From NCBI GenBank assembly GCA_001825565.1, contig MHXM01000155.1, positions 1 through 42,538 on the forward strand: a stretch of 42,538 bases of DNA, read 5' to 3'. Each line of letters starts with the position of its first letter. Positions within the stretch are counted from its first letter, which is position 1. Origin of the DNA: Desulfuromonadaceae bacterium GWC2_58_13 (lineage in GTDB: Bacteria; Desulfobacterota; Desulfuromonadia; Desulfuromonadales; Trichloromonadaceae). The notes below the pieces were generated by a model. The model had not been told where the DNA came from, did no database searches, and saw only the letters and a list, made by a program, of their open reading frames with translations. This document shows positions 1 to 42,538 of this stretch, piece by piece. The position numbers and the translations under genes are program-made.

Positions 1-20
1 AATGCGCTTACATCTGTCAT
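1..20 (-). CDS. Possible first codons of a truncated gene running off the left edge (position fits flgD, hook-cap protein)
   Basis: Minus-strand ATG at 20 reads MTDVSA and runs off the window; it lies downstream of fliK, where flgD is common. Only 6 codons are visible. Confidence 0.3.
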
Positions 21-161
21 GATTTCGACACTCCCTTCAATCCGACACCCTGAGTTTCATTCCCAGGATAACTCTTCTTGTTGACTTCCTTATCGGAACC
101 CTCCGAAGAAGTCTTTAGCTGTCTTTTCATTGACGCCCATTTTTCTCCAAATCCCCGCGCC

Positions 162-204
162 AACGAAAACCCCCCCCGTCTGCAACCAGAGGGGGGGGAA
201 AACC
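162..204 (-). terminator. Hairpin with C8/G8 arms downstream of fliK, likely rho-independent terminator
   Basis: AAAACCCCCCCCgTCTgcaaccAGAGGGGGGGGAAAACC: 8+3 bp stem, U-tract on the minus strand, about 34 bp past the fliK stop. Confidence 0.6.
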
Positions 205-231
205 AATCACCGAAAATTCATCGCCGGTCAG

Positions 232-2208
232 TTAAATCCGCAGGTTGATGCTCCCGGATCGACCGGCGGAAAGGGGAACGACCGGAAGTTCGACGGCGCC
301 TTCATCGTCGTCCCGCAGTGACGCCCGGCTCGCGTATCGGGTGGTCGACGCCGACTGCCGAGGGTCTTGGTAAAAACCCTTGCCGCCCTGTTGCGGAGAA
401 TCGGAACTGACCTGCACATGCTCCAGCTTCAAACCCTGCTGCTCAAAGGCATCGCGCAGTTTCGGCAGATACTTTTCCAGAACATCGTGCACCTGCTGAC
501 TCTGGGCATGCAGCTGAATCCGCACCCGATCCCCTTCGACCACCATTTCCAGTTTGACCTGCCCCAACTCCTCGGGATACAGCTTCATGGTGATCCGACT
601 GTGCCGTTCGCCGTCGACCATGGAAATCCGGCTGGCGACCTGCTGATAAATATTTTCCTCGGCAACGGGAAGAGGTGCCGACTGGCCCGTCGTCGCGGAC
701 GGGGTGGCGAAGGTTGAGGCCGGAGGCAGGGTCTGACTGCCGCCAACGGCCAGGGGCGCCGCGCCGCCAAACGGTTGCTGGCCAGCGGCCAGGGAACCCG
801 TCTCGCGCGGCAACCCGGCGGACTCGGATTCGACAAACGCTTTTATCGGTCCTTCATTGCCGACCCGCGAGAGTGTCGCTTCCGGATCTGGAACCAGACC
901 CTCGACGGTCGCCGCCACCGGTTCCGCCGAAACGGTCGGTGCGGAAATTTTCGGCGCGGATTCCGGAATCGGCGCCGAAAAAGTCTTTTCCCCCAGTAAT
1001 TGGGCAAAGCGCCGATCGGAGGTATCGCCGGCCGTAGCCATCTTGGCCCAAAGAGGTTTTTTGGCTGGAATGGCGGCCTGGGTCTGGATTCTCTCGGCGG
1101 TCGCGGCCGTTACGATCCCGGCACCGTCGGAAACAAGCGGATTGACCAACGGCTTGGCCGTCGGAGCGGACGTCTGCAGCGACTCGACCTCCGCCTTGCC
1201 GTCAACCAGGGGAAGCGCACCGGTCGCCGGCGGTTGTCCCTGACGTTCGGTGATAATTCCGGATCTCGGTTGTGGTTCGGCGGCGGCAACGGTAGTTTTC
1301 CGGGAGTCTTTCAGGGGCTCCGCCGGTTGCGGAGCTTCGATTCCGGCAGACGGCAGCGGCGGGACATCCGTGGTCGATTGGGCCTGGACCGGTTGCTCGA
1401 CCGCCGCGACGGACGGCACAACCGGGGCGACACCGGTATTTTTCGCCCCGTCAACGTCCGTCGACACAATAGTAGCCGGAACGGCATCGGTCCGCGCCGC
1501 TGTCGCCGAAATTGACGATTCGGCCGGCAATCCGGTCGAATCCTTCGCCGCAACAGCCGCGAAGCCCCTCTCGACGGGCAACCCGGCGCCATCGGCCGCC
1601 GGATCGGATTGAACACGGGGTTGAACCGGATCGCCATCCACCTCGGCGACCGGAACCAGATCTGCTGAATTGTCGATCAGGGGGGAGAGTTTTGCACCTT
1701 CCACCGGCCCGGAATCGGCCAGCAGCTCAGGCACTGGAACCACCATGAGGTCGGCCGGACTCAAGGGTGGTTGGACCGGATTCGGCGCGGATTCAGCCAC
1801 GGGGAGCATGTCGAGGACCGGTGCCGGCGCTTCTCCAAAATCGGGCAAAGAGGCATTTTCGACCGGTTCCATGGGCGCATCGACATTGACATCGGTGGCG
1901 AAGGCGGTCTTCCCGGGGGGTTGGGCGGGTTCCGGATCGGGTCGATCCGTTACGTCCGGAGATGCGGTTTCTTGCGGGGAGCGATCCGAAGGTTCACCCT
2001 CCCGAGGCGGTGCTTCGCGGGTCTTCTTTCCGCCGGCCTGCCTTTCGGGACGATGGGCCGGTTCGGAAACGGCAGGCGTTTGCGAAGAGCGGGATTGTTC
2101 CTGCTGCCGCAACGAACTGGCGAAGTCATCGCTCTTTTCCGGAGCGGAACTTCCCCCCCGGCTCGACACGGGCAGTAAACTTTCCACATTCAGTGGGGAG
2201 ATCTGCAT
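232..2208 (-). CDS. fliK: Flagellar hook-length control protein FliK
   Basis: Long Pro/Ala-rich N-terminus; C-terminal Flg_hook-type segment (ITMKLYPEELGQVKLEMVVEGDRVRIQLHAQSQQVHDVLEKYLPKLRDAFEQQGL); operon context. Confidence 0.9.
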   Translation of the reverse strand: MQISPLNVESLLPVSSRGGSSAPEKSDDFASSLRQQEQSRSSQTPAVSEPAHRPERQAGGKKTREAPPREGEPSDRSPQETASPDVTDRPDPEPAQPPGKTAFATDVNVDAPMEPVENASLPDFGEAPAPVLDMLPVAESAPNPVQPPLSPADLMVVPVPELLADSGPVEGAKLSPLIDNSADLVPVAEVDGDPVQPRVQSDPAADGAGLPVERGFAAVAAKDSTGLPAESSISATAARTDAVPATIVSTDVDGAKNTGVAPVVPSVAAVEQPVQAQSTTDVPPLPSAGIEAPQPAEPLKDSRKTTVAAAEPQPRSGIITERQGQPPATGALPLVDGKAEVESLQTSAPTAKPLVNPLVSDGAGIVTAATAERIQTQAAIPAKKPLWAKMATAGDTSDRRFAQLLGEKTFSAPIPESAPKISAPTVSAEPVAATVEGLVPDPEATLSRVGNEGPIKAFVESESAGLPRETGSLAAGQQPFGGAAPLAVGGSQTLPPASTFATPSATTGQSAPLPVAEENIYQQVASRISMVDGERHSRITMKLYPEELGQVKLEMVVEGDRVRIQLHAQSQQVHDVLEKYLPKLRDAFEQQGLKLEHVQVSSDSPQQGGKGFYQDPRQSASTTRYASRASLRDDDEGAVELPVVPLSAGRSGSINLRI

Positions 2209-2243
2209 TGCTGGCTCATCCTTTCGGAGAAATAGAGCCCAGA

Positions 2244-2771
2244 TCAGTCTTCAACGAGGGTTGAATAGGCGACGCTCAGCTTGGTGGCTTTTTCTTCAGG
2301 CATGTTGCCGAGCAGCTGACCCGCCATCTTGGATTTAATTCCAGAGAGGATCTGCACCGCCAGCTCCTGATCGAGTTCGGCCAGCAGAGCCGCCCCGCGG
2401 GCGGGCTCCATTTTTTCATACATCTTGCTGAGAGCCTGAATCCGCTGGGTCTCAACCTCGTTTTTTTTCTCCAGGAGTCTGCGGAGTTCATCCCTCACAT
2501 CCTGGAGCTGGGTTAACTTCTTATCGACCTCCCCGGCCAATGTCTTTAGCTCTATCTCTTTAAGGTCCAGATTTTTTTCTTTTTTGGCATAGGCTTCCTG
2601 CAACTGGGCGCGCTCCTGCTGCAGGGCAAACAAGATCCGCCGCTGTTCGACCGAGTCGATACTGGCAACGGCTTCCCCATCGGGCTCTTCACCACCCGCC
2701 GTGACGCTGACGTCAGTAACGAGACTGGCCACAAAAACCAGCAGGAGCAAATACGTTTTCCAGGTTCTCAT
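2244..2771 (-). CDS. MotE-like periplasmic/coiled-coil protein (MgtE_N-like C-terminus) in flagellar operon
   Basis: Start trimmed from 2849 to the M of MRTWKTYLLLLVFVASLV (signal-like); coiled coil; KMYEKMEPARGAALLAELDQELAVQILSGIKSKMAGQLLGNMPEEKA is MotE/MgtE_N-like. Confidence 0.7.
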   Translation of the reverse strand: MRTWKTYLLLLVFVASLVTDVSVTAGGEEPDGEAVASIDSVEQRRILFALQQERAQLQEAYAKKEKNLDLKEIELKTLAGEVDKKLTQLQDVRDELRRLLEKKNEVETQRIQALSKMYEKMEPARGAALLAELDQELAVQILSGIKSKMAGQLLGNMPEEKATKLSVAYSTLVED

Positions 2772-2775
2772 AAAC

Positions 2776-3207
2776 TTACCTCTTGAAATGCTGAACGGCG
2801 ATTTCATCGAGCTGGATCGCCTCTTGATGCCGGGCCAGCGCCTGTTCATCGAGCAGATGCTTCTCTTTCAGCTTCTCAAGCAACCTGCGCTCCTGGCTGG
2901 CCTTGCACAGGGCCTGCCGACGACACTCCAGCTCTTCGCGGGCCGCTTCCCATTGTTCCACCAGCGAAGCCAGAATCGTCAGGGTATGATCGATATGGTT
3001 GCTGTACAGGACAAATTCCTGGGCCGAAAGTCCCAGTCGCTGCTGCACCTCGAACTCTTCATGCAGCTTGGACAGCTCCAGCCGTTTTTCGGCAAGACGG
3101 TCCAGCAATACGCATTCTTTCTGCTGCGCCGCCGCATGCGCCTGTTGGGCCAGGCTTTCAAGGCGTTCACGGTGATTGAGAACGGTCTGTAACTTGAATT
3201 TTCCCAT
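2776..3207 (-). CDS. fliJ: Flagellar export protein FliJ
   Basis: Coiled-coil protein of 143 aa starting MGKFKLQTVLNHRERLE, directly downstream of fliI. Confidence 0.85.
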   Translation of the reverse strand: MGKFKLQTVLNHRERLESLAQQAHAAAQQKECVLLDRLAEKRLELSKLHEEFEVQQRLGLSAQEFVLYSNHIDHTLTILASLVEQWEAAREELECRRQALCKASQERRLLEKLKEKHLLDEQALARHQEAIQLDEIAVQHFKR

Positions 3208-3221
3208 CGGTCACTTGACGC

Positions 3222-4529
3222 TCAGTCGAGACCAAGCCCCTTGAGTTGGGCCAAGGTCGTTGTCATATCGAACCATTCACCCATTTCCTGACGCAGAAAC
3301 TGATTAATCGCCTCTATTTTAACCACAGCCTTGTCAATCCGGGGGTTACTCCCGGAGACATAGGCCCCGATGTTGATGAGATCTTCGGCTTCACGGTAGG
3401 TGGCGAGAATTTCCCGCAGCCGACCGCTTCGCTTGAAATGCTCCGGCTCGACGATGTCGCGCATGACGCGGCTGGCCGAATTGAGGATATCGATCGCCGG
3501 ATAATGATTGCGGGCGGCCAGTTGGCGGGAGAGGACGATGTGCCCATCGAGAATGGACCGAACCGCGTCGGCGATCGGCTCGTTCATATCATCGCCATCG
3601 ACCAGCACGGTATAGAGGCCGGTGATGCTGCCGCCGGCCTTGAAACTGCCGGCCCGCTCAAGCAGCTTGGGTAGGGTGGCGAACACCGAGGGGGTATATC
3701 CCTTGGTGGTTGGCGGTTCGCCAATGGCCAGGCCGACCTCGCGCATGGCCATGGCAAAACGGGTCGCCGAGTCCATCATCAGCAGGACGCTTTTGCCCTG
3801 GGCGCAAAAATGCTCGGCGATCGTGGTCGCGACGAAGGCGCCGCGCATCCGCAGCAAGGGAGATTGGTCCGAAGTGGCCACCACCACGACGGAGCGGGCC
3901 AGACCTTCGGGACCGAGGTCGCGCTCGATGAATTCTCCGACCTCGCGGCCACGCTCGCCGATCAGGGCAATCACGTTGACATCGGCCCGGGCGAACCGGG
4001 CCATGGTTCCGAGCAGTACGCTCTTGCCCACCCCGGAGCCGGCCATGATCCCCATTCTCTGCCCCATGCCGCAGGTCAGCATGGCATTGATGGAACGAAC
4101 CCCTAGATCGAGATGTTGTCGGATCTTGCGACGCTCCATGGGCCCGGCGGGGAGAGCATAGATCGGCATTTCATGCTCGAGGTCGGGCAGCGGCGGGCCA
4201 TCGATCGGCTCGCCCATGGCATTCACCACCCGGCCCAGCAGACCGTCGCCAACCCGTTGGGTGGCGCTGCTGCGGCAAACCTGGATCAGACTCCCCGGCC
4301 CCAGTCCGCGCAGCTCGCCGAGAGGCATCAGCAAGGCCCGCGAATCGCGAAACCCGACCACTTCGGCCGGGACAGCGGGCCCGCCATCCTTCGGCGTCAA
4401 TTGGCAAAGGGTTCCCACCGAGGCATCGGGACAATATCCCTCCACCACCAGGCCGACGATATTGGTTACCTTCCCCCTGACCCGCAGGGTATTGAGCCCC
4501 TTGAGTTCGCCGACCAGATGCTGCATCAA
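3222..4529 (-). CDS. fliI: Flagellum-specific ATP synthase FliI
   Basis: Walker A GSGVGKSVLLGTMAR; ALIGERGREVGEFIERDLG; FliI/YscN family. Confidence 0.96.
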   Translation of the reverse strand: MMQHLVGELKGLNTLRVRGKVTNIVGLVVEGYCPDASVGTLCQLTPKDGGPAVPAEVVGFRDSRALLMPLGELRGLGPGSLIQVCRSSATQRVGDGLLGRVVNAMGEPIDGPPLPDLEHEMPIYALPAGPMERRKIRQHLDLGVRSINAMLTCGMGQRMGIMAGSGVGKSVLLGTMARFARADVNVIALIGERGREVGEFIERDLGPEGLARSVVVVATSDQSPLLRMRGAFVATTIAEHFCAQGKSVLLMMDSATRFAMAMREVGLAIGEPPTTKGYTPSVFATLPKLLERAGSFKAGGSITGLYTVLVDGDDMNEPIADAVRSILDGHIVLSRQLAARNHYPAIDILNSASRVMRDIVEPEHFKRSGRLREILATYREAEDLINIGAYVSGSNPRIDKAVVKIEAINQFLRQEMGEWFDMTTTLAQLKGLGLD

Positions 4530-5197
4530 CTCCCTCCCGCGGCTTTGATGATCTTCGAGCGGATTTCTTCCAGCTGACTTTCGATGGTGGCATCCACTTC
4601 ACCCAATTCCGACTCCACCAGACAGCCGCCGCGGGCAATGCTTTCGTCGGGCTCGACCGTGATATTCTTCAGCCCACTGATACTGGCCAGCATCAATGGT
4701 TTTTTCTCCATCACCATCGCCAGGTCGTCGGGATGGACCTTGACGTGGTAGACATCGGAATCGACCGACGCCTGCAGCGCCTTGACAATGGTGTGATGAA
4801 TGATTTCGGGATTCAGGGACACGACGCAGGGAATGATCTGCTCGACGATGGCCAGAACCAGGCGTAGCATGTCGTCGGAGCTGTTCTTCAGAATCGATCC
4901 CCGCAACTGGCTGAGTTCTTCAAGGGCTATGGAAAATGCCTTGGTTGTCTCGCCAAAACGCTTTTCCGCCTTTTCCGTTCCCTCGCGCTTGCCGAGCAGA
5001 TAGGCTTCCTCAATTTTGGCTTCCAGGGCCAGCCCACCGACGGTTGCAGCCGCACCGGCCATCGCCATGGGTACGGGTTGGTTGCGAAACAGGGCTTCGC
5101 CGGGAACAACGCCACCGCCATCGCTGGAAAAATCAACAAAACGCAGCAATTGCAGATTCTGGCATTCATCGTTTTTATAAATTTTAGACCAGGACAT
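4526..5197 (-). CDS. fliH: Flagellar assembly protein FliH
   Basis: Start trimmed to MSWSKIYK; FliH C-terminal pattern (VALAIVEQIIPCVVSLNPEIIHHTIVKAL / VEPDESIARGGCLVESELGEVDATIESQLEEI); overlaps fliI and fliG ends. Confidence 0.9.
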   Translation of the reverse strand: MSWSKIYKNDECQNLQLLRFVDFSSDGGGVVPGEALFRNQPVPMAMAGAAATVGGLALEAKIEEAYLLGKREGTEKAEKRFGETTKAFSIALEELSQLRGSILKNSSDDMLRLVLAIVEQIIPCVVSLNPEIIHHTIVKALQASVDSDVYHVKVHPDDLAMVMEKKPLMLASISGLKNITVEPDESIARGGCLVESELGEVDATIESQLEEIRSKIIKAAGGS

Positions 5198-6200
5198 CGG
5201 AGACCCCCCTTCCCGGGATAACAACCTTACCTTCTTCCTCCAGCTTCAAGGCAACCTGGATGATCTCCTGCTGGGCCACTTCGACATCGGCGAGGCGCAC
5301 CGGCGCCATGGCGGCCATGTCTTCCTTGATCATATCCACCGCCCGGCTGGAAATATTGGCGAACAATTTGTTGACCAATTCTTCGGATGCCGTCTTGAGC
5401 GCCACCACCAGGGTATCGTTGTTGACCTCGCGCAGAACCGCCTGAAGTCCGCGGCCGTCGATGTAGACCAGGTCGTCGAAAACAAACATCTTGCGCCGGA
5501 TGATTTCGGCCAGTTCGGCATCGCTCTCCTCGATCATGCTGAGGATCATCTTATCCTTGCCCTTCTTCATCCGGCCCAGGATATCCACCACCTTGTCAAC
5601 CCCGCCGACCTGCTGCTGTTCGCTATCGACCACGGCGCCGATTTCTCGCCGCAACGACTCTTCTATGTCATTGAGCACCTCGGGGGACACCTTGTCGATC
5701 TTGGCCATCCGAAACACCACTTCGGCCCGGAAAATTTCGCTGAACCCCTCAAGAACCTTGCTGGTATGCTCGGGAGTCTGGGTCGAAAGAATCAGCGCGA
5801 CGGTCTGCGGATGCTCATTTTCGAGAATGCCGGCCACCATCCTCGGCTCCATCATGGCAATGGTTTCCAGCGGCCGGAAACTGGCGCCCGCAGCCAGCTG
5901 ATCCATCAAAGAAGTTTTGCGATCCTTGTTGCTGCCGCTGGAAATGGCCTTGCGGACGAATTCGTCGCCCCGGACGAAAAGACCGGCCAACTCTTCTTCG
6001 GCCTTGAGAAAATGGTCGATAACCTGCTTGGCGACATCGGCGGGCACGTGTTCGATCGCCATCATGCAGCGGCTGATTTTTCGCACTTCGCTGTCATCCA
6101 GACGTTCGAAAATTCGCGCCGTCGCTTCTTCTCCGAGACAAAAGAGCAGCATGGCCGCCCGTTCGACTCCGGACAGGCGTGATAACAGTCCCGATCCCAT
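5184..6200 (-). CDS. fliG: Flagellar motor switch protein FliG
   Basis: LSGVERAAMLLFCLGEEATARIFERL; NEHPQTVALILS; MFVFDDLVYIDGRGLQAVLREV. Confidence 0.97.
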   Translation of the reverse strand: MGSGLLSRLSGVERAAMLLFCLGEEATARIFERLDDSEVRKISRCMMAIEHVPADVAKQVIDHFLKAEEELAGLFVRGDEFVRKAISSGSNKDRKTSLMDQLAAGASFRPLETIAMMEPRMVAGILENEHPQTVALILSTQTPEHTSKVLEGFSEIFRAEVVFRMAKIDKVSPEVLNDIEESLRREIGAVVDSEQQQVGGVDKVVDILGRMKKGKDKMILSMIEESDAELAEIIRRKMFVFDDLVYIDGRGLQAVLREVNNDTLVVALKTASEELVNKLFANISSRAVDMIKEDMAAMAPVRLADVEVAQQEIIQVALKLEEEGKVVIPGRGVSDVLV

Positions 6201-6201
6201 A

Positions 6202-7743
6202 TCAGCTCTCTCTCAGCCAGGACTTGATGATCTGGGCAAACGCGCCCTGTTCCTGCAGGGCCAGTTCCCGCAACCGCTGTGCCGGATCGGCTTGGATCCT
6301 CGGCATCGACTCCGGCCGATTCAGCTCGGCCTCCAGTTCTTCCACGGTCTTCATCGGCATGGCAATCTGGCTGGAACCCTGTAGGGTTTTCAGCATCGGC
6401 CGGGCCAGCAGGACGTACAGGAGAATGGCGCCCACAACCAGCAATCCGTATTTGACGAACGGAACATATTCGTAATAGCTGGGAGTCGAAGCGGTTTCGG
6501 TTTCGGCCATTTCGAATAGGGCGTTTTCAAACGGCATCGAGCTGATTTCAAGTTTATCGCCACGGGTCGCGTCGATGCCGAGGGCACTGCTGACCATATT
6601 GCGAATCGACTGCAATTCTTTTTCGCTGCGCGGCTCCTGTCCTTCGCCACCGGCGCCCGGCCGGTCGGCGACCAGAACCGCAACCGAAAGCTGATTGAGG
6701 GTCCCGACCGGAAACACCTTGTGATTGATCACTTTGCTAATTTCATAATTGATGGTTTCATCGCTACGGTTGGAAGACGTCGAACCGCTGCTGGGCGCCG
6801 ACTCCCCGAGGTTGGACTGAACCCCCGGAACGCCCCCGGCGGTCAATCCGCCCGATTTTTCCTGGGTGCTCTGTTCGCTGCGCACGGCGGTCTTGTCGGG
6901 GTCGAAGCTCTCTTCGGTCTGTTCATGCTGGAGAAAATCGAGGGAGGCGGTCACCCGCACCACCGAGTTGCCGGCGCCAAGGGCGTGATCGAGCAGCGAC
7001 TGGGCACGGCTTTCCAGACGACGTTCAAGCGTCTGTTGATAATCGAGCATACCGGGAGTCATCGGTCCGGCCACTTCGTCGGAAGTATTCTTCGACAGAA
7101 TCCGGCCGCTGGAGTCGACCACCGTGACATTTTCAGCCTCGATCCCTTCGACACTGCCGGCGACCAGATGGATGATCCCCTGAATCTGACTCTCCTTGAG
7201 ATCCCGTCCGGAGGAAAGTTTCAGGATAACCGAAGCGCTGCCGGCCTTCTGCTGCTCGCGGAACAGCCGTTTTTCCGGCAGAGCCAGGTGAACCCGAGCG
7301 GCCTCAACCGGCGCCAGAGAGGATATGGTCCGGGAAAGCTCGCCCTGCTGAGCCCGCAGATAGTTGATCTTCTGGGCAAAATCCGTCATCCCGAAGCTCT
7401 GTTTGTCGAAGATTTCGAAACCGACTCCGCCGCCACGGGGCAGACCGGAACCGGCCAGCTCAATCCGGCTTTCGTAGACCTTATCCGCCGGAATATAAAC
7501 CGCCGTGCCGTTGCTTTCGATCCGGTAAGGAATCTTGCGCTCCTTCAACCATTCGATCACTTCGGCGGCATCGGCATTGTCCATGTGGGCAAACAGCAGA
7601 TTATAATCGGCCACTCGGGCCTGGAGAATGATCACGGCAAAGATGGCTGCGCAGATCAGCGCCGCGGCAACAAGGCTCAGCTTACGCGACAAAGGCCACT
7701 TGCCCACCGATTTCACCAAGCTTTTGTTCGTTGCATTTGCCAT
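6202..7743 (-). CDS. fliF: Flagellar M-ring protein FliF
   Basis: LSLVAAALICAAIFAVIILQ TM; RMxFP-like domain ERTISSLAPVEAARVHLALPEKRLF; second TM near C-terminus. Confidence 0.96.
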   Translation of the reverse strand: MANATNKSLVKSVGKWPLSRKLSLVAAALICAAIFAVIILQARVADYNLLFAHMDNADAAEVIEWLKERKIPYRIESNGTAVYIPADKVYESRIELAGSGLPRGGGVGFEIFDKQSFGMTDFAQKINYLRAQQGELSRTISSLAPVEAARVHLALPEKRLFREQQKAGSASVILKLSSGRDLKESQIQGIIHLVAGSVEGIEAENVTVVDSSGRILSKNTSDEVAGPMTPGMLDYQQTLERRLESRAQSLLDHALGAGNSVVRVTASLDFLQHEQTEESFDPDKTAVRSEQSTQEKSGGLTAGGVPGVQSNLGESAPSSGSTSSNRSDETINYEISKVINHKVFPVGTLNQLSVAVLVADRPGAGGEGQEPRSEKELQSIRNMVSSALGIDATRGDKLEISSMPFENALFEMAETETASTPSYYEYVPFVKYGLLVVGAILLYVLLARPMLKTLQGSSQIAMPMKTVEELEAELNRPESMPRIQADPAQRLRELALQEQGAFAQIIKSWLRES

Positions 7744-7804
7744 CTCGCTTATTTCTCCTTAACAAATACCGGCACAACCAGGGAAACTTCCATCCGGTTC
7801 AGGG

Positions 7805-8098
7805 TCAGATCTGCATCCGCATGATTTCTTGATAGGCCTCGAGAACCTTGTTGCGCATCTGGACGGCCAGCCGCAGGGAAATGTCGGCCTTTTCCATCGA
7901 TATCATGACCTCGTGCAGATTCTGCGACTCGCCGGTTTGCAATCTCTCGACCGCCTTATCCGCGTCAACCTGCGATCGATTGACGTCTTCGACGGCCGAT
8001 TTGAGCGCATCGGCAAAGCCTGCGGCGGCGGGTTTTTGTGCTGTGGCCAACGGCGTTCCGATGGATTGCAGGTGGGAGACCAGGGTGATGTCGCTCAT
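7805..8098 (-). CDS. fliE: Flagellar hook-basal body complex protein FliE
   Basis: 97 aa with VMISMEKADISLRLAVQMRNKVLEAYQEIMRMQI C-terminal signature. Confidence 0.95.
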   Translation of the reverse strand: MSDITLVSHLQSIGTPLATAQKPAAAGFADALKSAVEDVNRSQVDADKAVERLQTGESQNLHEVMISMEKADISLRLAVQMRNKVLEAYQEIMRMQI

Positions 8099-8105
8099 GG
8101 GTTAA

Positions 8106-8537
8106 TTACCTCCCTATTTCGAGGGCTTTCAAGGCCATCCGCTTGGCGGCCTTGATCGCGGTCACATTCGCTTCATACGCCCGAGTGGCGCTGGTCATGT
8201 CGACCATTTCGTCGAGCATGTTGACGTTCGGCATGGCTACATGCCCGTTGGCGTCCGCATCGGGGTGTGACGGATCATAAACTATCTTGGGCGGCGCGTT
8301 GCTGGTCTGGATGTTGGCGACCTCAACCGCTTGTACTGAACCTTTCAAGCTCTGTTCCAATTTTTGCGCAAAGGGGCTGTCGGTCGAACGAAAGACGACC
8401 TCACGTTTCCGATAAGGTCCCCCTTCCGGGGTTCTGGTCGTTTCGATATTGGCCAGATTGGAACTGATGGTGTTGAGCCTGATCTGCTGGGCCCGCAACG
8501 CCGAAGAACTGATTTTAAGAGAATCGAAAATATCCAT
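8106..8537 (-). CDS. flgC: Flagellar basal-body rod protein FlgC
   Basis: SSALRAQQIRLNTISSNLANIETTRTPEGGPYRKREVVF; C-terminal DMTSATRAYEANVTAIKAAKRMALKALEIGR. Confidence 0.96.
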   Translation of the reverse strand: MDIFDSLKISSSALRAQQIRLNTISSNLANIETTRTPEGGPYRKREVVFRSTDSPFAQKLEQSLKGSVQAVEVANIQTSNAPPKIVYDPSHPDADANGHVAMPNVNMLDEMVDMTSATRAYEANVTAIKAAKRMALKALEIGR

Positions 8538-8546
8538 TCATGCCTC

Positions 8547-8960
8547 CTATCTGCCATCCTGGGCCACATACTTGAGCAGACCGAGTTTTTTGCTGATTAA
8601 TTGGGTTGCCGTTTCGTATAGAATCTGGTTTTCCGCCAGTTCGGTCATCTCCTGCTCGAGATCGACTCCGTTGCGATCGCCAATGGCCGACTGGGCCGGC
8701 ATCCGCACAACCTTTCCCTGCACCGCTTCCAGGCCGCCGTTGCCAATCGGGAAAAATTCGGCATGGGTGGCAGCCTGACTTGCCAATGGGGTTTTCAACG
8801 CCTGCCTGAGACGTTCTTCAAATTCCAATCTGGCCGGAGCAAAGCCCGGGGTATCGGCATTGGCGATATTGGAGGCGAGAACATCCTGTTTCTGCTGGCG
8901 TAAATCCAACGTTTTTTCCAGCAAGCTGACGGTTCGATCGAAAATCCCCAGATTCGACAT
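8547..8960 (-). CDS. flgB: Flagellar basal-body rod protein FlgB
   Basis: LDLRQQKQDVLASNIANADTPGFAPARLEFEERL. Confidence 0.95.
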   Translation of the reverse strand: MSNLGIFDRTVSLLEKTLDLRQQKQDVLASNIANADTPGFAPARLEFEERLRQALKTPLASQAATHAEFFPIGNGGLEAVQGKVVRMPAQSAIGDRNGVDLEQEMTELAENQILYETATQLISKKLGLLKYVAQDGR

Positions 8961-8999
8961 TTATCTTCTCCTTGTCGCAGCTACGGGTACCCGTTGTTT

Positions 9000-11414
9000 T
9001 CACAACCCGTGGGACTGTTCTGCAAGCACCGCGCCTTCGGCGGCGATTTTCCATTGGGTGTTCTTCCCTTTTTCGGCCAACTCCCGAAATAAGTTAAGTG
9101 CTTCCTCTTTTTGTCCCGACTGGAGGGCAATCTGGGCGCGGCGATAACTGGCCTGATCGGCCATGGGTTCTTCCGAATCGAGCTCCTGGTAGAGCGGCAA
9201 TGCCTGCTTCAGCTTGCCTCTTTGGAACAGGGCTTCGGCCAGATAAAAGGTGAGCTGCGGATGCTTGCGACGATCTTCCGGCTTGGACAGCGCCGGAGAG
9301 AGCACCTCTTCGACCTTGTCCAATCGGTTCAGCTCCCAGAAGACCGTGCCAGCCATCAAATCGAACGTCTGGCTCGGTTCCAGGCCGCCTGAAGTCAAAA
9401 TTTTGGCGGCACCCTCAAAATCCCTTTGCTCGAACAGGGTCCGAAATTTCAATGCCAGAACCAGAGACCGCTGAGCCCCGTTCGGGAATCGTTCAAAATA
9501 GCGATCGGCGTACTCAAGAGTGAGCCGTGACTTGCCATCCTCGTAAAGCACCTGTACCAGCGGCAGATAAAAAGGTTCTTCGCCAGGAAGCCCCTGATAG
9601 GCATCAAGCATGAAAAAGTAGACCTTGGCCGCCTTCTCCATGAGCCCCATGGTTTGAAACGCATTGCCCAGATCAACCAGAAAGTCGGTCTTGACCGACC
9701 CGCCCGCCAGAAGGTGCCGATGTTTTTCGACCAGCAGCAGCGCATTGAAATATTGTTCATTCCGGATCAGGGTCTGGATGATTTCAGGCAGAACGTCGGT
9801 CAACAACGCCTCGGCATATTCCTTGAACCGGCCATTTTGATTCTGGCTAACAAACGCTTCCAGCGCATTCATCGCCGACAGGTCCGTCGCCTGCAGCACG
9901 GTCAGCAAAACATGTTTAAAAGCAGCCTCTTCACGCAGCTCGCGGGTTCCCGCTGTGATTCCCAACTGCTGAAAAGCCAGCATCTGCATGAATCCCTTTT
10001 CACCAGGGGCCGCAATAATCTCCTGATCAAGCAGCATCAATTTCGCCCGCTGCCCACCTTCGGTTGCGGAAAAGGACTCCGCGACGTCTTTGAGCACTGC
10101 CACCGCTTCGTCCACTTGTCCGGCCCGTAGCATGCCGCGGGCATAGCCAAAGGACGCCAGTCCTTTTTCTTCATCCGACTCAACCACCTCGGCCAATTCA
10201 GCGTATCGTTTGGCCGAAGCGGAAAAGTCTTGTTGGCGGTACAACGCCTCGGCCAACTGGGACAGCGAATGAGGATACGCCCCCCAGGCTTTTACAGAGG
10301 AATCCAGCGCCTGATAAAGCTGCAGGGCTTCCGCATACTTACCGGTAGCAACCAGAACGTCGGCTTTTCGTCGATCCCGAACGGTCGCGAGTCCCTGGGG
10401 AACCACCGCACCAAGGGCAGCCAAGGCTTTTTCATGCCGCGCGGTAGCCAGGTCGACTTCCGCCTGGAGAAGATTCGCCAATTGCCGATAGTATTCAGCA
10501 TCGCCGACTTCTCCGAGCAGGCAGGAGAGCTGGTAACCTGACTCATACGGTTTACCCATGGCCGCGCAAAGGTAGCTGAGCAGGTACTGGGCTCTTGCGC
10601 GCAAAAACGATTCGGGGAAATCCTGAAAGAAGGCTTCCAGAACCGCTTCCGCGGTTCGACCGGCGCCGACCCGAATCAAAACCTCGCCGTACAGCAGGGG
10701 AAATGCTTCTCGATCCACCCCCCGAAGTTTGTCATAGGAGATTTTCTCAAACGCATCCCGGGCTTTGGACCAACTCCCCTGTTGCCACTCTTTAAGACCG
10801 GACAGCAAATTATCTCCAATCTCACCAGTGGCTATCGGATTAAAAACCAGCCGAGGCAGAGGGGGCAACGAATAGCGGACTGGAACCGGCACCTGCAAAG
10901 GCGCTTCATGGTCAAGACAAAAAGTCTGCCACTGATTGCCGAAATCTTCCCCCTTGGTAATCTTGGATACGGCTTCGGCCCCTCTGACCTGTGACGGACT
11001 TTTCAATTTTGAAGTTATCGCCGGCCTCGACGGGCCTCGACTTTTGTCCCAGGTAAGTTCAAGCACCAGACGGGGGTCCCTTGCATCAGTCAATACTTTG
11101 ACTTTCTTTGGAATCGCCCGCAACAGAAACGAAGCCATCAACATCCGTTCCTGCTGGCCAAGAAGAATTCTGACCACTTTTCCGTCTTCAGGCAGATTTT
11201 TCAGTGAACCCCCATCCGTATCACTCAAAAACAGGTCGATACGCTGCCCCGAGGGCTCCAGTCGGTAGCTGGGCTTTTCGGAAAAATGGAGGATCAATCG
11301 GGTCGCGCTAACCCCTTCTTCTTTGGTGATATCGCGCAACTCCACCTTCGCCTGAGCTTGCCCACCGGTTGCATACATGAACAAAAGGAATACTGTCGCA
11401 ATGATATACCGCAC
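9000..11414 (-). CDS. Secreted TPR-repeat protein with N-terminal AMIN-like segment, first gene of the flagellar operon
   Basis: Signal peptide MRYIIATVFLLFMYATGGQAQA; early beta-rich segment (TRLILHFSEKPSYRLEPSGQRIDLFLSD) then many TPR-like helices to the C-terminus. Confidence 0.75.
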   Translation of the reverse strand: MRYIIATVFLLFMYATGGQAQAKVELRDITKEEGVSATRLILHFSEKPSYRLEPSGQRIDLFLSDTDGGSLKNLPEDGKVVRILLGQQERMLMASFLLRAIPKKVKVLTDARDPRLVLELTWDKSRGPSRPAITSKLKSPSQVRGAEAVSKITKGEDFGNQWQTFCLDHEAPLQVPVPVRYSLPPLPRLVFNPIATGEIGDNLLSGLKEWQQGSWSKARDAFEKISYDKLRGVDREAFPLLYGEVLIRVGAGRTAEAVLEAFFQDFPESFLRARAQYLLSYLCAAMGKPYESGYQLSCLLGEVGDAEYYRQLANLLQAEVDLATARHEKALAALGAVVPQGLATVRDRRKADVLVATGKYAEALQLYQALDSSVKAWGAYPHSLSQLAEALYRQQDFSASAKRYAELAEVVESDEEKGLASFGYARGMLRAGQVDEAVAVLKDVAESFSATEGGQRAKLMLLDQEIIAAPGEKGFMQMLAFQQLGITAGTRELREEAAFKHVLLTVLQATDLSAMNALEAFVSQNQNGRFKEYAEALLTDVLPEIIQTLIRNEQYFNALLLVEKHRHLLAGGSVKTDFLVDLGNAFQTMGLMEKAAKVYFFMLDAYQGLPGEEPFYLPLVQVLYEDGKSRLTLEYADRYFERFPNGAQRSLVLALKFRTLFEQRDFEGAAKILTSGGLEPSQTFDLMAGTVFWELNRLDKVEEVLSPALSKPEDRRKHPQLTFYLAEALFQRGKLKQALPLYQELDSEEPMADQASYRRAQIALQSGQKEEALNLFRELAEKGKNTQWKIAAEGAVLAEQSHGL

Positions 11415-11462
11415 GCTAACCTACCCTTCAAAAGCCTATGTAAGTAACTCGGATTAAAAATA

Positions 11463-11480
11463 ATGCCATTTACATGCCAA
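11463..11480 (-). promoter_or_regulatory. Putative sigma54 (-24/-12) promoter for the flagellar operon
   Basis: Minus strand TTGGCATGTAAATGGCAT: GG and GC separated by exactly 10 nt; about 50 bp upstream of the start codon at 11414. Confidence 0.75.
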
Positions 11481-11765
11481 TTGTTAACACCATGAAATCA
11501 CACGTGGAAACAAATGAATTTCGACGAACGCCACCATTTTGACAAAACCTCCGCAAGGCTCGGTCAAGCCCCCTCCGCAAGACGGCTGTGAAGACTTAAG
11601 CCTGTGACTTCTTCGAATAAAATCGGCAAAGTAGCCAAAAAGAAAAAAAGCCCGACCTATCCACAAAAATGGTGCGAAATTTGTATCACAATTGCGAGAC
11701 CATTCTTTGTATCACTCCCAGCAACAGGGGCGATTCGAATTTAAACCCGACCGTCAGAGGTATTC

Positions 11766-14288
11766 ATGAGCAACGATATTTCCAGCGACCAGATCGAAAT
11801 CATCTTGGAGTTTGTCCAGGAAAGTCGTGATATGATCGACCAGTTGGAACCCATCATCATCGAACTGGGACAAAGCTGCCAGAAAGGCGATTGTTGGGAT
11901 ATTCTCGGCTGCCAGAACGCCGACTGTCACCGTCAGGGTCATTCCCTTTCGCTGCCTTGCTGGCTCGACACGGGTTATATCGGCAACGGCAAACAGACCT
12001 GCCCCCACGGCAGCAGCGAACAGGACTGCAAAAAATGCGCGATTTTCCAGAAAACCAATGGCAATATCGAGACGATAAACGCCATCTTCCGACTGTTTCA
12101 TTCGATGAAAGGGAGTGCCGGTTTTCTCGACCTGGTCCATCTCGCCGCCGTGGCCCACGCGGCGGAAAGCCTGCTCGATCTGGTTCGCTCCGGTAAAATC
12201 CAGATGGATGCGTCGCACGTCGACTTGCTTTGCCAGTCCTGCGACTTTGCCAAGGAAGCCCTCGAACTGGTGGAAAGTGAATACAACGACCAAGCGACTG
12301 CCGCCATCGCCATGGATGTCACGGCCAGACTCAAACGGGCGGCCGAAGAGGCCCTCGAACGAGTCAATCAAGTCGAGCCGGTGACCGCCGCGACGGTCAC
12401 CGAATCCGAACCAGAGACTTATTCTCCCCCCCGGCAGGAACCGGAACCTGAGGATGCAGGCGCTCCAAAGGACGCTGCCATGCAGTGTTTCGAGCTGGAA
12501 ATAACACCGGAGATGGTCGAACGTTTCACTCAGGAAGCTGACGAGCTGTTACAGAGTGCTGAACAAGGCCTCCTGCAATGGACCGAGGCCAAGCCTGGTC
12601 CGGATGTCATTGCCTCCCTGTTCCGGAATATTCATAGTTTCAAGGGGAATTGCGGGTTTTTTGGTTACAGCGACCTCGAACGCCTGAGCCACCAGATGGA
12701 ATCGGTACTGGATCTGGTTAAATCCGGCAAGGAACTGGCCAATCCAAACCCCGCGGACACCCTGCTGATATGTCTTGACGTGCTCCGCGTCGCCGTTGCC
12801 GATGTCAGCGATGGCGGCAATGGCAAAATCGCCACCCTGACAACTTACCAGCAACAGCTCGATGCCCTGATGGGAGTCCAGGCCAAGGCCGGCGCCGTTA
12901 TGCCGCGGGCCGCAGTGCCTCCGGCGCCGGTGGCCCCCCCGATAGTGCCTTCCCAACCAAAACCAGCCGCCAAGGACCAGCCCGCCCCGGAACCGGTCAA
13001 AACCCAACCACCGGCGGCACCGACCAAACCGGCCGCGCCGAAACCGGCATCCGTCGCGCCGCTCGCCCCGCCAGCAGCCGCTGGGTCGGCCAAAGCCGCG
13101 ACCAAACGGCAGGACCTTCGGGTCGACCTGGATAAACTTGATCAGTTGATCAACTTGATCGGCGAAATGGTTATCGCTGAAAATATGTTGATCCATAACC
13201 CCGACATCGTCGGACTGGAACTGGAAAACTTCCACAAGGCGGGACAGCAGATGAGCAAGCTGGTGCGCGAGCTTCAGGAAATTGCCATGACCATCCGCAT
13301 GATCCCGGTTTCCGGTCTGTTCCGACGCATGATCCGACTGGTTCATGACCTTTCTCTCAAGGCCGGCAAGAAAGTCGAACTGGTTCTTTCAGGTGAAGAC
13401 ACCGAAGTCGATAAAACGGTCATTGAAACCATCACCGACCCCCTGGTTCACCTGATCCGCAACTCCCTCGACCACGGTCTGGAGCCACCGGCCGAGCGCC
13501 TGCAGGCCGGCAAACCGGAAAAAGGCGTGGTGCGCCTTTCGGCCCGCCACGAAGAAGGGCAAGTCTGGATTGCCATCGAAGATGACGGCCGCGGGCTGAA
13601 CCGGGATAAAATCCTGGCCAAAGCCATCAGCAGAGGAATGATCGAGGGGGATGGTTCGGACCTCAGCGACAAGGCGATCTACAGCCTGATTTTTCAGGCC
13701 GGGTTCTCGACCGCCGACACCATCACCGACGTCTCCGGACGGGGAGTCGGCATGGACGTGGTCAAGCAGAATATCGAAAAAATCAAGGGCAAGATCGAAG
13801 TCACCAGCAAGCCGGGCAAGGGCACTCGCATGATCCTGCGGATACCGCTCACCCTCGGGATCATCGACGGCATGATGGTCCGGGTAGGCGACACCAAGTG
13901 CATCGTTCCGACGCTGACGATCCGGGAGGCCTTCCGCCCGGTCGACGAAGCCATCACCATCACCCCCGACGGACAGGAACTGGCCCGAGTCCGGGAAAAT
14001 TTCTACCCCGTCATCCGTCTCCACGAAGTCCTGGCCAAGGAACCGCAGTCCCACGAGTTGTCCGAGGGGATTCTGATTCTGCTCGATTACCAGGACAAGG
14101 GGATCTGCCTTTTTGTCGACGAAATTCTCGGCCAGCAGCAGACCGTCATCAAAGGACTTTCCGATTATATTGGCAATGTCCGCTGGGTTTCCGGCTGCAC
14201 CATTCTTGGCGACGGGGAGGTGTGCCTGATCCTCGACGTGGGCCACCTGGTGGAGATGTTCGATATGAAGGAAGCTCTGGGTGCCTGA
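11766..14288 (+). CDS. cheA: Chemotaxis histidine kinase CheA with two HPt domains and a Cys-rich insertion in the first
   Basis: Two HPt motifs (FHSMKGSAGFL, IHSFKGNCGFF), Pro/Ala linker, dimerisation/H-ATPase (LVHLIRNSLDHGLEPPAERLQAGKP), CheW-like C-terminus. Confidence 0.96.
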   Translation: MSNDISSDQIEIILEFVQESRDMIDQLEPIIIELGQSCQKGDCWDILGCQNADCHRQGHSLSLPCWLDTGYIGNGKQTCPHGSSEQDCKKCAIFQKTNGNIETINAIFRLFHSMKGSAGFLDLVHLAAVAHAAESLLDLVRSGKIQMDASHVDLLCQSCDFAKEALELVESEYNDQATAAIAMDVTARLKRAAEEALERVNQVEPVTAATVTESEPETYSPPRQEPEPEDAGAPKDAAMQCFELEITPEMVERFTQEADELLQSAEQGLLQWTEAKPGPDVIASLFRNIHSFKGNCGFFGYSDLERLSHQMESVLDLVKSGKELANPNPADTLLICLDVLRVAVADVSDGGNGKIATLTTYQQQLDALMGVQAKAGAVMPRAAVPPAPVAPPIVPSQPKPAAKDQPAPEPVKTQPPAAPTKPAAPKPASVAPLAPPAAAGSAKAATKRQDLRVDLDKLDQLINLIGEMVIAENMLIHNPDIVGLELENFHKAGQQMSKLVRELQEIAMTIRMIPVSGLFRRMIRLVHDLSLKAGKKVELVLSGEDTEVDKTVIETITDPLVHLIRNSLDHGLEPPAERLQAGKPEKGVVRLSARHEEGQVWIAIEDDGRGLNRDKILAKAISRGMIEGDGSDLSDKAIYSLIFQAGFSTADTITDVSGRGVGMDVVKQNIEKIKGKIEVTSKPGKGTRMILRIPLTLGIIDGMMVRVGDTKCIVPTLTIREAFRPVDEAITITPDGQELARVRENFYPVIRLHEVLAKEPQSHELSEGILILLDYQDKGICLFVDEILGQQQTVIKGLSDYIGNVRWVSGCTILGDGEVCLILDVGHLVEMFDMKEALGA
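11877..12038 (+). other. Cys/Trp-rich (two-CW-like) insertion within the first HPt domain of CheA
   Basis: Residues 38-91: CQKGDCWDILGCQNADCHRQGHSLSLPCWLDTGYIGNGKQTCPHGSSEQDCKKC, 8 Cys and two CW dipeptides, between HPt helix A and the His-bearing helix. Confidence 0.85.
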
Positions 14289-14337
14289 TTCAAAATTTAC
14301 ACCAATCTAACCGCAATCGAACCACAGGAGCAGACAC

Positions 14338-14844
14338 ATGGCTGAAAACAAGATTTTGAACGACTTGAACACTTCGCTCGCGGGGGAAAATGAAGACACC
14401 CAGAAAGGCAAATTTCTCACCTTTCACCTGGCCAAGGAAGATTACGGCATCGAAATCCGATATGTCACCGAAATCATCGGTATTCAGAAAATCACCGAGG
14501 TTCCCGACATGCCGGCATTCGTCAAAGGGGTGATCAACCTGCGCGGCAAAGTGGTGCCGGTCATGGACGTTCGCACCCGTTTCGGCATGCCAACCAGGGA
14601 TTACGATGACCGGACCTGCATCATTGTCGTCGATGTCGACGACAAATCGGTCGGCCTGGTGGTCGACAAGGTCAACGAAGTCGCGGATATCCCCGACCAT
14701 CAGATCGAACCGCCGCCGAGAACCAATCGCGAGTCGACCCGCTACATCCAGGGCCTGGGTAAAATCGGCAATGAAGTCAAAATCCTGCTCAACGTGCAGC
14801 GGCTGCTCTTCAGCGACGAACTGACCATGCCGGGCGAGATGTAA
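14338..14844 (+). CDS. cheW: Chemotaxis coupling protein CheW
   Basis: FLTFHLAKEDYGIEIRYVTEIIGIQKITEVPDMPAFVKGVINLRGKVVPVMDVRTRFG. Confidence 0.96.
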   Translation: MAENKILNDLNTSLAGENEDTQKGKFLTFHLAKEDYGIEIRYVTEIIGIQKITEVPDMPAFVKGVINLRGKVVPVMDVRTRFGMPTRDYDDRTCIIVVDVDDKSVGLVVDKVNEVADIPDHQIEPPPRTNRESTRYIQGLGKIGNEVKILLNVQRLLFSDELTMPGEM

Positions 14845-14955
14845 CTTGCCATAAACGATAGCCCCCTCGGGACCGCAACCGCTTGCACCTGAATGTCTGC
14901 CGATGTCCGCTTTCGCCGCCGGGATCGCTTGAACGAACAACAACGGAGCCGCACA

Positions 14956-15801
14956 ATGTCCGGTTATCTGATGGATATCAGCGATCAGGAATTCAAACTG
15001 ATGCGCAACCTGATTTACCAGAGGTTCGGCATCAACCTGACCGACCAGAAAAAATCCTTGATGGTGGGACGGCTGCAAAAGATCATCCGCGCTACCGGAT
15101 ACAACTCGTTTCAGGAATACTACGAACACCTGATCGCCGACAGCAGCGAAAAAGCCCTGGGCGAACTGATTGATCGAATATCGACAAATCATACGTTTTT
15201 CAACCGGGAAAAAGAGCATTTCCGCTTTTTTGTGGAAACCGCCCTGCCCGCCATCGTCAGCCGACTGGAGCGCGACAACCGCCGGGATCTGCGCATCTGG
15301 TGCGCCGGTTGCTCGTCCGGTGAAGAGCCCTACATGCTGCTCATGCTGCTGCATGAGTTTTTCGGTCAGAACTACGGCAAATGGGATTCGGGCATTCTGG
15401 CGACCGACATTTCCCAGCGTGCACTCAGCATCGCCCGCGCTGCCAGCTATCCGCAAGAGCGGATTGCCGACGTGCCCGAGGCCCTGAGAAAAAAATATTT
15501 CCGGCGACAACCGGATGGCAGTTTTGCCGTTATTGACCAGATCAAAAACGAGGCGACCTTCCGCCGTTTCAACCTGATGAATGAACGGTTTCCTTTCAAA
15601 AAACCGTTTCATATCATTTTCTGTCGGAACGTCATGATCTATTTCGATCAGACGACCCGGGAAACCTTGGTTGGCAAATTTCATCAGTTTACCGAACCGG
15701 GTGGCTATCTGTGCATCGGCCATTCTGAGACGATTGGCCGCAGCCAGTCCCTGTACAAGTACCTGATGCCCGCAACCTACCAGCGTGAGAGCGATATATG
15801 A
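14956..15801 (+). CDS. cheR: Chemotaxis protein methyltransferase CheR
   Basis: Start trimmed to MSGYLMDISDQEF; IWCAGCSSGEEPYMLLMLL SAM-binding motif; IIFCRNVMIYFDQTTR. Confidence 0.95.
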   Translation: MSGYLMDISDQEFKLMRNLIYQRFGINLTDQKKSLMVGRLQKIIRATGYNSFQEYYEHLIADSSEKALGELIDRISTNHTFFNREKEHFRFFVETALPAIVSRLERDNRRDLRIWCAGCSSGEEPYMLLMLLHEFFGQNYGKWDSGILATDISQRALSIARAASYPQERIADVPEALRKKYFRRQPDGSFAVIDQIKNEATFRRFNLMNERFPFKKPFHIIFCRNVMIYFDQTTRETLVGKFHQFTEPGGYLCIGHSETIGRSQSLYKYLMPATYQRESDI

Positions 15802-16859
15802 ACCGAAAAATCCGTGTCCTTGTTGTTGACGACTCGGCCCTGGTGCGACAGATCCTGTCCCAGGGATTGGCCATGGACCCGGGAATCGAAGTGGTTGGCA
15901 CCGCCACCGATCCCTACTCGGCCCGGGACAGCATCGTCAAACTCAAGCCCGATGTCATGACCCTGGATGTCGAAATGCCCCGCATGGATGGCCTGGAGTT
16001 TCTGCGCAAACTCATGCCCCAGTATCCTCTCCCGGTAGTCATGGTCAGTTCGCTGACCCAGAGCGGCAAACAGATCACCCTCGACTGTCTTGAAGCAGGG
16101 GCCGTCGATTTCGTCGCCAAGCCGACTTCGAACATGGCACAGAGCCTCAGCATCATGCTGTCCGAGTTGCGAACCAAGGTCAAAATCGCTTCGACCGTCA
16201 ATGTATCGCACTGGAAAAACCGCCGGGACACTCTGCCGGGCCGAGGTGTCGCCCGGCCACCCAAGGCACTGGCGGAGTCCACCGACAAAGTCATTGCCAT
16301 TGGTGCCTCGACCGGCGGCACCGAGGCCATTAAAAAAGTGATCACCGAGTTCCCGGCCAACATGCCTGGAGTGGTCATTGTGCAGCACATGCCGGCCGGG
16401 TTCACCAAGATGTTCGCCGACCGGCTTAACCAACTCTGCTCCATGGAAGTCAAGGAAGCCGAATCGGGGGACCGGATCATGACCGGCCGAATTCTGGTCG
16501 CTCCCGGGGGGCTGCAGATGAGGGTCAAACGCTCTGGTGGTATTTACCAGGTCAGTTGCGACGATGGTGAACTGGTCAGCGGGCACCGTCCCTCGGTCGA
16601 TGTGCTCATGCAATCCGTCGCTGAACAGGCCGGTGCAAACGCGATCGGCATCATGCTGACCGGCATGGGCTCCGACGGCGCCAATGGCATGCTGGCAATG
16701 CGCAAGGCCGGAGCCCGCAATCTTGCCCAAGACGAAGCAAGCTCTGTCGTGTTCGGCATGCCCAAGGTCGCTTTTGAACGAGGTGGAGCCGAAAAGCTGC
16801 TGCCACTGCACGAAATAGCCCCGGCTGCTATCAGATTGCTTTCGGAGAAGTCCATATGA
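15798..16859 (+). CDS. cheB: Chemotaxis response regulator protein-glutamate methylesterase CheB
   Basis: Receiver VLVVDDSALVRQIL plus methylesterase IGASTGGTEAIKKVI and MLTGMGSDGANGMLAMR. Confidence 0.97.
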   Translation: MNRKIRVLVVDDSALVRQILSQGLAMDPGIEVVGTATDPYSARDSIVKLKPDVMTLDVEMPRMDGLEFLRKLMPQYPLPVVMVSSLTQSGKQITLDCLEAGAVDFVAKPTSNMAQSLSIMLSELRTKVKIASTVNVSHWKNRRDTLPGRGVARPPKALAESTDKVIAIGASTGGTEAIKKVITEFPANMPGVVIVQHMPAGFTKMFADRLNQLCSMEVKEAESGDRIMTGRILVAPGGLQMRVKRSGGIYQVSCDDGELVSGHRPSVDVLMQSVAEQAGANAIGIMLTGMGSDGANGMLAMRKAGARNLAQDEASSVVFGMPKVAFERGGAEKLLPLHEIAPAAIRLLSEKSI

Positions 16860-17344
16860 ATACCATGGTACTCGGCGTCGGCGATCTGGGAGCCTGCAAC
16901 AGCCAGGACTCGGAAATCAAAACCTATGCCCTAGGTTCCTGCGTTGCCGTCATTCTGCTCGATCCAAAGACCCGGACCGTCGGAATGGTGCATGTCGCAC
17001 TCCCCGAATCGAAGATTAATCCGGCTAAAGTCAAGGAACGGCCTGGTTATTTTGCCGACACGGGGATTCCCATACTGCTGCAGGAAATGGCCAAACTCGG
17101 TTGCCAGTCCCAAGGCAAGGGCCTGGTCGTCAAACTTGCCGGAGGGGCCGCCATCATGGATCACAACGATACGTTCAACATCGGCAAACGTAACCTGTTG
17201 GCGATAAAAAAAATCCTCTGGGGCTACAGCATGGGACCCCGCTCTGAAGATGTGGGCGGAACCTTCAGTCGCACCGTCTCCGTTTCGGTAAAAACCGGAG
17301 AAGTCATTCTGTCGTCGCCGGGACGACCCAACTGGAAGATATAG
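16856..17344 (+). CDS. cheD: Chemoreceptor glutamine deamidase CheD
   Basis: TYALGSCVAVILLDPKTRTVGMVHVALPES; VVKLAGGAAIM; GG..SRTVSVSVKTGEV. Confidence 0.94.
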   Translation: MNTMVLGVGDLGACNSQDSEIKTYALGSCVAVILLDPKTRTVGMVHVALPESKINPAKVKERPGYFADTGIPILLQEMAKLGCQSQGKGLVVKLAGGAAIMDHNDTFNIGKRNLLAIKKILWGYSMGPRSEDVGGTFSRTVSVSVKTGEVILSSPGRPNWKI

Positions 17345-17353
17345 GAGCGCACT

Positions 17354-18229
17354 ATGAGCCTGTTGAACAATCAAACCGAAATTGCTCGGGCAATCGAGGC
17401 GGCTCCGCTCCTTTCTCCGGTAGCGTCCCAGTTGCTGCAAATCTCGGCAAAAGCGGACCATGAGCTGAAAGACATCATCGACCTGGTCAAATGCGATTCG
17501 ATTCTCACCGCCCGACTGCTTAAGGTCGTTAATTCCGCGGCCATGGGCCTGCGACACCAGATCAGTTCGGTGGAACATGCGGTAAATTACCTGGGAGAAC
17601 GAATGGTGGTCAGTATCGCCGTCGCCGAATGCACCGCCGAACTTTTTTCCAAACCTCTCGATGGGTACGAGGGTGAGTCGGGGCAACTCTGGAAACACGA
17701 ACTGTTCACCGCCATCGCCGCCCGAGCCGTGGCCCGACACGCCAAGGGCGATCTGCCCCCCGACATGGCTTTTACCGCCGGACTGCTGCATGATATCGGC
17801 AAGGCGATTCTTTCCGAATTTCTGCAGGGTACCTCGCGCAGCGTTCTGGCCGACATCGTTCAGGGCAACACCGCCGATTATCTGACCGCCGAGCAAAGTC
17901 GGCTCGGTCTCGACCATTCGATAGTCGGCTTTGAGCTGGCCAAACACTGGAAGTTGCCGGAAATGCTGCAGCAAGTCATCCGTCATCACCACCACCCCGA
18001 CCAAGCCGACTCCCCCTCGCGGGTCCTGGCCTACGCCGTGCATTTGGGAGACATCCTGGCCATGATGAGTGGCAACGGAACCGGCAGCGATTCGATGCAG
18101 TATCACCTGAAGCAGGACTATACGGAGTACTTCAACATATCCAAGGATGAACTCGCCCTGCTGCTCCTTGAAAGCACTGAAGAGTTTAATAAAGTTGAAG
18201 CTTCTCTTGCCATCGCAGAGGAGAAATAA
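17354..18229 (+). CDS. HDOD-domain protein
   Basis: APLLSPVASQLLQISAKADHELKDIIDLVKCDSILTARLLKVVNSA; AFTAGLLHDIGKAIL; QVIRHHHHPDQA. Confidence 0.92.
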   Translation: MSLLNNQTEIARAIEAAPLLSPVASQLLQISAKADHELKDIIDLVKCDSILTARLLKVVNSAAMGLRHQISSVEHAVNYLGERMVVSIAVAECTAELFSKPLDGYEGESGQLWKHELFTAIAARAVARHAKGDLPPDMAFTAGLLHDIGKAILSEFLQGTSRSVLADIVQGNTADYLTAEQSRLGLDHSIVGFELAKHWKLPEMLQQVIRHHHHPDQADSPSRVLAYAVHLGDILAMMSGNGTGSDSMQYHLKQDYTEYFNISKDELALLLLESTEEFNKVEASLAIAEEK

Positions 18230-18230
18230 A

Positions 18231-18605
18231 GTGAAGCGTATCGTTATCGCGGACGACTCGGCGACTGCCAGAATGTTCATCAAACGTTGCCTGGAGATTA
18301 TCGGTTTAGGCGATGCGGTCATCATTGAGGCGGCCAATGGCAAAGAGGCCTTGGCCAGGGTCAAGGAGGGGCCAACCGATCTGGTTATCACCGACCTCAA
18401 CATGCCGGTCATGGACGGCGAAACCCTGCTCAAATGGATCCGCGCCAACCCGAAACTCAGCCTGATCCCGGTGCTGGTCATCAGCAGCGCCGGAACCCCG
18501 GCCAAAGAGGCGGAACTCCTAGAACTCGGGGCGCTCGCCATCCTCAGCAAGCCGGTGTCCCCCCCGGCGCTGATGGAAAAGCTTGGACCCCTGCTCGCTG
18601 GTTAA
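18231..18605 (+). CDS. CheY-like single-domain response regulator (GTG start)
   Basis: VKRIVIADDSATARMFIKRCLEIIG; LVITDLNMPVMDG; ILSKPVSPPAL. SD GGAGAA upstream of GTG 18231. Confidence 0.92.
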   Translation: MKRIVIADDSATARMFIKRCLEIIGLGDAVIIEAANGKEALARVKEGPTDLVITDLNMPVMDGETLLKWIRANPKLSLIPVLVISSAGTPAKEAELLELGALAILSKPVSPPALMEKLGPLLAG

Positions 18606-18631
18606 TTGCGCCAACTATAATGGGAGTCAAC

Positions 18632-19108
18632 ATGAACAGATGCGACCAGGCCATGCGCCATTCGGTGGTTGATACCTTGGAAAAAATGGTCTTCATGGAA
18701 ATAACGCCGGTGGAGGTTCGAGCCACCCCACTGGCCGCCGCTGACTGGAAGACCGTCAGTCTCCTGATTCACGACCCGGTTCAGGGTGAGGTTCGCCTGA
18801 GCATGCCCAGGAGTCTGATAAGTAAAATTACCGAGACGATGTACAATCTTTCGGCGGAGGAAATCACCGAGCAGATGCTGGACGACAATCTGGCCGAAAT
18901 CATCAACATCATTGCCGGCCGTTTCATGAACGAGATTCTGGATGACGGTCAGGCATTCCGTCTCGGCCTGCCGGAACTGGAACCTGCCGACCCCATCGAT
19001 CCGAGCATGGAAAGTCGGGAATGGACCTTTTCATCGGATGCCGACGAATTTACCGTAGTCACTATCGGCAACGACCTCTTGTGCCAATTACCGGCCCGCC
19101 ACGATTGA
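18632..19108 (+). CDS. CheX-like chemotaxis phosphatase
   Basis: CheC/CheX motif DNLAEIINIIAGRFMNEI (E-x2-N) followed by a downstream Pro; start approximate (ATG 18620 also possible). Confidence 0.75.
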   Translation: MNRCDQAMRHSVVDTLEKMVFMEITPVEVRATPLAAADWKTVSLLIHDPVQGEVRLSMPRSLISKITETMYNLSAEEITEQMLDDNLAEIINIIAGRFMNEILDDGQAFRLGLPELEPADPIDPSMESREWTFSSDADEFTVVTIGNDLLCQLPARHD

Positions 19109-19149
19109 CAACCTGAAAACCCGAAGTGGAAAAAGAAAGGAAACCGCTC

Positions 19150-19521
19150 ATGGGAAAAAAAGTACTGATCATCGACGATTCGAGCACCATGAGGAAAATC
19201 GTCACTCGCTCCTTGCGCCAGGCCGGCCTGGATTTCGACATCATTCTCGAAGCGGGCGACGGCGTGGAAGCGTTGCAGCTTCTGCAGACTGAAGCCGTCG
19301 ACATCATCCTCAGCGACATCAACATGCCGAACATGGACGGCATGGAGTTTTTACGGCAGAAAGCGGCCAACGCCGCCCTCAAAAGAATTCCCGTGGTGAT
19401 GATCACCACCGAAGCCGGGGCCGACATTCTGTCCGAAGCCAAATCCCTTGGGGCGGCCGGCAGCATTAAGAAACCATTCACTCCAGATCAGGTCAGTGAA
19501 ATCATTGGCCCGTTGCTTTAA
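19150..19521 (+). CDS. cheY: CheY-like response regulator
   Basis: MGKKVLIIDDSSTMRKIVTRSLRQAG; IILSDINMPNMDGMEFL; MITTEAG; SIKKPFTPDQV. Confidence 0.94.
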   Translation: MGKKVLIIDDSSTMRKIVTRSLRQAGLDFDIILEAGDGVEALQLLQTEAVDIILSDINMPNMDGMEFLRQKAANAALKRIPVVMITTEAGADILSEAKSLGAAGSIKKPFTPDQVSEIIGPLL

Positions 19522-19539
19522 TCCCCGAGGGAGGATCCT

Positions 19540-20001
19540 TTGAACTGGGAACAAAATATTATTGCCGCCACAACGGAAATTTTTTCTACCATGTTGATGA
19601 TGGAGGTAACTCCCGGCGCTCCTCTCCAAGAACGCAATGCCAACTACAAACAAAGCATAACCGGCATGGTCGGGATAGCGGGTCTGTTCAAGGGGATGCT
19701 TGCCATCCATGCTCCCGCCGATGTTGCCATGGCCATAACCACCAACTTCCTGGGCTTGGAGGTCGATTCCATTAACGCGGATGTCAAAGATGCTTTCGGT
19801 GAGTTGGCCAACATGCTTGGAGGCAGTATCAAGGCCAGCTTGAGCGACAACAGCAGAGACATCCAGTTGTCGATCCCCTCAGCCGTTTGCGGGGAGGAAT
19901 ACACTCTGGATTATCAACCCAGGAACCATTGTACAACGATGCCTTTCAAAAGTGCGGAGGGGATTTTTCTGGTCGAATTGCAACTAGAGCAGCAAGTATA
20001 G
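19540..20001 (+). CDS. CheX-like chemotaxis phosphatase
   Basis: DAFGELANMLGGSIKASL ... LSIPS, CheX fold signature with E-x2-N. Confidence 0.85.
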   Translation: MNWEQNIIAATTEIFSTMLMMEVTPGAPLQERNANYKQSITGMVGIAGLFKGMLAIHAPADVAMAITTNFLGLEVDSINADVKDAFGELANMLGGSIKASLSDNSRDIQLSIPSAVCGEEYTLDYQPRNHCTTMPFKSAEGIFLVELQLEQQV

Positions 20002-20026
20002 GCTCGCCGAAAGAAAGGGCACGACA

Positions 20027-20488
20027 GTGGATTTTTCAGCAGCTATTATCGATGCAACCAGTGACGTTTTCAGCACGATGATCATGCTCGACGCAATTCC
20101 AGGTTCTCCATTGACGGAAAAGATGTTATCTTTTAACGAGTCCATCTCAGGCATGCTCGGTTTTTCCGGAGACATCAAAGGGATGCTGCGCATTCATTGT
20201 CCCGACCGGGTGGCCATGGCGATTACCGGCAGCTTGCTGGGCATGGAAGTAGATCAAATCGACGATGATGTTAACGACGCCATCGGAGAGATCGCCAACA
20301 TGGTGGCCGGCGGGTTGAAGGTAAACCTGGCTAAACACAACAAAAGCATCGAGTTGTCCATTCCCACGGCAATCGGTGGCAAATTCTACACCGTTCACAG
20401 CCTGGCCCGCGCGGAAAGAGTCACCATTCCCTTTGCCATGGCGGCGGGGCAGATGCTGGTCGAACTAGAGTTTGTCAGCGCCAAATAA
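20027..20488 (+). CDS. CheX-like chemotaxis phosphatase (GTG start)
   Basis: DAIGEIANMVAGGLKVNL ... LSIPT; clearly paralogous to the preceding ORF (FSTMxMx(E/D)xxPGxPLxE). Confidence 0.87.
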   Translation: MDFSAAIIDATSDVFSTMIMLDAIPGSPLTEKMLSFNESISGMLGFSGDIKGMLRIHCPDRVAMAITGSLLGMEVDQIDDDVNDAIGEIANMVAGGLKVNLAKHNKSIELSIPTAIGGKFYTVHSLARAERVTIPFAMAAGQMLVELEFVSAK

Positions 20489-20511
20489 AGAAAGAACCAG
20501 AAGCGGCATCC

Positions 20512-21582
20512 ATGAACAAACAGGTCTTCCTCAACAAGATACTCACCGAGACCCTCCAAAAACTCGAAGAAGAAGTCGGCGGACTGCTGGGGCAGGAATT
20601 CACCTGTCCCAGCCCCGGACACAGCTTGACCAGCCGGAGCGACCTGATTGCCTCCCTGAACGGCAAAGCGGTCCTGGCCACCTTCAACGTAACCGGCGAC
20701 AAAACCGGCACGGCCTACGTCATTGTCGGTCTGAAAGATGCCATCACCCTGGGCGGAACCCTGATTCTGCTCCCGCCGGACGAAATGGAATCGCGCCGCA
20801 AAAAAGATCTTTTCGACGGCGAGGTGATCGACGCCTACGGCGAAATCGCCAATATCATGGCAGGCGTCTACACCGCGGTTTTCAACGAATACGCCAACCC
20901 CAAGCTGCATTTCAAGAAAATCGATCTCGCCCCTTTCGCCCCGGCCAATCCCAATTCGCCAATCCCTGATGGGAACTATTACGTCACCACCTGCTCGACC
21001 CAGATGGCGGGCAAACCGTTGGGAACGCTAAACGTCCTCATTCCGCCTGACCTTTTGGGTATTGAACCGCCTGAAGAAAAAGCCCAGCCCGCAACAGAGC
21101 CCACACAATCCGCCTCAACCACAGACCGAACCGGGGCATCTGGTCAACCGACTCCAGCAGCGGACAGCGATAAGGTTCCCGAGCCACAGCGATCCACTTC
21201 ACCGGAATCAACGGTGATTCTCGTTGTTTCCGAAACACAACAAGCCGCGGAGGCTTTTGCGCAAAACTTTATCGATCGTTGCAACTGCAAGGTAACCTGT
21301 ATGCACTTTCAGGGGGATTTTCAAACAACGGCAAAAGGCAAGAACGTCAAAGGGGTTTTTCTGGCCATGCGGGAGGTCGGTGAGCGGGGACTGGCATCCA
21401 TCATCAAAATCCAGTCGGCGGTCGGGGAAAAAACCCCGTTGGTCGCTGCCGGCCCGGAATGGACCCGCAAGACCGTTTTACAGGCCGTCAAGTACGGCGC
21501 CAGCGATATTCTTGTCACACCGGCAACTCCAGAGGAACTACTGGCAAAAATCAATCAGCACATGCAGATTCCCCCGAACTGA
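20512..21582 (+). CDS. CheX/CheC-like domain fused to a C-terminal degenerate receiver-like domain
   Basis: N-terminal AYGEIANIMAGVYTAVF; low-complexity linker; C-terminal alpha/beta domain STVILVVSETQQ...KGVFLAMREVGERG...ILVTPATPEELLAKI. Confidence 0.8.
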   Translation: MNKQVFLNKILTETLQKLEEEVGGLLGQEFTCPSPGHSLTSRSDLIASLNGKAVLATFNVTGDKTGTAYVIVGLKDAITLGGTLILLPPDEMESRRKKDLFDGEVIDAYGEIANIMAGVYTAVFNEYANPKLHFKKIDLAPFAPANPNSPIPDGNYYVTTCSTQMAGKPLGTLNVLIPPDLLGIEPPEEKAQPATEPTQSASTTDRTGASGQPTPAADSDKVPEPQRSTSPESTVILVVSETQQAAEAFAQNFIDRCNCKVTCMHFQGDFQTTAKGKNVKGVFLAMREVGERGLASIIKIQSAVGEKTPLVAAGPEWTRKTVLQAVKYGASDILVTPATPEELLAKINQHMQIPPN

Positions 21583-21594
21583 CCAGGGTGATGC

Positions 21595-23037
21595 TCAGGG
21601 AAGGCTTTCGGGGGGTACGGATCCCTCCAACTGCTTTTTCTTGATTTTCTCTATCAGGGTTGTGCGTTTAAGGTTAAGAAGTTTCGCGGCCTCTTTTTTA
21701 TTTCCACCAGTTTTGGTCAAGGCCTTGAGGATCAACCGGTCTTCAAAATCGCTCACCAAGGCATTGAAGTCGAAATTTTCTGTGCCCGGTGCCTCGTCGG
21801 ACGTCACCTCGGTGGAAACTACAGGCTCTTCCTTCACCTGGATATCCCCTGTCCGCTGATATTTTTCCGGCAGATCAGAGGCCGTCACCACTTCGCCGGC
21901 AAAGAGAATCGACATCCGCTGAACCAGATTTTCCAGTTCACGAACATTGCCCGGCCATTGGTATTCCAGCAAAGCCGCTATGGCGTTAGGCGCAAACCCC
22001 TTCAACCCGTTTTTCCGGCCTCGGTTGAAAACCTGGACAAATTTCTCGATCAACACGGGAATATCGTCTGTTCGCTCCCGCAAGGGGGGAATATGTAAAG
22101 GCACGACACTGAGACGGTAGAAAAGGTCTTCGCGAAACCGCCCTTCGGCAACTCCCGCTTCGAGATCACGGTGGGTGGCCGCCACAATCCGCACATTCAC
22201 CGAAACCGGCTTGACTCCCCCAACCGGTTCAAACTCTCTTTCTTGAATGACCCGCAGCAGTTTGGCCTGTAGGGATGGTTTCATATCGCCGATTTCATCA
22301 AGGAACAGGGTCCCGCCGTCCGCGTATTGAATTCTTCCCATCTTGGATTGATTGGCGCCGGTAAATGCTCCTTTGACATACCCGAACAACTCGCTTTCCA
22401 GCAGTTCGTCCGGAATGGCGGCACAATTCACCGGAACAAAGTTCTTCCCCTTGCGCGGGCTGAGGGCGTGGGTCGCCCGGGCCACGAGTTCTTTCCCGGT
22501 CCCGCTCTCGCCGTGAATCAGCACATTGCTTTCGCCATCTTCGGCGACTTTTTCGAGATTTCTGAAGAGGTCGCGCATCTTCGAAGCCTGTCCGATAATT
22601 CCCTGGAAACCATCGTTTTTGCTGATTTTCGGGCTCCGTTTCTGCTGGTGGACAAGGAGTTCGTGATGTTCCAGCGCCCGTGCCGTGGCAATCACCGCCT
22701 CCTCGAAATCGTAGGGCGAATGAATATAGAAAATGGCTCCGCGCCTGAGCGCTTCAACCACCGAGTCTCGATCCCCATAGGGAACACTGACGATGACAGC
22801 CACCTGGGGATGCTGGGAACGAATCTGCTTCAACAGTTCAATCCCGGCCTGCTTGGGTGCAAAAAGATCGGTAATCACCAGCGAGATTTCCTGTTCCACC
22901 AGAATCTCGATGGCCTCGGCGGGTCCCGGTGTTTCAAGAACTACGCATCCGATATGCTTGCGAAGCATGACAGCCAGACCTTCCCTGGCCTCCCTGTTGC
23001 CATCCACCAATAGAATGCTGCGCATAGACTCGGACAT
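21595..23037 (-). CDS. Sigma54-dependent activator with degenerate receiver (FleQ/FgrM-like flagellar regulator candidate)
   Basis: GESGTGKELVARA, GAFTGANQ, FIS-type HTH NKKEAAKLLNLKRTTLIEKIKKK; receiver lacks acid pair and beta5 Lys. Confidence 0.9.
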   Translation of the reverse strand: MSESMRSILLVDGNREAREGLAVMLRKHIGCVVLETPGPAEAIEILVEQEISLVITDLFAPKQAGIELLKQIRSQHPQVAVIVSVPYGDRDSVVEALRRGAIFYIHSPYDFEEAVIATARALEHHELLVHQQKRSPKISKNDGFQGIIGQASKMRDLFRNLEKVAEDGESNVLIHGESGTGKELVARATHALSPRKGKNFVPVNCAAIPDELLESELFGYVKGAFTGANQSKMGRIQYADGGTLFLDEIGDMKPSLQAKLLRVIQEREFEPVGGVKPVSVNVRIVAATHRDLEAGVAEGRFREDLFYRLSVVPLHIPPLRERTDDIPVLIEKFVQVFNRGRKNGLKGFAPNAIAALLEYQWPGNVRELENLVQRMSILFAGEVVTASDLPEKYQRTGDIQVKEEPVVSTEVTSDEAPGTENFDFNALVSDFEDRLILKALTKTGGNKKEAAKLLNLKRTTLIEKIKKKQLEGSVPPESLP

Positions 23038-23074
23038 TAGATATACCTATACCTTTTTAGCATTTCATTTTAAT

Positions 23075-23112
23075 GGGTATCGTCAGCAGTCCCACCACTG
23101 CTGGCGATACTC
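23075..23112. repeat. Long inverted repeat (about 16-bp stem, 6-nt loop) upstream of the sigma54 activator
   Basis: GGGTATCGTCAGCAGT-CCCACC-ACTGCTGGCGATACTC; pairing allowing two G-U pairs. Confidence 0.85.
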
Positions 23113-23452
23113 CACGATAGGTAACCCGGCTGAAAAGAAAAATCTTTCCCAAAGCCGCGTAATGATACTGAAATCTTGGGCGATTAACCAGATAAAAATA
23201 GCGTGACTCACTGAACCGGTCATCGATAATAACTCAACAACTCAAGATAAATCAATACGTTATTAAATAGGTCCTATAACTGTTCCGTCAACCTTTAAGA
23301 GAGTTGGATGCAAGACGCTGCCCGCCAGGGGCTTTTTTCTTTTAAATGGGTACAATTCAAGGCGCCATGAGCCATTGCTTGATTTTAAGCCGGAAATAAA
23401 ATAGAATTTTGATTAATATTTTTTTTAATCATATTGTCCGCCAGGAATTGTC

Positions 23453-25054
23453 GTGCGTCTGAAACTAATCAACAAATATAACCTTGTCATGGGGGCCGTC
23501 CTGTTGGCGACCATGATCATGTATGCATTTCTCAACGTCGAAACCCTGACCAAACTGTTCATGGACGAGGCGCTGAAAAACGTCGACAATCTGAGTGAAA
23601 CCATTATCCGGACCACCCATTACCAGATGCTTGAGGACGACCGTCAACGGGTCTACCAGATGATCGAGGAGGTCGGTTCGCAAAAAGGGATAAATCGGAT
23701 TCGTCTGCTGGATAAAGAGGGTACCATCAACTACTCAACCCACAAAGAGGAGATCGGCACCTGCGTCGACCGCAATTCCGAGGGGTGCAGCGGCTGCCAT
23801 TTTGGCGAGACTCCTCGCGTGCATGCCTCCTCGATGGATCGCAGCCGGAGTTTTGTCAACCGGGAAGGAATCGAGCTGCTGGGCGTCACCAAAGAGATTC
23901 TCAACAAAGAGAGCTGCTCTACCGCCAAATGTCATTTCCATGCGCCCGAGGCCCAACTGCTGGGAATCCTGGACGTCCAGGTCGACCTATCGAGTGTGCG
24001 AGCGACTGCCACCGCCTATCGCAATAACATTATTGTTTTTACCCTGGTACTGCTCCTGATTCTGGGAACCTGCCTTTCGCTGTTGACCCATCAACTGATC
24101 AACGTGCCGGTCAACAACCTGCTGGAACAGACTCAGAAAGTCGCCCGGGGGGATCTCACGACCCGCGTTGAAACCTACCCTCGGGATGAACTTGGCGAAC
24201 TGACTGAAGCCTTTAACAACATGACCGCCAATCTCAAAAAGGCTCAAGATGAAAGCCGCGACTGGGCCAACACCCTGGAGGCCAAAGTCCAAGAACGAAC
24301 CGAAAAAATTCAGCGTATGCAGTCTAAACTGCTGCGATCGGAAAAACTCGCCTCCATTGGCGAACTGGTGGCCGGCATCGCTCATGAAATCAATAATCCG
24401 CTCACCGGAGTGCTGATGTTCGCCACCATGATCGAAGAAGACCCCCGTCTTGATCCGGCAATCAAAAAAGATCTGGAGACCATTGTCCACGAAACTCATC
24501 GCTGTGCCAAAATCGTCCGAGAACTTCTTGATTTTTCTAGGGAATCGGTGCCGCAGAAAAAAATGGAATCGGTCAATCACATCCTCGACAAAACCATGGC
24601 CCTGGTTGAACACCATACATCCTGCCACAATATCTGTATTAAAAAAGAGTACAATGAATCCCTCCCTCCAGTCTTAATCGACCCGAGCCAGATCGAACAG
24701 GTTTTCATGAATGTTCTTATCAACGCCAGTCAAGCCATGCCTTCCGGCGGCCAACTGACCATACAGACCGATTTTTCTGCACAAGATAATTATCTTTACG
24801 TCAAGATCACCGATACCGGTTGTGGCATTTCCGAGGATAACCTGCAGAAAATCTTCGATCCATTTTTTTCCACCAAAGGCGCCAAAGGGACCGGTCTCGG
24901 CCTGTCGGTTTCCTATGGAATCATCGAGAATCACGGAGGCCAGATCGAGGTCACCAGCAGGCAGGGTGAAGGGACTTCCTTCACCATCCGACTCCCCCTG
25001 GCAGACCAAAAGGCCAAACCGAAGAGCGCCCAAGAAGAAGTCCTGGTTTCCTGA
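23453..25054 (+). CDS. Membrane sensor histidine kinase with c-type heme motifs in the periplasmic sensor domain; HAMP-HisKA-HATPase
   Basis: Two TMs flanking a domain with CSGCH and [33 protein letters not shown]1/G2 boxes ([18 protein letters not shown]). GTG start. Confidence 0.93.
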
Positions 25055-25083
25055 TTCCGCCTGTTTCCGGCTATTGTCCGCAA

Positions 25084-25118
25084 AAAAACCCCCGACAGTT
25101 CCACCGGCGGGGGTTTTT
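25084..25118. terminator. Bidirectional terminator between convergent kinase and response-regulator genes
   Basis: AAAAACCCCCG...CGGGGGTTTTT inverted repeat. Confidence 0.85.
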
Positions 25119-25154
25119 AACTTTAACATGCCAACGCAACGGGGCGATTTAATT

Positions 25155-26564
25155 TCACATCCGGTCGCGCACGGAAATGCCCTGTTTTTTCAACAGGGCC
25201 TGAAAGTTGGGACGCAACATGCCAACTTCTTCCGCGGCCTTGGTAATATTCCAGTCGTTGCGCTTCAGAGCATCCAGTACAAAAGCCCGCTCGATAGGAG
25301 CCACGGCCCGCTCGCGAATTTCCCGCTTGGCTTCCTTCAATTCCTCGGTGGTTCGCGGCACGTAGTCCTCTTCAAGATCAAGATCTTCCTGGCCGGACAC
25401 CGGCAGTTCGAGGTCTTCCGTTTCAATCAGATCGCCGGAACTGAGAACCACCGCTCGCTCGATAATGTTTTCCAGTTCTCTGACGTTGCCGGGAAACGCG
25501 TATTTCTTCAGCATGCCCATGGCTCCCGGCGCCAGACCCCGCACTTCCTTGCCGATTTCGTTTCCAAATTTATTCAGGAAATATTTGACCAGGGGAATCA
25601 GATCACCTTTGCGGTCACGCAACGCCGGAAGGTCGATAGGGATTATATTGAGGCGGAAAAACAGGTCTTCCCGAAAACTTCCTTCAGCGACCATATCCTT
25701 CAGATTTCTGTTGGTCGCGGCGATCAAACGGATATCTATCGGTATCGGCTTCGTCCCGCCGATGGGAGTGACTTCTCGCTCCTGCAAAACGCGAAGCAAT
25801 TTGGCCTGAGTCGTCAAGCTGATGTTGGACACTTCATCCAGGAACAGAGTCCCACCGTCAGCGACCTTGAAAAGGCCCATTTTCGTCTGAACGGCACCGG
25901 TAAACGATCCCTTGATGTGACCAAACAGTTCGCTTTCGAGAAGACTTTCGGCGAGGGAGGTACAATCAACGGCAACAAAGGGCTGATCCTTTCGAGGGCT
26001 GTTCTGCTGAATGGCCCGGGCGACGAGTTCTTTGCCGGTTCCGCTTTCGCCGGTGATCAAAACAGTACTATCGGTCCTGGCAACCTGCAGGATACGACGG
26101 AAAACCTTGCCCATCTGCGGACTGTCACCCACGAGTTGCCCCAGGCCCTGATCATTCAGAACATGATTGCCCTGACTCGAAGTGTTCAATAGCAAGGCCC
26201 TCTGGTCGAGAGCTTTCTGAACCTTTTCGGAAATCTGTCCCGGGGTGAACGGCTTCGCCAGATAATCGAAAGCGCCATTTTTCATGGCTTCGACAGCGGT
26301 TTCAACGGTGGAATACCCGGTAATCAAAATCACTGGGACATCGGGCTGCAGAATCCTGATGGCCTTCAACAGTTCAAGCCCCCCCATTCCGGGCATCTTC
26401 AAGTCGGTAATGACCAGGTCAAAATCTTCTTCCTGTAGTCTTTCCAACGCCACACGCCCGCTGGATTTAGGCTCTACCTGGTACCCTTCCTTTTCAAGGA
26501 TTCGACGAATCCCTTCCCTGATTACAGCTTCATCGTCCACGACAAGAATTTTTGGATTGGGCAT
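25155..26564 (-). CDS. Sigma54-dependent response regulator (NtrC/AtoC type; BccR-like by context)
   Basis: Intact receiver (VVDDEAVIREG, VITDLKMPGMGG, LAKPFTP), AAA+ with GSFTGA, FIS-type HTH. Start trimmed to MPNPKILVVDDE with GAGGAG SD. Confidence 0.92.
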   Translation of the reverse strand: MPNPKILVVDDEAVIREGIRRILEKEGYQVEPKSSGRVALERLQEEDFDLVITDLKMPGMGGLELLKAIRILQPDVPVILITGYSTVETAVEAMKNGAFDYLAKPFTPGQISEKVQKALDQRALLLNTSSQGNHVLNDQGLGQLVGDSPQMGKVFRRILQVARTDSTVLITGESGTGKELVARAIQQNSPRKDQPFVAVDCTSLAESLLESELFGHIKGSFTGAVQTKMGLFKVADGGTLFLDEVSNISLTTQAKLLRVLQEREVTPIGGTKPIPIDIRLIAATNRNLKDMVAEGSFREDLFFRLNIIPIDLPALRDRKGDLIPLVKYFLNKFGNEIGKEVRGLAPGAMGMLKKYAFPGNVRELENIIERAVVLSSGDLIETEDLELPVSGQEDLDLEEDYVPRTTEELKEAKREIRERAVAPIERAFVLDALKRNDWNITKAAEEVGMLRPNFQALLKKQGISVRDRM

Positions 26565-26976
26565 TTGCTCCGAACTCCTCATACTTCCCGGCCCAAACAA
26601 ACAACGGCTCTGGCAAATCATTGAACACGCACGGTTAATTTGTATTGATCTTACTGGCTTTTTTTCATAAAATCAATCCAATGTTTCCCGGGGCGCCAGA
26701 TTGAACAAAACGGCAGACGAGTTATCCTCCTCAACCTAATGAATTTTTAGAATATATTCACATGTATGGTTTTATTGTACACCAAATACAAAAACACAAG
26801 CTCAGGAAATTACATCAATTTTTCTTTACGAAAAAAATGTTTGGTAACTGGTCTTTTTACTTGTTGTATATTTTTTACATTCGTTCTCCTTCCGAACGGC
26901 CTGCGCCACTCCACATTAAAATAAAAATACCTTTAATTTACAACCAGTTAAAAAACTATTAACATTACCAAAGATT

Positions 26977-26993
26977 TTGGCACAAGCACTGCT
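26977..26993 (+). promoter_or_regulatory. Putative sigma54 (-24/-12) promoter for the cytochrome operon
   Basis: TTGGCACAAGCACTGCT: TGGCAC-N5-CTGCT, GG and GC separated by exactly 10 nt, about 80 bp upstream of the first ORF. Confidence 0.82.
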
Positions 26994-27073
26994 AGAGCAT
27001 TTACCGTCCAAATAAATTAAAAAAAATTAAACATCACTAATAGTGCATCCACTCTGATAGAAAGGAGAAAATG

Positions 27074-27313
27074 ATGAACGCGTTACGACCCATCCTGAGC
27101 CTGGCCGCAATACTGGCCACGACGGCTGGATCGGCCTTGGCCGCGCCGGCATCCAGCAGCAACCACATGGGTATCGGAGCCTGGCTCTTTATAGGCTTTT
27201 GCGCACTAATCTTCGTAGCTCAGCTGACACCGGCGCTCCTCTTACTATTCGGCATGGTCAAAGGAGCATTTGGAAGTAAGGAGAAAACCTCATCGACTCA
27301 TAGGTTTACGTAA
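27074..27313 (+). CDS. Small membrane/secreted protein at head of cytochrome operon
   Basis: Signal peptide ([20 protein letters not shown]) and one TM ([29 protein letters not shown]); SD aaggag. ATG 27071 also possible. Confidence 0.7.
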
Positions 27314-27390
27314 CGACAAAAGACTCACCCCGACGTAGCAATCCCTTAGATAGCAAGACTAAAACTTTTCCTGAGAAAAGGGGGAACACC

Positions 27391-28443
27391 GTGCGACAAC
27401 CAACTAAACACATGCTACTGCTGCCCAACTTGATCCTGGCCCTGCTTTTCTGTATTACGACGGCAGGCGCCATGGAATCAACGGATTGCCTGGAGTGCCA
27501 TAGCGATGCAGAGATGGTCGGCGAATCGTTTACCATCAACAGCGAACATTTCGACACCACGGCGCATGCCGAAATGGGATGTTCGGGTTGCCATGAATCC
27601 GTTACCGAGGCCCACCCGGATGATGGGCTGCCTCCGTCAAAAGCCAGCTGCAAAGACTGCCATGACGACGTCTATAAAGAATACACCCTGAGTCTTCACG
27701 GTTCCAACGCCAGCTGTTCGGACTGCCACAATCCCCACGAAGCGAAATCGCCCACCGAGGTTTCCGGCTTTGACATGAATCGCCAATGTTCTTCCTGCCA
27801 CGACACGGCAGAAACTGTCGAATCCCACGACCAGTGGCTGCCTCAGGCGGGGCTGCATATCGAAGCACTTCCCTGCATAACCTGCCATACCGGTTCGGAA
27901 AACTACGTCATCACCATGTACCTGATCAAACGCGACCAGGATAATCGCTACAGCAATTTCAAACCCGCGGGCCGGGAAGACCTTGAGCGTTTGGCCGGAG
28001 AGAAACCTGTTCAGGAACTGGTGGACACCGACAACAATGGTCTTATCTCTCTCTCCGAGCTCAGAGCCTTCAACAACAATCCGACCTACACGGACATGCG
28101 CCTGTGGGGTATGATGACCCCTGAATCGGTCACCCATTCCTACCAGATTCTCGACAACCGCTGGGACTGTTCCTTCTGCCATGCGTCCGGACCGGACGCC
28201 ATGCAGACCAGCTATGTCGCCTTTCCGGAAAAAGATGGAACATATAATCGTCTCGCCGTTGAAAAAGGCGCGGTTCTCGACGTCCTCAATGGAACACCCG
28301 ACTTCTACATGATGGGCGCAACCCGCAACAAGTGGCTGAACATCGCCGGACTGCTGATTATCGTCGGCGGCACGATCATGCCCATTGGCCACGGCACCCT
28401 GCGCTTTTTGACCCGTAAAAACAGAGAAGGAAAGGGGCACTAA
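27391..28443 (+). CDS. Seven-CxxCH membrane-anchored cytochrome c with EF-hand-like loop (CbcA-like)
   Basis: CLECH, CSGCH, CKDCH, CSDCH, CSSCH, CITCH, CSFCH; C-terminal [25 protein letters not shown]-hand loop [12 protein letters not shown]. Confidence 0.9.
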
Positions 28444-28445
28444 TT

Positions 28446-29090
28446 ATGTCTGAGAAAAAGGCGATGATCTATCTGCAGCCGACTCCAGTAAGAATCTGGC
28501 ACTGGCTGAATGCCCTGGGAATTGTTACCCTCTGCGTTACGGGCGCCCAAATTAGATTTCCTGAATACGTGAATATTTTTGGCACCTACAAGGCGGCCAT
28601 CGAACTTCACAATACCGCCGGCATCGTTGTGGCGATTTCGTTCTTCCTTTGGATTTTCTACTACCTGATCGTTGCCGGCACCTTGGTGAAACTTTATGTT
28701 CCCAACATGGGTGACATCCAACACGGAATTCTGCGGCAGGCCCTGTTCTATTTTTTCAACTACTTCCGGGGCAAACCCAATCCTCACCACACCACCCCTG
28801 AAAACAAGTTCAACCCCATGCAGAAAGCGGCCTATCTGGTGATCATGGCGGTTCTGGTGCCCCTGGTCATCGTTTCCGGAATTCTGTTGCTGAACATCGA
28901 ACCTCTGCGCAATACGCTGCTGATGATCGGCGGGCTGAAAATCCTGGTCGGCGTCCACTTTCTGCTGGCTTGTTCCCTCTGCGCATTCCTTTTCACCCAT
29001 GTCTACCTGGCAACGTTGGGACATACCCCCTTCGCCCACTTTGTTCCGATGTGGACCGGCTGGGAAGAGGTTGAAGAGGACCATCATTGA
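28446..29090 (+). CDS. Cytochrome b561/FdnI-type multi-TM b-type cytochrome (CbcB-like)
   Basis: YLQPTPVRIWHWLNALGIVTLCVTGAQIRFP; ELHNTAGIVVAISFFLWIFYYL; GVHFLLACSLCAFLFTHVYLATLGHTPFAHF; 2 bp after the cytochrome c stop. Confidence 0.88.
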   Translation: MSEKKAMIYLQPTPVRIWHWLNALGIVTLCVTGAQIRFPEYVNIFGTYKAAIELHNTAGIVVAISFFLWIFYYLIVAGTLVKLYVPNMGDIQHGILRQALFYFFNYFRGKPNPHHTTPENKFNPMQKAAYLVIMAVLVPLVIVSGILLLNIEPLRNTLLMIGGLKILVGVHFLLACSLCAFLFTHVYLATLGHTPFAHFVPMWTGWEEVEEDHH

Positions 29091-29114
29091 TCCAATTTTT
29101 TTAGCTCAACCCTG

Positions 29115-29152
29115 AAAAAAGCGAAGCGTCCAATCGGGCGCTTCGCTTTTTT
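29115..29152. terminator. Terminator after the cytochrome operon
   Basis: AAAAAAGCGAAGCG...CGCTTCGCTTTTTT. Confidence 0.9.
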
Positions 29153-29219
29153 CCATCCGGAAACAAATGCCGCATAAAGGGCATTTATGGTAGAAAAAAC
29201 GGCTATCTAAGGGGGAAAT

Positions 29220-29591
29220 ATGACGACCCATAACCGGCGGGCTGCACCCGAGCGCCGCCAAGGGCCCGATTGCTGGAACCGGGCCATGCACTGGATTGCC
29301 GTCACGATCTGGGGCCTGATGCTGACGGCTCTGCTCATCGTCGGCTGGGCCAAACCGCAGGTCGAAACCTTCTTTGACCGCTATTACCAACTTGCCCTGC
29401 GCTCCACCTGGGATATGGATCTGGCCAAATATATTTTTTACTGCATGACAACGGGGCTGCTGCTCAGCCTCATTGGTCTAACCATCAACCAGCGCCGCCA
29501 CCGTCGTCGGGATGATGAATACCTCGTTTCGTTAATCCTCTCCGCTGCCATTTGCGTCAGCGGGATCTGTCTTTACCTCTATTCATTCTGA
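29220..29591 (+). CDS. Small multi-TM protein of unknown function
   Basis: About 3 hydrophobic helices (WIAVTIWGLMLTALLIVGWA; YIFYCMTTGLLLSLIGLTI; LVSLILSAAICVSGICLYLYSF); SD AAGGGGG. Confidence 0.7.
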   Translation: MTTHNRRAAPERRQGPDCWNRAMHWIAVTIWGLMLTALLIVGWAKPQVETFFDRYYQLALRSTWDMDLAKYIFYCMTTGLLLSLIGLTINQRRHRRRDDEYLVSLILSAAICVSGICLYLYSF

Positions 29592-30024
29592 CCTCACCAC
29601 CGTCATAAATAATCACCTCCCCGGCATTACCCGATTTCCAGCCTTCCGTTCCCCGAGACACCTTAAAAATGCCCTGATCTTCACTAAAAACTCTCGTTGC
29701 CGGCACCTATGGTTCAATCCGTGGGCAGTGGCGACCGATTCCAAACATTTACATGTTTGCGTTTAACAGACGCAGACTGCCCGCCTTGACATCGAGTGCC
29801 GAAACGGTACGCTGAACCAGAAATCCTAGTGTTTCCTGAAAAATAGCCGTAAAAATGCAACTTTGCGCAAAGACATAATTTGCGAGGCATTCTGATCGGA
29901 AATCGGGCGAATTCAGTGAATCTCTTCAATGATAAATTCACATATTTTTGCATGCCCGGACAAGTTCCCCCCGATCGAACGACTCAAGCACTTGCAATGA
30001 TACCCGATTTTTTTTAGCGGACAT

Positions 30025-30057
30025 CTTACCAATCGCTAACACAATCCTAACCATTGG
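30025..30057 (+). promoter_or_regulatory. Candidate Pho box: three tandem 11-bp repeats upstream of pstS
   Basis: CTTACCAATCG-CTAACACAATC-CTAACCATTGG, exact 11-bp period. Confidence 0.65.
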
Positions 30058-30134
30058 CGACGAAGATCACCGCTAACCAAACGAAACGAACAAATCGACC
30101 CTGCCAAGGGGACACATCTCACAAGGAGATCTCC

Positions 30135-31115
30135 ATGAAAAGAAACATCGCAAAGAAGTGGTTGTTAATGGCGGCGACCCTGGTCGCTATTGCGGGTACC
30201 GCCCAGGCCGAACCGATCACGGTCGACCCGGCCCTGGCCGGCTACACCAAAACTCAAGGCGTATCGGGCAACCTTAACAGCATCGGCTCCGACACCCTGA
30301 ACAATCTGATGACCTTCTGGGCCGAAGGATTCCGCAAGCAATATCCCAATGTCAACATTCAGATCGAAGGCAAGGGCTCCAGCACCGCGCCCCCGGCCCT
30401 GATCGAAGGGACCGCGCAGATCGGGCCAATGTCGCGCGCAATGAAGAAAAGCGAGATAGAAGCCTTTGAAGCCAAGTTCGGCTACAAACCGACCGCCATT
30501 GGCGTGGCGCTCGACTCGCTGGCCGTTTATGTCAACAAGGATAACCCCATCGAGAAGCTGTCCCTGGTTCAGGTTGATGCCATCTTCTCGAAAAACCGCA
30601 AGGGCGGTGCCAATGCGGAAATCACCACCTGGGGCCAGGTTGGTCTGAGTGGTGAACAGGCCGGTCAGCCGCTTAGCCTCTATGGGCGCAACTCGGCCTC
30701 CGGCACCTACGGCTACTTCAAGGAGAACGCTCTCTTCAAAGGCGACTTCAAGGACACCGTCAAGGAGCAACCCGGCAGCGCCTCGGTCGTATTGTCGGTC
30801 ACCGAGGACAAGGCCGGCATCGGCTACTCGGGGATCGGTTACAAAACCTCCGGAGTCAAAGCCATCGCCCTGTCCAAAACGGATGGCGAAGAGGCTTTCG
30901 AGCCAAACTACGACAACGTTTTGACCGGCAAGTATCCCCTCGGCCGCATGCTCTACCTCTACGTCGCCAAGCAGCCCAACCAACCGCTGCCGAAAATGAT
31001 CGATGAGTTCGTCAAGTACGTTCTCTCTAAGGAAGGCCAGGAGATCGTGGTTAAAGACGGCTATCTTCCCCTTCCCGCCAAAGTTGCAGACAAGCAGATG
31101 GATTTGCTAAAGTAA
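30135..31115 (+). CDS. pstS: Phosphate ABC transporter substrate-binding protein PstS
   Basis: Start trimmed to the signal peptide [67 protein letters not shown]. Confidence 0.93.
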
Positions 31116-31147
31116 ACAGCCAGTCCCATTAGACTCAACTGTCCCGA

Positions 31148-31178
31148 CCTGCCTGCCGCTCTCGGCAGGCAGGTTTTT
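31148..31178 (+). terminator. Intergenic hairpin (attenuator/terminator) between pstS and pstC
   Basis: CCTGCCTGCCG-CTCT-CGGCAGGCAGG-TTTTT: 11-bp perfect stem. Confidence 0.85.
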
Positions 31179-31212
31179 GTGCATCAATCCGCACCTACAC
31201 AAGGCACCCTGA

Positions 31213-33438
31213 ATGGACAAAAAAGTACTCAGGAGGATCAAGCTTCGGGATCGAATCGCCCGCTGGGTCATCACCATTGGCGGCATGTCGATCATCGCCA
31301 GCGTCATCCTCATTCTGCTTCTGATCGGTAATGTGACCCTCCCGCTTTTCCAGGAACCCGCCGCCGTGCCGCTGGCGGAAATCGACCTCGGGAAGTCGCC
31401 GAAGCAGCCTGAACCACTTGCCATCGACATCGACGAATACCTGGAAAACGCTGTCGTTTTTTCGGCCGCCAGCGCCTTTGAGTTTTATGCAACCGGGACG
31501 GGCGCACTCATCGATACCATTCCCGTCGCTCCGCCGAAAACCCCGACCGCCATCCCGATCCGGGTCACCGTCGACGCACCGCTTACCTTCAGCGTGCAAT
31601 GGAACGACGGCAGTCTGAGTGTGGAACAGATCCGCTTTCTCCCCCAATTCGATGCCGATGGAAAGCGAACCTTCGGGCGCCAGGTTCTGCGCAAAGGCAG
31701 CTTTGATCCGCCGCCGGAGGGCATTCCGCTGCAATCGCTGACGCGGATGGAAAGCGACCGTCAGGTGCGGGTCGATCTGTTGGCCGACAACCGCCTGAAA
31801 GTGACCCAGGTCATCGTTGAGTCGGATATCTTCGGCAACGAAGAACAAACCGAGCACGTCAGTTTCCTCGCCAATGTCAATTCCGCCATCAGCGCTCTGA
31901 CCCTCGACCATCACGGCCTGGCCCTGTATGCCGGCACGGCCGACGGCAGCCTGCTGCACTGGGATCTCGCCGAGGCCGGCAGCCCAAAATTACTGAGCCA
32001 TGTCAGCGCTCTCAACAGCAACCATCGCATTACCGCAATGGCCATGATCCTCGGCGATATTTCCCTGGTCGTCGGTGACGACCAGGGCCGCCTCAGCACT
32101 TGGTTTCCGGTGCGCGTTGAAAAAGGCGCCAGTGAAAAGCGGCTGACCCGGATTCACCAGCTGGCCGCGCATGACAGCGCGATTACCGCCATTACCCCGT
32201 CCCGACGGGACAAATCGCTGGCCAGCCTCGATGCCCATGGCAGCATCCACCTCGATCACATGACCAGCGAACGCCACCTGATCACCCTGGAAAATCCACA
32301 ACCGCTGACCCGGATTTCCCTGGCCCCACGCGGCAACGGACTGATCGGCCTCGACGCCGAAGGACGCCTGCAACTGTGGTCGATCAGCAACCCGCACCCG
32401 GAAATCAGCCTGAAGACCCTGTTCGGCAAGGTCTGGTACGAAAGCTACGACGCACCGGCCCTGGTCTGGCAATCGTCCTCCGGCAGCGACGACTTTGAAC
32501 CCAAGTTAAGTTTGACGCCCCTGATCTTCGGCACCCTTAAAGGGACCTTTTACGCGATGATCTTCGCCATCCCCATTGCTCTCTACGGCGCCATCTATAT
32601 CAGCCAGTTTGGCAGCAGCCGGATGCGCCAATGGATCAAGCCGGGAGTCGAAGTCATGGCGGCGATTCCCTCGGTGGTTATCGGTTTTCTCGCGGCCCTC
32701 TGGTTCGCACCCAAGTTGGAAAAGGCCGTGCCGGCCCTGTTTCTCGCCATCGTCTTCATCCCTCTGGCTCTGGTTCTTGGGATTCTGCTATGGCAGTGGC
32801 TGCGGCGTTACCAACCGCTGAAAACCGTCGAGCGGGGATATGAGTTCATCGCCATCGCTCCGGTCCTGCTGCTGGCCATCGCCGCTTCCATTACCCTGGG
32901 GCCGCTGGTGGAACAGTGGTTTTTTGCCGGCGACTTCAAGCTCTGGCTGTTTAACGACGCCGGCACCCGTTATGACCCACGTAATTGCATCGTCATCGCT
33001 TTCGCTCTGGGATTTGCGGTCATTCCGATCATTTTCACCATTGCCGAGGATTCGCTCTCCAACGTCCCGTCCAGTCTCAAGGCAGCATCATTAGCCCTCG
33101 GCGCCAGCCGCTGGCAGACGGTCTGGCGGGTGATTCTGCCATCGGCATTGCCGGGCATATTTGCGGGAATCATGATCGGCCTGGGACGAGCGATCGGCGA
33201 AACCATGATCGTGCTGATGGCTACCGGCAACACGCCGATCATCGATCCGAGCATCTTCAACGGCATGCGTCCGCTATCGTCGAATATCGCCGTGGAAATC
33301 CCCGAAGCCCCCTTCGGCGGCACCCTGTACCGGGTTTTGTTTTTGTCGTCGGTAATTCTGTTTGTCCTGACCTTTGCTCTCAATACGGTAGCCGAGGTCG
33401 TCAGGCAACGACTGCGAAAAAAATACGGTCGTTTCTAA
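31213..33438 (+). CDS. pstC: Phosphate ABC transporter permease PstC with large WD40/beta-propeller-like periplasmic insertion
   Basis: N-terminal TM, about 370 aa with repeated HHGLALYAGTADGSLLHWDL-type blades, then canonical permease with EAA loop (SLKAASLALGASRWQTVWRVILPSALPGI). Confidence 0.88.
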   Translation: MDKKVLRRIKLRDRIARWVITIGGMSIIASVILILLLIGNVTLPLFQEPAAVPLAEIDLGKSPKQPEPLAIDIDEYLENAVVFSAASAFEFYATGTGALIDTIPVAPPKTPTAIPIRVTVDAPLTFSVQWNDGSLSVEQIRFLPQFDADGKRTFGRQVLRKGSFDPPPEGIPLQSLTRMESDRQVRVDLLADNRLKVTQVIVESDIFGNEEQTEHVSFLANVNSAISALTLDHHGLALYAGTADGSLLHWDLAEAGSPKLLSHVSALNSNHRITAMAMILGDISLVVGDDQGRLSTWFPVRVEKGASEKRLTRIHQLAAHDSAITAITPSRRDKSLASLDAHGSIHLDHMTSERHLITLENPQPLTRISLAPRGNGLIGLDAEGRLQLWSISNPHPEISLKTLFGKVWYESYDAPALVWQSSSGSDDFEPKLSLTPLIFGTLKGTFYAMIFAIPIALYGAIYISQFGSSRMRQWIKPGVEVMAAIPSVVIGFLAALWFAPKLEKAVPALFLAIVFIPLALVLGILLWQWLRRYQPLKTVERGYEFIAIAPVLLLAIAASITLGPLVEQWFFAGDFKLWLFNDAGTRYDPRNCIVIAFALGFAVIPIIFTIAEDSLSNVPSSLKAASLALGASRWQTVWRVILPSALPGIFAGIMIGLGRAIGETMIVLMATGNTPIIDPSIFNGMRPLSSNIAVEIPEAPFGGTLYRVLFLSSVILFVLTFALNTVAEVVRQRLRKKYGRF

Positions 33439-33470
33439 CGTTTCAATATTCCGATTGAGGATTCCGACCC

Positions 33471-35057
33471 ATGAAAAAATACTGGCGTGAAGGCGAACCG
33501 ATGGTATGGGCAACCGGGGCCGCCCTGACCCTGACCCTGATGATCGCCGCAACTCTGATCATCGTGGTCATGGTCAACGGTCTGGGAGTGTTCTGGCCGA
33601 AAAATCTGACCCTGGTCACCCTCAAAAGCGGCAGCCGGGTACTGGGAGAAGTTGTCCAACGCGAAGCGACCGCTTCCGGCGAGGGCGAGCGACTGCAGTT
33701 CAAGATCGGCAACCGCGACCTCTACGGCCTCGATTTCCGCTGGGTCGATGAAGCGGATTTCGAAAAGACGGAACTGCCGGAAGCAGCCATGGTGCTGGAA
33801 CGCCAGGAGTACGGCAATTTCTATGGCATGTTGCAGAGCGTCAGCGCTCCCGGGTTCGAAGCGAGTTCCTCGCAGGCGCTAGAACAATTGATGGAACAGG
33901 TGGCCATAAAAAAACAAGGGCTGGAAGAATTCACCGAGAAGATTAATGACCTGAACCGGCGCACGTCCAAACTCGAACATCAGAAGCAGATCCTGTTTCA
34001 CGACGACCCGCAAAAAAACCAGGACGCCATCGCCGCCCTTGATCGGCAGGTCGAAGCCCTTCGCGGCGAATTCGAGCATCTGGTGAATCGCCAGACGGAG
34101 GCGGCCGTCGAACTGCATCATTACACCGCCACCTTCAGCGACGTCAACGGCACTCAAAAAACCATGCAGGCGACCGAGATCGTCCGTTACTACCAGCCCA
34201 ACACCATGAACGTGTTTGAAAAAGGACTTCTTTACCTGGCCAGGGTGGTGGAGTTGTTCATCGACGATCCGCGCGAATCCAATACCGAAGGGGGCCTGTT
34301 TCCAGCCATATTCGGCACGGTCATGCTGATCTTCCTGATGAGTCTTTTTTCCTTCCCTCTCGGGGTTATCGCCGCCGTCTACCTGCGGGAATATGCCAAG
34401 GATGGCACGGCGGTGCGACTGGTTCGGATCGCGGTCAATAACCTGGCCGGCATCCCTTCCATCGTCTACGGTATCTTCGGCCTCGGCTTCTTCGTCTACG
34501 GCATCGGCTCCGGCATCGACCAGATATTCTTTCCCGAACGCCTGCCGACCCCGACCTTCGGCACCGGAGGCATTCTCTGGGCCAGCCTGACCCTGGCCCT
34601 GCTCACCGTGCCGGTGGTGATCGTCGCCACCGAAGAGGCCCTCGGCGCCATTCCCACCGGCATCCGCGAAGGCTCGTTGGCCCTCGGCTCGACCAAGTTC
34701 CAGGCCCTGGTGCGAATTCTGCTGCCGATGGCTTCACCCGGCATCATGACCGGGCTGATCCTGGCCATGGCCCGGGCCGCCGGCGAGGTCGCTCCCCTGA
34801 TGATCACCGGGGTGGTTAAACTGGCTCCGGCGTTACCGCTGGACGGAACCTTTCCGTTTTTGCACCTGGATCGCAAGTTCATGCATCTCGGTTTTCACAT
34901 CTATGACATCGCCTTCCAGTCCCCCAACGTCGAGGCGGCCAAACCAATGGTCTACGTCACCACCCTGCTGCTGGTGCTGATCGTGCTGCTGATGAGCAGC
35001 GTCGCCATCCATTTGCGTAACAAGATGAAAAAACGCTATACTTACGGAACGTTCTAA
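33471..35057 (+). CDS. pstA: Phosphate ABC transporter permease PstA with coiled-coil N-terminal extension
   Basis: N-terminal TM, coiled coil [35 protein letters not shown], canonical C-terminal permease ([28 protein letters not shown]). Confidence 0.9.
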
Positions 35058-35122
35058 ACGAAGACGGTCTCGCAAACGTTATCCCTGCAACCGATACGAA
35101 AGTTTTACCACGAGGTCCCCAC

Positions 35123-35902
35123 ATGAACGAACAACCCAACGCCGGCGCCGCCCCGGTCATCGACGCCCAGAAGGTCAACTTCTACTACGGCAACTCCCAG
35201 GCGTTGCACCATATCAGCCTCTCTTTTCCGCGTCGCCAGGTCACCGCCCTGATCGGCCCATCCGGCTGCGGCAAATCGACCTTTCTACGCTGTCTCAACC
35301 GGATGAACGACCTGGTCGACGGCGCCCGGGTCGAAGGGAAGATCCTCCTCGGCGACATCGACATCAATTCCTCGGCGATGGACGTCATCGAACTGCGCCG
35401 CCGGGTCGGAATGGTTTTCCAGAAATCCAATCCTTTCCCCAAGTCGATCTACGAAAACGTTATTTACGGCCTGCGCATCGCCGGGGTCAGAGACAAGGCG
35501 ACCCTCGACGAAGCGGTCGAGCACAGCCTGAAAGGAGCCGCGCTTTGGGATGAAGTCAAGGACCGGTTGCAGGAGTCGGCCCTCGGCATGTCCGGTGGCC
35601 AGCAGCAGCGGCTTTGCATCGCCCGGGCCATCGCCGTCAACCCCGAAGTCATCCTGATGGACGAGCCGTGCAGCGCCCTCGACCCCAAATCGACGGCCCG
35701 GGTCGAAGAACTGATTGGCGAGTTGCGGCAGGACTACACCATCATCATCGTCACCCACAACATGCAGCAGGCCGCCCGGGTTTCCGACCATACGGCTTTC
35801 CTCTACGAAGGGCTGCTGGTGGAATACGGGTTAACCAAAAAAATCTTTATGAAACCGAAAAACAAAAAAACCGAAGATTACATCACCGGTCGTTTCGGAT
35901 AA
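35123..35902 (+). CDS. pstB: Phosphate ABC transporter ATP-binding protein PstB
   Basis: Walker [21 protein letters not shown]; signature [35 protein letters not shown]. Confidence 0.97.
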
Positions 35903-35913
35903 GGGAGTGCGCC

Positions 35914-36597
35914 ATGACGCAACTGTTGCAGAAAGAATTGGATAAACTGAAAAACCAGCTGCTGACCCTGAGCGCAGTCGTTGAGGAAGCGGTGCGCAAA
36001 GCCTCCCAGTCCCTGGAAACCTTCGATGCGGTCATCGCCAGGCAGGTGATCGGCGCCGACCAACAGATCAATCAGATGGAGGTCGAACTGGAGGAAGAGT
36101 GCCTCAAGGTGCTCGCCCTGCATCAACCGGTGGCCATCGACTTGCGCTACATCGTGGCGGTGCTCAAGATCAACAATGACCTCGAACGGATCGGCGATTT
36201 GGCTTCAAACATCGCTGAACGGGCCCTGACCCTGGCCGGAGAAGCCCGAATTACGCCTCCCTTCGACTGCGCCAGGATGGCCGACAAGGCGCAAACCATG
36301 CTGAATAAAAGTCTCGACTGCCTGGTGCAAATGGATATCCGGCTGGCTCGCCAGGTACTGAAACTGGATGACGAGATCGACCAGCAACACCGGGAAAACT
36401 TCGGCCTGATCAAGGATCAGATCCGCCTGCAACCTGAAAAAATCGATGCCCTGAGCCAATATCTCACGGTTTCCCGGCATCTGGAACGGATCGCCGATCT
36501 GGCCACCAACATCGCCGAGGACGTCTACTACATGATCGAAGGGGAAATCGTCCGCCACACCAGCAGCTGGTGCAACGGGGCGCCGGACAATAACTGA
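35914..36597 (+). CDS. phoU: Phosphate signalling/transport regulator PhoU
   Basis: Start MTQLLQKELDKLKNQLL; PVAIDLRYIVAVLKINNDLERIGDLASNIAERAL and ISRHLERIADLATNIAEDVYYMIEG-type repeats. Confidence 0.95.
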   Translation: MTQLLQKELDKLKNQLLTLSAVVEEAVRKASQSLETFDAVIARQVIGADQQINQMEVELEEECLKVLALHQPVAIDLRYIVAVLKINNDLERIGDLASNIAERALTLAGEARITPPFDCARMADKAQTMLNKSLDCLVQMDIRLARQVLKLDDEIDQQHRENFGLIKDQIRLQPEKIDALSQYLTVSRHLERIADLATNIAEDVYYMIEGEIVRHTSSWCNGAPDNN

Positions 36598-36617
36598 AAC
36601 AGACAAGGAGAGCGATC

Positions 36618-36653
36618 AAGGGACCGAAGCCATACGGCTTCGGTCCCTTTTTT
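36618..36653 (+). terminator. Rho-independent terminator of the pst operon
   Basis: AGGGACCGAAGCC-ATAC-GGCTTCGGTCCCTTTTTT. Confidence 0.92.
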
Positions 36654-36726
36654 GTTAAAGCAGAGTTGCCAAATGCTGCCCAACTCTGGCAGAATCACGA
36701 TATTCCGCAACCCAAGGAGCCTCCCC

Positions 36727-36948
36727 ATGCACAATCCCGCCGAATTTCTCAGGGCCTGCAACGACGGCCGCGTCTGGCTGCACTGCAGCCGCTGCAATGA
36801 AGCAAAACAATTCAACCGGGTCGAGCACCTCGACTCCATCGAAAACCCAACCTACTGGGGTCCGGAACCCTGGTGGCACGACACCCGGGTGTTTAAATGC
36901 CCGGACTGCGGCAGCACTCAGCAGTCGACGATGCACGTTCAGGATTAA
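36727..36948 (+). CDS. Small zinc-ribbon-like protein (two CxxC)
   Basis: 73 aa MHNPAEFLRACNDGRVWLHCSRCNEAKQF...FKCPDCGSTQQSTMHVQD; SD AAGGAG. Confidence 0.7.
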   Translation: MHNPAEFLRACNDGRVWLHCSRCNEAKQFNRVEHLDSIENPTYWGPEPWWHDTRVFKCPDCGSTQQSTMHVQD

Positions 36949-37036
36949 AACATCCCTGACCCTTCGGCCTCGCCAGCGGATGAATGTGCTATATTGTGAA
37001 TCGGGCCATCAGACGGACGTCCAAAAGGGGGATAAC

Positions 37037-38197
37037 ATGGTTGAAGGACTTGAACTGCGAAAGTTCGTCGCTCCCGAATTCATTTTCGGCGTTGGCGCCC
37101 GCCGGCAAGCCGGCCGCTACGCCAGGAATCTGGGCGCCCGAAAACTGCTGGTCGTGACCGACCCCGGGGTCATCGCCGCCGGCTGGACTAAGGATGTCAC
37201 CGACAGCATCGAACAGGCCGGACTGCCCTACACCATCTTTTCCGGGGTCTCGCCCAACCCCCGGGCCGAAGAGGTGATGACCGGCGCCGAAATCTACCGG
37301 GAGCAGCGCTGCAACGCCATTCTTGCCGTCGGCGGCGGTAGTCCGATGGACTGCGCCAAGGGCATCGGCATCGTTTCTTCAAACCAAAGACACATTCTGA
37401 CCTTTGAAGGCGTCGATCAGGTCGAGATGCCGATGCCGCCGCTGATCTGCATCCCAACCACCGGGGGCACGTCGGCGGATGTCTCTCAGTTCGCAATCAT
37501 CAACGATACCGCCGAAAGAACCAAAATCGCCATTGTCAGCAAGGCGGTCCTCCCCGACCTGGCCCTGATCGATCCTCTGACCCTGACCACCACGGGTCCC
37601 TATCTGACGGCCTGCACCGGCATGGATGCCCTGACCCACGCCATCGAGGCGTTCGTCTCCAATGCCCATTCGCCGATGACCGATCTGCACGCCCTGCAGG
37701 CCATCCGCCAGATCTCGGCCCATCTGGTCGATTCGGTCAACCAACCCGACAACCTCGAATTGAGGAGCCAGATCATGCAGGGAAGCCTGCTGGCCGGACT
37801 GGCTTTCTCCAATGCCATTCTCGGCGCCAACCACGCCATGGCTCACAGCCTTGGCGGCTACCTTGACCTCGCCCACGGCGAATGCAACGCCATCTTGCTC
37901 GACCATGTCATCGAGTTCAACCTGCGGGCCACCCCCGAACGTTTCGAGCAAATTGCCGCCGCCATGGGGCTGGATCAACGCGGACTGACCTCACGGGAGA
38001 AACAACGGGAACTTTTGGCCGCCATTCGCACCCTGAAGAGCAGGGTTGGCGTCGATCGTCATCTCAAAAAACTCGGGGTCAGCCGCAGCGACCTTGCCTC
38101 ACTGAGTCGAAACGCCCTGAAAGACCCCTGCATGGTGACCAACCCGCGACAGCCGGACCAGCGGGATGTCGAGGTCATTTTTGAAGAAGCCCTTTGA
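37037..38197 (+). CDS. Iron-containing (group III) alcohol dehydrogenase
   Basis: Start trimmed to MVEGLELRKF; AVGGGSPMDCAKGIG; GMDALTHAIEAFVSNAHSPMTD; ANHAMAHSLGGYLDLAHGECNAILL. Confidence 0.93.
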   Translation: MVEGLELRKFVAPEFIFGVGARRQAGRYARNLGARKLLVVTDPGVIAAGWTKDVTDSIEQAGLPYTIFSGVSPNPRAEEVMTGAEIYREQRCNAILAVGGGSPMDCAKGIGIVSSNQRHILTFEGVDQVEMPMPPLICIPTTGGTSADVSQFAIINDTAERTKIAIVSKAVLPDLALIDPLTLTTTGPYLTACTGMDALTHAIEAFVSNAHSPMTDLHALQAIRQISAHLVDSVNQPDNLELRSQIMQGSLLAGLAFSNAILGANHAMAHSLGGYLDLAHGECNAILLDHVIEFNLRATPERFEQIAAAMGLDQRGLTSREKQRELLAAIRTLKSRVGVDRHLKKLGVSRSDLASLSRNALKDPCMVTNPRQPDQRDVEVIFEEAL

Positions 38198-38317
38198 CAT
38201 CGCCCCGGATCCCGAAATCCTGGGCGATGCGCAAAGCGGCGGGGACCCTCGCTTCTATCACCCGAATCATCCCCGAAAATAACCGGCAACTTCAAATATT
38301 GCGGGAACTGTTTTTCC

Positions 38318-39796
38318 ATGAATGATTTCCAGCCTCTCCCCAGCGCCAACCTGCCGGCCCCGACCCCGGACCTGGTCGTCAACGGCCGTCCCGGCGGACG
38401 CCTGCAACTGGTCCGGATCTCGAACCGGCTGGCCGAATTGACCGGCCGGCCGGCCGCCGAACTACGTGGCCGTGAGTTGGAACAGGCCTTCGCCGACACC
38501 GTCCCTCCCCTCGGCGAACTGGCCCTGGAGTGCCTCAACCGCGATACGGCGCTCACCGACATCCGGGTCCGTTTTCCCGCCGGCGCCGGCATCACCCTGG
38601 TGACCGATGTGCTGCCGGCCGGGCTGGCCGATGACTACAGCGGCACCCTGGTTCATTTCATGTTTCGTCAGCCCGTCCCGGCCCGAGTGGAAACCGTCCC
38701 CAACTTCGGCGGCTTGGTCGGCGATAGCGCCGCCATCCGCGAGGTCTTCCGCAAGATCACGCTCTACGCCCCCACCGAAGCCTCGGTGGTCATCACCGGC
38801 GAAACCGGCACCGGCAAGGAACTGGTGGCCCGCGCCCTGCATCAGGGGAGCGATCGGGCGCACGGCCCTTACGTGGCGGTGAACTGTTCGGCGATCTCCG
38901 AGGAACTGCTCGAATCGGAACTTTTCGGCCACGAAAAAGGCGCCTTTACCGGGGCGCTACGCACCCACAAGGGACGTTTCGAACGGGCCGATGGCGGCAC
39001 CCTGTTTCTGGACGAAATCGGCGACATGCCGCTGCACACCCAGACCCGGCTGCTGCGGGTACTGGAAGAAAAACGGTTCGAACGGGTCGGTAGCGAACAG
39101 GAATTTCCCGTCGACGCGCGGATCGTCTGCGCCACCAATGTCCCGCTGGAGCAGGCGGTCGGCCAGAATCGCTTTCGGGCCGACCTCTATCACCGCCTCT
39201 CCGTCCTGCGCATCCACCTGCCGCCCCTGCGCCAGCGCAGCGAGGATATTCCGCACCTGGTCAACCATTTCCTGCAACAATTCAGCGACAAGTACGGCCG
39301 GCGCATCGATCGACTGACCAATGAGGCGCTGGCCTTGCTGCAGTCGTACCTGTGGCCCGGCAACATCCGCGAACTGCGCAACGTTCTCGAACGGGTCTAT
39401 ATCGAAACCCAGTCCGAGGTGATCGGCGCCCGGGCCTTTGCCGAATGGGTCCGGGAGCGCCAGGGGTTCGCCCCGGGCGACTGGGGGCCGGAGGCCCAGC
39501 AGGCAACGCCGCCGATGGCGCCCCCTTATCCCCTGACCAGCGACCGGTTGCTCCTGGCGGCGCCGCGCCACAAGACCCTGGAGGCCGAGTTGGTACGGCC
39601 ATCCCGAACGGCGCGCTCCTCGGCTCCGGCCGAACTGTCCGTCGACGATATCCGCCGGGCCTACCGGGCCGCAGGCGGCAATCTCAGCGCGGCGGCCCGG
39701 AAGCTCGGCGTACATCGTGCAACCCTGTACCGCCATCTGGATAAACTGGGCCTGGTCCGGGTGGAGCTGGATCGTCAGCGCACGGAAACCGATTAA
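38318..39796 (+). CDS. Sigma54-dependent transcriptional activator with PAS-like N-terminus
   Basis: GETGTGKELVARALHQGSD, GAFTGALRT, FIS-type HTH NLSAAARKLGVHRATLYRHLDKLGL; N-terminal PAS-like segment without receiver. Confidence 0.9.
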   Translation: MNDFQPLPSANLPAPTPDLVVNGRPGGRLQLVRISNRLAELTGRPAAELRGRELEQAFADTVPPLGELALECLNRDTALTDIRVRFPAGAGITLVTDVLPAGLADDYSGTLVHFMFRQPVPARVETVPNFGGLVGDSAAIREVFRKITLYAPTEASVVITGETGTGKELVARALHQGSDRAHGPYVAVNCSAISEELLESELFGHEKGAFTGALRTHKGRFERADGGTLFLDEIGDMPLHTQTRLLRVLEEKRFERVGSEQEFPVDARIVCATNVPLEQAVGQNRFRADLYHRLSVLRIHLPPLRQRSEDIPHLVNHFLQQFSDKYGRRIDRLTNEALALLQSYLWPGNIRELRNVLERVYIETQSEVIGARAFAEWVRERQGFAPGDWGPEAQQATPPMAPPYPLTSDRLLLAAPRHKTLEAELVRPSRTARSSAPAELSVDDIRRAYRAAGGNLSAAARKLGVHRATLYRHLDKLGLVRVELDRQRTETD

Positions 39797-39838
39797 CATT
39801 TCGATCGGCAGGGGAATGGTCGATTCTGCGGAGGGGAC

Positions 39839-42538
39839 ATGTATTTTGTCGCGGCACTGATTGGTCTGGTTGCGGGAGCCTGGCTGTTTTCGGAGAACAG
39901 CCGGGAGCTGGCCGGCGCCGTCCTCGGCGCGATTCTGGGGGTCGTCTGGCTCGGGCAGCAGCGTCTGCGCCATCGCCTGGAGCAACTGGAAAACCAACGG
40001 GTCGAGAAACCGCCGATAACCAGCCCAAGCCGTGCTACCGGACAGCCACCGCCTGCCAAACCGGCTCCCGCCGAAGCCGATTTCATTTTCGAACTCGATC
40101 CCCCCACCGAACTGGTGGAAACACCGGCCGCCGGCCGGCCGGCTCCCTCACGGGCGCGGGCCGCTTCTCCACGCTCCCTGCCGAAACCGGCCGCCAAAAC
40201 CCCACCGGCGGGAAAACCCCTGCAGGTCGAACTGTGGAACATCCTGGTTTCCTACTTTACCGGCGGCAATGTGGTGGTGCGAGCCGGCGCGGTGGTCCTC
40301 TTTTTCGGCGTCGCCTTTCTGCTGAAATACTCGGCCGAGCGCAACATCGTCCCGATCGAATTGCGCCTGCTGAGCGTCAGCCTCGGCGCCATCGCGCTGC
40401 TGGGCTTCGGCTGGCGCCTGCGCCAAAAACGCACCGGCTATGCGCTGATTCTCCAGGGTGCGGCGGTGGGCATCCTCTTTCTGACCATATTCGCCGCCCT
40501 GCGTCTTTATCAGCTGCTGCCGGCCGGCATCGCCCTGGCCCTGCTGGTGGGGCTGTCGATCTTTTCCTCCGCCCTGGCGATTTTGCAGGATGCCCGGGTA
40601 TTGGCGGTGCTCGGCATCGTCGGCGGCTTCCTGGCGCCGGTGCTGACCTCCACCGGCGGCGGCAGCCACGTCATGCTGTTCAGCTATTACGCCCTGCTCA
40701 ATATCGGCATCCTGGTAACCGCCTGGCACCGGTCGTGGCGCGAACTGAACCTGCTCGGCTTTATCTTCACCTTCGGCATCGGCACCCTGTGGGGGATGCA
40801 AAACTACCGTCCCGAGATGTTCGCCACCACCGAACCCTTTCTGGTGCTGTTCTTCCTGTTCTACCTGGCCATCGGCATCCTGTTCGCCCGCAACCTGCCG
40901 CTCAACCTCAAGGGCTACATCGACGGCACGCTGGTGTTCGGCACCCCCATCGTCTGTTTCAGCCTGCAGTCGGTGCTGGTCAAACCTTACCCCTACGGAC
41001 TGGCCTGGTCGGCCCTGGTCGTGGGTGGCCTTTATGCCACCCTGGCCCGGGCATTGCTGAAAAAGGGGAACCCGGCCATGCGCACCCTGGTCGAATCTTT
41101 CCTGGCCACCGGGGTGGTCTTCGCCACCGTGGCCATTCCGTTGGCCCTGAACGGTCGCTGGACCTCGGCGGCCTGGGCGCTGGAAGGCTCGGCGGTGGTC
41201 TGGATCGCCATCAAGCAGCAGCGCTGGATGCCACGGATCTTCGGGCTGGTACTACAGGTGCTGGCCGGGATGGCCTTTCTGGCCGCCGCCCGCCAGCCGA
41301 CCGGCGACCTGGCGGTGCTCAACGGCTTCTGCCTCGGCGGAGCAATCATCGCCCTGGCGGGATTTTTCAGCGGTTACTGCCTGCACCGGCAACGGCAGCG
41401 GATCGCCACCGCCCACCTTGAATGCCTCCTGGCCCTGGGCTGGGCATTGTTGTGGTGGTTCGGCACCGGATTAAACGAAATCGAAACCTTTGCGCCACAC
41501 CATCTTCGCCTGGCATGGGCCCTCTCCTTTTTCGCCCTGTCCGGCGCCCTGTCCTTCGTCGCCGGCGTGAAACTGCGCTGGGAAACCCTCAAACAGGTCT
41601 ACAAAGGATTGCTGCCGGTCATGCTCGCCGGCGCCGCCTTATCGCTGGTGGAATTTCACCGGCATCCGTCCATTCACGGCGGCTGGCTGGCCTGGCCCCT
41701 GGCTTTTGGGATCCACTACCTGCTGCTGCGCCGGGACGAGGACAGCGAGTTGTTGCGCTATCTGAAATACCTGCACCTGGGACTGCTGCTGTTGCTGATT
41801 GCCCTGATCACCTGGGAAGCGACCTGGTGGACCGATCACTGGATTCGCGGCGGAGGCGTCTGGCCGCTGGTGGTACTCGGCGTGGTTCCGGCCCTCTTCG
41901 TACTGGGATTGTGCCGCCTCTGGAACGCCTTCATCTGGCCACTCGGTTCGTTTCAGCGCACCTACCTGTACTCCGGGCTGGCCCCGGTGGTCGTCTACCT
42001 CTGGGTCGGCTCGCTGGCCGCCAACCTGTTCAGCCGGGGCAACCCCTGGCCCCTGGGCTATCTCCCCCTGCTCAACCCCCTCGACCTGACCCAGGCGTTC
42101 GTGCTGCTGGCCATCGGCTTCTGGATGGTCGTCATGACGACCAAGCTGGAGATCCGGCCCCTCGGTCTGAATCGCAGGACAGGGGCCATCCTCGCCGGGG
42201 GGACGGTCTTTTTCTGGCTCAACGCCATGCTCGTCCGCACCCTGCATTACTGGGGCAACGTTCCCTTCAACCTGCGGGCCATGGTCGCATCCGACCTGGC
42301 GCAGACCTCGCTCTCCATCTGCTGGACCCTGAGTGCCCTGGTGGTCATGCTCTGGGCCACCCGCAAGGGGGTTCGCCCGGTCTGGATGGTCGGCGCCGGA
42401 CTGATCGGGGCGGTCATCGTCAAGCTCTTCATCTTCGACCTGGCCAACACCAGCACGGTGGAACGGATCGTCTCGTTCATCGGCGTCGGCGTGCTCTGCC
42501 TGGTCATCGGATACCTGGCGCCACTTCCCCCACGATCC
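39839..42538 (+). CDS. DUF2339 family multi-TM protein, C-terminally truncated by the window end
   Basis: ATG 39839 reads MYFVAALIGLVAGAWLFSENSRELAG...NVVVRAGAVVLFFGVAFLLKYSAERNIVPIELRLLSVSLGAIALLGFGWRL, with no stop seen; absent from the ORF track because it is open-ended. Confidence 0.85.
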   Translation, partial: MYFVAALIGLVAGAWLFSENSRELAGAVLGAILGVVWLGQQRLRHRLEQLENQRVEKPPITSPSRATGQPPPAKPAPAEADFIFELDPPTELVETPAAGRPAPSRARAASPRSLPKPAAKTPPAGKPLQVELWNILVSYFTGGNVVVRAGAVVLFFGVAFLLKYSAERNIVPIELRLLSVSLGAIALLGFGWRLRQKRTGYALILQGAAVGILFLTIFAALRLYQLLPAGIALALLVGLSIFSSALAILQDARVLAVLGIVGGFLAPVLTSTGGGSHVMLFSYYALLNIGILVTAWHRSWRELNLLGFIFTFGIGTLWGMQNYRPEMFATTEPFLVLFFLFYLAIGILFARNLPLNLKGYIDGTLVFGTPIVCFSLQSVLVKPYPYGLAWSALVVGGLYATLARALLKKGNPAMRTLVESFLATGVVFATVAIPLALNGRWTSAAWALEGSAVVWIAIKQQRWMPRIFGLVLQVLAGMAFLAAARQPTGDLAVLNGFCLGGAIIALAGFFSGYCLHRQRQRIATAHLECLLALGWALLWWFGTGLNEIETFAPHHLRLAWALSFFALSGALSFVAGVKLRWETLKQVYKGLLPVMLAGAALSLVEFHRHPSIHGGWLAWPLAFGIHYLLLRRDEDSELLRYLKYLHLGLLLLLIALITWEATWWTDHWIRGGGVWPLVVLGVVPALFVLGLCRLWNAFIWPLGSFQRTYLYSGLAPVVVYLWVGSLAANLFSRGNPWPLGYLPLLNPLDLTQAFVLLAIGFWMVVMTTKLEIRPLGLNRRTGAILAGGTVFFWLNAMLVRTLHYWGNVPFNLRAMVASDLAQTSLSICWTLSALVVMLWATRKGVRPVWMVGAGLIGAVIVKLFIFDLANTSTVERIVSFIGVGVLCLVIGYLAPLPPRS

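Follow-up and report, generated by a model that had tools for sequence, protein, structure and literature searches.

The chemotaxis kinase CheA encoded in the window, the whole 42,538-nucleotide stretch of Desulfuromonadaceae bacterium GWC2_58_13 analysed here, carries a Cys- and Trp-rich module of the two-CW type in the loop between helices A and B of its first HPt domain (HPt1). We regard this module as a putative metal or redox input that would tune kinase docking or phosphotransfer, a reading to which we give an even chance. CheA is normally regulated via chemoreceptors acting on the kinase core; a module with a sensory look, conserved within the phosphotransfer domain itself, would give the enzyme an additional, distinct point of input. 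The module class is known by name, while its embedding in a CheA HPt domain was previously unremarked in the literature searched, which yielded no account of the two-CW domain, nor of a Cys module within CheA. The CheA-embedded variant is of interest as a way to test what the module does within a pathway that is well understood.

Pfam recognises two HPt matches, H-kinase_dim, HATPase_c, and CheW in the window protein. The dimerisation, ATPase, and CheW-like domains, together with the surrounding che operon, identify it as a CheA kinase. The insert itself, CQKGDCWDILGCQNADCHRQGHSLSLPCWLDTGYIGNGKQTCPHGSSEQDCKKC, spans residues 38-91 (11877-12038) and contains eight Cys and two CW dipeptides; on these points the ORF translation bears out the initial annotation exactly. 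The conserved block runs further, to residue 99, with N98-G99 invariant. The features of the gene are as follows.

11766-14288, forward strand: cheA, 840 aa, comprising HPt1 with the insert, HPt2, dimerisation, ATPase, and CheW-like domains (ORF translation, Pfam)
11784-11876, forward strand: HPt1 helix A, residues 7-37 (AlphaFold secondary structure, alignment)
11877-12065, forward strand: two-CW-type module, residues 38-100, with invariant core C43-C91 and N98-G99 (alignment; missing as one block in 48 orthologous CheA proteins)
11892-11894, forward strand: Cys43 of the first CW (with Trp44), invariant (alignment)
11910-11912, forward strand: Cys49, invariant (alignment)
11925-11927, forward strand: Cys54, invariant (alignment)
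11958-11960, forward strand: Cys65 of the second CW (with Trp66), invariant (alignment)
12000-12002, forward strand: Cys79, invariant in the CheA and MCP forms, at a different position in the HAMP-kinase form (alignments)
12027-12038, forward strand: Cys88-x2-Cys91, invariant (alignment)
12066-12125, forward strand: HPt1 helix B, residues 101-120, with phospho-acceptor His112 (12099-12101) in FHSMKG (AlphaFold)
12231-12242, forward strand: CxxC (C156-C159) in a later HPt1 helix (149-172) (alignment, AlphaFold)
12510-12788, forward strand: HPt2, residues 249-341, with an IHSFKG phospho-acceptor site and no insert (Pfam, translation)

The position of the module in the A-B loop, as first proposed, is upheld by structure prediction. 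AlphaFold models built in the HPt1 context (37 sequences) have a mean pLDDT of 88.5 and place helix A at residues 7-37 and helix B at 101-120, with short helices at each CW and at DCKKC within the insert and the whole module located at one end of the HPt bundle. The top Foldseek matches are CheA P1 structures (PDB 2lp4, 1i5n, 3kyi, 1tqg; PF01627) aligned across the insert, with modest E values (best 3.9e-3) and a probability of 1.00. These models confirm a predicted CheA-P1 fold preserved around the insert, a helical bundle with HxxKG in helix B. The fold and the HxxKG site are thus common to the solved P1 domains and the window HPt1; the A-B loop, however, is short in the former and holds a module of about 60 residues in the latter. 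The phospho-acceptor HxxKG is intact, and His112 in FHSMKG is invariant in the alignment. The module had been described as lying next to this His, but the wording is loose because about 11 residues, or about 16 A along the helix, separate His112 from the insert's end. Modelled in isolation, the module yields a structure of low confidence (pLDDT 51.5), and a search for solved relatives of the insert gave no significant PDB sequence match. A side feature of the same domain, the C156-x2-C159 pair, is kept in almost all CheA orthologues, whether the insert is present or absent.

A lack of Cys conservation among orthologues had been set beforehand as the refuting outcome, and it did not materialise: seven of the eight are invariant across the 25 named insert-bearing relatives. 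Across the window and these relatives (26 insert sequences), C43, C49, C54, C65, C79, C88, C91, W44, and W66 never vary, while C38 falls outside the invariant set (the Geoalkalibacter group has Val there). For all pairs that allowed both rates to be computed, dN is lower than dS in the insert, yet non-synonymous change exceeds that in the rest of HPt1 in most pairs; scaffold residues are therefore held while the surface drifts. The full insert is present in 34 of 136 Desulfuromonadales genomes, and orthologous CheA proteins in which helix A leads straight into helix B, without the insert, are found in another 48. A scan of 85,462 species returned 25 clean named copies, mostly from Desulfuromonadales/Desulfuromonadaceae, Geothermobacter, and Geoalkalibacter. 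A few carriers bear other labels, such as Acidobacteriota (L075) and Desulfobulbaceae (L059), and these may be misassigned MAGs or transfers. Beyond the order, the insert occurs in one other family of the phylum (G157, G195). An oddity of a single genome is ruled out by this distribution, as are a frameshift, an assembly error, or chance, since dozens of genomes have the insert in frame and its seven Cys and two Trp never vary in the 26 sequences. One Nitrospinota-labelled MAG (L125:3850-4170) has a broken CheA start, with parts of the module in different frames and a truncated helix B.

The distribution of the module requires 3-4 changes of state on a CheA tree built without the insert, a tree with long branches and no firm root; a single origin, formulated as a one-clade hypothesis, is not rejected (p-AU 0.151). 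One lineage of the window's own family (L082/G003) is nested among carriers (98% SH-aLRT) and is without the insert. Its HPt1 is intact and reads ...ELGQSCQDASGDPETINAVFR..., with a remnant SCQ, a sequence that looks like the clean removal of the module. The best explanation is that the module was acquired by an ancestral CheA, in the A-B loop of HPt1. At least one lineage has lost the module and 48 orthologues do without it, so it is not essential to this CheA. These proteins constitute a natural matched set of CheA enzymes with the module, without it, and after its loss.

Resemblance to the two-CW family, as initially noted, is borne out by profile searches, although the match is a distant one. 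The NCBIfam model two_CW_domain (NF045718) covers 80 positions, and its curated cut-off is set at 35 bits. Each of the 26 CheA inserts hits this model below that threshold (best E 7.7e-6), the window insert at 18.8 bits and the G033 copy at 24.2 bits. The motif order CW-x4-C ... C ... CW ... C-x2-C is present in the CheA inserts, and hhalign aligns them to eight canonical two-CW proteins with a probability of 84% (E 7.4e-6). A profile of the canonical form alone scores the CheA inserts at 1.8-16.1 bits, overlapping the controls (up to 13.1). Both forms have a CW-x4-C start, a middle CW, and a C-x2-C end, and the distance from the second CW to the CxxC is 23 in each. The CheA insert differs in being shorter, without the CGREPGG/ELGxCPA stretch, in placing one Cys 14 rather than 8 residues past the second CW, and in being hosted inside an HPt domain with scores below 35 bits. 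On this sequence evidence, the insert is a divergent, sub-threshold member of two_CW_domain.

Closer relatives are found in HAMP domains. Searching 396 genomes of the phylum with a CheA-insert profile brought up many other proteins, with HAMP modules at E values of about 1e-10 to 1e-11. Most of the scanned matches are sensor kinases whose Pfam HAMP match either breaks off ahead of the module, at profile position 24-31, or picks up again behind it, at 31-32, which locates the module in the connector that joins helices AS1 and AS2. When CheA inserts and HAMP-kinase modules are aligned jointly, six Cys and both Trp show no variation. A HAMP-kinase profile built without any CheA scored the real CheA inserts at 30.1-44.5 bits, against at most 10.6 for full shuffles, -0.9 for reversed sequences, and at most 30.0 (mean 11.1) for shuffles with Cys and Trp fixed. 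As the inserts lie above all controls on this profile, the relationship exceeds shared Cys content. A profile of the MCP form likewise gave 23-40 bits for the CheA inserts versus at most 21.4 for controls. As far as profile comparison can tell, the CheA insert is thereby shown to be homologous to the HAMP-connector modules of sensor kinases and chemoreceptors. At 44 bits, one HAMP-kinase form lies above the two_CW cut-off, the first letters of the query differing from L137 outside the matched stretch. The HAMP-connector copies provide a testable idea of what the orphan two-CW domain does.

The two HAMP forms differ from the CheA insert in distinct ways. The sensor kinase modules (for example L135, L137, L148) have the same first-half spacing and also lie between two signalling helices, but their host is a HAMP domain followed by PAS/HisKA instead of an HPt domain, and the seventh Cys is elsewhere. 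The chemoreceptor modules (L167:5305-7350 and others) have seven invariant Cys with spacing 6-5-9-13-9-3, compared to 6-5-11-14-9-3 in CheA. They share a pathway with CheA, and sometimes an operon, but the first Trp is replaced (CS, not CW) and the host is the receptor. In G107, for instance, an insert-free CheA is encoded in a cheA-cheW-MCP-cheR operon whose MCP has a related seven-Cys module in its HAMP domain, and similar module-bearing receptors are encoded near cheA in L108, L113, and L059. Between them, the chemoreceptor and CheA copies show that one pathway has the module in two of its proteins. Of the 34 insert carriers, 3 also have a receptor module, against 17 of the 48 genomes with insert-free CheA (Fisher p 0.008), a contrast that amounts to a trend only, because the genomes share ancestry. 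A strict either/or arrangement, with the module in CheA or in a receptor, is unsupported, and L059 has both. The initial annotation's view of an input bypassing chemoreceptors stands as one possible reading but is too strong, because chemoreceptor HAMP domains carry the same module type, in at least one genome (L059) alongside the CheA insert.

Further variants were observed among these proteins. A related module, CWEILGCTNKACPVYG...CF...C-x8-C-x2-C, in which CF replaces the second CW, is present in L143 (a dCache sensor with GGDEF), L149, and L152 (dCache). A receptor with a zinc-binding CZB domain (L170:1113-2972) also has a HAMP Cys module, and two or three receptors with such a module are found in each of G116, G063, and G068.

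In the mechanism that we favour, the seven Cys would hold a putative cytoplasmic metal centre, either an Fe-S cluster or Zn; metal binding is suggested by the seven invariant Cys with their CxxC and CW knuckles. Loading or a redox change of this centre would shift the packing of the module on the end of the helix A-helix B hairpin, and the altered packing could change the docking of HPt1 on the ATPase domain or the transfer of phosphate from His112 to CheY. Since the A-B loop caps the hairpin carrying His112, the module would be placed to affect docking or phosphotransfer; a role in signalling is suggested by its recurrence in connectors that relay helix motion. Redox or metal gating of phosphotransfer is a plausible hypothesis. 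The host bacteria are mostly anaerobic sediment dwellers, for which internal redox is a plausible cue. One cassette could then work at either of two levels of chemotaxis signalling, the receptor (via HAMP) or the kinase (via HPt1). More tentatively, the module may be a portable cytoplasmic metal- or redox-sensing cassette of helix-helix connectors in unrelated bundles (HAMP, HPt1), its input being read at the receptor in some lineages and directly at the phosphotransfer domain of the kinase in others; we consider this broader proposal possible, if somewhat doubtful.

Alternatively, the module may be a structural, non-sensing, probably Zn-bound knob that offers a docking surface for CheY/CheB, the array, or another partner. 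No P2 (CheY-binding) domain was matched by Pfam in the 840-aa window CheA, the location at one end of the HPt bundle would suit such a surface, and invariant Cys beneath a more variable surface fit a structural Zn fold. Nevertheless, module-free orthologues have a similar cheA-cheW-cheR operon, and the related modules in signal-transmitting HAMP connectors of unrelated kinases and receptors suggest a signalling input, leaving a docking knob unlikely. A metal-free thiol switch, in which Cys pairs form disulfides on oxidation and thereby stiffen or occlude HPt1, has a precedent in kinases such as SrrB (PMC8199190) and would draw on seven invariant Cys in a cytoplasmic domain and on the conserved CxxC elsewhere in HPt1. 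The number of invariant Cys is odd, however, and the CW/CxxC knuckles appear more like metal ligands, so that we find such a switch improbable. Finally, a tolerated decoration that has no regulatory role and is folded only to spare HPt1 would agree with the clean loss in L082/G003, the 48 orthologues lacking the module, and evolution faster than the flanks in most pairs, but it is the least probable reading, as both Trp and seven Cys are invariant across named carriers, members of another family of the phylum among them, and the sole degenerate copy found (L125) is in a gene that is itself broken.

For the metal centre that the favoured mechanism invokes, database searches returned Fe-S leads with E values of 0.026, 0.032, 0.057, and, in PDB, 6.6, none of them significant. 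The weak matches all lead to [4Fe-4S] proteins, namely the HPAD small subunit and HiPIP. The HPAD small subunit binds two [4Fe-4S] clusters (PMC12358834), and the insert weakly resembles these HiPIP-like subunits of glycyl radical enzymes around CP-x6-8-C-x2-C-x2-F, at a non-significant score that makes them a lead only. The HPAD small subunit family is essentially absent from the phylum sample, and HIPIP has no match in the window's own genome.

Downstream of cheA, the window operon continues with cheW, cheR, cheB, cheD, an HDOD protein, two receiver proteins, and two CheX-like proteins, and no chemoreceptor gene lies within it.

14338-14844, forward strand: cheW
14893-15801, forward strand: cheR
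15798-16859, forward strand: cheB
16856-17344, forward strand: cheD

This arrangement resembles the che cluster of two Desulfuromonas strains, which, according to its published description, contains cheC, cheD, and cheX, has no mcp, and is upstream of flagellar genes (PMC8235581); a keyword search of that description gave no mention of an insert in CheA. At the end of the window operon (18147-20001), the two receiver-domain genes alternate with the two CheX-like genes. A gene for a long TPR protein (9000-11414, reverse strand) is divergent from cheA, and a protein with a similar start adjoins cheA in L005.
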